Shown here: in pieces, positions 1-64,000 of the stretch | Layout of the letters: each line of letters opens with the position of its first letter | Numbering within the stretch: the stretch's first letter is position 1 | Source: Halothiobacillus sp. | GTDB taxonomy: Bacteria; Pseudomonadota; Gammaproteobacteria; Halothiobacillales; Halothiobacillaceae | Direction of reading: 5' to 3' | NCBI GenBank assembly: GCA_023255735.1 | Contig: JAGDVP010000005.1 | Location: forward strand, 27,761-91,760 | Length of the DNA stretch: 64,000 nt | The notes under the pieces: model-generated | What the model saw: only the letters and a program-made list of their open reading frames with translations | Databases searched by the model: none | Told to the model about the DNA's origin: nothing | Translations under genes and position numbers: made by a program

Positions 1-183
1 CTATTAAACTTCGAAGCGCGTTTCAGTTATGTGGTGAATTTGGGTTTAAAAAGCCCGATTTTGCAACACCACTCATCACAAATTCCGCGCTCATTGTAAG
101 CGCCGATTCGCCCAAGCCTTTGACCCGCAAAGTTGCGGCGGGATTTTATGCATACCCTGACCATAAGATTTCATTGGGCGTTA
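1..183. other. Left-edge stretch, no gene assigned
   Basis: This stretch lies beyond the 3' end of the TgpA-like gene. On the + strand two frames enter open from the left edge: one stops at about 97-99 and another stays open to about 223. Either could be the last codons of a gene coming from outside the window, but I recognise neither translation. An inverted repeat (CCGCAA at 125-130, TTGCGG at 133-138) followed by a weak T-rich run could be a terminator. Sequence to the left is needed to decide. Confidence 0.25.
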
Positions 184-2205
184 TCATCGGCTCAGTTTTT
201 TGCGCCAATAGAGCCAATTGAGTTGCCGTGCGAGGTTTTTCGCTTTCAGTTTGGCTAGCGCTTGGCTTTTTTTACTGAACGCTGCCGCAAAAAACCATTG
301 GCTAAAAAGTGATTGGGTTTGCGTGAGCTGCGTGCGGTGCGCGGGAAAGGCTGTGGCAGCGCGCTCGATATAGGCAGACAGGGTTTCACCGGCCTCGCGC
401 GAAACGTTTAAGCGCCGCAAAGCCCGCTCAACGGGTTGCCAGGCTTTTTCTGCGGGTGGCATGGGCTGGATGGCTTGGCTTATTTTTTTCCAAATAAAGA
501 ACACGCCGGCCCAGGTGAGCAGGGTAGCAATGAGACTTAAGAGCAGTTGTGCGCCCGTATTTAAGTTTTTGAGCCCAAAGGTTTGCAGAAAATCGATTTG
601 GGCGCTGCCGCTGTAGCCTAGTATGTATTGGTTCCAGCCGTTTTCTAGTCGGTCATTGAGTTGGGACCATTCCCGCGCGATGCCTTCGGTGTGGCGCAAA
701 CTTACAGGTAAGGTATCGTCTTGTCGTGCTGCGTTGGCAAAGCCTGTATTGATCCGCTCAGGTGCGACCATGGTGGTGGGGTCCACTTGAATCCAGCCTT
801 TATCTTTAACCCAAATTTCACTCCAGGCATGCGCGTCGGCTTGCCGCACCAAGAGATAATCACCGATCACTTCGCCGCCTTGGTAGCCGGTTACGATGCG
901 GGCGGGAATGCCCGCCGCGCGCATTAATAAGGTAAAGGCGCTGGCGTAATGCTCGCAGTAGCCTTTTTTGGTTTGGAACAAAAACTCATCCATGCGGTTT
1001 TCTCCCATCAACTTGCCCGGCCTTAGGGTGTAACTGAAGCCCTCGGTGTGAAAGTAGGACAGGATGCGATCACGGATTTCAAGCGCGGGGAGGCCCCGCA
1101 GAGGTTCTGCCAAGGCTTTAAGCTTGGGATCCCCATCGGGCAGGCTTAGATTTTCAATGCGATCTGCGCGCGGCAGGGGCGTGGGATCAAGCCGATAGTG
1201 TGTTGCGGATGTGACGGTGTAGCGCGTTCGATCGGTTAGGGGGCGGCTTGAAAATAAGCTCGCGGTGTCGCTTAAAACCGTATTGGCTGGCAAGGCGATT
1301 GGAACTGCTAACGAGGGCATAAAGCGGCGCTCTGAGGGCTCAAGGGTAATAGTGTAGGTCACATCCCTATCGGGGCTCGCAAATACATCGGGCGGTGTTA
1401 TCGCATCGAATCCATTGGGCAGCTTGGCATGCCAGGTACCGTTTATTTCTCGACTCATGACCAAAACCCGCCAATAACGTTCGGTGGGCGGAATCATCGC
1501 GCCTTTAAAGCTTACCCGAAATGCGGGGGTGTCATCGGTGGCAAGTTGTTCAAATGCGCCGGCGGTTAGGCTATCGGCAAGGCCGGTTTTGGCCTGTTGC
1601 GTTGTGGGTTGCTGGGTACCCCAGAGTGCGCCGGGCGGCCTTGGAAATAAAATAAACAGCGTTATTGCGATCGGTAAGCCTGCCAGCATTAACCCCAAAG
1701 AGGCGCGGATGCGCGGTTTTATGGCAACAAGGCTTGGGTTGCTCAAACCGATCCAAGCGGTAACAAGGCCGGCAAATAAAATGAGCGCGAGTAAGGTGGT
1801 TGTGATTCCTTGGTCAAACAAAAGAAGGCTTGTAATGAGAAAAAAACCTAATAATAACAATGCATTTTGATCGCGAGTCGCTCGGGTTTCGAGCAGTTTG
1901 AGCAGGGCGGCTAAGGTGAGTAAGGCGGTGCCCGCATCGCGCCCCCAAAGGCTGTGATAACTTAAAAACACCCCCAAACCCGCCAATAAACCCAATGAAA
2001 TCAAAAGAAATTGCGGCGGGCGGGGCCAGTTGCGCCATTCATGAAAAAAACGCCACATAAGCCCCGCCATCACGAGCGGAATAGCCCACACAGGCATGTG
2101 GCTTAAATGCGCCAAAATGGCTAAACCAATCACAAAACCTAATGGAATATCCAAGCGAAAACGATGACTGGCGTGCGGCGCTGGGCGGGCGCTGTGTGGA
2201 GTCAT
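184..2205 (-). CDS. tgpA: TgpA-like membrane transglutaminase (DUF3488/transglutaminase-like)
   Basis: Inner-membrane protein of 673 aa with a periplasmic transglutaminase-like domain. About six hydrophobic segments fill the first 190 residues (DUF3488 region). The papain-like core follows, with the catalytic Cys in GYCEHYASAF, the His in DAHAWSEIWV and the Asp in WIQVDPTT, roughly residues 410-475. A further membrane segment (LLLSLIATLLTW) and a cytoplasmic tail close the protein, and the length matches Pseudomonas TgpA. Family members are linked to the cell envelope, but their substrate is not settled. The start overlaps the end of the upstream DUF58 gene by 4 bp, so the two are translationally coupled. 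The usual MoxR-type AAA ATPase gene is not next to them. Confidence 0.9.
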   Translation of the reverse strand: MTPHSARPAPHASHRFRLDIPLGFVIGLAILAHLSHMPVWAIPLVMAGLMWRFFHEWRNWPRPPQFLLISLGLLAGLGVFLSYHSLWGRDAGTALLTLAALLKLLETRATRDQNALLLLGFFLITSLLLFDQGITTTLLALILFAGLVTAWIGLSNPSLVAIKPRIRASLGLMLAGLPIAITLFILFPRPPGALWGTQQPTTQQAKTGLADSLTAGAFEQLATDDTPAFRVSFKGAMIPPTERYWRVLVMSREINGTWHAKLPNGFDAITPPDVFASPDRDVTYTITLEPSERRFMPSLAVPIALPANTVLSDTASLFSSRPLTDRTRYTVTSATHYRLDPTPLPRADRIENLSLPDGDPKLKALAEPLRGLPALEIRDRILSYFHTEGFSYTLRPGKLMGENRMDEFLFQTKKGYCEHYASAFTLLMRAAGIPARIVTGYQGGEVIGDYLLVRQADAHAWSEIWVKDKGWIQVDPTTMVAPERINTGFANAARQDDTLPVSLRHTEGIAREWSQLNDRLENGWNQYILGYSGSAQIDFLQTFGLKNLNTGAQLLLSLIATLLTWAGVFFIWKKISQAIQPMPPAEKAWQPVERALRRLNVSREAGETLSAYIERAATAFPAHRTQLTQTQSLFSQWFFAAAFSKKSQALAKLKAKNLARQLNWLYWRKKLSR

Positions 2206-3116
2206 CTTGCACCTTGGTTTTGCGGGGGTGCTAAAAATAGGGCTAAGGCTTCAAGGCACTGTTGCCGGTGCCGCGTATCATGACCACGCAAAGGCGCATT
2301 TCCCGGTAAATTCAGCGTAAAAGCCCTATTCTGGGCTGAGAGCTGTAACACCCATTGGGTTATTTGGCTTAGATTGGCTTCAATTGAGCCGGGCATTTGG
2401 TTGAAATTAATTTGTATCTCGTCTGATTCGGTTAAATCGCTCTGCCAGTGTTGGGTGACGAGTTGTCCTGTTCTGGCGAATTGCTTAAAGGCGATTTTAT
2501 TTAACGCATCGCCTGCTGTGTAACTGCGCAAATGCTCAAATTGTTCATCCCCTTTGTTTGCGGCTGTGGATGCGGCCGATTTTTTATCGGCCAATTGTGC
2601 CTGCGGCAAAGGGGCTTGGCCTTGGGGTTTTGGGTAAACCCATTGGCGCTGGTTATCCCAACTCAACGCGCGTTCAGCAGTCCACAAACCAATGGGGTAT
2701 TGGGTTGACAGCAAAATGACGGGGGCGGGGAAATTGCCTCGAAGCAGTGGGGCGAGGGGCAGCTCAAGCACAATTGCGGTTGCTGCGGGCAGGGCGCAGA
2801 CGATAGGCTCGGCACCAAGAGCTCTTAGTGTGATGGCGGGGTTGGGTAATTCGCTTAAAATTTGAATTTGCCATCCACCGGGTTCGGTGGCGTGCCGTGG
2901 CGCTATGGCAAAGGCAGATACGCTGGCGCTTTTTAATTGTCGCCGCGTTTGCCAAGCACTATTGCCCATGAGTGAAATGAGTAAAAAACTAATAAAAAAA
3001 ATAATGTTGTTGCCATAGTTTATGGCGGCCAGCAACATGGCGATCACTAACACGATAAATCCCATGCCCATTTTGTTGGGTTTGAGTGTTAGTCGATGCA
3101 AAGAGGATGGCTTCAT
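2202..3116 (-). CDS. DUF58 domain membrane protein
   Basis: A 304 aa protein with two adjacent hydrophobic stretches near the N-terminus (about residues 17-52, IVLVIAMLLAAINYG and IIFFISFLLISLM). The DUF58 core is marked by EQFEHLRSYTAGDALNKIAF near residues 190-210. DUF58 proteins usually sit between a MoxR ATPase gene and a transglutaminase gene and are thought to act in envelope assembly or protein maturation. Only the transglutaminase partner is present here, overlapping by 4 bp. The 5' side faces the divergent perM gene across about 160 bp, which must hold both promoters. The family call is firm; the function is not known. Confidence 0.85.
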   Translation of the reverse strand: MKPSSLHRLTLKPNKMGMGFIVLVIAMLLAAINYGNNIIFFISFLLISLMGNSAWQTRRQLKSASVSAFAIAPRHATEPGGWQIQILSELPNPAITLRALGAEPIVCALPAATAIVLELPLAPLLRGNFPAPVILLSTQYPIGLWTAERALSWDNQRQWVYPKPQGQAPLPQAQLADKKSAASTAANKGDEQFEHLRSYTAGDALNKIAFKQFARTGQLVTQHWQSDLTESDEIQINFNQMPGSIEANLSQITQWVLQLSAQNRAFTLNLPGNAPLRGHDTRHRQQCLEALALFLAPPQNQGAR

Positions 3117-3273
3117 GGCAAATTAGTGTTGTGATAAAGAGTGCTTATTTTGAGTATAGAGGGTTTCCCCACAGGGGCGGGGCGGGTTCGAACAACGTAC
3201 ACGGGTGATTGCTGTTAAAATCTTGGCCAAAATAGAACAACCCATTAAAGCACACGATGAGCGAGGTAGAAAA

Positions 3274-4395
3274 ATGATGCGGTGGATTATTTTTATAGCG
3301 GTCGCGCTCACGCTGTATGTGGTGTATCTGCTTTCACCAATTTTAACCCCATTTTTGGCGGGGATTGTGCTGGCGTATTTGTTTGATCCGTTGGTTACGC
3401 GTATGACGTTTTGGAAAATCAATCGCACCATTGGCACGACGCTCGTTTTTTTTGTGATGTCACTTTTGTTATTTTTGGCCGTGCTGGCGTTGGTTCCCGT
3501 GGTGATTGAGCAGGCCATCAAATTGGTGACGGTATTCCCTAAATTATTGGAGCGAATTCAAACGGAATTAGTGCCTTATTTGAATACTCGCTTAGGGTTA
3601 ACGATTAATCTTAAATCGCTCACCGATTTATCCATGCAACATGCGCAAGATATTGGCGCGGTGTTAGCAAAAAGTGCCGGTGTGATTTTTGGCAATGGCA
3701 CAGCCGTTATTTTATCGTTTATGAATTTGATTTTAATTCCAGTCATCGGCTTTTATTTATTGCGGGATTGGCCTGATTTAATGGAAAAAATCCGCACATT
3801 GATTCCGCGCCAACAAGAAACACGGTGGGTGGGCTTGGCTGCGGAATCTAACCTCATGTTAGGCGGTTTCCTGCGCGGGCAACTCGCGGTTATGCTCGCT
3901 AATGGTTTGACTTATTCCATCGGTTTATCGCTGATTGGTTTGGATACGGGGATTGTGATTGGTATGTCGGCGGGGATGCTGAGCTTTGTTCCGTATTTGG
4001 GTAACTTAATCGGCATTACGATGGCGCTCGTCGCTATGTATATTCAAACGGGCGAATTTACGCCCTTGATGTGGGTGTTATTGGTGTTTGGTATCGGTCA
4101 AACATTAGAAAGCGTTTTGTGGCAGCCGCGCTTTGTGGGCGAGCGCATCGGCTTGCACCCCGTTGCGGTTATTTTTGCGGTGATGGCGGGCGGTGTCTTG
4201 TTTGGCTTTTTCGGCATTCTGCTTGCGCTGCCAGTTTCCGCTATCTTGATGGTGATGGCGCGCCACGGGTTGCAATATTATCAACACAGTTCGTTTTATC
4301 AGAGTGCCGAGATAGATTCTCCACTGGCCGAAGCGGTAACGGAGCCTATGCCGCCTGCCGCAACGCCCCATTCGCTGGATTCTCACCCGCGTTAG
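3274..4395 (+). CDS. perM: AI-2E/PerM family permease
   Basis: Inner-membrane permease of the AI-2E transporter (UPF0118/PerM/YdbI) family, 373 aa from the chosen start. It opens with two close transmembrane helices (WIIFIAVALTLYVVYLLSPI and FLAGIVLAYLFDP), then has a soluble segment and a run of C-terminal helices with the family-typical GFYLLRDW and FVPYLGNLIG. The ORF track begins at a GTG at 3205, but ATG at 3274 is preceded by GAGGT at good spacing, so I start there. It lies directly before hda, a common gammaproteobacterial pairing. The substrate is unknown; individual family members have been tied to autoinducer export or Na+/H+ exchange. Confidence 0.88.
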   Translation: MMRWIIFIAVALTLYVVYLLSPILTPFLAGIVLAYLFDPLVTRMTFWKINRTIGTTLVFFVMSLLLFLAVLALVPVVIEQAIKLVTVFPKLLERIQTELVPYLNTRLGLTINLKSLTDLSMQHAQDIGAVLAKSAGVIFGNGTAVILSFMNLILIPVIGFYLLRDWPDLMEKIRTLIPRQQETRWVGLAAESNLMLGGFLRGQLAVMLANGLTYSIGLSLIGLDTGIVIGMSAGMLSFVPYLGNLIGITMALVAMYIQTGEFTPLMWVLLVFGIGQTLESVLWQPRFVGERIGLHPVAVIFAVMAGGVLFGFFGILLALPVSAILMVMARHGLQYYQHSSFYQSAEIDSPLAEAVTEPMPPAATPHSLDSHPR

Positions 4396-4410
4396 CACGC
4401 ATGGCTCGGT

Positions 4411-5118
4411 ATGTCCTTAAAACTGCATCAGTTACCGCTTGATCTTGATTTGCAAGCCCCCCACGCCTTAGAGGGATTTATCGGCGGGGATAATTTGTTG
4501 CTTCGCGCTTTAATTACGCAGCAGGTAGCAGGTTCTGGGGAGTCGCAATTATTTATTCATGGCGCAGAGAACACCGGTAAAACCCATTTGGCGCAAGCGG
4601 CGTGCTTTTTTGCAAGCCAAATGGGGCGAACGGCTGCTTATGTGCCGTTAAAGCGGGCTTGCGCCCAGCTTGATCAAATTGGGTATGAACCCGCAGATTT
4701 GGTGGTTCTAGATGATGTAGATGCGCTGGTTGGTCACGCGGGCAGTGAGTTTTTACTGTTCGATTTGATTAATCGCCTGCGCGAACAACACACGCCCCTT
4801 TTGCTGACAGCGCGGCTGCCGCCCGCCGCACTGGAGTTTGAGTTGCCGGATTTGGCCTCGCGTTTGGCTTGGGGCGTAACGCTTGCGATTCACAGCCCAA
4901 ACGATGCCGAAAAAATCGAACTTATGCGGCGCAAAGCCCAAGAGCGCGGTTTTGAACTACCGTTTGAAACCGCTGTGTACCTTCTTGCGCGCTGCCCTCG
5001 CGATGTGGGGAGCTTGCTTGCGATGATTCAAACGCTCGATCACGCCTCATTGAGTGCACAACGCAAAATTAGCATCCCGTTTGTGCGGTCAGTGTTTTTC
5101 ACCAACGCGTCAAATTAA
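4411..5118 (+). CDS. hda: DnaA regulatory inactivator Hda
   Basis: A 235 aa DnaA-homologous AAA+ protein. Hda binds the sliding clamp and stimulates hydrolysis of DnaA-ATP after initiation. The N-terminal QLPLDL (residues 7-12) fits the clamp-binding motif. The Walker A-like loop reads GAENTGKTH, Walker B is LVVLDDVDAL, and a sensor-2-like arginine region follows. The length is right for Hda and there is no DNA-binding domain IV, which separates it from DnaA. It starts 15 bp after perM and ends in a 4 bp convergent overlap with the next gene on the other strand. Confidence 0.93.
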   Translation: MSLKLHQLPLDLDLQAPHALEGFIGGDNLLLRALITQQVAGSGESQLFIHGAENTGKTHLAQAACFFASQMGRTAAYVPLKRACAQLDQIGYEPADLVVLDDVDALVGHAGSEFLLFDLINRLREQHTPLLLTARLPPAALEFELPDLASRLAWGVTLAIHSPNDAEKIELMRRKAQERGFELPFETAVYLLARCPRDVGSLLAMIQTLDHASLSAQRKISIPFVRSVFFTNASN

Positions 5119-5699
5119 GATTTTTTCGCCTCATCATCATAGGCTTGGCGCAAACGCGCCAAGCCTTGGCGATACGCCTCGGCATCCCCATAATCAAAAA
5201 AATCTGAGTAGCGCTCATGCGCTTGGGGGATGCGTTGGGCATATTTTATTGGGCACCAATATTGCTCCGTTCGGCTTGAAACTTCCCGCACATACGCCGC
5301 CACCCCATTGCCGTAGGAGCAATACAGGCAATTGAATTTTTCAATTAAATTAAGATAAGGCAATGTTTCGCGCCCAAATACCACAAAATCTGAGCGCTTG
5401 ACTTTCGGGATACGGTAGATAGGAAAACACAAGCTTTGATAGACGGTGACAAAGGCATCAATCAAAAAAAATGGAATCCAGCCAAAGTAAATAATGGGCG
5501 CGGTTAAAATAACAAATGGTCGTGAATTGCCGATAAACCGCAGCAAACCCACTTTGTAGTGTTTTTGTTGCCGATTAAATTCTTCCGCGAGTTCGGTGCG
5601 TTTTTGCTCAAACGCATCCCGTGATTTGCGGTATTCGCCCTCAAGCTCCTCTTGCAGGGCGCGAATGCGCGCATGAATGTCATCAATATTGGGGTTCAT
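5115..5699 (-). CDS. Unknown membrane-associated protein with coiled coil and cysteine motif
   Basis: I do not recognise this 194 aa protein. Residues 5-48 are highly charged and probably coiled coil (IRALQEELEGEYRKSRDAFE). Residues about 60-95 are hydrophobic with a central proline/glycine break and could form two membrane segments. The C-terminal half is soluble and has a paired-cysteine motif, NCLYCSYGNG (C124 and C127), plus C149, which could bind a metal or form a disulfide. There is no signal peptide. It overlaps hda convergently by 4 bp and lies downstream of a stand-alone CZB protein gene on the same strand. The unbroken frame and ordinary codon use suggest a real gene. Confidence 0.7.
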   Translation of the reverse strand: MNPNIDDIHARIRALQEELEGEYRKSRDAFEQKRTELAEEFNRQQKHYKVGLLRFIGNSRPFVILTAPIIYFGWIPFFLIDAFVTVYQSLCFPIYRIPKVKRSDFVVFGRETLPYLNLIEKFNCLYCSYGNGVAAYVREVSSRTEQYWCPIKYAQRIPQAHERYSDFFDYGDAEAYRQGLARLRQAYDDEAKKS

Positions 5700-5808
5700 G
5701 GGCGCCTTTTTTTGGGGGGTGGGTGGGTTTCACTTAAGGGCTAATAGACCCGCTCAGAAAAAACGCCAGATATGGCCGGCGTTGATCACGCAATGTGGGT
5801 GCTGAAAT

Positions 5809-6213
5809 TTAAGCCCGCGTTTTGGTATAAGACATGATAGCCGCGCGAAGGAGCGAATTACATGCCGCGGCAAACAGGGATTGCAACTCAGAGAATTCAT
5901 TAAAAATTTCCTCTTCCGCCTCTTTGCTGTCATGGCGGCTGGCCATGAGCGCATCGGCCGATTCGTGCATTTGCTGATGTAAATCGCGCACGGCATCAAA
6001 TTCGGCTTTTTGCGCCTTGGGAATTTCGGTTCGATTAATAAACTGGCCAAATTTGCATTCGTGGTGGCTTTGAATGTGCTTTTTTCGATCAAACAGGAGC
6101 GATGCCATAATCTGGCTATACCAAGCAAAATGCCAATAGGTCACTTCCTCAAATTCATTAATGAATTGGCTGTAATCAAAGGGTGTCGCATTGGATTGAG
6201 TTGATTCGTTCAT
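5809..6213 (-). CDS. Stand-alone CZB (chemoreceptor zinc-binding) domain protein
   Basis: A 134 aa cytoplasmic protein that is essentially one CZB domain. The published zinc-site pattern, as I recall it, is HxxW, 21-28 residues, CxFGxF-type, 18-27 residues, HxxxH. It is met exactly by H28-x-x-W31, C53-x-F-G-x-F58 and H79-x-x-x-H83, with spacings of 21 and 20. CZB domains usually end chemoreceptors or regulate diguanylate cyclases and bind zinc with very high affinity. This one has no membrane, MCP or GGDEF part, so it must act in trans or as a small zinc or redox sensor. The neighbours are the unknown membrane protein downstream and cbbY upstream. Confidence 0.8.
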   Translation of the reverse strand: MNESTQSNATPFDYSQFINEFEEVTYWHFAWYSQIMASLLFDRKKHIQSHHECKFGQFINRTEIPKAQKAEFDAVRDLHQQMHESADALMASRHDSKEAEEEIFNEFSELQSLFAAACNSLLRAAIMSYTKTRA

Positions 6214-6318
6214 GGTGATCCTGTGGGTTGGGATTTTTACTGTTATGAGTTTAGCGGCGAATTTTTCGCATGTCAGTGCGGTATTTCACGCGGTTGATCG
6301 CCACAATTTTAAAGTTGC

Positions 6319-7077
6319 TTAGTTTGATCGAACCAAAGCCCGCAAATAAGCGCAATCAACGAAGCCGTTGGCCGGCACTTGCCCAAAATGGGTGTGTATT
6401 TCACGCCCGGGCTCGCCTAAATCGCTTAAAACCGCCAAGGCACCGTTGAAATTATCATCCCGCGTGTAGGCGTTTTCAGTCACCAGCACCGGAATACCGG
6501 CTTCAAGGGCAGAAATAACGCCGTTATCGGAATCTTCAATCGCCAAACACGCCTCGGCGGGTAATTGCAACTGCGCCAAAGTGTAGACATAAATATCGCC
6601 GGCAGGTTTCTTGTTTGGCACGATATCGCCAGCGGCAATGACTTCAAACCAGTCGATCGATTCCGCCCCGAGCGTTGCTTCCAGCAAGCCTGTGACATTC
6701 TCAGGCGTAGTGGTCGTCACAATCGCCAAACGCAAGCCCTGTGCGCGGGCTTCATCCAGCAACCGGCGAACCCCGGGGCGCAGCGGGATGGCGCCATTAG
6801 CCAATAGGCGCAAATAATGGGCGGTTTTTGCCTTATGCAAACTGGCAATAAAGGCCGCTTCATCTGCTTGGCTTGGGTAGGCTGGGTTGTAGGTATCAAT
6901 GAAATGTCGAATGCGTTCTTTGCCACCGGTAATAGCTAATAAAGCGCCATACACCTCAACACTCCACGACCAATCTAAACCCGCTTCGGTAAATGCTTGA
7001 TTAAAAGCGATACGGTGCCCATCGCGCTCGGTTTCTGCCAGTGTGCCATCGACATCAAATAAAATTGCTTTCAACAT
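6319..7077 (-). CDS. cbbY: CbbY-type HAD phosphatase
   Basis: HAD-superfamily hydrolase of 252 aa. The nucleophile motif is FDVDGTLAETERDGHR, with D8 and D10; the ETERDGHR cap entry is characteristic of CbbY rather than Gph or PgmB. The lysine motif (NKKPAGDIY) and acidic motif IV (AIEDSDNGV) are also present. CbbY removes the misfire product xylulose-1,5-bisphosphate, an inhibitor of RuBisCO, so it points to a Calvin-Benson cycle elsewhere in the genome. It lies alone on the minus strand rather than in a cbb operon. Assignment to CbbY is by motif; a general sugar-phosphate phosphatase is the alternative. Confidence 0.85.
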   Translation of the reverse strand: MLKAILFDVDGTLAETERDGHRIAFNQAFTEAGLDWSWSVEVYGALLAITGGKERIRHFIDTYNPAYPSQADEAAFIASLHKAKTAHYLRLLANGAIPLRPGVRRLLDEARAQGLRLAIVTTTTPENVTGLLEATLGAESIDWFEVIAAGDIVPNKKPAGDIYVYTLAQLQLPAEACLAIEDSDNGVISALEAGIPVLVTENAYTRDDNFNGALAVLSDLGEPGREIHTHFGQVPANGFVDCAYLRALVRSN

Positions 7078-7241
7078 GCCAAAACAACCCCATGTGGCTT
7101 AATTTAGATTCAAGTACGGTATCCTAGCAGGAAGTGGGCGGTTAATTGACAAACCCGCGCGGGCAAATGGCGTTAATCAGAGGTTCCTTAGGGCATTGCG
7201 CCTTTTTTTATTGACGTTTAACAAGGTGACGGGAATTTAGC

Positions 7242-8072
7242 ATGCAAATTTTGGCGACACAGCGCGGTTGGGGCTGGATTTTAGATGGCTGGCGATTGAT
7301 GAAATTGCGCCTAGGTTTGGTGATTGGCGTTGTGATGTTGATGTATGTGTTGCTGTTTGTTGCCAGCATGCTGCCGTTCGTGGGCAATATACTCACGCCG
7401 TTTTTATCGCCCTTTCTTGCCGGCGGCGTTTATGTTGTGTTTGCTCGGATGCAAGAAATTGCGCGACGCAGCCAATTTGAGCCGCTTGCTCGTGAGCAAC
7501 CCATCGCGTTTGATTTAATGTTTTCCGTGTTTAAAGATCCCACGCCTCGGAAGGCATTACTCAATTTGGCATTGTTGAGCGTTGGCTTCACGTTAGCAAT
7601 GCTGTTGCTTCTGGCGGTGTTTGTGACGGTGAAATTATCCCATATTGATCACACTGTTTTAACCGATGTCACCGCGACCGACGCGCAGCGTGTCGCGTTT
7701 TTAATGCCCATTTTGCTGGACCCCAGCGCGTGGATTGTCTGGTTAATCGCTTTGCTTAGCGTTGCAATTTATAGCATGGCAACGTTTTTTGCCGTGCCGC
7801 TGATTGTATTGCGCGGCTTGAGTGTGGTGCCGGCCTTGCGGCAAAGTTTTAAAGCGGTGGCACAAAACTGGTTAGCATTTTTGTTGTATGGGCTGATTTG
7901 GTTGGTTTTATTGATTAGCGTGCCGTTTACCCTCATGCTGAGCTTAATTATTTTGCTGCCCTTAATGTTTGTGAGCGTGTTTATTGCATTTGAAGAGATT
8001 TGGCCAGTAAAGGGCGAGGGTTCGCACAGCGTAACGGGCGCACCGAACACGCATATTTCAACGGTGATGTAA
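7242..8072 (+). CDS. Polytopic membrane protein, BPSS1780-like
   Basis: A 276 aa membrane protein starting with a short amphipathic stretch (GWGWILDGWRLMKLRLG), followed by about five or six transmembrane segments that include paired helices near residues 25-70, 105-130, 160-190 and 215-250. The architecture and N-terminal pattern resemble the BPSS1780 family of uncharacterised proteobacterial membrane proteins. No catalytic or transport motif is visible. It is a single-gene unit that ends at a bidirectional hairpin shared with slyD on the other strand. Function unknown; the family assignment is from memory. Confidence 0.72.
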   Translation: MQILATQRGWGWILDGWRLMKLRLGLVIGVVMLMYVLLFVASMLPFVGNILTPFLSPFLAGGVYVVFARMQEIARRSQFEPLAREQPIAFDLMFSVFKDPTPRKALLNLALLSVGFTLAMLLLLAVFVTVKLSHIDHTVLTDVTATDAQRVAFLMPILLDPSAWIVWLIALLSVAIYSMATFFAVPLIVLRGLSVVPALRQSFKAVAQNWLAFLLYGLIWLVLLISVPFTLMLSLIILLPLMFVSVFIAFEEIWPVKGEGSHSVTGAPNTHISTVM

Positions 8073-8096
8073 CGCGGCTCGCTCCATTCATTGCCC

Positions 8097-8125
8097 AAAA
8101 GCCCCCATCATTGGGGGTTTTTGGG
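8097..8125. terminator. Bidirectional Rho-independent terminator
   Basis: GC stem CCCCCA/TGGGGG with a short loop. On the + strand it is followed by TTTTT, serving the membrane-protein gene. On the - strand it is followed by TTTT, serving slyD. It sits in the convergent gap between the two genes. Confidence 0.8.
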
Positions 8126-8159
8126 TTATTGCGTGAACCGGCGCTTTCAAGTGATGCGC

Positions 8160-8645
8160 TTAGTGGTGGTGATGACCATCGAGGCCATGGGCGTGGCCAT
8201 GCTCAATTTCTTCAGCAGTGGCCGCGCGAATGGCTTGCACCACCACATCAAAATGCAGGGTTTCACCGGCAAGTTCGTGATTGGCATCTAAATGCACCTG
8301 ATCGCCCTTCACCTCCATTACCGTTACCACGTTAACCCCGTGTTCGGCCTCGGCATGAAACTTCATGCCGGGGACAATCTCATCGACCCCTTGGAATAAA
8401 TGCCGAGGCACTACTTGCGTCATGCTCTCATCGCGCAGGCCATATGCCTCTTCGGGGGGAATGGTCACGGTGAAGCTGTCCCCCACTTTTTTACCCAGCA
8501 GGGCATGCTCTAGGCCGGAAATAATATTGTGATGGCCGTGAAGATAGGTGAGCGGCGCATGGCCCACTGAGCTGTCGACCACGTCCCCGGCATCATTTTT
8601 TAGGGTGTATTCGATCGCAACGACCGTGTTGTCAGAAACCTGCAT
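8160..8645 (-). CDS. slyD: SlyD-type FKBP peptidyl-prolyl isomerase
   Basis: A 161 aa FKBP-type prolyl isomerase and chaperone of the SlyD class. The FKBP half-barrels (VVAIEYTLKNDAGDVVDSS and IPPEEAYGLRDE) flank an inserted chaperone flap (about residues 70-120). The C-terminal tail is histidine-rich (EHGHAHGLDGHHHH), typical of SlyD and able to bind nickel or other metals. Family roles are folding of proline-containing clients and nickel delivery to hydrogenase maturation; no hydrogenase genes are in this window. It follows galU by 43 bp and is probably the last gene of the wrbA-DUF2069-galU-slyD run. Confidence 0.94.
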   Translation of the reverse strand: MQVSDNTVVAIEYTLKNDAGDVVDSSVGHAPLTYLHGHHNIISGLEHALLGKKVGDSFTVTIPPEEAYGLRDESMTQVVPRHLFQGVDEIVPGMKFHAEAEHGVNVVTVMEVKGDQVHLDANHELAGETLHFDVVVQAIRAATAEEIEHGHAHGLDGHHHH

Positions 8646-8688
8646 GGATTAAGTCCTCAAAGGCGAGCAGTGGTGTTGATCCCAAGAA

Positions 8689-9510
8689 TTAACGACGGCT
8701 CAGGTGGTAGAAATGGTTGGTGGCGCTAACAAAACCCGAAGGACTGCCGCAATCAAAGCGTTGACCCTTGAATTTATAGGCAATTACCTTGCCTTGTTGT
8801 GCTTGGGTGCGAATGGCATCGGTGAGTTGAATTTCCCCCCCCGCACCGGCTTGAGTGGACTCCAGAATATCAAAAATATCTGGGGTCAGAATATAGCGGC
8901 CAATAATAGCTAAATTACTTGGCGCATCATTGGCCATAGGTTTTTCCACCATATGGGTGACTTGAATTAAGCCTTCTTCAATTTCGGTGCCAGCAATCAC
9001 ACCATATTTATGAATCTCGCTTAAGGGCACTTCTTCTACCGCAACCACGCTACACTGATACCGATTAAAAATTTCGACCATTTGGCTTAATACGCCATTG
9101 GGCGCACCAACGCATAAGTCATCGGCGAGCACTACGGCAAAAGGCTCGTTACCAATTAAAGGCTCGCCCGTTAAAATGGCATGGCCGAGGCCAAGCATGC
9201 TGGTTTGGCGGGTGTAGGAGAAGGTGCAATTATCAATTAAGCGATCAATGCTCGCCAATAATGAGGCTTTTGAGGTGCCGCGAATTTGGTGTTCTAATTC
9301 ATAATTCACATCAAAGTGGTCTTCCAGCGCACGTTTGCCCCGACCCGTTACAATCGCCATATTTTTAATGCCGGCTTCCAACGCTTCTTCAACGCCATAT
9401 TGAATGAGTGGGCGATCTAATATGGGCAACATCTCTTTGGGCATCACTTTAGTGGCGGGTAAAAAGCGGGTGCCATAACCTGCTGCGGGAAACAGACATT
9501 TGCGAATCAT
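8689..9510 (-). CDS. galU: UTP-glucose-1-phosphate uridylyltransferase
   Basis: Makes UDP-glucose from UTP and glucose-1-phosphate for cell-surface polysaccharides, including cellulose. The nucleotide-binding signature GYGTRFLPATKVMPKEMLPI occurs near residues 12-31. FAVVLADDL carries the catalytic aspartate region, and MVEKP and QLTDAI are GalU-typical. At 273 aa it is slightly shorter than the usual 290-300. It sits between the DUF2069 gene and slyD on the minus strand. A glucose-1-phosphate thymidylyltransferase is excluded by the GalU-type signature. Confidence 0.95.
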   Translation of the reverse strand: MIRKCLFPAAGYGTRFLPATKVMPKEMLPILDRPLIQYGVEEALEAGIKNMAIVTGRGKRALEDHFDVNYELEHQIRGTSKASLLASIDRLIDNCTFSYTRQTSMLGLGHAILTGEPLIGNEPFAVVLADDLCVGAPNGVLSQMVEIFNRYQCSVVAVEEVPLSEIHKYGVIAGTEIEEGLIQVTHMVEKPMANDAPSNLAIIGRYILTPDIFDILESTQAGAGGEIQLTDAIRTQAQQGKVIAYKFKGQRFDCGSPSGFVSATNHFYHLSRR

Positions 9511-9565
9511 GAGTATTCCTTGAATTCAGAGTAGTTTTGATCTGGCTCGCATCATAACCAAAAAA

Positions 9566-9952
9566 TTAATGACGCGTTGTGACCCTGCGATGAATTCGCC
9601 TAAAAATGATGCCTTGCGCCCAAGCGGCGCAAAAACCCACAGCAGCAAATAGCAAAATAGCACTATTGAATGCGCGATCAACGGGCGAGCTCCACGCATC
9701 GGTGCTGGCAATTAAAATGTAAAACAAGTCAGCCAGTGCCGCCCAAACAAAGGCGGTGTAACGCCCAGCCCCCATGCCGGGCAAAACCAACAGCGTGGGT
9801 AAAATCAGCACCATAAGCCAAGCACCGTGCGGGCGGGCAAGGCTTTCGCCCCAAGCGGCCATCATTAAATAGCTGGCGGCGATTAAGGGTTGAACCCCAA
9901 TAATAATGCGCCGAAGCCACACGATCCGCTGCGGATAGGCGGGGTTCGTCAT
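9566..9952 (-). CDS. DUF2069 membrane protein
   Basis: A 128 aa inner-membrane protein with four predicted helices (IIIGVQPLIAASYLMMAAW, GAWLMVLILPTLLVLPGM, YTAFVWAALADLFYILIAS, FNSAILLFAAVGFCAAWAQ) and a basic tail (RRIHRRVTTRH). The ORF track extends it to 191 aa, but the extra 63 residues lie within wrbA and read as shadow, so ATG at 9952 is chosen, 7 bp after the wrbA stop. The wrbA-DUF2069 pairing is common in gammaproteobacteria. Function unknown. Confidence 0.85.
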   Translation of the reverse strand: MTNPAYPQRIVWLRRIIIGVQPLIAASYLMMAAWGESLARPHGAWLMVLILPTLLVLPGMGAGRYTAFVWAALADLFYILIASTDAWSSPVDRAFNSAILLFAAVGFCAAWAQGIIFRRIHRRVTTRH

Positions 9953-9959
9953 GGCAGGC

Positions 9960-10553
9960 TTAGGCGGGGGCAGCGGCAAGTTGTTGCGCGATTGTTGCAA
10001 TCCGCATGCCCAGCGCTTGGGTAAGCTGGCGCTCCTCCATACTGAGCGGCTTGTTATTGCCCGCGGTGTGACTGGCACCATAAGGTGTGCCGCCGGTTTG
10101 CGTATGCGCGAGTGCCGCCTCGCTGTACGGAATGCCAACAATCAGCATGCCGTGGTGCAAGAGCGGCACAATCATCGAGAGCAAAACGGTTTCTTGCCCA
10201 CCGTGCAGGGAGCCTGTAGAGGTGAATACCCCCGCAGGCTTGCCCGTGAGCGTCCCTTTAAACCACTGGCGGCTGGTATCGTCGAGCAGATGCTTCACCG
10301 CAGCAGCCATGCCACCGAAGTAGGTTGGGCTGCCGAGGATTAAGCCGCTACATTCCTCAAAGTCTTGCGGGCAAACGTTAGGCGGTGCATCGGCTGCAGG
10401 TTCGGGCACGCTGCCATTGGCATCGGGCAACGGGGGGATCGAGCGAATACGAGCCGTCATGCCATTGATTTGCTCAACCCCGCGTGCCGCCTGATGCGCC
10501 AAACGCGCCGTGGCGCCATAGCGGCTGTAGTAAAGAACTAAAATTTCGCTCAT
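9960..10553 (-). CDS. wrbA: NAD(P)H:quinone oxidoreductase WrbA
   Basis: A 197 aa flavodoxin-fold FMN enzyme that reduces quinones by two electrons and so avoids semiquinone radicals. The FMN phosphate loop is YYSRYGATARLAHQAARG near the N-terminus, and SPTYFGGMAAAVKHLLD and STGSLHGGQE form the WrbA-type flavin-binding loops. The length equals that of E. coli WrbA. It is the first gene of a minus-strand run with DUF2069, galU and slyD, and its 5' side faces the divergent TlpA-like gene across 288 bp. Confidence 0.94.
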   Translation of the reverse strand: MSEILVLYYSRYGATARLAHQAARGVEQINGMTARIRSIPPLPDANGSVPEPAADAPPNVCPQDFEECSGLILGSPTYFGGMAAAVKHLLDDTSRQWFKGTLTGKPAGVFTSTGSLHGGQETVLLSMIVPLLHHGMLIVGIPYSEAALAHTQTGGTPYGASHTAGNNKPLSMEERQLTQALGMRIATIAQQLAAAPA

Positions 10554-10841
10554 GCGTAGTGAGTTATCTCAATAAATAAAATAAAAATGATCAAAATAAA
10601 TTTAATCATCGGCCGCGCGTACCTGCTTTAGGATTATTAAAGCTTTTGCTTAATGAAGCCTTGAATGATTCAACATCATAGCTAACTTGTTTGGTTTTTT
10701 TTTGTCGGTTGGGTAAAAAATCCTGATTTATCTGCGCATGGCGGCAACAAAAGTGCGCCCATCCGCGCGGTTGGCTCGCCTTTTTGCGTGTTGTGCGGGT
10801 ACAGTATGCGGTGTTCTTAATTTCATAATGAGGTGTAATCC

Positions 10842-11360
10842 GTGGTGCAATTAAATTTTTTCCCCAAAATGCGCTATCGCGTGCAACGCTTGACCGCAGC
10901 TATTGGCTTGGCCGGGTGGCTTGTTTTTGGCTTGGTCGCTAATGCATTTGCCGCGCCGCTTGAGTTCAGCAAGCAGGATGTGAATGGCAAGACACACGCC
11001 CTTTCGGCAGAGCGCGGCAATTACGTGGTTATCAATATTTGGGCCACCTGGTGCCCGCCGTGCCGTAAAGAATTACCGGAGCTTGCCCAATTTGCCCAAA
11101 CTCACGAAAAAGATCACATCCAAGTTTGGGGGCTGAGTGTGGATGCCAATCAGTCGCCCGCTGAGCTATCGCTCTTCGCGGAGGAAAATCATTTGGGTTA
11201 TCCGATTTTCAAAACCCGTCCCGATGAATTGGCTGCGTTTGGCAACATCCCGGGGATTCCTACCACTTTTTTAATTAATCCCAAGGGGGAATTGGTTGGC
11301 CGGCATGTCGGCGCCATTACGGGTGAACAATTAATGCAGATGATTAAAAATAACCCGTAA
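10842..11360 (+). CDS. Exported TlpA/ResA-like thiol-disulfide protein
   Basis: A 172 aa thioredoxin-fold protein with an N-terminal signal peptide (LTAAIGLAGWLVFGLVANAFA, cleavage near residue 38). The active site is WATWCPPCRKELPEL (C71, C74). A conserved cis-proline region (GIPTTFLINPKGE) and the C-terminal helix follow. Family members reduce periplasmic disulfides, for example in cytochrome c maturation or Sox sulfur oxidation. GTG at 10842 has AGGTG six bases upstream; an internal ATG at residue 10 would also leave a usable signal peptide. A second exported thioredoxin-fold gene follows 55 bp downstream. Confidence 0.88.
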   Translation: MVQLNFFPKMRYRVQRLTAAIGLAGWLVFGLVANAFAAPLEFSKQDVNGKTHALSAERGNYVVINIWATWCPPCRKELPELAQFAQTHEKDHIQVWGLSVDANQSPAELSLFAEENHLGYPIFKTRPDELAAFGNIPGIPTTFLINPKGELVGRHVGAITGEQLMQMIKNNP

Positions 11361-11415
11361 CTAATTAAAAATAAATGGAATTTTTGAGATAGTTAAAATT
11401 ACTCTCGGAGCTGGC

Positions 11416-11994
11416 ATGAATCATCAATCATCGCACCATTTTTCTTGGGCGCTCAAGCTGCCAACCTATGCGAGCGGGCTTAGATTGCTGCCGGCCGTGT
11501 TCATGGCGCTGTTGCTTTTTGGTGGGTGGGGCGCTGCCAAGGCGGATGGCTTCTTTGATGATTCATTTTTTGATATGTCGGCCGATGTGAAGCAAGCGCG
11601 CGCCGATCATAAGACAGGCGTTTTTCTTTTTTTTCAGATGGCCGACTGCCCTTTTTGTCATCGCATGGAAACCACGGTATTTACCGATCCTGAGGTGAAA
11701 GCTTTTATGAAAAAACATTTCATCACGGCTTCGATTGATATCGAAGGGGATGTGTCGATGACGGATTTTCAAGGCAAACAACTCAGCCAGAAAGAATTTG
11801 CTTTCAAACAGTTTCGGGTACGCGCGACGCCGGTGATGGCGTTTATCGATACCGACGGCAAGGTAGCCACGGTGTTTACAGGCCCCACACGGTCGGCGAA
11901 GGAATTTCTAACCTTGGCTGAGTTTGTCGTCAGTGGGGCGTACAAGGAGCCGGGGAACAATTTTTTCAAATACCGCCAGCAGCACGGCAATTGA
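11416..11994 (+). CDS. Exported thioredoxin-fold protein, SoxW-like
   Basis: A 192 aa protein with a long signal region (LLPAVFMALLLFGGWGAAKA, ending near residue 43). Its thioredoxin-like domain has the active site ADCPFCHRMETTVFTD (C78, C81). The insertion after the first helix and the RVRATPVMAFIDTDGK cis-proline segment resemble SoxW and related periplasmic thioredoxins that keep sulfur-oxidation or metalloprotein thiols reduced. It shares a strand and close spacing with the TlpA-like gene upstream and the TolC-like gene downstream, so one transcript is likely. The SoxW label is by resemblance only; no sox genes are in the window. Confidence 0.8.
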   Translation: MNHQSSHHFSWALKLPTYASGLRLLPAVFMALLLFGGWGAAKADGFFDDSFFDMSADVKQARADHKTGVFLFFQMADCPFCHRMETTVFTDPEVKAFMKKHFITASIDIEGDVSMTDFQGKQLSQKEFAFKQFRVRATPVMAFIDTDGKVATVFTGPTRSAKEFLTLAEFVVSGAYKEPGNNFFKYRQQHGN

Positions 11995-12048
11995 GTGGGC
12001 AATCGTGTCCATTTCATTCGGCCAGTGTCGCCGGTTTGAGGATTTGAG

Positions 12049-13401
12049 ATGAGTGAGCCTTCTAGGTGGTTGATTGGGTTGCTGAGTGCCCTCGTCATGT
12101 TGGAAGGCCAGTGGTGTGCCGCCAGTGAGGCGGCGGGTGACGCACTCACCTTACAATCGGTTTTATCGGCGCCGCTTGATCGCCAATACGGGGTGATGTC
12201 AGCAGCGGCAGATATCTTAGAAGCGAAGGCTAACCGCGCGTTAGTAGATAGCTGGTATGACCCCACCGTGTCGATTCAAGGCCATCTGCGCTACATTCAG
12301 CCAAGCCGCGTGGCGACCGATCCCAATACGCGGGAGGACAACGCCATCGGTATCAGTGCGCGCCAGCGCCTTTACGATTTTGGCCGACAAGCAATGCGCG
12401 AGGGGGCAGCAAAGCAACAGGTTATTAGCGCAGAGCTTGGCTTATTTAGCAAAGAACAGCAGCAGCGGCTGGCATTACTGAATGCTTTTTTTGCGGTATT
12501 AATTAATGATCAAATTTATACCGTGCAAAACGAGCGCATGGCGGTGGAATATGTGCGCTTGGATAAGGCCAAAGATCGCAAAGAATTAGGCTTGGCTTCC
12601 GATTACGATTTGGCGCTTTTGCAACGTGCCTATGAAGAGGTGCTCTTCGCACGAGCCCGCGCCGATGCCGATCGACGCTTAGCCCGCCGCCACTTAGCTG
12701 AGCTGCTTGGCGTGCCTGAACAAATTCCTGCCAAATTGGCGATACCGCATTTGAGCAAGTGGCTATCAGAAAAACCGCCCGAACTGGACCTGGCGATTAA
12801 AGATGCTCTGCAAAATAACCCAGAACTTGAAGCCCTGCGCGCCCGTTATCGTGCATCCGAGCAATCCCTAAACGCGGCGCGCGATCACAATGCGCCCACC
12901 ATCTTCGCTGAGGTGAATGGCGATTATTATCAGCGGGAATTAGGTTCCCGTGATCCTTTGCGCGCTGGGGTTTATATTGATTTTCCTTTGTACGACGGCA
13001 GGTTGCGGGATGCACAAATTGGCAAAGCCCAAGCCGCGCGCATGAAGCTTGCTGCAAAAATTGCTGAACAGGAGGCCAATCTCCGTGAGGCGACCGCGCG
13101 AACATTGGAACTGATTGAGGTCTACCGAACCGCTGCGACCAGTCGGGTCAAGGCGCTGGAAAACTTCTCCGATCTTAATTTCACCCGCAAACAAACGCTG
13201 TACCAAATGGAAAAGGCAACCGACTTGGGTGATGCGATGGTCGAAGAATCATCCGCGCAACTCGAACGCATGCGCACCACCTATGCCTTGGCCGTGTATT
13301 GGGCCGAATTAGCCGCCCTGCAAGGTCAACCGATTGATCGCATCCTTGCGCCCTTACCTTCGTCCGGCGTGTTACCCAGCCCCCATGAGCCCACACCATG
13401 A
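12049..13401 (+). CDS. TolC-family outer-membrane efflux channel
   Basis: A 450 aa outer-membrane factor. An N-terminal signal sequence precedes the two repeated helical/beta halves typical of TolC (YDPTVSIQGHLRYIQPSR and TIFAEVNGDYYQRELGSRDP strands; long charged helices such as LALLQRAYEEVLFARARADADR). These trimers form the outer-membrane exit duct of RND, MFS or type I export systems. The stop codon overlaps the start of a periplasmic adaptor gene by 4 bp. No inner-membrane pump gene follows, so the partner must be encoded elsewhere or the pair has lost it. Confidence 0.88.
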   Translation: MSEPSRWLIGLLSALVMLEGQWCAASEAAGDALTLQSVLSAPLDRQYGVMSAAADILEAKANRALVDSWYDPTVSIQGHLRYIQPSRVATDPNTREDNAIGISARQRLYDFGRQAMREGAAKQQVISAELGLFSKEQQQRLALLNAFFAVLINDQIYTVQNERMAVEYVRLDKAKDRKELGLASDYDLALLQRAYEEVLFARARADADRRLARRHLAELLGVPEQIPAKLAIPHLSKWLSEKPPELDLAIKDALQNNPELEALRARYRASEQSLNAARDHNAPTIFAEVNGDYYQRELGSRDPLRAGVYIDFPLYDGRLRDAQIGKAQAARMKLAAKIAEQEANLREATARTLELIEVYRTAATSRVKALENFSDLNFTRKQTLYQMEKATDLGDAMVEESSAQLERMRTTYALAVYWAELAALQGQPIDRILAPLPSSGVLPSPHEPTP

Positions 13402-14216
13402 ATCCAAAAACCTTAATTCAGCGCGCTTTCCTGTCTTTATGCTTGGGGTTGATGTTGGCGTGTTGGTTGGGTTCGCGTGCCCAAGCAGCGCAACCCGTGC
13501 AAGAACCTGCCTCAACTGCCACAGCCGTGAGCGCGACACTCGCTTGGGCCGATGTGACTCGGCTTTCGACCCCGGTTTCGGGGGTGGTGGCGGCTTTGCC
13601 GGTTCAGCCAGGCCAAGTGGTGGCGAAAGGGGCTGTGCTGCTGCGGCTAGATCGAGCGCCCTTTGCCGATCGTTTGGCCGCAAGCCAGGCCGAGCGTGCT
13701 GGCTTAGTGCGCGCGGGGGCGGAGGCAGGGCGAGACGCTGAACGCACGCAGCAATTATTTGATCGCACAGTCGCCTCCGAATCCGAGCGCCAAGATGCTC
13801 TCATCAAGCAGGAAAAAACCCAATCTCAATTAAGTGCTGCCAAGGCTCGCACGGATCTGCGGCAGTGGGAGCTTGCCCGCTCTGAGTTACTCGCGCCCTT
13901 TGCGACCCGAATTTTAAGTGTTGAGACAGCTGTCGGCGAAACCGTCTCCAGTGAATTGAGTGCGCCTACATTAATGCGCATTGCCCGCGCGGATTTGATG
14001 AATGCCGAGGCTAATTTGAACCCCAGCACGGCGGTCGGCATTCAGTTAGGTCAGTTGCTTAAGGTGCAGGTCAATCAAACGACCGTGAGCGGGCGGGTGG
14101 TTGGGTTAGCCAGTGAGTCGTCTGCCACGGGGACAAGCTATCGTTTGACGGTGCAGTTTCAACCCCAAACTGGTTGGATTGCCGGTTTGCCTGCCCGAAT
14201 TGATTTGTCTAACTAA
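13398..14216 (+). CDS. Periplasmic adaptor (HlyD/RND membrane-fusion) protein
   Basis: A short (272 aa) membrane-fusion protein. The signal sequence is LCLGLMLACWLGSRAQA. A lipoyl half-motif (VAALPVQPGQVVAKGAVLLRLD), a helical hairpin (residues about 75-165, rich in E, Q and A), the second lipoyl half (LLAPFATRILSVETAVGETV) and a beta-barrel with SGRVVGLASES follow. It couples an inner-membrane pump to a TolC channel. Most RND adaptors are 350-400 aa, and this one lacks the C-terminal membrane-proximal domain. It is translationally coupled to the tolC-like gene, and the next gene is on the opposite strand, so no pump is encoded in this operon. Confidence 0.85.
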   Translation: MNPKTLIQRAFLSLCLGLMLACWLGSRAQAAQPVQEPASTATAVSATLAWADVTRLSTPVSGVVAALPVQPGQVVAKGAVLLRLDRAPFADRLAASQAERAGLVRAGAEAGRDAERTQQLFDRTVASESERQDALIKQEKTQSQLSAAKARTDLRQWELARSELLAPFATRILSVETAVGETVSSELSAPTLMRIARADLMNAEANLNPSTAVGIQLGQLLKVQVNQTTVSGRVVGLASESSATGTSYRLTVQFQPQTGWIAGLPARIDLSN

Positions 14217-14225
14217 TTCGAGCGG

Positions 14226-16004
14226 TTAGCAATTATTTTGCTGCAGCCATAATTCAAACACGGCCAAATGCCAGAGTTTTGAGCCCTGTAGGCGGGTGAA
14301 GTGTTGATCGGGCGCGGCCAGCAGGCGGTTAACGTATTGTGGTTCAAACAGCCCGCGGGTTTGTGCGGTGGGTGTGCTTAAAATGTCGCGCATAAATTCA
14401 AAAAATGGCCCGCGCACATATTTAAGGGCCGGCACGGGGAAATAGCCTTTGGGGCGATCGATCACCGCATCGGGGATTCGCCCGCGCGCGATGCGCTTGA
14501 GTATCCCTTTGCCGCCGCAGTCGAGTTTGAATTGGGCGGGCATCTGCATGGCTAATTCCACGAGTTTATGATCTAAAAACGGCACGCGCGCTTCAAGCCC
14601 CCAAGCCATCGTCATGTTATCGACCCGTTTAACCGGATCATCCACAATCAAGGTGCTGGTATCAAACCCCAGCACCCGGTTGATATAGTTGCCACCTTTG
14701 ATTTTTGAAAGCTCAAGACTCAAGCGGGCACGGGTGTGATCCTCTCCGCGGAAGGGCGCGGTTACCAAACTCAAAAATTCTTCATGGTCGCGATCAAAAT
14801 AAAATGGCGCAAAGCGTTCAATATCTGTGCCTTGCGCGGCCGCCATCTTGGGATACCAAAAATAGCCGCCAAATACTTCATCGGCGCCTTGGCCGCTGAG
14901 TACCACTTTAACTTCTCGGGACACCTGCTCGGATAAGAGATAAAACGCAATCGCATCTTGCGCGAACATAGGCTCGCTCATCTGCGCTACCGCCTCGGGC
15001 AAACGGGTGAGTACTTGGTTATTGGGAATATGAAAGCGGTGATGCAAGGTGCCATAACGCGCGGCCACCGGGTCTGAGAACTCAAATTCGCTGCCTTTTT
15101 CTTCGGGCTGATCTTCAAAACCAATCGTGAAGGTTTGTGGTGTTAGGCCTGCCTCGGCGGCCAAGGCCACAATCAAGGAGGAATCCAGCCCGCCTGAGAG
15201 CAAAACACCCACCGGTACATCACTAATATCTAGGCGTTTTTTAACGGCATGTAGCAAGCCTTGGTGGATGGCTTCTGTCCATTGGGCTTCAGTCCAATCT
15301 TCTTTCTCGGTGGCGTCAATTTGCCAATAGCGATGCAACGTTTTTTGACCATGCGCATCCACCGTTAACGTGCAGCCGGGGGCTAATTTACGCACGCCTT
15401 GAAACACGGTGTGTGGCGCGGGCACAGAGCCATGCAAGGTGAATTGATGGTGCAGGGCAATGGGGTCAAAATCCGTATTAACACGGCCACCCGCCAGTAG
15501 CGCAGGCAGGCTTGAGGCAAAGCGCAAAGGCGCTTGGGGGTCGCGCGGGTTCTCGGTGTAATACAAGGGTTTAATGCCTAGCCTGTCGCGTGCCAAAAAC
15601 AGGCTGCCCGTTTTCATGTTCCAAATGGCAAAGGCAAACATCCCCGAGAGGTGGGTCACGCAATCGCTGCCCCATTGGGCGTAAGCTTTGAGGATGACCT
15701 CGGTATCGCCCGTGGATTCAAACCTATGCCCTAGAGCGCGTAATTCCTGCCGCAATTCGGGGTGGTTGTAGATGGTGCCATTAAACGCCAACGCTAAGCC
15801 GTGCGCGCGGTCAATCATGGGCTGGGCGCCATGAAAACTTAAATCAAGAATGGCAAGCCGCCGATGCCCCAGTGCCAAAGCGCCATCGGAAAAGCTGCCC
15901 TCATGATCGGGGCCGCGCCTATCGAGCCGATCCATCATACGGCGCACCGCACCGAGATCCGGGCGCGTGCCGGGCGCGCTTAACCAACCACAAATTCCGC
16001 ACAT
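14226..16004 (-). CDS. asnB: Glutamine-hydrolysing asparagine-synthase family amidotransferase
   Basis: A 592 aa two-domain enzyme. The class II glutaminase domain starts MCGICGW, so Cys2 is the nucleophile. That fixes the start at ATG 16004 rather than the upstream codon in the ORF track. The synthetase domain carries the ATP-pyrophosphatase loop LLSGGLDSS. AsnB makes asparagine from aspartate. However, segments such as KGYFPVPALKYVRGP and the C-terminal GSKLWHLAVFELWLQ resemble the N-acetylglutaminylglutamine amidotransferase subfamily, which makes the osmolyte NAGGN. The NAGGN partner genes (GNAT/RimK-like ligase, peptidase) are not adjacent, so the substrate is open. It converges on the adaptor gene. 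Confidence 0.86.
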   Translation of the reverse strand: MCGICGWLSAPGTRPDLGAVRRMMDRLDRRGPDHEGSFSDGALALGHRRLAILDLSFHGAQPMIDRAHGLALAFNGTIYNHPELRQELRALGHRFESTGDTEVILKAYAQWGSDCVTHLSGMFAFAIWNMKTGSLFLARDRLGIKPLYYTENPRDPQAPLRFASSLPALLAGGRVNTDFDPIALHHQFTLHGSVPAPHTVFQGVRKLAPGCTLTVDAHGQKTLHRYWQIDATEKEDWTEAQWTEAIHQGLLHAVKKRLDISDVPVGVLLSGGLDSSLIVALAAEAGLTPQTFTIGFEDQPEEKGSEFEFSDPVAARYGTLHHRFHIPNNQVLTRLPEAVAQMSEPMFAQDAIAFYLLSEQVSREVKVVLSGQGADEVFGGYFWYPKMAAAQGTDIERFAPFYFDRDHEEFLSLVTAPFRGEDHTRARLSLELSKIKGGNYINRVLGFDTSTLIVDDPVKRVDNMTMAWGLEARVPFLDHKLVELAMQMPAQFKLDCGGKGILKRIARGRIPDAVIDRPKGYFPVPALKYVRGPFFEFMRDILSTPTAQTRGLFEPQYVNRLLAAPDQHFTRLQGSKLWHLAVFELWLQQNNC

Positions 16005-16150
16005 GGGGCGTACCTTTCTTGAATCAAAAGAGGAGATGATTCTAACAGTAGCCACCGATTCTGGCGGCATCGGTGCGAATCGATCAAGAAAATCCGCGTT
16101 AAATCAGGTAAATTGCTTGGCTTATTTTAACCCAATGCCGAGGAGCCTTT

Positions 16151-16921
16151 ATGTCCAGTATCTATCTTCAAACCGCGCTCGCCGCCGCCCGCGCTGCCGA
16201 AACAGTGGTACGAAAATACTGGCAGCAAAATATCGACATCACGATTAAGGCGGATGCTTCGCCGGTCACAATTGCCGATGTGGAAACCGAAGAGGCGATT
16301 AAAGCGGTGATTCTCGCCGCGTTTCCCGAGCATGGTTTTTATGGTGAGGAAACGGGTAAAACGCGCGCTGATGCAGAATTTACTTGGCTGGTTGATCCCA
16401 TCGACGGCACCAAAAGCTTCGTGCGGGAATATCCGTTTTTCTCAACCCAAATTGCCTTGATGCGGGGCGATGAGCTTATTTTAGGGGTTTCCAGTGCGCC
16501 GGTATTTGGCGAGTATGCCTATGCCGAGCTTGGCGGCGGTGCCTTTTGGATGGATAAGGCGGCCAAAGTGAGCCGCATTGACACCCTGGCCGCGGCCACG
16601 CTATCGGTGGGAAATTTGAAAACCTTGGCGGCAAACCCAGAAGGCTGGGCGGGTTTGGCAAGTATCGTGCGCGAGGTCAATCGCACGCGGGGCTATGGCG
16701 ATTTTTATCATTACCACTTGCTGGCACGCGGTGCAATTGATTTAGTGCTGGAATCGGATGTGAACGTGCTGGATATCGCCGCGTTATCGGTCATTGTGCG
16801 TGAAGCGGGCGGGGTGTTTACCGATTTGAACAACCAACCGGTCGGCTTGGATACCACCACCGTGTGCGCGGCGGCCACCCCTGCGCTGCACCGCGAGGCG
16901 CGGCGGCGCTTGGGCTACTAA
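16151..16921 (+). CDS. hisN: Histidinol-phosphatase, inositol-monophosphatase family (HisN)
   Basis: A 256 aa Mg-dependent phosphatase of the IMPase fold. The metal-binding motifs are HGFYGEETG, VDPIDGTKSF and ESDVNVLDIAALSVIVREAGG. The segment RTRGYGDFYHYHLLARGAIDLV is typical of the HisN branch, which hydrolyses histidinol-phosphate, the penultimate step of histidine synthesis. CysQ or a generic inositol phosphatase is less likely on that basis. GAGGAG lies upstream of the ATG. It is divergent from the amidotransferase gene and is not in a his operon. Confidence 0.87.
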   Translation: MSSIYLQTALAAARAAETVVRKYWQQNIDITIKADASPVTIADVETEEAIKAVILAAFPEHGFYGEETGKTRADAEFTWLVDPIDGTKSFVREYPFFSTQIALMRGDELILGVSSAPVFGEYAYAELGGGAFWMDKAAKVSRIDTLAAATLSVGNLKTLAANPEGWAGLASIVREVNRTRGYGDFYHYHLLARGAIDLVLESDVNVLDIAALSVIVREAGGVFTDLNNQPVGLDTTTVCAAATPALHREARRRLGY

Positions 16922-17100
16922 TTGCTGTTAAATAAGCGTTAATTGCCCGCAGCCTTGCGCATTAGGGCTGTTTTTGCGCAACCCTGCCAACCCTGCTTGA
17001 GGGCTGATTTTAAATTTTTAAATCTTCAATCTTGCGAGCATGTTAGCGCAAGCAATGAGATGAATTTGCGGCTTAATTTTTTTGGAAAGTGTGGTTTTTC

Positions 17101-17436
17101 ATGACCGATGTCGTCAATTTTCTGACCTTTCGCAGCTTAATTAGCCCTTATGCTTTGATTGGGTTTTATTATCTGGGCGCGCTGTTCATGCCGGTAGCGG
17201 CTTGGTTCTTTTGGCGCTGGCTTGGCTTGCGTTATGGCTGGCTGCGCCAAGTACAAAGGACGGTGGGTGCGTTCAGTCGCCAAGTGCTCAGCCCCGCCCA
17301 GCGGGTAGGATTTTTTTTGACTTGCCTTGTGTGCTTTTTGTTTATGGAGCTTTTTTGGCGGATGCTGTTTGAGTTTTTAATCGCTTATTTGCACATGGCG
17401 CAAGATATTCAAACACTGGTGCGGCCGGCGCCTTGA
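17101..17436 (+). CDS. DUF4282-like small membrane protein
   Basis: A 111 aa protein from ATG 17101; the ORF track's GTG at 17089 lies inside the likely ribosome-binding sequence GGAAAG. Two strong transmembrane helices (YALIGFYYLGALFMPVAAWFF and VGFFLTCLVCFLFMELFW) flank a basic loop. The opening FLTFRSLISPYALIGFYYLG fits the DUF4282 pattern. No function is known. It stands alone between hisN and the giant macroglobulin gene, with about 130 bp before the latter. Confidence 0.72.
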   Translation: MTDVVNFLTFRSLISPYALIGFYYLGALFMPVAAWFFWRWLGLRYGWLRQVQRTVGAFSRQVLSPAQRVGFFLTCLVCFLFMELFWRMLFEFLIAYLHMAQDIQTLVRPAP

Positions 17437-17569
17437 TTTAACGCGCTGTCGCTTTTTTATCATGAGTTGCAAAGCAGAATCGTGTACAATTTTGGCTAAA
17501 TTTTTCTCAAAAAATTAATCAGTTAGAGTCAAAACGCAATACTTTGCCTCAATCATTAAAAAGGAATTT

Positions 17570-20500
17570 ATGATGCAGCACCCAGAATCCACTTCACCTG
17601 AGTCCACGCCACCGGCCCCTGATGTGCCCGAAGATACGCCCGCCGTTCAAACAAATTTTTCATCAAGCGGCGAAAAGCCCGGGGTTTTTGCGCGCTTTTG
17701 GGTCAGCCTTTTTGGTGCTATTTCTTGGCGTGCACCTCAGTGGCTATCTCGGCTGAAACGCGCTATACGCTTGCAACCGGTGCGGGCGGTGGGTGCTTTT
17801 TTGTTGATGCTCGCGCTCGGCATGGGCGGCTTTTTTGGGTATCAGGCGTATCAAAATCGGCCTGAACCGATCAAACCACCCCGCGTGCAGGTAACGCTAA
17901 CAGCGCCTGCCGTGACCGATTACACGCACACGCCGATTACGATTAGCCCCTTGGTGGTGGATTTTTCGGCTTCAGTTGCGCCAATTGAGCTTGTGGGCAA
18001 GCCCGCCAAGCAGGGCATTGAATTAAGCCCACCCCTAGCGGGGCAATGGGTGTGGCAATCCGATAAGGAACTGCAATTTACGCCCGCCGTTGATTGGCCG
18101 GTGGGGCAAAAATTTAATCTCAAATTTAATCAACAAACGGCGCTGACTGCCGGGGTTTTGCTTGAAAAAACCGCATTTGATTTTAATACCGTCGCGTTTG
18201 CCGCCACCATTCAAAGCGCCGAGTTTTATCAAGACCCGCAAGACCCGTTAAAAAAATCCGCGATATTCGGGGTGAATTTCAATTATCCGGTTGATCCCAA
18301 AACGTTTGAGCCAGCCGTTACCCTGGCGATGTTATCGCCCAACCCATCGATTAAAAATCAATGGGTGGCGGGCGCCCCCCAAAAATTTTCCGTTACCTAT
18401 GATCAACGCAATTTAAATGCCTTTGTGCATTCCGCGCCTTTAAGCGTGCCGCAAGATACCCAACCCATGCGTTTTACTTTGGCCGATGGGGTGAGGAGTA
18501 TTCGGGGCGGGGCGCATTTGTCCGAGCCTTTGGTGCAAACCGTGCAAATTCCGGGTTTGTATAGTTTGGCGATTACCGATACCCAAGTGACCTTGGTGGA
18601 TAATGCGCAATTTGAGCCCACTCAAACTCTCATTTTGGGCACCAGCGCGCCGGTAACCGGCAAAGATTTAAGCCAAAAAGTCAAAGCTTGGCTCTTGCCG
18701 ACCCGCGGACCCAATGGCCAGCCAAATTATGGCTGGTCACCAAGCGCGGTGAGCGAGGCGGTCTTAAAGCAAGCCACTGAGCTGCCGCTTGCCGTGCAAC
18801 CCACCGAGCGTGAATATGCAAGCATTCATGGTTTTAAATTTACCGCGCCGCCCCAGCGCTCCATTTATGTGCAAGTGAGCCGTGGGTTGAATGGCTTTGG
18901 TGGCTATGTGTTGGGTCAATCCAAGGGGGTGGTGCTGAACGTGCCTGAGTATCCCCAGCTCTTAAAATTAATGGGGCAGGGCGCTTTGCTCTCGCAAAAT
19001 GGCGATCACCGAATTTCGGTGGTGGCGCGCAATGTGCCGGGCATGCGGGTGAGTGTGGCGCGCGTGCTGCCCACGCAAATGCAGCATTTGGTGGCATTTA
19101 ATCAAGGTAGTTTCGCGCATCCGATGCTTCGGATTGCGCCCGATCATCTGGTGCAACGATTCGTGCAAACCGAGGCTCTGCCGGATGCCGACCCCACCAA
19201 GGCGGTGTACGCCGGGGTTGATTTATCTCAATATTTAGGCAGCGGTGCCCAGCGTAAACGTGGCGTGTTTTTGGTTCGGCTCACGCCTTGGGATCCCAAT
19301 CAAGCTGATGATTCGGGTCAAAATCAAGATCAAGATGATTCCGAGCAGAATAGTCCGTTTGATGCTAACAGCTACCAAGATGAAGCGGCCATCGGTGATG
19401 CCCGTTTAATTGTGGTGACGGATTTAGGCATTCTCGCTAAAAAATCTCTCGATGGCAGCCGTGATGTGTTCGTGCAATCCATCACCACCGGCAAGCCCGT
19501 GGCTAATGCGGTGGTGAAGGTGATTGCTGAAAACGGCGAAACCTTGCTCAGCCAAACCACCGATGCCGATGGGCATGTAGTTTTCCCCACGTTAAACGGC
19601 TTTAAGCGCGAACAAAAGCCTGTGATGTTTTCGGTGTATCACAGCGATAGCGCCGCTGCAGGTGCAGGAAATGCTACGGGTACCGATTTCTCGTTCTTGC
19701 CGATTGAAGGGCAAGATCGGGCGCTCAATTATTCGCGCTTTGATGTGGGCGGTGCACCGAGTGCGGCATCGGCCAACGAATTGAGCGCCTATGTGTTCTC
19801 GGATCGCGGTTTGTACCGGCCCGGCGATGAATTTCATATTGGTCTGATTGTGCGTGCGGCGAGTTGGCAGCAATCGGTTGCCGGTGTGCCATTAAAAATT
19901 GAGCTCGTTGATCCGCGCGGGATGACGGTGGCCAAAGAGCGAATTTCACCCGATCAAAGTGGTTTTATGCAATGGCAATATACACCGAGCGAAACCGCCC
20001 CCACCGGCGCGTGGATAGTGAATTTGTATCTGATTCACAACGCGGATGACACCACTTTGCTGGGTTCCACCACCGTACAAGTTAAAGAATTTGAGCCGGA
20101 TCAAACCCGCGTGACGGCGCAATTGCAGCCCGCCACCGTGGTCGGCTGGGTGAAACCCTCGGCGCTGCATGCGCTCATTCAAGCCGATACGTTGTTTGGA
20201 ACGCCGGCCGATCAGCGCCGGGTAACGGCAAGCTTAACCTTGCGCCCGGCTTTTCCGGCCTTTGCCGCGTTTGCCGATTATCACTTTTATGACCCGGAAC
20301 GCGCCAAGGATGGGGTAACCGAAACCCTGCAAGAGCAAACCACCGATGCCAAAGGCGCCGCTGATTTTGCGCTAAATTTATCGAGCTTTGCGCCGGCAAC
20401 GTATTCATTGCGCTTTTATGCCCAGGTGTTTGAGCCAGACAGCGGGCGGAATGTAGCGGCCACGGCGAGCACGCTGGTATCAAATGCAGATTATTTAATT

Positions 20501-23500
20501 GGGCTTAAAGCGGGTGGGAATCTGGATTTCATCCCGCGGGATACCGCCCAGTTAGTGAATTTAATCGCGGTTAATCCCGAGCTTAAATCGATTGATGTGG
20601 CCGATTTGCGTGTGGTGATTTTATCGCGCCAATATGTCTCGGTACTCACCAAGCAAGATTCTGGTGTCTATAAATACGAATCTGTGCTGAAAGAAAGTCC
20701 CATTAATACCCAGCCCCTTTCGATTGCCGCTGGCGGCTCGGCGTTTACCTTGCCCACCAATGAACCCGGCAGTTACGCCCTTGTGGTGGAGTCTGCCGCC
20801 GGAAAAACGCTCAATCGCATCGATTTTGTGGTGGCGGGCGCTGCCAATGCCACCCGTTCGCTTGAACGCAATGCTGAGTTGCAACTGGCGTTGAACAAAA
20901 AAGATTATGCGCCCGGGGAAACTATTGACGTGTCCATTCGCGCGCCCTATGCCGGCAGCGGCTTAATCACCATCGAGCGCGATAAGGTGGTTGCATGGGC
21001 TTGGTTCCATGCTGACTCCGCAAGTTCGGTGCAGCATATTACCGTGCCCGCAGGCTTTGAAGGCAATGGCTATATTAATGTGCAATTTGTGCGCGATCCG
21101 TCCTCCAGCGCTATTTACATGAGCCCGCTGAGTTATGGCGTGGTACCGTTTACTGTGGATGTGAATGCCCACAAAGCCCCCATCACGCTCAACGTACCCC
21201 GCATAATTAAGCCCGGTCAAACTCTGGATATGACGGTCACAACGCCAGAGCCTGCCGATGTGGTGGTGTTTGCGGTGGATGAGGGCATTTTGCAGGTGGC
21301 CAATTACGCATTGGAAGACCCTTTGCGCTATTTCTTTCGCAAACGCATGCTGCAGGTTAGCACGAGCCAAATTTTGGATTTGATTTTGCCCTCGTTTGCT
21401 CAGCTTACCCAAATGTCGACCACGGGCGGTGATGAAAACGGCCTGCGCCACGAGCAGCTCAATCCCTTCCGCCGCAAGCATGAAAAGCCGGTAGCGTATT
21501 GGTCGGGCATTACCCAAATTAAAGGCAGCCACACCTTCCAGTATGCCGTGCCCGATTCCTTCAACGGAGCGCTGAAAGTGATGGTGATGGCGGTGACCCC
21601 GCAAAAAATTGGCATCACGGAAGCAGACACCACTGTGCGCGGCGATTTCGCGCTTTCGCCTAATTTGCCGGTTGCGGTCGCGCCCGGTGATGAGTTTGAT
21701 GCCACGGTGAACGTGGTCAATAACCTCACAGCTGATCTCGCTCATCCCGAGGCACGGTTCCCTATTCGGGTGCAAATCGATGCAGGTAAAGGCTTTGATG
21801 CGCTGGGTGATGGTGTGCAAACGTTGGAATTAGGCGCCGGTCAATCGGGCGTGGCACGGTTTAAGCTCAAAGCTTTGGACAAGCTTGGCTCAGCCCCGGT
21901 GCGCTTTAACGCCACTTTCGAGCAAGCAAAAGCCGCTCGCCAAGTTGAAATTTCGGTGCGGCCGGCCAGCCCGTATCAAACCGATGTGCAGGTGGGGCAG
22001 GTGCGCGCGGGTGAGCCTGTCACTCTATCGCCCCTGCGCGATTTATTCGCCGAACGCAGCGAAAGTCGCGCGGCCATCTCCTACCTGCCCATGGTGATGA
22101 TGCAAGGCTTGGGGGCTTATTTGGAAAACTATTCCAATTATTGCACCGAGCAAACTATCTCGGCGGCCACCCCCGCCTTAATTGCCACGGCAAATCCGGA
22201 AGTTGCATTGAGCTCAGCCAGTGCCGCACGGTCGCCCGAAGTGGTTAACCGCGCGATTGCCACTTTGCGTAGCCGGCAAAACAGCGAGGGCGGGTTTGGC
22301 GTGTGGACAGCCACCCCTGATGCCAATCCGTTTGTTTCAGGCTACGCGGTGCAGTTCTTATTACTGGCACGCCAAGCGGGGTTGCACGTGCCGGATGATA
22401 TGCTGACTTCAGGCTTGGGCTATCTGCACCAAATGGCCGCCGATGAAGCTTTATCGAGTTTGGCGGAGCTTCGGGCACGGGCTTTTGCCATTTATTTATT
22501 AACGCAATCAGGCGAGGTGACCACCAACCTGATTGCCGCCGTGCAACTGCACTTATCGCAAAAATACCCCGCGCAATGGCGCGAGGACGCGGCGGCAGTT
22601 TATTTGGCTTCGGCCTTTCATTTGCTGAAAGCCGATACCGAGGCGAATAAATTAATCCAAGCGCCGATGGCCGTGTTGTCAAAGCCGCGCCCGGCGAGTT
22701 TGCCCTGGCGCTATGAGGATTACTATGATCCGCTGATCTTTGATGCCAATAGCTTGTATTTAATTGAGAAAAACTTCCCGCAGCAAGCCGCTAAACTCCC
22801 GGCAGATACCATCACCCGTTTGGCAAAGGCCATCTCTCAAGGACGCTTTAACACCTTATCAGCGGCAATGTCGATGTTGGCTTTGGCCAATTTGGGGGGT
22901 AATCAGGCCGATCCTGTGGGTTTAAGTCTCAAACAAAAAGGCACCGATGGCGCGCTGCAAGCGTTTGGGCGCGTTAAAGGCGTGATTTTATCGGGTGAAA
23001 TTGCCTTAGATAGCCGAGCGGTTGAGTTCAGCGTCGACTCGAAAAACCCTGCGCAAACCCAAGCTTGGTATGCCTTGGCGCAGTCGGGTTATGACCGCAA
23101 CCCATCCACTAAAACCCTAAAAGAAGGTTTGGAGATTGTGCGCACCTATACCGATGCGGCGGGCAAACCGGTCGATCATGTCACACTTGGGCAAACCATC
23201 GATGTGCATATCAGCTTGCGCGCACTGGGTGATATTGCCGTGGGTGATGTAGCGGTGGTGGATATTCTGCCGGGCGGTTTTGAGCTGGTGCCCAATCCAC
23301 CGCCCGCGCCGCCCGCCCCCGCAAGCGATGGGGCAGATGGGGGATCAGCCGATCCGCAGGCCAATATTGATAACGCTCCGGCTGATGACGCTACATCTGA
23401 TAATGGCACGGCTGATAATTCCGAAGCGCAGCCGGATGCGCCGCAAGATCCTTTAGCGCAGCCGGGCAGTCATCTTGCCGTCAATTATGTCGAGCCGCGG

Positions 23501-23707
23501 GAAGATCGGGTACTAATTTACGCCGAAGCGAATCGAGATGTTCAGCAATACATTTATCGCATCCGCGCCACCAATACGGGATCGTTCATGCGCCCACCGG
23601 CCTATGCAAGCTCGATGTATGACCGAAGCTTAGTGGCCTATGCGCCCGGCACCGGCACCCTCACCGTACTGCCGCCCGCGCCCGCTGCCCCCGCTGCGCA
23701 ACCGTGA
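17570..23707 (+). CDS. Giant bacterial alpha-2-macroglobulin with thioester motif (YfhM type)
   Basis: A 2045 aa periplasmic protease trap. The bait region and macroglobulin-like domains are followed by the thioester motif CTEQ (C1525 to Q1528), within NYSNYCTEQTISAATPA, and a TED alpha-helical domain to about 1800. The partner downstream is pbpC, the classic yfhM-pbpC arrangement that links protease defence to cell-wall repair. Unlike E. coli YfhM it has no lipobox. It has about 75 cytoplasmic residues and then one signal-anchor helix (AVGAFLLMLALGMGGFFGYQA). Two low-complexity acidic or proline-rich inserts occur near residues 578-605 and 1905-1965. Start ATG at 17570 has AAGGAA upstream. 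Confidence 0.93.
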   Translation: MMQHPESTSPESTPPAPDVPEDTPAVQTNFSSSGEKPGVFARFWVSLFGAISWRAPQWLSRLKRAIRLQPVRAVGAFLLMLALGMGGFFGYQAYQNRPEPIKPPRVQVTLTAPAVTDYTHTPITISPLVVDFSASVAPIELVGKPAKQGIELSPPLAGQWVWQSDKELQFTPAVDWPVGQKFNLKFNQQTALTAGVLLEKTAFDFNTVAFAATIQSAEFYQDPQDPLKKSAIFGVNFNYPVDPKTFEPAVTLAMLSPNPSIKNQWVAGAPQKFSVTYDQRNLNAFVHSAPLSVPQDTQPMRFTLADGVRSIRGGAHLSEPLVQTVQIPGLYSLAITDTQVTLVDNAQFEPTQTLILGTSAPVTGKDLSQKVKAWLLPTRGPNGQPNYGWSPSAVSEAVLKQATELPLAVQPTEREYASIHGFKFTAPPQRSIYVQVSRGLNGFGGYVLGQSKGVVLNVPEYPQLLKLMGQGALLSQNGDHRISVVARNVPGMRVSVARVLPTQMQHLVAFNQGSFAHPMLRIAPDHLVQRFVQTEALPDADPTKAVYAGVDLSQYLGSGAQRKRGVFLVRLTPWDPNQADDSGQNQDQDDSEQNSPFDANSYQDEAAIGDARLIVVTDLGILAKKSLDGSRDVFVQSITTGKPVANAVVKVIAENGETLLSQTTDADGHVVFPTLNGFKREQKPVMFSVYHSDSAAAGAGNATGTDFSFLPIEGQDRALNYSRFDVGGAPSAASANELSAYVFSDRGLYRPGDEFHIGLIVRAASWQQSVAGVPLKIELVDPRGMTVAKERISPDQSGFMQWQYTPSETAPTGAWIVNLYLIHNADDTTLLGSTTVQVKEFEPDQTRVTAQLQPATVVGWVKPSALHALIQADTLFGTPADQRRVTASLTLRPAFPAFAAFADYHFYDPERAKDGVTETLQEQTTDAKGAADFALNLSSFAPATYSLRFYAQVFEPDSGRNVAATASTLVSNADYLIGLKAGGNLDFIPRDTAQLVNLIAVNPELKSIDVADLRVVILSRQYVSVLTKQDSGVYKYESVLKESPINTQPLSIAAGGSAFTLPTNEPGSYALVVESAAGKTLNRIDFVVAGAANATRSLERNAELQLALNKKDYAPGETIDVSIRAPYAGSGLITIERDKVVAWAWFHADSASSVQHITVPAGFEGNGYINVQFVRDPSSSAIYMSPLSYGVVPFTVDVNAHKAPITLNVPRIIKPGQTLDMTVTTPEPADVVVFAVDEGILQVANYALEDPLRYFFRKRMLQVSTSQILDLILPSFAQLTQMSTTGGDENGLRHEQLNPFRRKHEKPVAYWSGITQIKGSHTFQYAVPDSFNGALKVMVMAVTPQKIGITEADTTVRGDFALSPNLPVAVAPGDEFDATVNVVNNLTADLAHPEARFPIRVQIDAGKGFDALGDGVQTLELGAGQSGVARFKLKALDKLGSAPVRFNATFEQAKAARQVEISVRPASPYQTDVQVGQVRAGEPVTLSPLRDLFAERSESRAAISYLPMVMMQGLGAYLENYSNYCTEQTISAATPALIATANPEVALSSASAARSPEVVNRAIATLRSRQNSEGGFGVWTATPDANPFVSGYAVQFLLLARQAGLHVPDDMLTSGLGYLHQMAADEALSSLAELRARAFAIYLLTQSGEVTTNLIAAVQLHLSQKYPAQWREDAAAVYLASAFHLLKADTEANKLIQAPMAVLSKPRPASLPWRYEDYYDPLIFDANSLYLIEKNFPQQAAKLPADTITRLAKAISQGRFNTLSAAMSMLALANLGGNQADPVGLSLKQKGTDGALQAFGRVKGVILSGEIALDSRAVEFSVDSKNPAQTQAWYALAQSGYDRNPSTKTLKEGLEIVRTYTDAAGKPVDHVTLGQTIDVHISLRALGDIAVGDVAVVDILPGGFELVPNPPPAPPAPASDGADGGSADPQANIDNAPADDATSDNGTADNSEAQPDAPQDPLAQPGSHLAVNYVEPREDRVLIYAEANRDVQQYIYRIRATNTGSFMRPPAYASSMYDRSLVAYAPGTGTLTVLPPAPAAPAAQP

Positions 23708-23736
23708 TGGGTACACTTTGAAGCCGGTTTAAGCCA

Positions 23737-26130
23737 ATGCGCCTGATTGTTTCCCCCCCTGCTTGGCGGCGGCTTAGAATTTTGGCGGTGGTTTTAAGCC
23801 TGATGCTGATGGGCTTATGGGGCTTGAAGCTTTGGTGGCTTAATCAACCACACTTGCCCTTAAGCCAATGGCTGCCATCTTCCACTGCTGTGCTGGATGA
23901 TGAAGGGCGGCTTTTGCGCTTAACATTAGCGCGTGATGAGCAGTTTCGGTTGTGGATCGAACAGAAAGACATCTCGCAGCAACTCATTCAAGCCATCTTG
24001 CTGCATGAAGATCGGTATTTTTATTGGGAGCCCGGGTTTAATCCTCTGAGTCTCGCGCGGGGCGCGTTTAAAACTTATGTGCTACGCCGCCACCCGCAAG
24101 GCGGTTCAACCATCAGCATGCAGTTGGCGCGCCTGTTGTGGCAAATGGATACCAAAACGCATTGGGGTAAGCTTTTGCAAGTGGGGCGGGCGATTGAGCT
24201 TGAGCTCACCTATTCCAAGCAAGAAATTTTAACGGCCTATCTTAATTACGCCCCCTTTGGCGGCAATATTCAGGGGGTGGGCGCGGCAAGTTTAATTTAT
24301 TTTAATCACACGCCCGCGCAATTGACCCTACCCGAAGCACTCGCCTTGGCCGTGTTGCCCCAAAACCCGAGTCAGCGCGGCAAAATTACGGATGGTGCGG
24401 CTAATGCGCGCCTTTTTGCGGCGCGGCTTCGGCTATATCAGCTCTGGAAAACCCAAAATCCGGCCGATGCAAGCGCTGCCGCGCTGATTAACTTACCCTT
24501 AACGATGCGCAGCATCTCGCGCTTACCGTTTCATGCACCGTGGTTTGTCGATCAATTGTTGGCGCAGCAAACCTTAACCCAAGCATTAAAAGGCTTATCG
24601 CCCAATGATTACTGGCTGCGGACCACGCTGCATTTACCCCTGCAACGCTTGGCTCAAAAGCAACTATCGGTGTTTGTACAGCAACGGCACAATCAAGGCA
24701 TTAATAATGCGGCCGCCTTGATTGTGGATACCCGCGATATGGGGGTTAAAGCCTTGATCGGCTCGGCGGATTACTTCAATCCGGCGATTTTTGGTCAAGT
24801 CAATGGCACCGATGCCAAGCGTTCGCCGGGTTCGGCGCTCAAGCCGTTTATCTATGGCTTAGGGTTCGATCAAGGGGTGGTGATTCCCGCCACGGTGCTG
24901 CGCGATGTGCCCACTGCATTTGGTACATACGCGCCTGAAAATTTCGATGGGCGATTTGAAGGACCCATTACCGCAACCCAAGCCTTAATTCGCAGTCGCA
25001 ATATTCCGGCGGTGGATGTGGCACAGAAGCTCAACCACCCAAGCTTTTATAATTTTTTGCGCACAGCTGGGGTGGCAAATATGTCCACCGAGGATCATTA
25101 CGGCCTAGCCTTAGTGCTGGGCGGGGGTGAGGTCACCCTGCAAGAAATGGCCAAACTGTATGCCATGCTCGCCAATCAAGGCGTGCTCAAACCCTTGCGT
25201 TTCTTGCAAAACTCACCCGATGCAACCGGCACACGGCTATTAAGTGACGCGGCAAGCTTCATGGTGCTCGATATTTTGAACCAAAATCCGCCGCCGGTAT
25301 TAGCACCCACCGGCCAGCCGAGCCGCTTGCCGGTGGCATGGAAAACCGGCACCTCATCGGGTTTTCGAGATGCCTGGAGCGTGGGCATAGTGGGGCCTTA
25401 CGTGCTGGTGGTGTGGGTGGGAAATTTTGATGGCAGCCCAAACCCCGCTTTTGTGGGCGGCGAGGCGGCAGGCCCCTTGCTGTTTAATATGATCCATGCA
25501 ATGAAGGCGGCCAACGCGCTCCCTGAAACTGCGCAGCACCCAATCCCTGAGCGCTTGCGCAAGGTTGAGGTGTGTTTATCCAGCGGCGCACTGCCCACTA
25601 TTTGGTGCCCGAGACGCGGCACCAGCTGGTTTATCCCCGGTGTGTCGCCCATTGATGTGGATACGGTGTATCGCCCCGTATGGGTGAATAAAATCACCCA
25701 AAAAGCTGTTTGCCCCCCGTATCAGTTGCCGGAAGATGAACAGCAGGTGTTCGAGTTTTGGCCGAGCGAGTTGCAGCAAGTATTCAGCCGCGCGGGGCTT
25801 GCCCGCGTTAAACCCCCTGCGCGCGCCCATTGCCCGTATTGGGATCAAACCGGCCAAGGGGCGACGCCAAAAATCACCTCCCCCCTGCTTGGGAGTGTCT
25901 ATACCCTGCGATTAAGCCATGCGGCTGCTAACCAAATTGCACTAGCAGCCGATACCGATGCCGATGCGCGCGCGCTGTACTGGTTTGCCGATCGCAGCTA
26001 TTTGGGGCAATCTCAACCGGGGCAAACCTTGTTTTGGGTGCCCACCACCCCCGGCACCTATCAGCTTCGCGCGGTAGATGACCATGGCCGTGCCGATACC
26101 CGTTCGATCCGCATAGCGGCCATACCCTAA
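23737..26130 (+). CDS. pbpC: Penicillin-binding protein 1C
   Basis: A 797 aa bifunctional class A penicillin-binding protein. One N-terminal anchor helix is followed by a GT51 glycosyltransferase domain (LLHEDRYFYWEPGFNP and HPQGGSTISMQLARL, catalytic Glu in HEDR). The transpeptidase domain has SALK (SxxK) and SRN, and the KTG box in WKTGTSSGFRDAW. A C-terminal BiPBP_C immunoglobulin-like domain (about 705-797) identifies PBP1C rather than PBP1A/1B. It polymerises and may cross-link peptidoglycan. It starts 29 bp after the macroglobulin gene and is presumably co-transcribed with it. Confidence 0.95.
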   Translation: MRLIVSPPAWRRLRILAVVLSLMLMGLWGLKLWWLNQPHLPLSQWLPSSTAVLDDEGRLLRLTLARDEQFRLWIEQKDISQQLIQAILLHEDRYFYWEPGFNPLSLARGAFKTYVLRRHPQGGSTISMQLARLLWQMDTKTHWGKLLQVGRAIELELTYSKQEILTAYLNYAPFGGNIQGVGAASLIYFNHTPAQLTLPEALALAVLPQNPSQRGKITDGAANARLFAARLRLYQLWKTQNPADASAAALINLPLTMRSISRLPFHAPWFVDQLLAQQTLTQALKGLSPNDYWLRTTLHLPLQRLAQKQLSVFVQQRHNQGINNAAALIVDTRDMGVKALIGSADYFNPAIFGQVNGTDAKRSPGSALKPFIYGLGFDQGVVIPATVLRDVPTAFGTYAPENFDGRFEGPITATQALIRSRNIPAVDVAQKLNHPSFYNFLRTAGVANMSTEDHYGLALVLGGGEVTLQEMAKLYAMLANQGVLKPLRFLQNSPDATGTRLLSDAASFMVLDILNQNPPPVLAPTGQPSRLPVAWKTGTSSGFRDAWSVGIVGPYVLVVWVGNFDGSPNPAFVGGEAAGPLLFNMIHAMKAANALPETAQHPIPERLRKVEVCLSSGALPTIWCPRRGTSWFIPGVSPIDVDTVYRPVWVNKITQKAVCPPYQLPEDEQQVFEFWPSELQQVFSRAGLARVKPPARAHCPYWDQTGQGATPKITSPLLGSVYTLRLSHAAANQIALAADTDADARALYWFADRSYLGQSQPGQTLFWVPTTPGTYQLRAVDDHGRADTRSIRIAAIP

Positions 26131-26140
26131 ATTATTTAAT

Positions 26141-26168
26141 AATAAAAAAACCCGCAATTGCGGGTTCT
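26141..26168. terminator. Rho-independent terminator, stronger on the minus strand
   Basis: Perfect palindrome AACCCGCAATTGCGGGTT at 26149-26166. Read on the minus strand it is followed by TTTTTTT, so it ends the globin transcript. On the plus strand the T-run is weak, but it may also stop pbpC. Confidence 0.8.
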
Positions 26169-26191
26169 ATATAAAAACGTAAAGGATTAAA

Positions 26192-26626
26192 TTATTTGGT
26201 GATAATGTCTTTAGACATAGGCGCAAGAATTCCAATTAAATGATTTTGTGCCGGAATTGGCACATTGTATTTTGTCATGGATAATTGCAAATCTTCGGTC
26301 AGCGCATTAAAATCCGCTTGTGTAACGCCCATTGAATGATGCAAAGGCGCCATAGCAGGGCCGGTATATTTGCATGGTCCACCTAATGCCTCACACACTT
26401 GGTTGACAAGCGATGTTTTTAAAAATGGAATATTTGCATGAGCAAAATACGCATTAATACGATTATCCGCCGCTACGTTGCCCACAAAATCATCAATAAT
26501 GCTGGTTATGCCCGCCTTTTGGCCAAACTCATTATAGTAACCTGCCGATGCAAAAGCAGAAAAACTTAAAGCAGAAAAGCCTAAGCCAATGGCTAACGCT
26601 GATAATTTAAGTGTAGTTCGATTCAT
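26192..26626 (-). CDS. Exported group I truncated hemoglobin
   Basis: A 144 aa protein with a cleavable signal peptide (LSALAIGLGFSALSFSAFASA, about residues 1-28) followed by a group I (trHbN-type) globin fold. Recognisable parts are GGPCKYTGPAMAPLHHSMGVTQADF, with H96 as probable proximal heme ligand and a Cys pair C78/C85 that is common in the family. Cytoplasmic homologues bind O2 or NO; export to the periplasm is less usual and suggests periplasmic NO or redox chemistry. GAGGA precedes the ATG. It lies 18 bp downstream of a DUF3034 gene and shares its transcript. Confidence 0.86.
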   Translation of the reverse strand: MNRTTLKLSALAIGLGFSALSFSAFASAGYYNEFGQKAGITSIIDDFVGNVAADNRINAYFAHANIPFLKTSLVNQVCEALGGPCKYTGPAMAPLHHSMGVTQADFNALTEDLQLSMTKYNVPIPAQNHLIGILAPMSKDIITK

Positions 26627-26644
26627 AAATTAATTCCTCTAAAA

Positions 26645-27616
26645 TTAAAAGCTAACGGTGGTGTTGAGATAAATGCCATTTTGATTTTTATAAGGGCCTA
26701 CATTGCCTAATTTGGCAAATGCGGCGGCAATCGACACATTCTTATTGGGGAAGTAGGCAACAAAAACATCATTCCAGCTGGATTGCTGCAAACCCGCATC
26801 GCTTAGGTTATTACTCATGCCCTTGTACTCGTACCCAATAGCGACATCGGGGCGCAGTAAAATGGCGGTAGAAAATTCGGGTTTAACATGGTAGCTATCA
26901 TGGTTTATCCCGCCAAACCCGAGCAAGCCGGTTTCGTTGGCTTTGGTATAACGTAAGTTGCCATTAATAAGCCAGTTGTAGCCAAAAAACCCACCAATAA
27001 ATACTTTGGTCGCCGCTAAATACACATCGGTACCGTGGTCTTTAACGCCTGCGCCTAATGAGTTTAGAGCGGGTACTAAGGCATTGCTTGAGGTGTCGGC
27101 CTTTTTATATTCCACGCCCAGTGATACTTGCGGAATAAAATTATCCGAGTTGTAAATAGCATCGCCATATAAACGAACTTTTGCACCAAAAACACTTTGG
27201 CCAATTTTAACGCCATCAAGTGGCAGGGTGACTTTGCCATCGGCGCCAAATACATTGCTGCCTAAGGTGCCTGTTTGGTAGGCATACGATAATTCGACGC
27301 GATTAAAAATCCCAATGGATACACCGAGCTGATTCACACTGAAATCGGGTAAGGTGACATTGGTAAAGGAGGCGGTGGGATCGATTTGATCGTTGGTGCC
27401 ATAACCGGCAATAACCGCCCAGGGGTTAATGCCGCCGCCGGCCGCGCCATCTAGCGATTGAATGCCACCGGTGGCAATAAAACGGCCATTGCCCAGCAGG
27501 TTATCGGCATGCGCCATGCCGGTTGTGGCCAGCAAAGCCGTTGTTATGGCGAGTGCTATGCAATTTTTTGCACGATTAACCTTGGGTGTTGCCCCAAAAT
27601 TTTGCAGATTTCCCAT
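26645..27616 (-). CDS. DUF3034 outer-membrane beta-barrel protein
   Basis: A 323 aa protein with a signal peptide (CIALAITTALLATTGMAHA) and alternating aromatic/polar strands typical of an outer-membrane beta-barrel. It begins with the DUF3034 pattern LLGNGRFIATGGIQSLDGAAGGGINPWA and ends in the C-terminal aromatic YLNTTVSF. ATG at 27616 has GAGG at seven-base spacing, so it is preferred over the TTG used by the ORF track. No function is established for DUF3034. The exported truncated globin follows 18 bp downstream, so the two may act together at the envelope. Confidence 0.82.
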   Translation of the reverse strand: MGNLQNFGATPKVNRAKNCIALAITTALLATTGMAHADNLLGNGRFIATGGIQSLDGAAGGGINPWAVIAGYGTNDQIDPTASFTNVTLPDFSVNQLGVSIGIFNRVELSYAYQTGTLGSNVFGADGKVTLPLDGVKIGQSVFGAKVRLYGDAIYNSDNFIPQVSLGVEYKKADTSSNALVPALNSLGAGVKDHGTDVYLAATKVFIGGFFGYNWLINGNLRYTKANETGLLGFGGINHDSYHVKPEFSTAILLRPDVAIGYEYKGMSNNLSDAGLQQSSWNDVFVAYFPNKNVSIAAAFAKLGNVGPYKNQNGIYLNTTVSF

Positions 27617-27742
27617 GATTTTTCCTCTGTTTTTTATTTGCGTCGGGTAACGCAAACAACATACGCAGCGGGAAATGATTTGGTTGCAAAATTATTACGC
27701 GATAATTCTATGCAGAAAGTGAGGCATTATCGGGCTTAACGT

Positions 27743-28237
27743 TTAACTACTGGTGCGCAAGATGCGTTGCTTATCGCGAGCCCAATCTCGGTCTTTTAAA
27801 GTGGCGCGTTTATCGTGATCTTTTTTGCCTTGGGCTAGGGCAATTTCTAACTTGGCGCGGCCGTTTTTCCAGTACATGGCCGTGGGCACCACCGTAAAAC
27901 CTTGGGTGGCCACGGCGCCCATGAGTTTTGAGATTTCACGGCGGTTGAGCAGCAATTTACGAATTCGCGTGTTGTCGGGGCGAATATGGGTGGAGGCTTG
28001 AAGAAGCGGGTTAATCTGGCCGCCAATCATGAAGGCTTCGTTGTTTTTTAAGAGAATGTGCGCATCGGTGAGCTGGACTTTACCTTCCCGCAGGGATTTA
28101 ACCTCCCAGCCTTCTAAAACCAGCCCCGCTTCGAAGCGATCGGTTAAAAAGTAATCAAATTTTGCTTTTTTATTCAACGCAATAGTTGAAGAGGCATTCG
28201 ATTGCGCTGCGCTGGATTTTGAACCGGATTTTGCCAT
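27743..28237 (-). CDS. smpB: SsrA-binding protein SmpB
   Basis: The tmRNA partner in ribosome rescue. The OB-fold core is [22 protein letters not shown], with the RNA-binding segment [16 protein letters not shown] and the C-terminal helix region [11 protein letters not shown] that enters the decoding site. An N-terminal extension of about 20 Ser/Ala-rich residues precedes the conserved part. The ORF track starts two codons earlier. The divergent ratA-rnfH genes give the conserved gammaproteobacterial arrangement. The tmRNA gene itself is not in the adjoining intergenic space. Confidence 0.95.
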
Positions 28238-28432
28238 GACCATCTATCTTATAATTGCACTAATGGGGTCTAGTTTCGCAGATTTGCGGCTTGCCTGCAC
28301 GATTTGGGTAGTTTGCGCGCCGTGCCCAATTTTTTTACGCTATGATTCAGCGCGCGCAGGAGTGCGCCGTGTTGTTTGGCAAGGGTTGCCCGTGATGGTT
28401 ATTTATTCCACCTGAGTGTTTTGATTGCCCTT

Positions 28433-28915
28433 ATGACTACGATTTCCCGCCAAATTCAAGTGCCGTACACCGCCGCGCAAATGTTTGCCTTGGTGAATGA
28501 TGTGGCGGCCTACCCGCAATTTTTGCCTTGGTGCGAATCCGCTCGGGTGATGCGGGTTGAGGGCGCACAAATGGATGCGCGTATTGCGATGAAAGTGGGT
28601 GCCTTTCGCAAATCGTTTGCGACCCGTAACCAAAATACCCCAGGGGAGCGCATTGTGGTGAGCCTGCTCGATGGTCCGTTCAAATCATTGAATGGCTCTT
28701 GGGTTTTTTCGGATTTGCCTGCCACGGTGGCTTCCGATGGGTCACGGGTGCCGGGCGGGTCCGTGATTCGGTTGGATATGACCTTTGAGTTTGCCAATAA
28801 ACTCATTGATATGGCGATTGGCCCGATTTTTCGTGAAATTGTGCGAAATTTAGTGGGAGCTTTTCAAGCGCGGGCAACCTCAGTTTATGGTCAAGCTTTA
28901 ATTCATGAACACTAA
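28433..28915 (+). CDS. ratA: RatA, START-domain ubiquinone-associated/ribosome-associated protein
   Basis: A 160 aa SRPBCC/START-like domain (Coq10/RatA/YfjG family). The segment IQVPYTAAQMFALVNDVAAYPQFLPWCE is diagnostic. Homologues bind ubiquinone-like lipids; E. coli RatA was described as blocking 70S assembly as part of RatA-RatB. The ORF track begins 19 codons upstream, but MTTISRQIQVPY at 28433 matches the family N-terminus. It overlaps rnfH by 11 bp and is divergent from smpB. Confidence 0.93.
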   Translation: MTTISRQIQVPYTAAQMFALVNDVAAYPQFLPWCESARVMRVEGAQMDARIAMKVGAFRKSFATRNQNTPGERIVVSLLDGPFKSLNGSWVFSDLPATVASDGSRVPGGSVIRLDMTFEFANKLIDMAIGPIFREIVRNLVGAFQARATSVYGQALIHEH

Positions 28916-29219
28916 TTTTGCAACCGAGGCTAAGCCCGGTTTAATGACCGTTGAAGTGGCTTATGCCTTGCCCGAGCAGCAGGTGATTTTGCCGGTGTTG
29001 GTGGCTTCAGATGCCACGGTTGAAGTGGCTATTAAAGCCAGTGGTGTGTTGGATCAGTTTGCGGATATTGATTTAACAACCCAAAAAGTGGGAATTTTTT
29101 CCCGGCTGGTGCCTTTAAGCCAAGCGTTGCAACCCCGCGATCGCATTGAAATTTATCGCCCGCTCAAGGCGGATCCGAAAACAGCACGCCGTGCGCGCGC
29201 AGAGCAAAAACCGGCGTAA
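28905..29219 (+). CDS. rnfH: RnfH/RatB ubiquitin-like family protein
   Basis: A 104 aa beta-grasp protein of the UPF0125/RnfH family. The core is MTVEVAYALPEQQVILPVLV and VGIFSRLVPLSQALQPRDRIEIYRPL, and the C-terminal tail is basic (DPKTARRARAEQKPA). It is encoded in an 11 bp overlap with ratA, the usual toxin-antitoxin-like pair RatA-RatB, although the toxin role is disputed. No rnf complex genes are nearby. Confidence 0.92.
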   Translation: MNTNFATEAKPGLMTVEVAYALPEQQVILPVLVASDATVEVAIKASGVLDQFADIDLTTQKVGIFSRLVPLSQALQPRDRIEIYRPLKADPKTARRARAEQKPA

Positions 29220-29231
29220 ATTTTGTGGTGT

Positions 29232-29251
29232 ACTCTGAACTCAGAGTTTTG
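29232..29251 (+). terminator. Possible weak terminator hairpin after rnfH
   Basis: ACTCTG-aact-CAGAGT is a perfect 6 bp stem followed by TTT, placed 12 bp after the rnfH stop and before the convergent kinase gene. The T-run is short, so termination may be partial. Confidence 0.45.
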
Positions 29252-29325
29252 AGCCGTTTGCGTCGCCACGCGCTTTAGTGCAAATTCAGCCCATGACCCC
29301 AGCGCCCGCACTGAGCCACGCCCAA

Positions 29326-30750
29326 TTATATTTGCGCCGAACTTAAGGGCAGTAAAATTTGCACACACAAGCCGGGCTGATGATCCGATAGATGAATTTC
29401 GCCCCGGTGGGCGGTGATGGTGGCTAAAACTTGGGCGAGCCCTAAGCCATTGCCCGGCAAATTCCGTGCCGTATCAAGCCGCACAAACCGTTGAAATACA
29501 TGGGTATATTGGTCTTGTGGAATGCCTGTGCCGGTATCGCAGAGCCGCAATTCTGCCCACGTATCGAGCTTTGTGGTGGAGAGGGTAATGCGTCCGCCGC
29601 GGGGGGTGTATTTAATGGCATTGTCGAGCAGGTTGCTTAATGCTTGGGCGAGTAAATCTCGGTTGCCTGAAATCATAAGCGGGGTGGGGCAATCGCACTG
29701 CAGGCTGAGATATTCTTCCTCAATACTGGCTTCGTAGAGTTCGCCCATGTCGCGGCACAGGGCGCTTAAATCTTGCGGGCTAAAAGGAATGCGCTGAATG
29801 CCGGCCTCCGCTTGTGAAATGGAAAGCAGGGTGTTGAAGGTGGATAAAATCCCTTGTAAATCTTCAACGCTTTCATTGAGTATGTGCTGGCAGGGCTTTA
29901 TTTGATTGTGATCGAGGAGTGCCACTTCCAGCCGGGTGCGCAGGCGATTAAGCGGGCTGCGTAAATCGTGCGCGACGTTATCGGTCACCTCCCGCATGCC
30001 TTTGATGAGGGCATTGATGCGATCAAGAGTTAGGTTTAATTCGATGGCGATTTCATCAAATTCATTGTGTCGCTTCGGATGCACGGGCAGGCGTTCGGTT
30101 AAATCGCCACGGGCAATTTTTTGTGCTGCGTTGCGGATTTGATCAATTTGTTTTAGAGCCGCGCGCCCCATCACCACGCCGCCAAGCAACCCCATTAAGG
30201 TAATCAAAAGCAGGGCGAGTATGAATAAACTGCCAATGTATTCGCTTAAATCTTCCTCATCGGCCAGTTGCTGCCCCACGATAAGCCAATTGCCATTGGG
30301 CAGGGCGTGAACAAATACCAGCACATCAAAATCATCGCTCCGCTGGCGCAGCGCCGGGGGAATGGCGGAATCATTGATATTAAAGCGCGCCGTGCCATCT
30401 TTGTGTGCAATGGTTTGGGGCCAGTGTAAGAGGTTGCCCGCCAGAATTTTGCCGGCAGAATTAGATAACGCGACAATGCCGCCGCGGGTTTTATCAAAAT
30501 GCTGAATTTCTTTAATGCGGTCAATTAAATCGCGGGTATCACGACCGCCGCCGCTTTCAGAGGCATCGGCATCGGGCTCAAGCAGGGTGGCTAAATCGGT
30601 TTGCAGGGTTTGCGTGATGCGTTCGGTTAAGTAGTTTTGGGTGGATATAAATACAAAGCCTAAAACAATCGCCGTGAGTATGCTGAACGCCAGCGCATAC
30701 ATAAGCGATAGGCGAAATACCGTGGTCCGCATTAATCTGGGTAGGTGCAT
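29326..30750 (-). CDS. Two-component sensor histidine kinase
   Basis: A 474 aa membrane histidine kinase. TM1 (LSLMYALAFSILTAIVLGFVF) and TM2 (LFILALLLITLMGLLGGVV, about 170-190) enclose a periplasmic sensor of about 145 residues. A HAMP linker, the phospho-acceptor helix NVAHDLRSPLNRLRTRLE, then the ATPase N box (LSNLLDNAIKYTPRGG) and G box (DTGTGIP and GNGLGLA) follow. The acceptor reads HDLRSP rather than HELRTP, a variant seen in several kinases. The regulator gene lies 23 bp upstream on the same strand. ATG at 30732 is an alternative start. The signal is unknown. Confidence 0.92.
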   Translation of the reverse strand: MHLPRLMRTTVFRLSLMYALAFSILTAIVLGFVFISTQNYLTERITQTLQTDLATLLEPDADASESGGGRDTRDLIDRIKEIQHFDKTRGGIVALSNSAGKILAGNLLHWPQTIAHKDGTARFNINDSAIPPALRQRSDDFDVLVFVHALPNGNWLIVGQQLADEEDLSEYIGSLFILALLLITLMGLLGGVVMGRAALKQIDQIRNAAQKIARGDLTERLPVHPKRHNEFDEIAIELNLTLDRINALIKGMREVTDNVAHDLRSPLNRLRTRLEVALLDHNQIKPCQHILNESVEDLQGILSTFNTLLSISQAEAGIQRIPFSPQDLSALCRDMGELYEASIEEEYLSLQCDCPTPLMISGNRDLLAQALSNLLDNAIKYTPRGGRITLSTTKLDTWAELRLCDTGTGIPQDQYTHVFQRFVRLDTARNLPGNGLGLAQVLATITAHRGEIHLSDHQPGLCVQILLPLSSAQI

Positions 30751-30773
30751 GGGGGCTGCGTGTACTGGGTAGG

Positions 30774-31466
30774 TTAGTCTTCCGGCACGATGCCTAATCG
30801 ATAGCCCGCGCCCCGAATGGTGTGGAGCAGGGGCAGGCTGAAGTCCCGATCGATTTTACGCCGTAAACGGGAAATATGGACTTCAATCACATTGGTTTGC
30901 GGATCGAAATGGTAATCCCAGACTTGTTCAAGCAGCATGGTGCGCGTGACCACTTGATCGGCATGGCGCATTAAATATTCCAGCAAACGAAATTCACGCG
31001 GTTGCAGCAAAATGCGCTGTTCGGCACGGGTGACGCGGTGTTTGTTCCGATCGAGCACCAAATCGGCCACGGTGAGGGTGTCGTTTTCCAGCCCACTGGC
31101 CGCAGGCTGGGCGCGGCGGGTTAAGGCATTGAGCCGTGCCAGTAATTCGCCAAAGGCATAAGGTTTCACCAAATAATCATCCCCACCCACGCGCAGGCCG
31201 CTGATGCGATCATCCACCTCGCCTAAGGCAGATAAAACCATCACGGGGGTGGTTTTACCCGCCGCACGAAAGGCGGCAATTAAGGCCAAGCCATCGAGTT
31301 TAGGCATCATGCGATCGACAATTAACACATCATATTGGCCGGTAATGGCCATGTGCAGGCCGGTTTCGCCATCGGCCGCTAAATCGCATTGGTGCCCCGA
31401 TTCACTCAAACCTTTATTGAGATAGTGGGCGGCGCGGGTGTCGTCTTCTACGATGAGTATTTTCAT
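30774..31466 (-). CDS. OmpR-family response regulator
   Basis: A 230 aa transcriptional regulator starting MKILIVEDD; the 11 residues the ORF track puts ahead of it are not conserved. The receiver domain has phosphoacceptor D51 in LIVDRMMPKLDG, a Ser in VLSALGE at the Thr position, and Lys in LVKPYAFGELLARL. The C-terminal winged helix includes EVHISRLRRKIDRDFSLP and TIRGAGYRLG. It pairs with the downstream sensor kinase. Resemblance to CusR/IrlR-type regulators suggests a metal or envelope stress signal, but this is inference. Confidence 0.93.
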   Translation of the reverse strand: MKILIVEDDTRAAHYLNKGLSESGHQCDLAADGETGLHMAITGQYDVLIVDRMMPKLDGLALIAAFRAAGKTTPVMVLSALGEVDDRISGLRVGGDDYLVKPYAFGELLARLNALTRRAQPAASGLENDTLTVADLVLDRNKHRVTRAEQRILLQPREFRLLEYLMRHADQVVTRTMLLEQVWDYHFDPQTNVIEVHISRLRRKIDRDFSLPLLHTIRGAGYRLGIVPED

Positions 31467-31571
31467 TTGCTTATCATAACGTGTCTTTAGTCGAAACAAT
31501 CATGACCAAATGGTTAGTTTTACGCCTGCGGTTTGATGTGATTTGCGTGTATTCTTGCACTTTATTTTGTA

Positions 31572-32585
31572 ATGGCTAACAGCATGAATGAGCATCCGAG
31601 CGCTACGTCTGTGCGCATTTCTTGTGTGGTTCCTGCGTTTAACGAGGCGCAAAATCTGCCAAGTTTAATTGCGCAGTTAAGCTGCCAGCTCAACGCGTTA
31701 TCGCAGCAATGGGAAATTATATTGATTGACGATGGCAGCAATGATGCAACCCGGGCAGTGCTGGCCGACTATGCCGCTATGCCGGGCTTGGTGGTGCTGC
31801 ATTTTTCACGCAATTTTGGCAAAGAGGCCGCCTTGAGCGCGGGGCTAGATCATGCGCAAGGCGAGGTGTGCTTTATTTTAGATGCGGATTTGCAGCACCC
31901 GGTCGCCATGATGCCAAAAATGCTCAATGCCTGGCGTGAGGGCGCGCAAATGGTTTATTTGGTGCGGGAAAATCGCAATGATGAACCTTTTTGGAAACGC
32001 TGGGGCTCGCACCTGTTGTATCGCTTAATTAACTTTGGTTCTGCCGTACACGTGCCTGAAGATGCGGGCGATTTTCGCCTGCTAGATGCCAAAGTGGTTG
32101 CCGCCTTGCGCGCCTTGCCGGAGCGTAATCGGTTTATGAAAGGGCTTTATGCCTGGGTTGGGTTTCGCACACTGGCACTTCCCTATACGCCCGATGCGAG
32201 AGCGCATGGCACCACGCATTATTCGGGCATGCGACTGATCAATTTGGCGCTCACCGGCTTAACGGCCTTTTCTAACATGCCCCTGCGTTTGTGGAGCGTG
32301 TTTGGTTTGGTGCTGGCGATGTTGTCCTTGGGGTATGGCGCGTATGTGAGCTTGGCCTATTTTATCGAGCAACGCCCGGTAGCGGGTTGGACAACCATCG
32401 TGGCGGGTTTAATGTTTTTTGGTGGCATCCAACTGATTTCTATCGGGATTTTGGGTGAATACTTGGGGCGGGTGTACGATGAAGTCAAGCAGCGCCCGCG
32501 CTATTTGGTGGATACGAAAATCGACAATAGCCCTTGGTCGGGTGTGCCTGACTCAAGCGCGGGTAGCCAAGCTCGCCATGATTGA
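31572..32585 (+). CDS. GtrB/DPM1-like family 2 glycosyltransferase
   Basis: A 337 aa inner-membrane glycosyltransferase. The GT2 domain begins ISCVVPAFNEAQNLPSL and carries LIDDGSNDATR and the DXD-like ILDADLQHP. Two C-terminal helices (LWSVFGLVLAMLSLGYGAYV and GLMFFGGIQLISIGILGEYLGR) match the bactoprenol-glucose synthases GtrB/ArnC. It would load a sugar from UDP-glucose or similar on undecaprenyl phosphate. The next gene (GtrA-like) starts inside its last codons, and a GT39 transferase lies convergently. That fits a surface-glycan modification module. ATG 31584 is an alternative start. Confidence 0.88.
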   Translation: MANSMNEHPSATSVRISCVVPAFNEAQNLPSLIAQLSCQLNALSQQWEIILIDDGSNDATRAVLADYAAMPGLVVLHFSRNFGKEAALSAGLDHAQGEVCFILDADLQHPVAMMPKMLNAWREGAQMVYLVRENRNDEPFWKRWGSHLLYRLINFGSAVHVPEDAGDFRLLDAKVVAALRALPERNRFMKGLYAWVGFRTLALPYTPDARAHGTTHYSGMRLINLALTGLTAFSNMPLRLWSVFGLVLAMLSLGYGAYVSLAYFIEQRPVAGWTTIVAGLMFFGGIQLISIGILGEYLGRVYDEVKQRPRYLVDTKIDNSPWSGVPDSSAGSQARHD

Positions 32586-32988
32586 GCGTCTCTTCGGCCT
32601 AATGATTCGGCTGCAATCTCAGTTGGTGTTTATCGCCGTGGGCGCGGCGGCGGCGATGGTGCATTTGTCGGTGGTGTGGCTCTTGGTGCATTTTTTGTCG
32701 GCACCGCCTTTAGCCGCCAACCCATTCGGGTTTTTTATCGCCTTTTGGGTGAGCTTTTTTGGCCACCGGCACGGCAGCTTTCGCCGGGATGAGCCGCATG
32801 ATTTAGCCCGAACTTTACCCCGATTCGCGTTAGTGGCGGTGGCAGGCTTTCTGGTTAACGAGTTGCTTTATGCCGCGCTCCTTGCATGGACCCCTTTGCC
32901 TTATGCGGCAGCGCTGTTTTTAGTTATCGGCATCGTCGCGGTTTTAACCTATCTTTCCAGCAAACATTGGGCTTTTGCACCCGCTTAA
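32578..32988 (+). CDS. GtrA-like flippase protein
   Basis: A 136 aa four-helix membrane protein of the GtrA/DPMS family, with QLVFIAVGAAAAMVHLSVVWLL, NPFGFFIAFWVSFFGHRHGSF and FALVAVAGFLVNELLYAALL. The translation opens MIERLFGLMIRL at 32578, 8 bp inside the end of the GtrB-like gene; the ORF track starts earlier in an overlapping frame. GtrA-like proteins are thought to flip the lipid-linked sugar made by GtrB to the periplasm. The partner that transfers it to glycan could be the adjacent GT39 protein. Confidence 0.86.
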   Translation: MIERLFGLMIRLQSQLVFIAVGAAAAMVHLSVVWLLVHFLSAPPLAANPFGFFIAFWVSFFGHRHGSFRRDEPHDLARTLPRFALVAVAGFLVNELLYAALLAWTPLPYAAALFLVIGIVAVLTYLSSKHWAFAPA

Positions 32989-33031
32989 ATAGGGGCTAAA
33001 AGATGGGTTAAAGAGGGCTTTTAGGCGCTTT

Positions 33032-34627
33032 TTACTGCGCGCAGCCAAAGCAATAAATGGCCGTTTTTTTATCTTGTGCGCGCGGCTGCTTGCTGGCAAA
33101 CAAGGGCAGTTTTTGCGCTTCATCACGATGAATAAATACCCAAACTGGCGGCTCGGTGCCCGCATTGGCCGCCTCAATTAGGGCATCGAGTGTGGTTGGC
33201 AAGATTAAAATTTCTTTTGCCGCCGCCGCATCAAACTTGCCCGAAGTATAAAGCTCGGTGCCCGCGCCATCGGATTTGAAATTCAAAGGGTTGTCCCAAC
33301 CGCCCGTCACTAACGCCGGCGCTTTTCGATCCAAATAAAACGGCACGCTGAAATAGTAATAGTTGTAAAACACCACCCGCGCATCGGCGGCTATGAAGGG
33401 TTTAACTTGTAGGGTTATGTTTTTGTGTGATTTTTTATCAATAGCCGCAAAGATAAATACCGAGCTTACCCCCAATAACGCGCCGATAAGGGCCATCAAC
33501 GCGATGCGTCTCTGCCAGCGCCGCAGGTTGAGCGCATGGGTGGTGCTGCGTTGCAGCGCTTGCTCTAACGCTAAGGCAATAAGCAAGGCTGCAGCCGGCA
33601 CGGTGGGTAAAATGTAACCAATGAGTTTTGAGGTGGGGATCGAAAAAAACAGCAAAATGACCGCTAACCAAATGAGCCCCAAACTGCTCAAGCCCTTGCT
33701 ATCGGTAATTTTGAGTTGCTGGCGCGTCGCGGGATGCAGCCCTAAGAGCGTGAGGCCGATCGCCCAAGGCAGCAAGCCACCAAATAAAATCATCACATAA
33801 AAATAAATGGGTTGCGGGTTGTTAAAACTGCTATCCAAATAGCGATCAAATTGCTGATAAATAAAGGTGTACTGTAAAAATCCAGGGAATTTGAGCTCCA
33901 TCAGCACAAACCACGGCAGCACGATGGCTAAAAAAACCGCGATGCCCGGCAAGGAAATTAGCCGATAAAGATGAGTAAACCGCCGGTTCCATAAGAGCCA
34001 AAACGTAATGACCATGCCGGGCAGCACAAAGCCAATCATGCCCTTGGTCATCATGCCTAAACCGGCGGTGGCATACGCTAAAACCAGTATTTTGGTGGCG
34101 GATTTGCCAAGCGTGAGCTGCTGGCTCACATGCGCTAATAATAAAATCGTAATGGCAATGAGCGAGCCCACCAGCATATCCATGCTGGCAAATTGCGCGG
34201 CATCAAAAAACAACGGGAAGCTTGCCAATATCAGCAAACTTAAACCGGCCGCGCGCCGATTCTTATGGCGATTTAAAAACCAAAATAACGTGAAGGCTGA
34301 GGCTAAAGCGGCAAGAAATGGTGCGGTGCGCGCCGCCCATTCATGCGAGCCAAACACCGCGAGCGCACTGGCAGTAATCCAATAAAAAAGCGGCGGTTTG
34401 TGAAAAAAAGGCAACCCATCGAGTTTTGGCACCAACCAATCACCGGAATGCAGCATGGCCAATGCCACGCCCACATAGCGCCCCTCATCGGGCACAAACA
34501 ACGGGCGCAAACCCAAGGTGGCACCTAGCCAAACAGCAAATAAAATAAACATCCAAACGGGATGTGCCAACAGCCAGCGGGCTGCGCGGGTGAGGGGGGT
34601 TACCCCCTGCAGGCTTTGGTCGGGCAT
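33032..34627 (-). CDS. GT39/ArnT-like membrane glycosyltransferase
   Basis: A 531 aa polytopic transferase that uses lipid-phosphate-linked sugars. The N-terminal catalytic loop LFVPDEGRYVGVALAMLHSGDW contains the Asp-Glu pair of GT39/GT83 enzymes and FFHKPPLFYW is ArnT-typical. About ten transmembrane helices follow, then a soluble periplasmic C-terminal part (residues about 400-531). ArnT adds aminoarabinose to lipid A, but the rest of the arn genes are absent. Beside a GtrB/GtrA-like pair a glucosyl- or other sugar transfer to surface glycan is equally likely. Its 3' end converges on the gtrA-like gene with about 40 bp between. Confidence 0.86.
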   Translation of the reverse strand: MPDQSLQGVTPLTRAARWLLAHPVWMFILFAVWLGATLGLRPLFVPDEGRYVGVALAMLHSGDWLVPKLDGLPFFHKPPLFYWITASALAVFGSHEWAARTAPFLAALASAFTLFWFLNRHKNRRAAGLSLLILASFPLFFDAAQFASMDMLVGSLIAITILLLAHVSQQLTLGKSATKILVLAYATAGLGMMTKGMIGFVLPGMVITFWLLWNRRFTHLYRLISLPGIAVFLAIVLPWFVLMELKFPGFLQYTFIYQQFDRYLDSSFNNPQPIYFYVMILFGGLLPWAIGLTLLGLHPATRQQLKITDSKGLSSLGLIWLAVILLFFSIPTSKLIGYILPTVPAAALLIALALEQALQRSTTHALNLRRWQRRIALMALIGALLGVSSVFIFAAIDKKSHKNITLQVKPFIAADARVVFYNYYYFSVPFYLDRKAPALVTGGWDNPLNFKSDGAGTELYTSGKFDAAAAKEILILPTTLDALIEAANAGTEPPVWVFIHRDEAQKLPLFASKQPRAQDKKTAIYCFGCAQ

Positions 34628-34815
34628 AAAATACGGCTCAAACTGCGTGAATCAAGTGCGGCATAGTACCGAGAACGCTGAACGCTGTCTTTTGGCTTAC
34701 TTAGGTTAGCTCAGATTTTATCTGATGTTGATTTTTCATAAGGGCCGTTAGGCAATCCGTTTATGCTTAAGGCTTGTGTGATTGGCGGCGAGACGTATTT
34801 TTTTGGAGCATACCC

Positions 34816-35814
34816 ATGCGCATCGGTTTTTTTAGTGCAAAACCTTATGACAAAACCAGTTTTATCAGTGCCAATGCGGCCTTGGAGGGATTACCCAAAC
34901 ATGAATTGATTTTTTTCGAGGCGGCGCTCACCGCGCAAACTTGTGGTCTGGCAGACGATATTGAAGCCGTTTGCGTTTTTGTGAACGATCAAATCGATGC
35001 CCATTTATTGCGCTGTTTAGCGGGGCGGGGCGTTAAAGTGGTGGCGCTGCGGTGTGCCGGGTTTAACAATGTGGATTTAGCCGCCGCCCGCGCTCTGGGT
35101 ATTAGCGTCGTGCGGGTGCCGGCCTATTCGCCGTATGCCGTGGCGGAACATACGCTCGCCTTAATTCTGACGCTTAATCGCCATACGCATCGCGCCTACA
35201 ACCGGGTTCGCGAGGGCAATTTTGCCTTAAATGGCTTGCTCGGTTTTGATCTTAACGGCAAAACCGTGGGCATTATGGGCACGGGTCGCATTGGCGCAGT
35301 GTTCGCTCGCATTATGCATGGGTTTGGTTGCGTGCTGCTTGCTTGCGATCAGATCGAGAATAGCGAGTGCATTCAATTAGGTGTGCGCTATGTCGATCAA
35401 GATACCTTGCTGCAGCAATCGGACATTATAAGCTTGCACTGCCCACTCACCCCACAAACGCACCATGTTATTAACGCGAGCAAAATAGCCCTTATGAAAC
35501 GGGGTGTTATGCTCATTAATACGGGGCGTGGCGCGCTCATCGACACGGGCGCGGTCATTGCCGGCCTGAAATCGGGGCATATTGGGGCACTGGGGTTAGA
35601 TGTGTACGAGCAAGAAGAAGGGCTGTTTTTTGAGGATCATTCCAGTGACATTATTCAAGATGATGTGCTCGAACGCCTGCTGACCTTCCCCAATGTGCTG
35701 ATTACAGCGCATCAAGGGTTTTTTACCCGCGAAGCCATGACGGCGATTGCTGAGACAACCTTGTCGAATTTAAGCCAAATTGAGCAGAATCTCGCTTGCC
35801 CTAACGCGCTGTGA
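34816..35814 (+). CDS. D-lactate dehydrogenase-like 2-hydroxyacid dehydrogenase
   Basis: A 332 aa NAD-dependent D-2-hydroxyacid dehydrogenase. The nucleotide-binding motif is [19 protein letters not shown], the active-site Arg/Glu segment is [16 protein letters not shown], and the catalytic His lies in [12 protein letters not shown]. The N-terminal [16 protein letters not shown] and the length match fermentative LdhA-type enzymes, which reduce pyruvate to D-lactate. ATG 34816 has TTGGAG upstream; the 14 extra codons in the ORF track are not conserved. It is a single gene ahead of the arsenic operon, with no sign of co-function. Confidence 0.87.
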
Positions 35815-35967
35815 TGGGTTTGTACGCCATTGGGTCCTATGTAGGCTGGGCGGTGTGCGCTACCCCTGCGTTTTGGCATCGGTTTTTTCGTGCGTTTTTT
35901 TCATGAGTTTGTCATTTAACCCTTGTATCTTGGGCGCCTTATATTCGGTTTAACGGATGAATGCGCC

Positions 35968-36876
35968 ATGAATACCGCTGATCTACACCAACACCCCGAG
36001 CAACTGTTCACCGTGCTTTCCGATGAAACCCGCTTGCGGATTTTGCTGCTGCTTGAAGCGGAACCGCGATTATGTGTTTGCCACCTGCAACAGTTACTCG
36101 ATAAACCCCAATCGACGGTTTCGCGGCATATCGGCATTTTGGTCGCCGATGAGTGGCTGGAATCATCCCAAAAGGGCACCGCGAACCTTTATGCCTTAAA
36201 CCCCGCGCTACCTTTGTGGGTGCGGGAAATTTTACGCTTAGCACGGATGAGCTGGTCTTTGAGTGCTGAGGGGTTTGCCGTACTCAAAGAGGCGCACCAA
36301 CTGTATTTAGATAATCACGCCTTGCTGGCCAATGGGGCAGATTCAGACGATGAAGTGACCAACCCAGCCACGCCGGCCAAAATAATTAACGTATTGTTTT
36401 TATGCGTGGCAAACAGTGCACGATCTATTTTGGCCGAAGCCTTGCTCAATCGTTGGGGGCGTGGGCGGTTTGTGGCCTATTCGGCGGGGCAAAACGCGGC
36501 CGCCGCCGTTCATCCTTACACGGTTGAAGCATTAAAACGCTTGGATTTACCCACCGATGGCGCGCAGGCCAAGCACTGGTCGGTGTTTTTAGCGCCCGAT
36601 GCCCCGCCCATGGATTTGGTGATTACGGTGTGCGATACCTTGCTTGGCGAGGCCTGCCCCGCTTGGCCGGGGCGGCCCATTACCGCGCATTGGGGGGTGC
36701 CTGATCCGGTGAAACAAATGCATGAGCACCCCAAGGCTGATCCGGTGGCATTTTTTGTGGCGGCCGGCCGAACCTTGGAGACTCGCGTGCGCCTGCTCAC
36801 TCAACTACCCGATTATGCGATTGAAAAAATCCGCATCCGCGATGAAATTCAGGCCATCGGCTTAATTAATGACTAA
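35968..36876 (+). CDS. arsR-arsC: ArsR-ArsC fusion: arsenic-responsive repressor with thioredoxin-type arsenate reductase
   Basis: A 303 aa fusion. Residues 1-105 form an ArsR/SmtB winged helix ([19 protein letters not shown]) with C36 and C38 in RLCVCHL, the As(III)-sensing cysteine pair. After a 30-residue linker comes a low-molecular-weight phosphatase fold: the P-loop CVANSARS (C146) and the redox pair C222 and C230 in [11 protein letters not shown], as in thioredoxin-linked ArsC. It would repress the operon and reduce arsenate to arsenite. The ATG at 35968 is used. GAPDH and arsJ follow on the same strand, spaced 13 bp and overlapping by 4 bp. Confidence 0.93.
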
Positions 36877-36889
36877 GGAGACAATAACG

Positions 36890-37915
36890 ATGCAAAGACC
36901 TATTCGTGTGGGGATTAACGGCTATGGCCGCATGGGGCGCTTGGCGCTGCGGGCGATATTTGATCGCCCTGAATTGAATTTAATCGTGGTGCACATCAAT
37001 GAAATTGCAGGCGATGCGCCGTGCATGGCGCATTTAACTGAATTTGATTCGGTGCATGGGCGCTGGTCGCGCGGGATTACCGCCGAGGCCGAGCACATCA
37101 CCATCGGCGGCCAAACCATTGGTTTTTCGATGCACAAAACCATACAAGAACTTGATTGGCGAGCCATTGGTGTGGATGTGGTGATTGAATCGACCGGTAA
37201 ATGGCGCAGCTTTGCGCAAATTAGCGAACATCTCGCCCAAGGTGCGCCGCGCGTGGTGGTGGCCGCGCCCGTTAAGCATCCAGAGGTGTTAAACGTGGTG
37301 ATGGGCGTGAACGATCATCGCTTTGATGCCGCCATACACCGTATTGTGACCGCAGCCTCCTGCACCACCAATTGCTTGGCACCGGTGGTTAAAGCCCTGC
37401 ATGAGGGCTTAGGCATTGTGCGCGGCACGATGACCACGATGCACGATCTGACCAACACGCAAGTGGTGGTGGATAAAGGCGATAAAGATTGGCGGCGCGC
37501 GCGGGCATCAAGCCTATCGCTTTCGCCCACCACCACGGGTTCTGCCAAGGCGATTGGCGAGATATTCCCCGAACTAAACGGCCTGCTCAATGGCTTGGCG
37601 GTGCGCGTGCCATTGCTTAATGCCTCGCTCACCGATTTTGTGTTCACCTCAAAGCGCGCCACCACGGTTGATGAGGTGAACGGCTTGCTAAAAGCCGCCG
37701 CCGATGCCACGCCCAGCATTTTGGGTTATGAGACCCGCCCGCTGGTATCGATTGATTTTGTGAACGATGCCCGTTCTGCGATTGTTGATGCGCCCTCGAC
37801 CATGGTGATTGATGGCGAGCTCGTCAAAGTGCTGGCCTGGTACGACAACGAATGGGGCTATGCCAACCGCATGGTCGAACTCGCCTCAAAAGTCGGCAGG
37901 GCGCATCTCGCATGA
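36890..37915 (+). CDS. gap: ArsJ-associated glyceraldehyde-3-phosphate dehydrogenase
   Basis: A 341 aa type I GAPDH. The NAD-binding start is [18 protein letters not shown], the catalytic C158 lies in [10 protein letters not shown], and [11 protein letters not shown] is near the end. In ars operons this enzyme uses arsenate in place of phosphate to form 1-arseno-3-phosphoglycerate, which ArsJ exports (known for Pseudomonas aeruginosa). The variant GRMGRLALR and the arsJ neighbour point to this role rather than glycolysis. ATG 36890 has AAGGAG at nine bases; the earlier ATG at 36869 lies within the fusion gene's end. It overlaps arsJ by 4 bp. Confidence 0.93.
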
Positions 37916-39111
37916 CCGCCGCCTTGCGCCATTACCTCATTATCACGGGTAATTATTGGGCATTCACCTTAACCGACGGCGCCATCCGCATGTTGGTAGT
38001 GCTGCATTTTTACCAGATGGGGTATTCGCCGTTTGCGATTGCCATGCTGTTTGTGTTTTATGAGGTGTTTGGCATCGTCACCAACTTTGTGGGCGGCTGG
38101 CTCGGCGCGCGCATTGGCTTGAATCGCACGATGCAGTTAGGCACTGCACTGCAAATTGGGGCACTGTTGATGCTCACCGTGCCCAATCCCATGCTCACTG
38201 TGGTGTATGTGATGGTGGCGCAAGCGCTTTCGGGCATTGCCAAAGACTTGAACAAAATGTCGGCCAAAGCCGGCGTGAAATTGGTGGCGGGCGCCGCCGA
38301 TGACCAGCTCTTCAAATGGGTAGCGTGGATTACCGGCTCCAAAAATGCGCTCAAAGGCGCAGGGTTTTTCTTAGGCGCCGTGCTCTTGGCTTGGTTGGGG
38401 TTTCAGGGTGCAAATTTCACCTTAGCCTTGCTGCTGGTGCTGGGTTTTATGGCCACACTCACCTTGCCGGCCGGCTTAGGCGCGATGAAGGGAAAAGTGA
38501 AATTTAGCGGCTTATTCGCGCAAGAGCCGGCCATCAATTGGCTCGCGGCGGCGCGTTTATTCCTATTTGGCGCGCGTGATGTGTGGTTTGTGGTGGCCTT
38601 ACCCGTGTATTTGGTCTCCATCGGCTGGGATTTTGAATGGGTGGGCGCGTATTTAGCGCTTTGGGTGGTGGGGTATGGCCTCGTGCAGGCCAGTGCGCCA
38701 TCCTTTTTAAAAAATACCCAAGGCGGCGTGGGTGTGCTTACCGCCCTGCGCTGGAGCCTGATTTTAATAGCCGCCCCGCTCTTGATTTGGGTCGGCTTGA
38801 TGGCAAAGCTTAATCCCAGTTGGGTGATTACCTTAGGGCTTGCGGTGTTCGGCGCGGTGTTTGCGATTAACTCGGCGGTGCATTCGTATCTCATTTTAAA
38901 AGTTTCGTCGCTCGATAAAGCCGCGATGAATGTCGGGTTTTACTATGCTGCCAACGCCGGTGGTCGCTTGCTTGGCACAGTGCTCTCCGGCTACGCCTAC
39001 CAAACCATTGGCATGACAGGCTGCTTGCTTATTTCGGCGGGGTTTATCGGGCTGGCAGCGGGGTTCACCTTAAAAATGAGCCAGAGCATCGCCGCACAAT
39101 CGCCGGCATAA
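37912..39111 (+). CDS. arsJ: Organoarsenical efflux MFS permease ArsJ
   Basis: A 399 aa major facilitator protein with about ten to twelve helices. ArsJ-typical parts are [33 protein letters not shown] at the start, [13 protein letters not shown] and the cytoplasmic [16 protein letters not shown]. It exports 1-arseno-3-phosphoglycerate, the unstable product of the GAPDH encoded just upstream, which then breaks down to arsenate outside. The start overlaps the GAPDH stop (ATGA). No Acr3 or ArsB arsenite pump is present in the window to export the product of the fused reductase. Confidence 0.94.
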
Positions 39112-39139
39112 AAAAACCGCCCCGAGATTGAGGCGGTGT
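39111..39139 (-). terminator. Rho-independent terminator for fccB
   Basis: ACCGCC (39116-39121) and GGCGGT (39132-39137) form a stem with a ten-base loop. On the minus strand the stem is followed by TTTTTT, ending the fccAB transcript. It lies directly after the convergent arsJ stop. Confidence 0.8.
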
Positions 39140-39159
39140 TGGTACGCTAAACGGGTAAA

Positions 39160-40551
39160 TTAGGCCCAGTAGGGTTTGTAGAACGTATCGTGGGTGAAGT
39201 TTTCAATCCATGATTCTTCATATACGCGGCACAACCTGTAGGCTTCATCGCTGGCATTAAAGGGCAGGAGCGGAGGTTGATCGCCCTCGATGATTTTGCC
39301 GTCTTTTTCACGGAAAAATTCAGTCACAAAAATCGAGAAATTTTTAGGGCCAGCCGCCACATAGCAGGTGTTTTGCATTTCGATGGGTTCAATCACACCA
39401 TTGCCCGCGAGCAGCGATTTAATTTGCAGCGCCACCATTTTCGCTTGATTATTGGCCGAATAGCCAGATTTTGGCATGGGGTCTGCAAGGCTTGAATCGC
39501 CAATGACATGCACGAATGGGTGCATTTTGGACTCAAACGTCGTCGGATCGACCGGACACCAGCCGGAGGCATCGGCTAAGCCTAAATCCAAGGCGATTTT
39601 GCCGGCTTTTAAGGGCGGAATTAGGTTGATTAAATCCGCCTGAAATTTGCCCGCTTCCGCTTCAACGGTCATTGTGTCGGCGTCAACTTTTAATACCCGC
39701 CCCCCTTGATTGCCCGGAATCCACTGCAATTTCGCGGGCTTATCATAGGTTTTTAAGGTGGCCAATTGCTCGGGCGTATATTTGATTTGCGTGAACGGCG
39801 TGAAGTCTTTAGGCACATTCATGCCAAAAAACCGATTCCACAGGTGCACCATGTTGTAGTCGCCGGGGAAGTTATTGTTCACATCTAAAATAGTCACGCT
39901 GGGATTTTTATCGCCGCGCTCCAGCATCCATTGGGTAATGAGCCCGGCACGCTCATAGGGGCCGGGCGGGCAGCGAAACGGCGCGGGCGGCGGCACAATA
40001 ATGACCTTGCCATCGATGGGCAGCTTGTTGACCTGATCGCGCAAGAGCTTTAACTGCGGGCCTGCGTTCCAGGCATGGGGAATTTTGGTGTCGGCAAGTT
40101 CTTCGGTCATGCCCGGCACGGCGCTGTAGTCGAAGGTGATGCCGGGCGAGAGCACCACGCGATCATAATTAAGGGTGGTGCCACCTTGGGTGCGCACTTG
40201 GCGTTTGTCAAAATCAATGCCGGTCACGGTATCGAATACAAACTCAACGCCGTAATAGTTCTTGAGATCATCGTAAGAAATATTTAAGGCAGAATCCGCG
40301 ATGTGATTGACAATCACCTCGCTTGAACCATAGCGGCGCTGATAATCCTTTTCATTTTGCACGAGGGTAACCTGGGTGCCCGGATCATACATGCGCAGGT
40401 ATTTAGCAAAAGTCGCCCCGCCTACGCCACCGCCTACCACCACCACATGCGCTGCAGCAGCACTGGCTTTTTTGGCCGCCATAAGCGGTGTGGCCGCAGC
40501 TGCTGCGGCGCTGGAAATTTTCAGGAATTGACGCCGATTCATCGCGCTCAT
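39160..40551 (-). CDS. fccB: Flavocytochrome c sulfide dehydrogenase flavoprotein subunit, lacking the covalent-FAD cysteine
   Basis: A 463 aa periplasmic flavoprotein that oxidises sulfide and passes electrons to the c-type subunit. The Tat signal is NRRQFLKISSAAAAAA, the FAD dinucleotide motif is VVVVGGGVGGATFAKYL, and the redox disulfide cysteines are C194 (FRCPPGPYERAG) and C396 (NTCYVAAGP). The residue expected to bind FAD covalently (Cys in the YYTC-type motif of Allochromatium FccB) is replaced: this protein reads KDYQRRYGSSEVI, with R73 at that position and no cysteine before 194. So FAD is probably bound non-covalently. It overlaps the fccA stop by 4 bp. Confidence 0.9.
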   Translation of the reverse strand: MSAMNRRQFLKISSAAAAAATPLMAAKKASAAAAHVVVVGGGVGGATFAKYLRMYDPGTQVTLVQNEKDYQRRYGSSEVIVNHIADSALNISYDDLKNYYGVEFVFDTVTGIDFDKRQVRTQGGTTLNYDRVVLSPGITFDYSAVPGMTEELADTKIPHAWNAGPQLKLLRDQVNKLPIDGKVIIVPPPAPFRCPPGPYERAGLITQWMLERGDKNPSVTILDVNNNFPGDYNMVHLWNRFFGMNVPKDFTPFTQIKYTPEQLATLKTYDKPAKLQWIPGNQGGRVLKVDADTMTVEAEAGKFQADLINLIPPLKAGKIALDLGLADASGWCPVDPTTFESKMHPFVHVIGDSSLADPMPKSGYSANNQAKMVALQIKSLLAGNGVIEPIEMQNTCYVAAGPKNFSIFVTEFFREKDGKIIEGDQPPLLPFNASDEAYRLCRVYEESWIENFTHDTFYKPYWA

Positions 40552-40916
40552 AATTTACCTCCTTTGGCAATGGGTGGGTTTTCGGGGAATGAGGCGAAAT
40601 AATTCGCCATCAATTCAATCTCTTTGGCCGATAAATTGCGCGATATTGAGCCCATTACCGTGGATTCGCGCGTGCCATCGGCAAATTTTTCCATGGCGCG
40701 AATAAACTGGGCGCGGGGCAAGCCGGCTAACGGCATTAAAGCATCGCCGCGGGTGTAGCCCTCGGTGCCGTGGCAGCCGGCGCAGGTTTGCGCCAGCATA
40801 ATCGCCGCAGTGGGGCGGGCATCTTGCGATTCATTGGGTGCGGCAAATGCATTGGGCAGGCACAGCATGCCTAATGCCGCAACTAAAATCCTAAGGGTTG
40901 CTCGGTTTGTCATCAA
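40548..40916 (-). CDS. fccA: Monoheme c-type cytochrome subunit of sulfide dehydrogenase
   Basis: A 122 aa exported cytochrome c. The signal peptide is LRILVAALGMLCLPNAFA (about 1-26), the heme site CAGCH is at residues 45-49, and M88 (ESTVMGSISRNL) is the likely sixth ligand. Single-heme FccA proteins of this size pair with FccB in many sulfur oxidisers, unlike the diheme form of Allochromatium. GGAGG precedes the ATG at about eight bases. It is the first gene of the fccA-fccB operon and takes electrons from the flavoprotein to the respiratory chain. Confidence 0.88.
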   Translation of the reverse strand: MMTNRATLRILVAALGMLCLPNAFAAPNESQDARPTAAIMLAQTCAGCHGTEGYTRGDALMPLAGLPRAQFIRAMEKFADGTRESTVMGSISRNLSAKEIELMANYFASFPENPPIAKGGKL

Positions 40917-41009
40917 TTATTGCCTCCGCTCAAGGAATTAAAATGGCTATGGGCACGCGATGCGAGGTAAACGCAGTTGCAGATCACCGTCAGCGCGGCT
41001 CAAATAGCA

Positions 41010-41026
41010 AGATATAGAAAATATCT
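41010..41026. promoter_or_regulatory. AT-rich inverted repeat upstream of fccA
   Basis: AGATAT and ATATCT are separated by five bases about 95 bp ahead of the fccA start. It could be an operator or part of the promoter region; no matching factor is known to me. The assignment rests on symmetry and position only. Confidence 0.3.
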
Positions 41027-41135
41027 ATTTAGGTATTATGAATGATGCAAGGTGAATTTGAAAGCTTTGCTATGAATTAGTTTGAGGGCAATCTGCCGCG
41101 CGCTTGCATTGGTTGCTGGAGGCGTGAATCGTCAC

Positions 41136-43178
41136 TTAAACCGCTTTAGGTTTACCCAGCATTGCGCGGATGCTCGCTAAGTGCTCCCGCCCTTGAGCCT
41201 GGGTTACGGCTTTGGGTTGTTCGATGCCTTCGCCTTGCCAAATCAAAAGGTTGGCCGGTATGTCTTCCAGAAACCGGCTGGGCGTGGTGTCTTTCCACTC
41301 ACCATAGCGGCGGCGGCGACGGGTTAGGGTGAAGGTGAGGCTTAGGCGGGCGCGGGTGATGCCGACAAAACACAGGCGGCGCTCTTCATCGAGGCGCTCA
41401 TCATCGATGCAATCGCGGTGGGGCAGAATTTCTTCTTCCATGCCCGCCATAAACACATGGCCAAACTCCAGCCCCTTGGCGGCGTGCAAGGTGAGCAGGG
41501 CGACGGCATTGCTATCTTTTTCGCGGGTTTGTTGATCGAGTATGCCGAGCAAGGTCATGCGCTGGGCTAAGGCGGGTAAGTCCATGATCTCGCCGTTATC
41601 GCTGCTGGCGTCGCTGATTTTGTTGAGCCAGTCGAGCCATTCTTCAACATTTTGCCAGCGCCGATCGGCGGCTTTAGGGGTGGCTTCTTGCTCGCGCAGA
41701 TAGCTTGGGTAATCGATGGCATCGAATACTTGGCGGATGATGTCGATGGCATCGGTATCGCGCATCTCGCGCAGGCCATCGAGCCAGTCGCAAAAGCGGT
41801 TTAAGCGTTCGGTTGCACGGGGTTCAAGTACGGTTTGAATGCCCATGGAGCGCGCGGCAGCATAGAGCGAACTGCGCCGCTCGCGGGCGTAGCCGCCCAA
41901 TTTTTCTATGGTGGTGGGGCCAATTTCTCGGCGCGGGGTATTGATGACGCGCAAAAAAGCGGCATCGTCATCGGGGTTAACGAGGAGTTTTAAGTAGCTC
42001 ATCGCATCTTTGATTTCGGCGCGCTCAAAAAACGATTGTCCGCCCGTGAGACTGTAGGGGATATTGAGCTTGCGCAGCGCTTGTTCGATTAATCGTGCTT
42101 GGTGGTTGCCGCGGTAGAGCACGGCAAAATCGCGGTATTCGGTTTGGGCGCGAAAGTGGCGGTGCAGAATTTCGGTGGCGATGCGCTCGGCTTCTTCCTC
42201 GGCGGTGGCGCATACGATCACGCGATGGGCTTCGCCCGCGCCAATATCGCTCCAAAGTTGTTTGGATTCGGTGGTGGTGTCGTGAGCGATCAGGTGATTG
42301 GCCGCTTGCAGCACGCTGTTGACGGAGCGGTAATTTTGTTCAAGCTTAATGCGCTGCAAGTTGGGGAAATCGAGCGCGAGCCGGTTTAAGTTTTCCGGCC
42401 GCGCCCCGCGCCAGGCGTAGATGGATTGGTGATCGTCGCCCACGGCGGTAAGTGCGCCAAGCTTGCCCACCAGTAAGCGCACCAGTTCATATTGGGTGGT
42501 GTTGGTGTCTTGGTATTCATCCACCAGTAAATATCGCACCCGCGCTTGCCAGCGTTCGCGTACGGCGCTATCCCTTTGTAGGAGCTCAACGGGGCGGCCA
42601 ATTAAATCATCAAAATCGAGCGCATTGCAGGCAGCGAGTTGGCGTTGGTATTGATCAAAGAGTGAGGCCAGCGCCCGCTGTTCGTCATCTTGCGCTTGCT
42701 CGTAACAGGTTTGGGGGGCGATTAGATCATTTTTCCATTGCGAAATTTGCCATTGCGCGGCCTTAGGTTCAATGATGTCTTTGTATTCACTGTGATTAAT
42801 CAATGACTTAAATAAGGATAAGCTATCGTCGGCATCCAGCACGGTAAAGCCTGCGCGCAAACCCAAGGCGGCAAATTCGCGGCGAATAAAATTCAGCCCC
42901 AAGGTGTGAAAAGTTGAGATCGCAAGCCCGCGCCGCTGCTCGGGGGTGAGCCGCTCTGTGGTGCGCGATGCCATTTCTTTGGCGGCTTTATTGGTGAAGG
43001 TAAGCGCAAAAATGCCGCGCGCAGGGATGCCTTTTTTTTCAATGAGATAGACGATTTTTTCGGTAATAACCCGAGTTTTACCCGAGCCCGCGCCCGCTAG
43101 GACGAGTAAAGGACCCTCTAAATATCGCACTGCGGCGGCTTGCTGCGGGTTGAGCCCTGAAAAGGCGGCCTCGTTCAT
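41136..43178 (-). CDS. rep: ATP-dependent DNA helicase Rep
   Basis: A 680 aa superfamily 1A 3'-5' helicase that helps replication forks past protein blocks. Walker A is LAGAGSGKTRVI, motif II is LLVDEYQDTN, motif III is AVGDDHQSIYAWRGA, motif IV is EQNYRS and motif VI is CFVGITRAR. The length and the opening LNPQQAAAVRYLEGPLLVL match Rep rather than UvrD (about 720 aa). The ORF track adds 30 codons that overlap the DMT gene; MNEAAFSGLNPQQ at 43178 is the conserved start. The start overlaps the DMT transporter stop by 4 bp. Confidence 0.94.
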   Translation of the reverse strand: MNEAAFSGLNPQQAAAVRYLEGPLLVLAGAGSGKTRVITEKIVYLIEKKGIPARGIFALTFTNKAAKEMASRTTERLTPEQRRGLAISTFHTLGLNFIRREFAALGLRAGFTVLDADDSLSLFKSLINHSEYKDIIEPKAAQWQISQWKNDLIAPQTCYEQAQDDEQRALASLFDQYQRQLAACNALDFDDLIGRPVELLQRDSAVRERWQARVRYLLVDEYQDTNTTQYELVRLLVGKLGALTAVGDDHQSIYAWRGARPENLNRLALDFPNLQRIKLEQNYRSVNSVLQAANHLIAHDTTTESKQLWSDIGAGEAHRVIVCATAEEEAERIATEILHRHFRAQTEYRDFAVLYRGNHQARLIEQALRKLNIPYSLTGGQSFFERAEIKDAMSYLKLLVNPDDDAAFLRVINTPRREIGPTTIEKLGGYARERRSSLYAAARSMGIQTVLEPRATERLNRFCDWLDGLREMRDTDAIDIIRQVFDAIDYPSYLREQEATPKAADRRWQNVEEWLDWLNKISDASSDNGEIMDLPALAQRMTLLGILDQQTREKDSNAVALLTLHAAKGLEFGHVFMAGMEEEILPHRDCIDDERLDEERRLCFVGITRARLSLTFTLTRRRRRYGEWKDTTPSRFLEDIPANLLIWQGEGIEQPKAVTQAQGREHLASIRAMLGKPKAV

Positions 43179-44101
43179 GGGGTTTGCTCGGTTGGTTTGT
43201 CGGGCGTTTGGCTTGTGGCTTCCAGCAGAGCGGCGGATAATATCAGGCCGCCCCCCAGCCAAACCCACAGCCCCGGCTGCTCATGGCCAATCCCAATGGC
43301 GGTGAGGCTGGCTATGACAAGCTCAAGCGTCATCAGCACGGCAGAGCGTCCTGAAGGCAAACGCTCAACCGCGTATTGGGTGGCCAGCATGGCACCTAAG
43401 AGCAAGGTGGCGCCATAGGCCACGCTTTGAATGAGGCCATTTAAGGTGATGAGCCCGATCGGTTCTGGGAAAAAAACGAGTGCGCCTAAACCGAACGCCA
43501 CGCCGCCGATTTGCATCACCGAGAGTTTTAAGAGCATGGGCTCGGCCTGCAAGTAGCGAAAAACGACATTGGCGCCCGCCAGCGCAAGCCCGGCAATAAG
43601 GGCAGATCCATCGGCAAGGCTAAAGCCTAGGTTGTCATCAAATCGCAGATCAGGGCCTAAAATCAGCGCGGCACCCATTAAGGCAAAAACCACCGCGATT
43701 AGGCGATACGCGGTAAAGGGCTCGCCCAAAAAAATCCGCCCGAACAACACCCCCCAGGCGGGAATTAAGAAAAACAACAACATTGAGCGCACCACATCGC
43801 CATACACCATGGCCATGGTAAAGCCCACACCCGATACGCCACTTAAAGCCGCCAAAGCCAAAAGCCAGCACCAGGCAAGTGGGGTATGGCCGGGGCGGCG
43901 CAGCCGTTTGAGCAAATTCGGCAAAACCCAAGGCAGCACCATTAAAAACTGGGCGCCATAGGCCAGCACGGAAATGAGTAAGGGGCCTACGCCCAGCCCA
44001 TCAATGGCTTTGAGCCAAATCCAGGTTGTGCCCCACATCGTTGAGCCGAACATGAGCACAAGCACGGGGGGCGGTGCCCAGCGGGTGAGGGGGTGGCTCA
44101 T
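43175..44101 (-). CDS. EamA/DMT-family membrane exporter
   Basis: A 308 aa protein with ten predicted helices arranged as two EamA repeats, for example VLVLMFGSTMWGTTWIWLKAI at the start and a second set from GLALAGANVVFRYL. Family members export amino acids, purines or other metabolites. It sits between purL (12 bp upstream) and rep (4 bp overlap). That suggests co-transcription but gives no proof of a purine substrate. The substrate is not predictable from the sequence. Confidence 0.84.
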   Translation of the reverse strand: MSHPLTRWAPPPVLVLMFGSTMWGTTWIWLKAIDGLGVGPLLISVLAYGAQFLMVLPWVLPNLLKRLRRPGHTPLAWCWLLALAALSGVSGVGFTMAMVYGDVVRSMLLFFLIPAWGVLFGRIFLGEPFTAYRLIAVVFALMGAALILGPDLRFDDNLGFSLADGSALIAGLALAGANVVFRYLQAEPMLLKLSVMQIGGVAFGLGALVFFPEPIGLITLNGLIQSVAYGATLLLGAMLATQYAVERLPSGRSAVLMTLELVIASLTAIGIGHEQPGLWVWLGGGLILSAALLEATSQTPDKPTEQTP

Positions 44102-44113
44102 GAGGGCTTGTGC

Positions 44114-47100
44114 TTAACCGACCCAATGCCTGGCATTGCGGAAAAGGCGCAGCCACGGGCCTTCGCTGGCGTTGTGATCGTTAAATTGCCCTTGCGACCA
44201 AGAGTCCGGTTTCCACGAAAACTGGCTGGCACGCCAGACGCGCTCAGGGTGCGGCATGAGGATATTGAAGCGACCATCGGGCGTGCAAAAGCCGGTTTGT
44301 CCCCAAATCGAGCCGTTGGGGTTTTCGGGGTAATGCTCGGTGGCAATGCCTTGGCCGTCCACAAATCGCAGGGTGTTGAAGGCTTCTTCAGAATCCATCG
44401 GGTCGCGGTAGCGCACTTGACCTTCGCCGTGCGCCACAGTGATGGGGAGCACCGAGCCTGCCATGCCGGCAAACAAAATCGAAGGGCTGGGCAGAATTTC
44501 AACTAAGGATAAACGGGCTTCAAACTGCTCGGATACATTGCGCTCAAAACGCGGCCAGTTTTGCGCGCCGGGGATTAAATCATGCAATTGCGCGAGCATT
44601 TGGCAACCGTTGCATACGCCCAGGGCAAAGCTGTCGTTGCGGTTAAAAAATGCGCTAAATGCATCAAATACGCGCGGATTGTAGCGAATGGCATGCGCCC
44701 AGCCGGAACCGGCGCCCAGCACATCGCCAAAAGAGAATCCGCCGCAGGCCACAAGGCCGTGCATATCGGATAAATCAATGCGGCCTTGGATTAAATCACT
44801 CATGTGCACATCAACCGCCGTAAAGCCGGCCGTATCGAAGGCGGCAGCCATTTCCACCTCGCCATTGACGCCTTGCTCGCGCAAAATCGCAACCTTCGGC
44901 CGCACGCCCGTTTGAATTAAGGGGGCTGTGATGTTGTCCCGCACATCAAAGGTGATTTTGCTGGCAGATAAACCGGCATCTTGCGTATCCTGGATGCGTT
45001 CATATTCTTCGGCAGCGCAGGCGGGATGATCGCGCAGGCTCGCCATTAAGAAACTTGTTTTCGACCACACCTGATGCAGCGCACTGCGCGCCGCCGATAA
45101 GAGGGGTTTGCCTTGCCAGCTTAGGCTGATGGTGTCGCCCACGGTGGGGGCGCCCAAATCGTGCAGCGCGGCACGCAAGCCTGCTAGGGCGAATTGGTCG
45201 CGCACAAAGGCAAGATCGGCGGCGCGCACCTGAATAACCGCGCCCACTTCTTCGCTAAATAGGCCGGCGAGCACATCGCCGCCTAGGCTTGCGCAATCCA
45301 CCTCGAACCCACAGCGCCCGGCAAAGGCCATTTCAAGCAAGGTGGTGATAAGCCCGCCATCGCTGCGGTCGTGGTAGGCCACTATATGCCCAAGGCTACT
45401 TAAGAGCTGAATCGTGTTAAACAGGGCTTTGAGTGGCGCGGCGGCAATATCGGGCGGGGTTTGGCCGATGTGGCCATACACTTGCGCTAAGGCCGAGCCG
45501 CCCAAGCGATTTTTGCCAAAGCCTAAATCAATCAGCAGTAGGCGGGAATCGGGCAGGGGTTGCAGTTGCGGGGTGAGCACGCGGTTGATGTCGCTGACGG
45601 GGGCAAAGCCTGTGACAATCAGCGAGACGGGGGAAACCACTTCACGCGCAATGCCCTGCTCGCTCCAGCGGGTTTTCATCGAGAGGGAATCTTTGCCGAC
45701 GGGGATGGCCATATCCAGTGCCGGGCAAAATTCCATGCCGACGGTTTTCACGGTGGCATACAGCGCGGCGTCCTCGCCTTCATGCCCGCAGGCGGCCATC
45801 CAGTTGGCGGATAATTTAATGTCGCTGGTTGAGGCGATGGGCGCGCAAGCTAAGTTGGTAAGCACTTCAGCAATCGCCATGCGCGCAGAGGCGGGCGCAT
45901 CCAGCACGGCGATGGGCGCGCGCTCGCCGAGCGCCATGGCCTCGCCGGTATCATGGTAAAAATCGGTGGCGGTAACGGCGCAATCGGCTACCGGCACTTG
46001 CCAGGGGCCGACCATTTGATCGCGCACCGTTAAGCCGCCTACACTGCGATCCCCAATGGTAATCAGAAAACTTTTATCGGCCACGGTCGGCAGGCTGAGC
46101 ACTCGGTTTAAGGCCTCGTCTAAGCGAAGCGTGTCGGTGGCAAACGCGGCGTACTGCGTGCTTAGGGTGTGCGCCGTGCGCTGCATTTTGGGCGGGTGGC
46201 CAAACAGCGTGTGCATGGGTAAATCAATCGGCAGGTTTTTAAATTTCGGGTCAGCAACTGATAAATGCTCTGCGGCGGTGGCCGTGCCAATCACCGAAAA
46301 CGGCGCGCGTTCGCGCTCGCAGAGTTGAGTAAAGAGCGGCAGGCTTTCGGGGCGAATCGCCAAAACGTAGCGTTCTTGCGATTCATTGCACCAAATGGCA
46401 AGCGGCGACATGCCGGGCTCATCATTGGGAATGGCGCGCAAATTAAACACGCCGCCCAAACCCGCATCGTGCACAAGTTCTGGAAAGGCGTTCGATAAAC
46501 CGCCTGCGCCCACATCATGAATTGACACCAGCGGGTTTTGCTCGCCTAAGGCGATGCAGCGGTCGATCACTTCTTGCGCGCGGCGCTGCATTTCGGGGTT
46601 GGCGCGCTGCACTGAGGCAAAATCGAGCGCGGCGCTCACACTGCCACTGGTCTGGGATGACGCAGCGCCGCCGCCTAAACCAATTTGCATAGCAGGCCCG
46701 CCCAATACGATGAGCAAATCACCGGCGGCAATCGCGTTTTTTTCAACTAAGTGCTCGCGCATGGCGCCTAAGCCGCCGGCCAGCATGATGGGCTTGTGAT
46801 AGCCGCGCACGGCGCTGGCGCTGCCATCGCTGCGGGTGGGCTGCAGCTCAAAGCTTCTAAAATAGCCGGTGAGGGCGGGGCGGCCAAATTCATTATTGAA
46901 GGCGGCGGCGCCAATTGGTCCTTCGAGCATAATATCGAGCGCGGTCACCATGCGATCGGGTTTGCCGGTTGGGGTGAGCGCTTCCCACGGTTGCGCATGG
47001 CCGGGGATGCGCAAATTCGATACTGAGAATCCAGTTAAGCCGGCTTTAGGCTTGCCGCCGCGGCCGGTGGCGCCTTCATCGCGAATCTCGCCGCCGGAAC

Positions 47101-48037
47101 CGGTGGCCGCGCCCGGATCGGGGGAGATGGCGGTGGGATGGTTGTGTGTTTCTACTTTGGCTAAAAAATGAATCGGCTCATCGGTTTGCGTGTATTCACC
47201 GCGGGCCACATCGACGGCAAACCGCGTGCCCGGCCAGCCTTTGATAACGGCAGCATTGTCTTTATAGGCACTCAAGGTGCCTTTGGGGTTGTGGCGATGG
47301 GTGTTGCGAATCATCGCAAACAGCGACATATCGTGCGGCTGGCCATCAATAACCCAATCGGCATTAAAAATTTTGTGACGGCAATGCTCAGAATTAGCTT
47401 GCGCAAACATCATCAGTTCAATATCGGTGGGGTTGCGGTGAAGCTTGCGATACGCGCCGTCTAAATAGCTGATTTCTTCAGCAGACAACGCCAAGCCTAA
47501 CTCATGATTGGCGGCATGCAGTGCGCCATCCCCTTGTTCCAATAAGGGAACAAGCGCCAGCGGCGCCGGCTCGTGGTGGGCAAACAGCGCTTCGCAAGCG
47601 TGCATTTGCTCAAAAACGGTTTCGGTCATGCGGTCATGCAAAAGGGCGGCGGCAGCGGCGCGCCCCGCGCCATCGAGTTGATCTAAGCCTACCAGCGCAT
47701 ATTCAATGCCGCGCTCCACCCGTGCGACCGCCTCGATACCGCAAATGTGCACAATCTCAGTGGCTTTGCTCGACCACGGTGAGCGTGTGCCGGGGCGCGG
47801 GGTAACCAGAATACTCACCGCCGTATCCGGCCAATAATCGATCGGGGTGCCGTAATCAAAGAGATCATCGAGGCGATGAGTTTGATGATCGCTAAGCTGC
47901 GCGCCCTCTTTGAGATCAACAAAATGCACAAAGCGGGCAGACAAGTGCGTGATGCTGGGGGCAACCTCTTGCAGTAATTTGAGCTTTTTAGCGAGTCGGA
48001 AGTCGGAGGCGGCAGCATTGCCGAAAAAAATCTGCAT
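44114..48037 (-). CDS. purL: Phosphoribosylformylglycinamidine synthase
   Basis: A 1307 aa single-chain PurL, the fourth step of purine synthesis: FGAR, glutamine and ATP give FGAM. The N-terminal PurS-like domain, two ATP-binding halves ([20 protein letters not shown] and [20 protein letters not shown]), and the C-terminal glutaminase with Cys in [12 protein letters not shown] and PVAHGEG-type ITVAHGEGQ are all present. The length matches large proteobacterial Pur[12 protein letters not shown] at 48037 is the family start; the upstream codons of the ORF track are unlikely. The ribosome-binding region is weak. Confidence 0.96.
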
Positions 48038-48118
48038 GGTGGAGATACTCACAGGGCAAGGTAAGGGGTGGTCCGCCCGGCTCGGGTGGCGCGCTGTAAA
48101 AAGAATGCCGGCATTGTA

Positions 48119-49075
48119 TCACCGCCCGAGCGAACTCTTTAAGTTGGCGACTGTATCAATAAAGGCTTGTGCCAGCCGGTTACCTGGTTGTCGCACGGCT
48201 ACAGATTGAGCTGTTGGATTGGTTGAAACCGCCGGGTCGGCATCTCCTGATGCGCGCAAAATGAGCCCCAATGCGCGCTCCGGCGGTGCAATTTCGGGCG
48301 TGTTAACCCGCATTAATTTGGCATTGAGCAAGGTTTCGGGGAGCACGCTCCAGCCAATGCCAGTGCCAACCAACAGCGCAATTGAATCGAGCTGATTAAC
48401 TTCAATGACCGCCAAGGGCGAAACACCCAGAGGCTTAAGCCAGCAATCGATCGATTGGCGGGTGCTGGTGTGTGCGGCGGGTAAAATCGCAGGCAAGGTG
48501 CGCGCCAAATCGAAAATTGTGGGCTGCTTGCCATGGGCGTGCCTTGTGGCGCACATCGGCACAAGGCGTTCACGCCAAATCGGGGTGGCATGCACCTGCG
48601 GGTTAAGTCCGGGGCCAAGTGTGCCATAAGCCAGTCGAACCGTGCCTTGGCTTACCGCGATAATCGCCGCCTCTGAATCCATAAAACGCAAATCGAGCAA
48701 CACGGCCGGGTAGCGCAGGCTGAACTCGGTTAATGCCGCTGGCAGCAGGTGCAGACCCGCGTAATGGCTAAGAGCAATCGGCAGCCGGCCTTTTAGGGGC
48801 GAATTTTCCCGAGCGATCGCGCTGGCAAAGTCCTCCAGCGTTTGGCGAACTGCCCGCGCGGCGGGGAGTAATTCCTCCCCCGCTTCGGTGAGCGAAATTT
48901 GCCGCGAGAGGCGCTCAAATAAAGCCAAGCCCATTTGTTGCTCAAGGAGCGCAATGCGTTTGCTCACCGCCGGTTGCGTAATAAATAATTTGCTGGCGGC
49001 GGCCGAAAATGAGCCCGTTTCGGCCACGGCCAAAAAGGCCAAAATGTTTTGATGATCAAAATGACCGGCAGGCAT
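48119..49075 (-). CDS. LysR-family regulator divergent from leuCDB
   Basis: A 318 aa LysR-type regulator. The winged helix is LAVAETGSFSAAASKLFITQPAVSKRIALLEQ, followed by a substrate-binding domain (LPIALSHYAGLHLLPAAL and LPAILPAAHTSTRQSID). ATG 49075 begins MPAGHFDHQN; the ORF track runs 85 codons too far through the leuC promoter. Sharing a 115 bp divergent region with leuC suggests it controls leucine synthesis, as many LysR proteins control the gene they diverge from. The inducer is unknown, and the C-terminal 30 residues are unusually Pro/Ser-rich. Confidence 0.88.
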   Translation of the reverse strand: MPAGHFDHQNILAFLAVAETGSFSAAASKLFITQPAVSKRIALLEQQMGLALFERLSRQISLTEAGEELLPAARAVRQTLEDFASAIARENSPLKGRLPIALSHYAGLHLLPAALTEFSLRYPAVLLDLRFMDSEAAIIAVSQGTVRLAYGTLGPGLNPQVHATPIWRERLVPMCATRHAHGKQPTIFDLARTLPAILPAAHTSTRQSIDCWLKPLGVSPLAVIEVNQLDSIALLVGTGIGWSVLPETLLNAKLMRVNTPEIAPPERALGLILRASGDADPAVSTNPTAQSVAVRQPGNRLAQAFIDTVANLKSSLGR

Positions 49076-49190
49076 GATGTATTGATATAACTCGAAGGAA
49101 TAGATTGAATGAATTATTTCTATTTTTGGTTTTAAGTAAAGCGCCCTATGCTGCGCGCGTTGAATCTCAATTTCCCGTTCGGAGGCAGTG
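49076..49190. promoter_or_regulatory. Divergent promoter region between lysR and leuC
   Basis: An AT-rich 115 bp gap holds both start regions. GGAGG at 49181-49185 serves leuC. LysR-type sites (T-N11-A) can be traced but are too degenerate to place without data. Confidence 0.5.
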
Positions 49191-50606
49191 ATGGCCGGTA
49201 AAACGCTGTTTGATAAAATTTTCGATGCCCACATCGTGCGCGAGCAAGATGATGGCACGGTGCTGTTATACATCGATCGCCACTTGGTGCATGAAGTGAC
49301 CAGCCCGCAAGCGTTTGAAGGCTTACGCATGGCCGGGCGCCAGCCTTGGCGGGCAGGGGCTATGCTGGCGGTACCCGATCACAACGTGCCCACCACCAAT
49401 CGCTTGCGCGGCATTGATGATTTGGTCTCGCGCGAGCAGGTGGAAACACTGGATCGCAACTGCGCCGAATTTGGCGTGCAAGAATTTCACATGAACGATA
49501 AGCGCCAAGGCATTGTGCATGTAATCGGCCCTGAAGAAGGCTTCACCTTGCCCGGCACCACTATTGTGTGTGGCGATTCACACACCTCAACCCACGGCGC
49601 GTTTGGCGCATTGGCGTTCGGCATCGGTACTTCAGAAGTCGAGCATGTGATGGCAACCCAAACCTTGCTGCAAAAGCGCGCTAAAACCATGCAAATTCGG
49701 GTCGATGGCAAATTAGGCGTAGGGGTAACGGCCAAAGATGTGGTGCTGGCCATTATCGGCAAAATTGGCACGGCGGGCGGCACGGGCTATGCCATTGAGT
49801 TTGCGGGGGAGGCCATTGAATCATTATCGATCGAAGGGCGGATGAGCGTGTGCAACATGGCGATTGAAGGCGGTGCGCGCGCGGGCATGATCGCAGTGGA
49901 TGAAAAAACCATCGACTACTTCCGTGGCCGACCATTCGCCCCTCAAGGCGCGCTGTTCGAGCAGGCGGCCGCTGATTGGCGCACGCTCAAATCCGATCCG
50001 GATGCGGTATTCGATAAAATCGTGGTGTTGGATGCCGCCACGATTGAGCCGCAAGTGAGCTGGGGCACCTCGCCTGAGATGGTGGTGCCCATCACCGCCA
50101 AGGTGCCGGATCCGGCGCATGAGCCCGATCCCGTTAAAGCCGATGGCATGCGTAAAGCCTTGGCTTATATGGGCTTAACCGCCAACACGCCAATTGAGCA
50201 AATCGCTATAGATAAAGTGTTTATCGGCTCGTGCACCAATGCGCGCATTGAGGATTTGCGTGCGGCCGCCGCCGTGGTGGGCACGGGTAAAGTGGCTGGC
50301 AATGTGACCTTAGCGATGGTGGTACCGGGTTCTGGCCTTGTGCGTGAACAGGCTGAACTTGAAGGCTTAGATAAAATTTTCATTGCGGCCGGTTTTGAAT
50401 GGCGCGAGCCGGGTTGCTCGATGTGTTTGGCGATGAATGCCGACCGGTTAGCGCCGGGCGAGCGCTGCGCTTCCACCAGTAACCGTAACTTTGAAGGCCG
50501 CCAAGGGCAGGGCGGGCGCACGCATTTGGTGAGCCCGGCTATGGCAGCGGCGGCAGCGATTGCCGGCCATTTTGTTGACGTGCGTCACAGTTCATTTGAG
50601 GGTTAA
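49191..50606 (+). CDS. leuC: 3-isopropylmalate dehydratase large subunit
   Basis: Aconitase-type enzyme that isomerises 2-isopropylmalate to 3-isopropylmalate with LeuD, using a [4Fe-4S] cluster. The cluster cysteines lie in [14 protein letters not shown] and [37 protein letters not shown] is family-typical. At 471 aa it matches E. coli LeuC. ATG at 49191 has GGAGG five bases upstream. leuD starts 2 bp downstream. Confidence 0.97.
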
Positions 50607-50608
50607 TC

Positions 50609-51265
50609 ATGCAAGCATTCAGCACTTTTACTGGCATTGTGGCACCGCTCGATCGCGCGAATGTCGATACCGACGCCATTATTCCTAAACAGTATTTGAA
50701 ATCGATCAAACGGAGCGGGTTTGGCCCGAATGCCTTTGATGATTGGCGCTATTTAGAACCGGGCGAGCCGGGCATGGATCACAGCCTGCGCACGAAAAAC
50801 CCCGAATTTATTCTGAATCAAGCGCCTTACGATCAGGCCAGCATCTTGCTCGCCCGCAATAATTTTGGTTGCGGCTCCTCGCGCGAGCATGCCGTGTGGG
50901 CGCTGACCGATTTTGGCTTTAAGGTCGTGATTGCCTCTTCTTTTGCAGACATATTCTTTAACAACAGTTTCAAAACCGGCCTTTTGCCCATTGCCTTACC
51001 AGAAGCGGTTGTCGATCAACTGTTTCGCGACGTTGCAGCCGATAAGGGCTATCAGCTCACCGTCGATTTGCCGCATCAAGTGCTCAAAAAACCGAATGGC
51101 GAAACCATTGCATTTGAAGTCGATTCGTTCCGTAAACATTGCTTAATCAATGGATTAGACGATATTGGCTTAACCTTGCAACATGCCGATGATATTCATG
51201 CCTATGAAGCCCGCCGGCGGCAAACGGCACCGTGGCTTTTTTTGGATCAAGCGTCACGCACCTAA
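50609..51265 (+). CDS. leuD: 3-isopropylmalate dehydratase small subunit
   Basis: The swivelling small subunit of isopropylmalate isomerase, 218 aa. [24 protein letters not shown] and [20 protein letters not shown] form the substrate-binding loops. It is encoded directly after leuC and 21 bp before leuB, so the complex and the next pathway enzyme come from one transcript. Confidence 0.97.
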
Positions 51266-51286
51266 CTTTTTAAACAGGTAATTGAT

Positions 51287-52372
51287 ATGCAAAAAAATAT
51301 TCTCGTATTGCCCGGTGATGGCATTGGTCCTGAAATAACCGCGCAGGCGGTACGGGTGCTCAAGGCCGTTACGCAAGGCTCGGATTTAACGCTTCATTTT
51401 GTCGATGGCGTGATTGGCGGCGCGGCCTATGATGCGGCGGGTCATCCGTTCCCGGAAGTTACCCGGCAAGCGGCGTTGGCCGCCGATGCCGTGCTACTCG
51501 GCGCGGTGGGCGGGCCGGCCTACGATAATCTCGATCGCCCGCTGCGCCCGGAGCGCGGGTTGCTGGGTATTCGCTCGGCGATGGGGTTATTTGCTAATTT
51601 GCGCCCGGCGATTTTGTATCCGCAACTGGCGAATAGCTCCTCGCTCAAGCCCGAGGTGGTGGCGGGGCTAGATATTCTGATTGTGCGTGAATTAACGGGC
51701 GGCGTGTATTTTGGTCAGCCGCGCGGTATTCGTGAGGTGACGGTTGATGGTCGTATTCAGCGTGAAGGCTTTAACACCATGCACTACAACGAGCTGGAAA
51801 TTGAGCGGATTGGGCGTGTGGCCTTCGATGCGGCCATGCAGCGCAATAAAAAAGTATGTTCAGTCGATAAAGCCAACGTGCTGGAAACGTCGGAATTGTG
51901 GCGTGAGGTGATGATTCGCCTTGCCAAGGAGTACCCCGAGGTTGAATTGACGCACATGTATGTCGATAACGCGGCAATGCAGCTCGTGCGCGCACCCAAG
52001 CAGTTCGATGTAATGGTTACCGAAAATTTGTTTGGCGATATTTTATCCGACCAAGCCTCAATGCTGACCGGTTCCATCGGCATGCTGCCCTCGGCCTCAC
52101 TGAACAGCCAAGGTCAGGGCTTGTATGAACCCAGCCACGGTTCGGCTCCCGATATCGCCGGCCTTGGCATTGCCAATCCGCTCGCGACGATTTTATCTGC
52201 GGCTATGTTGTTGCGGTACAGCTTCCACCGAGGTGATTTGGCGGGCCGGATTGAAGCGGCGGTGAGTACGGTGCTCGATCAAGGCTTGCGCACCGCCGAC
52301 ATTTGCACGCCGAAAGATCGCAAAGTTTCCACCATCGAGATGGGCGATGCGGTCGTAGCTGCGTTAAACTAA
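51287..52372 (+). CDS. leuB: 3-isopropylmalate dehydrogenase
   Basis: A 361 aa NAD-dependent beta-decarboxylating dehydrogenase that makes 2-oxoisocaproate. [21 protein letters not shown] opens the fold. [15 protein letters not shown] contains the substrate-binding segment, [19 protein letters not shown] the metal-binding aspartates, and [18 protein letters not shown] the coenzyme site. It sits between leuD and asd in the conserved leuCDB-asd order. Confidence 0.97.
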
Positions 52373-52411
52373 GCACCATTTTTTGAAATTGATGATGAGT
52401 GAAGATAATTT

Positions 52412-53434
52412 ATGAGCCGTTTATTTGATGTGGCCGTGGTGGGTGCAACCGGTGCCGTGGGTGAAACCATGTTGTCGATATTGGCCGAGCGCAAATTTCC
52501 TGTGGGCAAAGTTTATGCCCTCGCCTCCGAGCGTTCCGTGGGTAAACGGGTGCCTTTTGGCGATAAATTATTAGTTGTTGAAGACTTGGCATCCTTCGAT
52601 TTCTCACAAGTGCAGGTGGGGTTATTCTCGCCCGGCGCTTCTGTTTCAGCGATTTACGCGCCCAAGGCTGCCGCAGCCGGCTGCGTGGTGATTGATAACA
52701 CCTCGCAATTTCGCTACGACGATGACATCCCACTTGTTGTGCCGGAGGTCAATCCGCATGCGATTGCCCAATACAAGAATCGCGGCATTATTGCCAACCC
52801 AAATTGCTCAACCATCCAAATGCTGGTGGCCTTAAAGCCAATTTACGATGCGGTGGGCATTACACGCATCAACGTTGCAACCTATCAGGCCGTATCCGGC
52901 ACCGGTAAAGAAGCGATTGAAGAATTAGCCAGCCAAACCGCAGCCCTTTTAAGCGGTGATCGCAAAGAGCCGGTGGTGTACCCAAAAACCATCGCGTTCA
53001 ATGTGTTGCCGCAAATTGATGTATTCATGGATAACGGCTACACCAAAGAAGAGATGAAAATGGTGTGGGAAACCCGCAAAATCATGGGCGATGAATCGAT
53101 TCAGGTGAACCCAACTGCCGTGCGTGTACCCGTGTTCTACGGCCATTCTGAAGCCGTGCATATCGAAACCCGTGATAAAATTACAGCCGAAAAAGCCCGC
53201 GCTTTATTATCAAAAGCCCCCGGCGTTAAGGTGATGGATGAGCGCCGCGATGGCGGCTGGCCCACGGCGCAATCGGATGCGGCAGGGCATGATCCTGTGT
53301 TTGTGGGGCGGATTCGGGAAGATATTTCTTGTGATAGCGGCTTAAACCTTTGGGTGGTGTCGGATAATGTGCGCAAGGGTGCTGCACTTAATAGCGTGCA
53401 AATTGCTGAAGTTTTGGTGCGCGATTACCTATAA
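52412..53434 (+). CDS. asd: Aspartate-semialdehyde dehydrogenase
   Basis: A 340 aa NADPH enzyme that reduces aspartyl phosphate to aspartate semialdehyde for lysine, threonine, methionine and diaminopimelate. VAVVGATGAVGETMLSIL is the NADP motif, NPNCSTIQMLVAL holds the active-site Cys, and VPVFYGHSEAVHIET holds the catalytic His region. It has the asd2-type sequence seen in Pseudomonas. It follows leuB by 39 bp and precedes fimV. Confidence 0.96.
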   Translation: MSRLFDVAVVGATGAVGETMLSILAERKFPVGKVYALASERSVGKRVPFGDKLLVVEDLASFDFSQVQVGLFSPGASVSAIYAPKAAAAGCVVIDNTSQFRYDDDIPLVVPEVNPHAIAQYKNRGIIANPNCSTIQMLVALKPIYDAVGITRINVATYQAVSGTGKEAIEELASQTAALLSGDRKEPVVYPKTIAFNVLPQIDVFMDNGYTKEEMKMVWETRKIMGDESIQVNPTAVRVPVFYGHSEAVHIETRDKITAEKARALLSKAPGVKVMDERRDGGWPTAQSDAAGHDPVFVGRIREDISCDSGLNLWVVSDNVRKGAALNSVQIAEVLVRDYL

Positions 53435-53554
53435 GCTGTGGCACAATCGTATGAGTTTGACCAATCGCAAGGGTTTATGCGCGTGTTCGTTCATGGGTCA
53501 CGCCGGATGTGCGCGTAAATCGCGGGCAATAAGTAGTTTAAGGAGTTGATTGAC

Positions 53555-55783
53555 ATGCGGAAGTTAAGTTGGATTATTGCAGGCATTCTGTGCACGACCC
53601 CTGCACTCATACACGCAGCAGAGCTGGGTAATGCGAAGGTGCAATCACACCTAACAGAGCAACTCAAGGTCATGATTCCATTGACGGGGCTTAATGGAAT
53701 CCCAACAGATGAGGTTAAAGTTCAGCTCGCGCCTGAAAGTTACTATCGTCAAGCGGGGCTGTCTTTAGATCAGCTGGCGGGCAACATCACATTCCAAATT
53801 AAAACGGAAGGTTCACAATCTTTCATTTTAATAAGCTCAAAACGAATTATTACGGATCCAATTTTAAGTATTTTGGTTGAGGTAACTTCGGGTGAAAGCA
53901 AGGTTATTAAAGAGTTTGATTTACTTTTAAACCCGCCCGCTCAAAAAGTCGTTAATAAACCGGCTGAAACGAATTTTAATAATACGCTACGCAGTGTGAC
54001 GCCCGCATCACCGGAGGCCGCTGCTTGGCAGCCGATTAAAAATGTGCCTGATGTGACGATGGGCGGCAGCTATCAAGTTAAGCGCGGCGATACTTTGTAC
54101 GATATAGCCAAGCGCGCGGCTCAAGATGGCAGCGTTTCTGTTCGCCCCATGATGCAGGCCATTATTAATGCCAATCCTGCGGCATTTGTGGGCGGCAATG
54201 GCAATGAGTTGAAAACCGGTGTCACCCTGAAAGTGCCGACCAGTAGCGTTGCCAAATCGACCAGCGTCGCCAAAACGGAAGTGACCAAAAACGCACCCAG
54301 CACGGCAAACCCGCCGCCCGCAACCAAGCCCAAACTCCAGTTACTTTCATCAGATACAGAAACGGCGCCCGCCGCTGCCAACCCGACTACCAACAACACC
54401 TTGGTTGATGGTAAATTATCGGCAATTGATGGCACGCCCACGGCGGCAACAAGCTCTGCTCCCTCTGCTCCAACTGCAAACTCAGTACAGCAAAATAATG
54501 AAGCCATTGCCTCTATTGATGCAAAAAGCGAGGCGATGAGCCAGCAAATTAACTTGCTCAATGAGCAATTGAAGCAAGTTCAGGGTTTAATTACTGATCG
54601 CAATCAAAACATCGCTTCATTACAGCAAAAAATTAAAGCCGCTGATGAGCAGACGCAGTTACTTAAAAAACAGCTTGAAGCGCAAAATAATAATTTTTGG
54701 ATTCAATGGGCGCCGTATCTTTTAGGCGGCGCTGGCTTGCTGGTGCTTATTTTGTTGCTGATAGTTGCCTCGCGGGGTCGTAATCGAGAGCAATTTGCTC
54801 CCGTCAGCAATACTCAGCTAAATTCCGTAGAAAATAAATTTTCCTCTGACGCATCCGCAGCGGTTAATGCTTCAAAAACCACGGCGATCACACCCAAAGC
54901 TGCCACTGAATCACAGCCATTGGCCGCTGTGGCAGCTTCCGTTTTACCTGATTTTCAGGTCACAGTGCCCCCGTTTGATGCCAAATCGATCATTGATGAG
55001 GCGCGGTTATTGCGCTCCTATAATCTTAATGAGCAGGCGTTGGATCTGCTGCGCGAAAGCATTGCCCAGCATAGTGATGAGCTTACGCTGTACCAAGAGC
55101 TTGCGAGCATTTATGCCGAAGATGGTCATGATGCTGAGTTAAATCAAATTATTGCGCAAATTGATAGCCGATTTGGCGTAGCGCATCGACCTCAAGTTCA
55201 AAAAGCTTCGGTGGTATCTGCTGCTGATTCAACACCCAATGCGTTCGATGAGCCGTTCGCTTCTCCTAAAATGGCAACAAATGATGAGCTTTTAGGTTTT
55301 GTGCCAGAACCTTTGGATGCGTTAGATGCCAGCGTATTCACTCATGATGTAGGGCTAAACTTCACACCCAATGAGATAGCTCATGAAGAGGCGCCAATGC
55401 TTGAGGTCAATGGCCAATCGGCACCTGCCGCGAATGTATCGCCCGGTTTGGATGACCTAACGTTTGATTTATCCGAGTTTGAGCCAACAAAACAACCCAG
55501 CTTTGTTGACATGAACCAATCCAATGACTTGGATCTTGAATTAGTTGAACGCCCAGATGCTGCTTTATCCGCATCTGAGCCCGTATTGAATACGCCGCCG
55601 GTAGAATCTCTTTTCGCTGCCCAAAATACGGTGCAAAACGATACGCGGCTTGGGCTGGCTGAGGCGTTTCTTGGCGTTGGCGACGAAGAAAGTTATCGCA
55701 TGATTGCCGATGAAATTGAGTCTGAAGGTGATGCGGATTTAATTGCTGCGTTACGGGGCATTGCGAGCAAATACACCATTTAG
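53555..55783 (+). CDS. fimV: FimV-family LysM polar-hub protein
   Basis: A 742 aa inner-membrane protein of the FimV/HubP class. A signal sequence (SWIIAGILCTTPALIHA) opens it. A periplasmic beta region and a LysM domain (YQVKRGDTLYDIAKRAAQDG, about 170-225) follow, then a coiled coil (about 330-380) and a transmembrane helix (YLLGGAGLLVLILLLIVAS). An acidic cytoplasmic tail ends in a TPR-like FimV C-terminal motif (GLAEAFLGVGDEESYRMIADEIESEGD). FimV organises cell poles, twitching motility and type IV pili. ATG 53555 has AGGAG upstream. truA, its usual downstream neighbour, is absent. Confidence 0.9.
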   Translation: MRKLSWIIAGILCTTPALIHAAELGNAKVQSHLTEQLKVMIPLTGLNGIPTDEVKVQLAPESYYRQAGLSLDQLAGNITFQIKTEGSQSFILISSKRIITDPILSILVEVTSGESKVIKEFDLLLNPPAQKVVNKPAETNFNNTLRSVTPASPEAAAWQPIKNVPDVTMGGSYQVKRGDTLYDIAKRAAQDGSVSVRPMMQAIINANPAAFVGGNGNELKTGVTLKVPTSSVAKSTSVAKTEVTKNAPSTANPPPATKPKLQLLSSDTETAPAAANPTTNNTLVDGKLSAIDGTPTAATSSAPSAPTANSVQQNNEAIASIDAKSEAMSQQINLLNEQLKQVQGLITDRNQNIASLQQKIKAADEQTQLLKKQLEAQNNNFWIQWAPYLLGGAGLLVLILLLIVASRGRNREQFAPVSNTQLNSVENKFSSDASAAVNASKTTAITPKAATESQPLAAVAASVLPDFQVTVPPFDAKSIIDEARLLRSYNLNEQALDLLRESIAQHSDELTLYQELASIYAEDGHDAELNQIIAQIDSRFGVAHRPQVQKASVVSAADSTPNAFDEPFASPKMATNDELLGFVPEPLDALDASVFTHDVGLNFTPNEIAHEEAPMLEVNGQSAPAANVSPGLDDLTFDLSEFEPTKQPSFVDMNQSNDLDLELVERPDAALSASEPVLNTPPVESLFAAQNTVQNDTRLGLAEAFLGVGDEESYRMIADEIESEGDADLIAALRGIASKYTI

Positions 55784-55845
55784 ATTGCGCGATCACCTCG
55801 ATTTTTCTTAAGTTGGCCTTTCTTAACGCCGCCTTATGTTCATTT

Positions 55846-55872
55846 AAGCCCCCTGTTGGGGGTTTATTATTT
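55846..55872 (+). terminator. Rho-independent terminator after fimV
   Basis: The CCCCC-TGTT-GGGGG stem is followed by TTTATTATTT, 63 bp after the fimV stop. It closes the leuCDB-asd-fimV unit. Confidence 0.82.
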
Positions 55873-56050
55873 GGCTGTGGTGCTCAGAATTTAAACTCCT
55901 CTATTTTTTAGCATCGACTAGCGAGCGCTTAAGTCATTAGGGGTTTTCAGGCACGCATCGCTAATATCAAAGAGGCTTTAATCCTGCTTTATGCCGCATT
56001 TGCGCGTTAATATCCTCCAAAGAAATAGGTATCAATAGAGCGTAAGTGTT

Positions 56051-56515
56051 ATGCCGCAGATAGGTAAAAGCGACCGTTTTTTTATGCAGCAGGCATTGGT
56101 TCAGGCGCGCCTTGCCCTTTTTGAGGGGGAGGTGCCGGTGGGCGCGGTGGTGGTGCACGGGGGTGAAATTATTGGTGAGGGGCGCAATGCACCCATTGCC
56201 CTGCATGACCCGACCGCTCATGCCGAAATACAGGCGTTGCGCGCGGCCGCAAGCGCCCTCGGCAATTATCGCTTAGATGAGTGCACGCTCTATGTCACGC
56301 TCGAGCCATGCCCTATGTGCCTGGCTGCGATTAGCCATGCGCGCATTGCCCGGGTAGTGTATGCCGCGCCCGATGAGCGGGCGGGCGCTTGTGGAGGCGC
56401 GCTGGATTTGAATCGGGCGGCTTGGCATCATTTTACCCCCATTATTGATACCGGTCCTTGCGAGGCCGAGGCCGCGGAGTTACTGAAAAACTTTTTCCAA
56501 ATGCGGCGAGGTTAA
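56051..56515 (+). CDS. tadA: tRNA-adenosine deaminase TadA
   Basis: A 154 aa deaminase that converts A34 to inosine in tRNA-Arg(ACG). The zinc site is formed by the His in THAEIQALRAA, with the catalytic Glu, and the cysteines in EPCPMCLAAISHARI. QQALVQARLALFEGEVPVGAVVV opens the domain. The length is close to the E. coli enzyme (167). It converges with hslR, leaving one base between the stops. Confidence 0.95.
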   Translation: MPQIGKSDRFFMQQALVQARLALFEGEVPVGAVVVHGGEIIGEGRNAPIALHDPTAHAEIQALRAAASALGNYRLDECTLYVTLEPCPMCLAAISHARIARVVYAAPDERAGACGGALDLNRAAWHHFTPIIDTGPCEAEAAELLKNFFQMRRG

Positions 56516-56516
56516 A

Positions 56517-56939
56517 TCAAAATTCAAAAGGTGTTCGGCGTAATGCCCGCAGTAAAATGCGGGTATGTTGGTCGGGTTTGGTTGGCGTGGGGTTTTGTTG
56601 GCGTAGATGCTGATGCGCGGCCGCTTGGCGCAGGCGCTCCGCCAGTGCCTCGGGCGATTCCTCATACAGGGTTTGTGCTAGGGTGGCTGAACCGCGCTGC
56701 TTTGATAAGCCCTTGATTGTAATCACCCAGCAGGTGTCACCGCGTTCAATTTGCAACCGATCACCGATGCGAACCCCTTTGCCGGCTTTTTTGCAGGCTT
56801 GATCGTTGAGGGTAATTTTTCCGCCATCAATGGCCGCTGAGGCCAATGAGCGAGTTTTGAAAAATCGCGCCGCCCACAGCCAAGTGTCAATGCGTTGCTC
56901 TGTGGGTGATGGCGTGTTTAACAGTACGATTTTGCTCAT
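56517..56939 (-). CDS. hslR: Hsp15-like S4 RNA-binding protein
   Basis: A 140 aa protein. The S4 domain near the N-terminus reads RIDTWLWAARFFKTRSLASAAIDGGKITLND. A basic, Gln- and Pro-rich C-terminal tail (HQHLRQQNPTPTKPDQH) follows. Hsp15 binds 50S subunits that carry nascent-chain tRNA and aids their recycling. ATG 56939 starts MSKIVLLNTPSPTEQ; the ORF track extension overlaps intergenic sequence. It converges on tadA. Confidence 0.9.
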   Translation of the reverse strand: MSKIVLLNTPSPTEQRIDTWLWAARFFKTRSLASAAIDGGKITLNDQACKKAGKGVRIGDRLQIERGDTCWVITIKGLSKQRGSATLAQTLYEESPEALAERLRQAAAHQHLRQQNPTPTKPDQHTRILLRALRRTPFEF

Positions 56940-56967
56940 AGCTTGTGATTTATCTGGGCTCGTTTTC

Positions 56968-57444
56968 TTATGAATGGGTTTCTTTGGCGTGGTGCGTTGG
57001 TTTTGGCACACGTTTTATCCGTTTGTGGTGCATCAATCCCACCATCCATGTACCCACAACGATGCCGATAAGAATAATCCCCGCGAACCACTGCCCCTCA
57101 CCCAGCATGGCGGGGGCGGTACCCGGGCACACGCCGGTGAGTCCCCAGCCGATGCCAAACAATAGGGCGCCGGGAACCAATGCGCGCACAAAGGGTTTGT
57201 GCGGGAAGCTGATCGGCTGGCGATTGCTTAAGTTTCGCCAACGAAAAAACTTGGCGCTTAAGTTGAGTACGGCGCCCACGCCCACGGCGGTGGCAATCAC
57301 CCATAATAAATGTAGATTTTGGAGTAAAAGCAGGCTGCTAATTAACGCCGGGTCTGTGGCGCCGGCACGGCTTAATAAAAAGCCAAATACGATGCCAAAG
57401 AGTAAAAAAGAGCCATTACGGATAATCAAGCTGTGACTGTTCAT
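56968..57444 (-). CDS. YeeE/YedE-like sulfur permease half (C-terminal type)
   Basis: A 158 aa membrane protein with four or so helices. GIVFGFLLSRAGATDPALI opens it and the cysteine motif GWGLTGVCPGTAPAMLGEGQW is the hallmark of YeeE/YedE (TsuA-related) transport of thiosulfate or other reduced sulfur. It overlaps the upstream half-gene by 4 bp. The two together equal a full-length single-chain YeeE. The substrate is inferred from the family and the organism's sulfide oxidation. Confidence 0.85.
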   Translation of the reverse strand: MNSHSLIIRNGSFLLFGIVFGFLLSRAGATDPALISSLLLLQNLHLLWVIATAVGVGAVLNLSAKFFRWRNLSNRQPISFPHKPFVRALVPGALLFGIGWGLTGVCPGTAPAMLGEGQWFAGIILIGIVVGTWMVGLMHHKRIKRVPKPTHHAKETHS

Positions 57445-57995
57445 GCGGCACCTAATTTAAGATTGAGTAAAAATTGGGCGATTTGTGCGGTGCCGAGCGC
57501 CGCAGAAAAAAATAGGATTGAGGCAACAATACTCGCGGGCGAGCCCATTGCTACGCCGTTAATGGTGTGTCCTGAGGTGCAGCCGCCCGCCATCCGCGCG
57601 CCCATACCGATCAGCACGCCACCCAAAAGCCACCAAGCGATGCGCCCAAGAGCGGATTGCGGCATTAAGGCTTCATAAAGCGCACCAAAATGGGTGGGCG
57701 CAGCCCAGGTTCCGCTGGATACGCTGGCAAATAGCCCGCCTAAAAAAATCCCAATCAGAAACCAGATTTTCCAATCGGTTGCGCGGCTATGCGCATCGCC
57801 TTGGAATAAGGGCAGCCGGCTCCCTGCGCGGGCGCATACATTGCCAAAGGCGGCCGAACAGCCTAGGGGTTGATCGGTTAGCCAGCGCTGGGCGAAGGCA
57901 AAAATACCAATAGCGCCGCCGGCAACCCAGGCAGGCCATAAATCGGCGGATAGAAGCGGCAGGTTCCCAATGCTGTTAAAAAAATCGGTTGTCAT
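57441..57995 (-). CDS. YeeE/YedE-like sulfur permease half (N-terminal type)
   Basis: A 184 aa membrane protein with four or five helices. WVAGGAIGIFAFAQRWLTDQPLGCSAAFGNVC and GMGARMAGGCTSGHTINGVAMGSPAS contain the conserved cysteines that relay thiosulfate-like ions in YeeE. It is the first of two coupled half-genes (4 bp overlap) and precedes hslR. Such split pairs are common beside sulfur or rhodanese genes; none of those lies adjacent here. Confidence 0.86.
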   Translation of the reverse strand: MTTDFFNSIGNLPLLSADLWPAWVAGGAIGIFAFAQRWLTDQPLGCSAAFGNVCARAGSRLPLFQGDAHSRATDWKIWFLIGIFLGGLFASVSSGTWAAPTHFGALYEALMPQSALGRIAWWLLGGVLIGMGARMAGGCTSGHTINGVAMGSPASIVASILFFSAALGTAQIAQFLLNLKLGAA

Positions 57996-58136
57996 GATTG
58001 CAGTCCTTAGGGTGGTTTTGCAAGAATGACAAAAGATTAGCGCGTTGCCGTTATGGGCGCGCGCTAAACATTTTCATTGGGCTATTGAGTCTTTCTATTC
58101 GTTTTATCTGGTATTAATAAATTGAATAGCTGCTGG

Positions 58137-58400
58137 TTAGTTTTTACGCTCAGGCAGCACGATATTAAGTTCAAGCGTATCGACGCCTTCGTGATGCTCG
58201 ATTTGCACTTGTACCGCGTCATCTTGCACGGCGACATACTTGCGAATGACTTCGAGTAAATCATTTTTAAGTTTTGGCAGGTAATCGGGGTCGGTGTTTT
58301 GACCCGCACTGCGCTCGTGGGCGATCAGAATTTGCAGCCGCTCTTTAGCCAAATGGGCGGTGGGTTTGCTGCGCGCACGAAATAAATCAAATAGCCCCAT
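58137..58400 (-). CDS. minE: Cell division topological specificity factor MinE
   Basis: An 87 aa MinD-activating protein. The membrane-targeting start MGLFDLFRARSKPTAHLAKERLQILIAHERS carries the MinD-contacting helix, followed by the dimerising domain (VLPERKN end). It drives MinD oscillation so that the division site stays at mid-cell. It lies 2 bp downstream of minD. Confidence 0.95.
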   Translation of the reverse strand: MGLFDLFRARSKPTAHLAKERLQILIAHERSAGQNTDPDYLPKLKNDLLEVIRKYVAVQDDAVQVQIEHHEGVDTLELNIVLPERKN

Positions 58401-58402
58401 GA

Positions 58403-59218
58403 TTACCCCCGACCAAATAGGCGGCTGAAAAGAGATTTTTTCTCTGCTTCAATGAAGCGCATGGGGCGATCTTCGCCCAATAAACGCGCTACGGCATCTT
58501 GGTACGCTTGGCCTGCATCGGCGGTTTGATCGAGAATTACCGGGCGCCCTGAATTGGATGCTTGCAGCACGGCGGGAGATTCAGGGATAACGCCCAAGAG
58601 CGGTACAGCCAAGATTTCCAACATGTCTTCAATCGACAGCATTTCGCCGGCTTCTACCCGGTTAGGAGCGTAACGGGTAATTAGCAAGTATTCTCGGATG
58701 GGCGTATCGCCATTTTTAGCGCGCTGCGATTTGCTGGCCAGAATGCCGAGCATCCGATCCGAATCGCGCACAGAGGAAACTTCAGGGTTAGACACAACAA
58801 TCGCTTCATCGGCAAAATACATGGCCAATTGCGCGCCGCGCTCAATGCCGGCGGGTGAATCACAGATAATAAAATCAAAACCATCGGCTTTGAGATCATT
58901 AAAGACCTGCTCTACCCCTTCTTCGGTGAGCGCGTCTTTATCTTTGGTTTGTGAGGCGGGCAGGATATAAAGATTATCAATTTCTTTATGTTTAATCAGT
59001 GCTTGCGTTAAGCCGGCTTCTTTTTGAATCACGTTAACCAGATCGTAGACCACCCGCCGCTCGACACCCATGATGAGATCGAGATTACGCAGACCCACAT
59101 CAAAATCAATCACGACGGTTTTTTTGCCTGCCAACGCAAGGCCACTAGAAATCGCGGCGCTGGTCGTGGTTTTTCCCACACCGCCTTTGCCTGAGGTTAC
59201 AACGATAATTTTTGCCAC
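58403..59218 (-). CDS. minD: Septum site-determining ATPase MinD
   Basis: A 271 aa ParA/MinD ATPase. The deviant Walker A is GKGGVGKTTTSAAI, with VIDFDVGLRNLDLIMG and the DSPAGIERGAQLAMYFADEAIVV box. An amphipathic C-terminal membrane-targeting helix (KKSLFSRLFGRG) ends the protein. It positions MinC at the poles. minE follows by 2 bp, but minC, which normally precedes minD, is absent: the upstream neighbour is divergent ppsA. Confidence 0.95.
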   Translation of the reverse strand: MAKIIVVTSGKGGVGKTTTSAAISSGLALAGKKTVVIDFDVGLRNLDLIMGVERRVVYDLVNVIQKEAGLTQALIKHKEIDNLYILPASQTKDKDALTEEGVEQVFNDLKADGFDFIICDSPAGIERGAQLAMYFADEAIVVSNPEVSSVRDSDRMLGILASKSQRAKNGDTPIREYLLITRYAPNRVEAGEMLSIEDMLEILAVPLLGVIPESPAVLQASNSGRPVILDQTADAGQAYQDAVARLLGEDRPMRFIEAEKKSLFSRLFGRG

Positions 59219-59423
59219 AAATCAACTCCTGCTTCGGGCGCCCGTAAATTAAAACTAACAAGATTTTGCCACAAACAAGTTAAAGCGCGTAAACAAAGCG
59301 TGATTATATTCGGATGAGGGTGTGTAGAGGTGCGCGATTCACCTTTACGCCGAGGCTTAATTACCTTAAGTTAGGTTGGGTATTAAGCGCGCCCAATCAT
59401 CGGCCGTATCAGGAGTGTTTAGC

Positions 59424-61847
59424 ATGACCGCATTTAAGTACATCCGTTTTTTCAGTAAATTAGGCATTGATGATGTGCCCTTGGTGGGCGGAAAAAATGC
59501 CTCGCTGGGCGAAATGTATCAAAAGCTCGCGCCCCAGGGTGTGCGCATTCCCAACGGGTTTGCGATTACGGCCGAGGCTTATCGGTATATGTTAGATGCT
59601 GCCAACGCTTGGCCGGCACTCCATGCGGTGCTGGATGATTTTGATGCCGATGATGTGGCCGATTTGGCGCGGCGCGGCAAGCGGGCACGCGATATTGTGT
59701 ATGGCGCGGGTTTGCCCGCTGATTTGGCCGCAGAAATTATTGCCGCCTACCGCCTGCTGCAACAAGAATATGGCGATGAGGTGGGGTTGGCGGTGCGCAG
59801 TTCAGCCACGGCCGAAGATTTACCGACCGCCAGCTTTGCCGGTCAGCAAGATACGTTTTTAAATGTTCGCGGCGATGACAATTTACTGGATGCCTGCCGG
59901 CGTGATTTTGCAAGTTTGTTTACCGATCGGGCGATTCATTATCGGCTGGATCAAGGATTCGATCATTTCAAAATTGGGCTTTCCATTGGCGTGATGAAGA
60001 TGGTGCGTTCAGATTTATCCGCCTCGGGGGTTATGTTTTCACTGGATACCGAATCGGGGTTCCGTGATGTTGTGTTTATTACGGGCAGTTATGGTTTGGG
60101 TGAAAATGTGGTGCAGGGTGCGGTTGACCCGGACGAATTTTATGTGCATAAGCCGACGTTTACGGCCGGTCATCGCTGCGTGTTGCGGCGAAGCTTGGGC
60201 AGCAAAGCCATCAAAATGGTGTATTTAGAGGGCGAAACCCGTAACACCACGCGCAATATCCCAACACCCGCGGCGGATAGCGCCCGATTTTGCATCACCG
60301 ATGCCGATGTGATGGAACTGGCCGATTATGCGCTCACCATAGAGCAGCATTACGATCGCCCGATGGATATGGAATGGGCGAAAGATGGGTTGGATGGCAA
60401 AATTTATATTGTGCAGGCTCGGCCTGAAACGGTGGCCTCGCAGCGGCAAGCCAATGTACTCGAAAGTCATGTGCTGGAGGGTACCGGCGCGGTCATTAGT
60501 ACCGGGCGTTCGGTTGGTGAGAAAATCGCCACAGGGCGAGCGCGGGTGATTCTTGACGTGGCACACTTAAATGAATTTAAAGCCGGTGAGATTTTAGTGG
60601 CCGACATCACCACCCCCGATTGGGAACCGGTAATGAAAAATGCGGCCGCCATCGTCACCAATCGCGGCGGGCGGACGTGTCATGCTGCCATTATTGCCCG
60701 TGAGTTGGGCATTCCCGCCGTGGTGGGCGCGGGCAATGCAACGAGTGCCATTCATGATGGTAGCCTCGTCACGGTTTCTTGCGCGGAGGGCGATACGGGG
60801 CGCATTTATGAAGGCGCCATACCGTTTCATGTTGAACGCACCGAGGTGGGCGATATGGCTCGCCCGGCAACGCAAATCATGCTGAATCTAGGTAATCCGG
60901 ATTTAGCCTTCAAAGCTTCTTTTTTGCCGAATGATGGCATTGGCCTTGCGCGCATGGAATTTATTATCAATGAATCGATTAAAGCTCACCCCATGGCGCT
61001 CATTCATCCTGATCGGGTCACGGATGCATCCCAACGCGCCGCGATCAACGCGCTTGTGCAAGGCTTTGAGAGTGGCGCTGCATTTTTTATTGAAAAGCTC
61101 TCAGAGGGTGTGGGCACCATTGCGGCGGCCTTTTGGCCTAAACCCGTGGTGGTACGGATGTCGGATTTTAAATCGAATGAATATGCCTCACTTCTGGGTG
61201 GCGAATTTTTCGAGCCGAACGAAGCTAACCCCATGATCGGCTTTCGGGGTGCCGCCCGCTATGCCCATCCAGCGTATGGGGACGGCTTCAAATTGGAGTG
61301 TTTAGCCATCAAACGCGTGCGGGAAGTGATGGGTTTGGTTAACGTGATTGTGATGCTGCCCTTTGTGCGTCGGGTTAAAGAAGCCGATGAGGTGCTCGCC
61401 AAAATGGCTGAGTTTGGGCTCAAACGCGGCGCGCAAGGCTTGCAGGTGTATGCCATGTGCGAAATTCCCAATAACGTGATTTTGATTGATCAATTCGCCC
61501 AGCGTTTTGACGGCTTCTCTATTGGCACTAATGACTTAACCCAGCTCACCTTGGGCGTTGACCGCGATAGTGAGCAGGTGGCCTTTGATTATGACGAGCG
61601 CGATGAGGGGGTTAAGGCCTTGATTAAACTCGCCGTTGAGGGCTGCGCACGCAATGGCATTCATTCGGGTTTATGCGGGCAAGCGCCGTCGGACTATCCC
61701 GAAATGGCCGAGTTTTTGGTCGATATTGGCATTGAATCCATGAGTTTGAACCCTGATACCGTGATTGCCACCACCCGCCATGTCTTGGCGATTGAATCTC
61801 GCCTTAAACGGGCGCCGCGCGATTCAGATACCATACGGCCGCATTGA
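59424..61847 (+). CDS. ppsA: Phosphoenolpyruvate synthase
   Basis: An 807 aa enzyme that converts pyruvate and ATP to PEP, AMP and phosphate, a key gluconeogenic step in autotrophs. The N-terminal ATP-grasp region is VGGKNASLGEMYQKL and RSSATAEDLPTASFAGQQDT. The phospho-His domain has GGRTCHAAIIARELGIPAVVG, and the C-terminal PEP-binding barrel has GLCGQAPSDYPE with the active-site Cys. ATG 59424 with AGGAG at eight bases is chosen over the earlier codon. It is divergent from minD and its last 44 bp overlap the convergent tspO. Confidence 0.96.
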   Translation: MTAFKYIRFFSKLGIDDVPLVGGKNASLGEMYQKLAPQGVRIPNGFAITAEAYRYMLDAANAWPALHAVLDDFDADDVADLARRGKRARDIVYGAGLPADLAAEIIAAYRLLQQEYGDEVGLAVRSSATAEDLPTASFAGQQDTFLNVRGDDNLLDACRRDFASLFTDRAIHYRLDQGFDHFKIGLSIGVMKMVRSDLSASGVMFSLDTESGFRDVVFITGSYGLGENVVQGAVDPDEFYVHKPTFTAGHRCVLRRSLGSKAIKMVYLEGETRNTTRNIPTPAADSARFCITDADVMELADYALTIEQHYDRPMDMEWAKDGLDGKIYIVQARPETVASQRQANVLESHVLEGTGAVISTGRSVGEKIATGRARVILDVAHLNEFKAGEILVADITTPDWEPVMKNAAAIVTNRGGRTCHAAIIARELGIPAVVGAGNATSAIHDGSLVTVSCAEGDTGRIYEGAIPFHVERTEVGDMARPATQIMLNLGNPDLAFKASFLPNDGIGLARMEFIINESIKAHPMALIHPDRVTDASQRAAINALVQGFESGAAFFIEKLSEGVGTIAAAFWPKPVVVRMSDFKSNEYASLLGGEFFEPNEANPMIGFRGAARYAHPAYGDGFKLECLAIKRVREVMGLVNVIVMLPFVRRVKEADEVLAKMAEFGLKRGAQGLQVYAMCEIPNNVILIDQFAQRFDGFSIGTNDLTQLTLGVDRDSEQVAFDYDERDEGVKALIKLAVEGCARNGIHSGLCGQAPSDYPEMAEFLVDIGIESMSLNPDTVIATTRHVLAIESRLKRAPRDSDTIRPH

Positions 61848-62268
61848 GATACAGCGCGATAAATAGCCACACAAGATAGGGTACAAGCAACAGCCCCGCC
61901 CAAAAATTCAAGGGGAAAAAAACCATGGTGGTTAGGGCGACAAGGACAATCAGCAGCAATAAATCCAAGAGGGCGCCGAGTATGGCTCGGCGGCCAAAAA
62001 ATAGCCAAGACCAAGCCGCATTCGCGCCCAATTGCGCTGCATAAAGCAGCAATCCCACTGTTCGCGCGGGCGAATCAACCGTGATAAATATCAAGGCAGC
62101 CGCAATGGCCATCATGACGTAAAGCGCGGTCCACACCACCGGAAACACCCACGGCGGCGGCAAGCCGAGCGGTTTGGCTAAACCGGCATACCACGCATCG
62201 GGGCGAAATCGCCCGCCGGTCACGGCTGCCACAGAGGTAATTAGTATACTGATTATAAAAGTAAGCAT
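61804..62268 (-). CDS. tspO: TspO/MBR family tryptophan-rich sensory protein
   Basis: A 154 aa five-helix membrane protein. The family marks are WYAGLAKPLGLPPPWVFPVVWTALYVMMAIAA near residue 26-57, NAAWSWLFFGRRA, and VPYLVWLFIALYLNAAVWYLN at the end. Bacterial TspO binds porphyrins and is tied to tetrapyrrole, light and stress regulation. Its stop lies inside the last codons of ppsA on the other strand. Confidence 0.9.
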   Translation of the reverse strand: MLTFIISILITSVAAVTGGRFRPDAWYAGLAKPLGLPPPWVFPVVWTALYVMMAIAAALIFITVDSPARTVGLLLYAAQLGANAAWSWLFFGRRAILGALLDLLLLIVLVALTTMVFFPLNFWAGLLLVPYLVWLFIALYLNAAVWYLNRAAPV

Positions 62269-62814
62269 TTAACCCCATCTCTTTGAAGCTTTGTTGCATG
62301 ACTTTGAGAATAACACACCCCCTTATTAGATGAAGTTGTCGTGAATGAATCTGCCGGGTTTGCATACTAGGCGGCTGTATTCAACCAAATAACCGTCGAC
62401 ACAAAAATTCTTACCCCATCCCAGCACGCATGCAGGTATCACTGTCTGGCGCCCTGTGATGAGGTTCCTTAATCTATTTAATGGATTCAGCGCTAACACC
62501 TCATGCCACGGATGGCATTTAATTTAAGTCTGGTTAATTTAAATCTAAGAGATGCCGCAACCTTTTTGCGCAATTTTGTGCCGTTTGCAAAAGCTGTGGC
62601 AAGAGGTGGATGTTTTCCTGCGATTTATGGGCGCGCTGATGAATCTCTTAAATAGTATAAATTTTGCTGGGATTAACTGGTAAAATACTTGTTGTCAAAA
62701 AATAGCCGCATCAATGCAACCAACCAACTCGCACCCGCAGCAAGCGGTTTTTATTTAAGTGTCTGACGACATCGAGTTTTTTATTTTGAGTCGTCCTAAG
62801 TGTGGAGCCCATAG
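62269..62814. other. 546 bp intergenic region between tspO and bcsA
   Basis: The longest gene-free stretch in the window. The part near bcsA is AT-rich and may hold its promoter, although no clear -35/-10 pair could be fixed. An ATCAC...GTGAT inverted repeat with a 13-base loop containing GGCGCC lies at about 62437-62460. No c-di-GMP riboswitch pattern, tRNA or open reading frame was seen. Confidence 0.4.
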
Positions 62815-63963
62815 ATGCTTGATTTAGCCAAGCGTCGTGAGATCAGAATTGTTTTCGCTTTAATCGGCGTGCTCCTTGGTATCGGGGGGTTTTTCGCCTT
62901 AGCGAGCGTACCCACTACTTTAGTCACGCAACAATTGCTCGCGGTTTTTTTATTGGGTGCGATGACCGCGGGGTATTTGATTTCGCGCCGGCTACCCAAG
63001 CATCACCCCATTGAGCCTTGGCTTAAACTAACCGTGATTCTCACCAGCGCTTTTTTAGGTTGGCACTATCTTTATTGGCGAGCAACCGAAACCCTCCCCT
63101 TAAGCTTTGGCCTTGTCTCTATGATTGCGCGGCTGCTGCTTTTTTTGGTTGAAGTCTATGGCTTCATTACGCTCATGTTTGGCCATTTTATTAACATCTC
63201 GCCCAATGAGCGCCGCCCTGTGCCTTTGCCCGCCGATACTCGCCTTTGGCCGACGGTAGATATTTTTATCCCGACCTATAACGAGGATATTTTGGTGATT
63301 CGCCCCACCGTGATTGCCGCGACCCAAATGCGCTACGCGCCGGGTAAATTTAAGGTGTGGATATTAGATGATGGCGGTACGGTGCAAAAATGCACCGATC
63401 CTAACCCGGAAAAAGCCGCCGCCGCCCAAGCACGCCAAGCGGATTTAAAGGCATTGGCTGCCGCGTTTGGCGCTGGGTATTTAACCCGCGAGAAAAACCT
63501 GCATGCCAAGGCGGGCAATCTCAATTCCGCCTTGGGTTTTACGGACGGCGATTTAGTGGCAATTCTCGATTGCGACCACATCCCTGCCGATGATTTTTTG
63601 CTCAACACGGCCGGCGCTTTTTTGGTGGAGGAAAAGCTGTTTTTGCTGCAAACCCCGCATAATTTTATTTCAGCCGATCCGGTGGAAAAAAACCTCAATA
63701 TTTACGGCAAAATCCCCTCTGAAAATGAGTTGTTTTATCGTGTGATGCAACCGGGGCTGGATTTTTGGCACACCTCATTTTTTTGTGGCTCGGCGGCCGT
63801 GTTACGCCGCAGCGTTTTAAATGAATTGGGGGGTATTGCTGGCCAAACCATTACCGAAGATGCCGAAACCACCCTAGATGCCTTATCGTTGGGGTACACC
63901 ACAGCATATTTGAATATCCCGATGGTTATGGTGGACCCCTTAGTCAAGACAATAATGCATTGA
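62815..63963 (+). pseudogene. bcsA: Cellulose synthase catalytic subunit BcsA, truncated (probably by an IS)
   Basis: The N-terminal half of BcsA, 382 aa versus the usual 700-870. Two pairs of membrane helices precede the GT2 core: IFIPTYNEDILVIRPTV, WILDDGGTVQKC, AILDCDHIPADDFLL and TITEDAETTLDALSLGY. The reading matches BcsA up to AYLNIPMV and then runs VDPLVKTIMH to a stop. The QxxRW motif, the later membrane helices and the PilZ c-di-GMP domain are missing. GGAG lies ahead of the ATG. The downstream sequence starts like an insertion-sequence end, so the gene is most likely interrupted rather than naturally short. Confidence 0.82.
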
Positions 63964-64000
63964 GTTTAAGAGGGTAACCTTTCATATGCAGCGGAACGGC
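63932..64000. mobile_element. Probable left end of an insertion sequence inside bcsA
   Basis: The sequence TGGACCCCTTAGTCAAGACA begins exactly where BcsA similarity ends and resembles IS3-type terminal repeats as I remember them. A possible start codon at 63986 (reading MQRNG) could begin a transposase, but only five codons are visible. The family and boundaries cannot be confirmed from this window. Confidence 0.5.

Follow-up and report, generated by a model that had tools for sequence, protein, structure and literature searches.

The locus considered here raises the question of whether a Halothiobacillus genome that carries genes for cellulose synthesis should be counted as that of a cellulose producer, as the frame of the bcsA gene at the right end of the analyzed window (the whole stretch of 64,000 nucleotides, G000:C23:27761-91760) loses its similarity to BcsA after the motif NIPMV. 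We propose, with a probability of about 0.95, that an IS3-family insertion sequence (IS) inserted into bcsA and split the gene, and that the locus is a null allele for cellulose synthesis.

The two parts of bcsA lie on different contigs

The following features define the interrupted gene:

62815..63963, plus strand: 5' part of bcsA, an open frame of 382 amino acids, native BcsA up to 63926, then an element-derived tail and stop
63924..63926, no strand: target-site duplication GGT, whose other copy is the first 3 bases of bcsA beside the left end of the element, near C5:36811
G000:C5:35776-36810, minus strand: remainder of bcsA, at the end of contig C5

The 382-residue frame matches positions 8-355 of the 714 in the TIGR03030 profile (E 3e-139), after which the similarity ends; the residues that follow the motif NIPMV (MVDPLVKTIMH, with the stop at 63961-63963) are non-BcsA. 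The end of the window coincides with the end of the contig (C23:91760) and the remaining part of bcsA is hence not visible within it. An earlier reading of the DNA made from its letters alone (henceforth the sequence-only reading) had placed the break in similarity after NIPMV and had remarked that the QxxRW motif and the PilZ part do not follow in the window; the profile match agrees with it on the first point, and on the second both elements of the protein are encoded on C5, past the IS, rather than in one open frame with the N-terminal half of BcsA.

On its reverse strand C5 opens with the left end of the element (...GGGGTCCACTATA), directly after which comes GGTATCGGGGCTGCAACCC, encoding SGLQPETYSGLVIQRVRW, with PilZ following later. 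The two parts together cover TIGR03030, from 8 to 355 on C23 and from 355 to 701 on C5. When the flanks are joined and one GGT is counted, the bcsA frame runs over 745 codons, and its product is identical to that of the intact bcsA of another Halothiobacillus (G003) at 609 of 737 aligned positions; the DNA over the junction is 86% identical to that of G003 across 299 bp, with no gap. The point of insertion is thereby located between the TED motif and QxxRW. The sequence-only reading had suggested looking for an in-frame remainder of bcsA and for a short target duplication, and both were recovered, the former on another contig and the latter as GGT on both sides of the element. The letters alone would also permit TAT as a 3-bp duplication; we rejected this, as the frame then stays wrong and the result does not fit the relatives.

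The interrupting element is a multi-copy insertion sequence

The right end of the element is represented in the window by two overlapping features:

63927..64000, minus strand: right end of the element, the last 74 bases of the window, cut by the contig end
63927..63939, plus strand: right terminal inverted repeat TATGGTGGACCCC

The sequence-only reading had let the foreign DNA begin at 63932 (TGGACCCC) and had likened it to an IS terminus. The nature of the terminus was recognized correctly, and its exact position needs to be moved to 63927 (TATGGTGGACCCC), a boundary that we prefer because 13 bases of TATGGTGGACCCC recur at other copies and fit the GGT at 63924-63926. The anticipated matching inverted repeat is found at the left end on C5, where TATAGTGGACCCC is identical to TATGGTGGACCCC at 12 of 13 positions. 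Such short imperfect terminal repeats are typical of the IS3 family, as are target duplications of 3-4 bp, here GGT at bcsA and CAAC at a second site in a TonB-dependent receptor gene (see below); duplications of this length are on record for the IS3-family element IS6110 (PMC5896891).

The element's initial 55 bases have exact repeats at two contig ends, the start of C7 and the end of C1, and all 74 bases of the right end recur inside C21 with 97% identity. Beyond the terminus, the C21 copy leads into an IS3-type orfB at its 3' end, with the direct reading SLGYITPDQVYRTASGGGAKISDKYG. This tail, which is the only part of orfB assembled in that copy, is 53% identical (E 4e-10) to the orfB at L065 in a genome of the same family, which in turn is an IS3-family transposase by NCBIfam NF033516 (E 1e-76) that also has the rve (DDE) domain. 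Sulfuriferula multivorans possesses a decayed homologue, 1222 bp in length and with both ends, and the same IS terminus is also seen in the genus member G004. Searches of the genome itself with PF00665 and NF033516 returned only other, partial transposases and not the transposase body of the bcsA copy; plasmid and phage records gave no matches in a DNA search with 230 bp of the right-end region. The expectation of a transposase is accordingly answered in part, by the tail of orfB in C21, the body of the bcsA copy being unassembled. From the orientation of orfB in C21, the element is probably antisense to bcsA, as its orfB would run on the minus strand in the direction of this end. Being multi-copy, the element is also where the assembly broke, and the window ends there in consequence.

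Taken together, the inverted ends, the 3- and 4-bp duplications and an orfB tail homologous to an rve-bearing IS3 orfB support assignment of the interrupting element to the IS3 family (NF033516; IS911, IS6110). We see no difference between that family and the element, which has no name of its own, in a comparison where the bcsA copy is known by its ends and its body is not assembled.

Other copies, and whether the two halves belong together

A TonB-dependent receptor gene is broken by a second copy: C18 ends with the 5' part of this gene (L061) and C7 opens with its 3' part (L008). The copy is flanked by the 4-bp duplication CAAC and the joined frame measures 746 codons. These features bear on the reading under which the cell has intact bcsA halves that assembly wrongly joined to a repeat. 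In favor of such an artefact, all the junctions do lie at contig ends, and the contig ends share 55-base overlaps. A chance misjoin, however, would not yield a matching 3-bp duplication, element ends that are correct and opposite on the two halves, and an empty site free of gaps, and the copy in the TonB-receptor gene repeats the same features with a duplication of its own; we regard an artefact as extremely unlikely.

Another element (GGTAATCCCCCCGAAAACTAG...) has in turn cut the C21 copy (L007, 1-60). The terminus of this other element is seen at six more contig ends or sites of the genome, and G006 has a similar end (L017) near an IS3-type integrase frame. In light of this, nested material may also be present between the two element ends at bcsA. 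Two further ends of the bcsA-interrupting IS, at the end of C1 (L009) and the start of C23 (L060), have flanks without a common target duplication; a pairing of both as the termini of a single copy was considered and discarded on that ground, and we take them to reflect other copies that are unassembled or rearranged.

The same two ends imply that some rearrangement or some unassembled copies exist, and one could accordingly imagine that recombination between IS copies has parted the halves of bcsA, which would no longer be neighbors. Gene order speaks to this point, with two genes ahead of bcsA serving as synteny anchors:

59424..61847, plus strand: ppsA-like phosphoenolpyruvate synthase gene, upstream of bcsA
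61804..62268, minus strand: tspO-like gene, upstream of bcsA, whose counterpart adjoins moxR in G005

G005 has minD, ppsA, tspO, moxR and ycaO in this order, and in G007 ppsA, moxR and ycaO are likewise close, in both cases with no bcs genes between. In the source genome C23 carries ppsA and tspO immediately ahead of bcsA, and on C5 bcsZ is followed by moxR and ycaO. The bcs operon thus interrupts an otherwise conserved order, which makes C23 and C5 neighbors and provides support independent of the junction. The common GGT duplication and this conserved flanking order fit one simple insertion, such that a rearrangement seems very improbable, and bcsA would be broken under it too. The operon sits here between tspO and moxR (from window 62268-62815) and is missing from that site in both G005 and G007. 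Across the genus Halothiobacillus, the distribution of bcs genes is patchy.

We therefore return to a simple insertion. The claim of the sequence-only reading that an IS broke bcsA holds: the assembly contains the insertion with both gene halves, its inverted ends, the target duplication and a terminus in several copies. As to its course, an IS3-family element, with a relative of 1222 bp in Sulfuriferula, transposed into bcsA between the TED and QxxRW codons, duplicating GGT and coming to lie antisense to the gene. The BcsA frame now ends after 370-371 native residues and a short tail, and the element stands between the first part of the operon and the codons for QxxRW, the membrane segments that come later and PilZ, together with bcsB-bcsS-bcsZ.

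Consequences for cellulose synthesis

The truncated product of 382 amino acids retains the membrane segments of the N-terminus and the greater part of the glycosyltransferase core; QxxRW, PilZ and the membrane segments further on are gone. From established knowledge of BcsA, such a product would be inactive. Enzyme activity and with it cellulose synthesis from the bcs locus would then very probably be lost. In the rest of the operon bcsB and bcsZ have intact frames, and bcsS (PF17036; L043 on G000:C5, 12764-13481, minus strand) is frameshifted near position 33130 of C5, having 2 bases fewer than the intact copies in G003 and G005. Unless it is an assembly error, this frameshift points to a decaying operon. 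Among the relatives, the bcsA frame of G006 (L029, G006:C1:1641275-1643320) is open over 1530 codons and looks like a natural bcsA-bcsB fusion; in G005 (L068, G005:C21:1-6000) there is a bcsA 3' end only, at a contig start, the 5' part not being found in that assembly.

The sequence-only reading had also entertained phase variation through precise exit of the element. At an appreciable rate, such exit would restore bcsA and turn cellulose on and off in the population. With a clean 3-bp duplication exact excision would indeed restore the frame, as is true of any simple insertion, and IS492, in the eps locus of Pseudomonas atlantica, is a documented example of an IS that inserts reversibly at a polysaccharide locus, according to the work cited in PMC5493358. 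That case shares with ours an IS in an exopolysaccharide locus; precise excision from one hotspot is, in the account cited there, a feature of IS492, and no excision was seen in the Halothiobacillus assembly. Against phase variation stand the copy-out-paste-in transposition described for the IS3-family elements IS911 and IS6110 (PMC5896891), the frameshift in bcsS of the same operon, which speaks for loss, and the presence of the element at other, unrelated sites, so that there is no single hotspot. The idea found no support, and we consider it highly improbable that insertion of the IS3-type element into bcsA can be undone in nature and serves as a cellulose switch in Halothiobacillus.

Inactivation of cellulose production by an IS is already known in other bacteria, and the present locus is a further instance with another genus and another IS. 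In Komagataeibacter, IS1031 insertions are associated with the cellulose-negative state (PMC6559022). A mobile element is associated with loss of cellulose production in both; here, in contrast, the IS and host genus are different, the insertion lies in bcsA itself and it comes from a genome assembly, whereas the Komagataeibacter case is a laboratory mutant. We view the locus as a clear but ordinary gene inactivation, by a mobile element of a common type, that opens no new question of mechanism. Its consequence is a corrected annotation, in that the two bcsA fragments of this genome are one interrupted gene and the genome is not to be counted as that of a cellulose producer merely by its bcs genes; it also adds to the natural examples of exopolysaccharide loci inactivated by an IS, in a genus with a patchy bcs operon.
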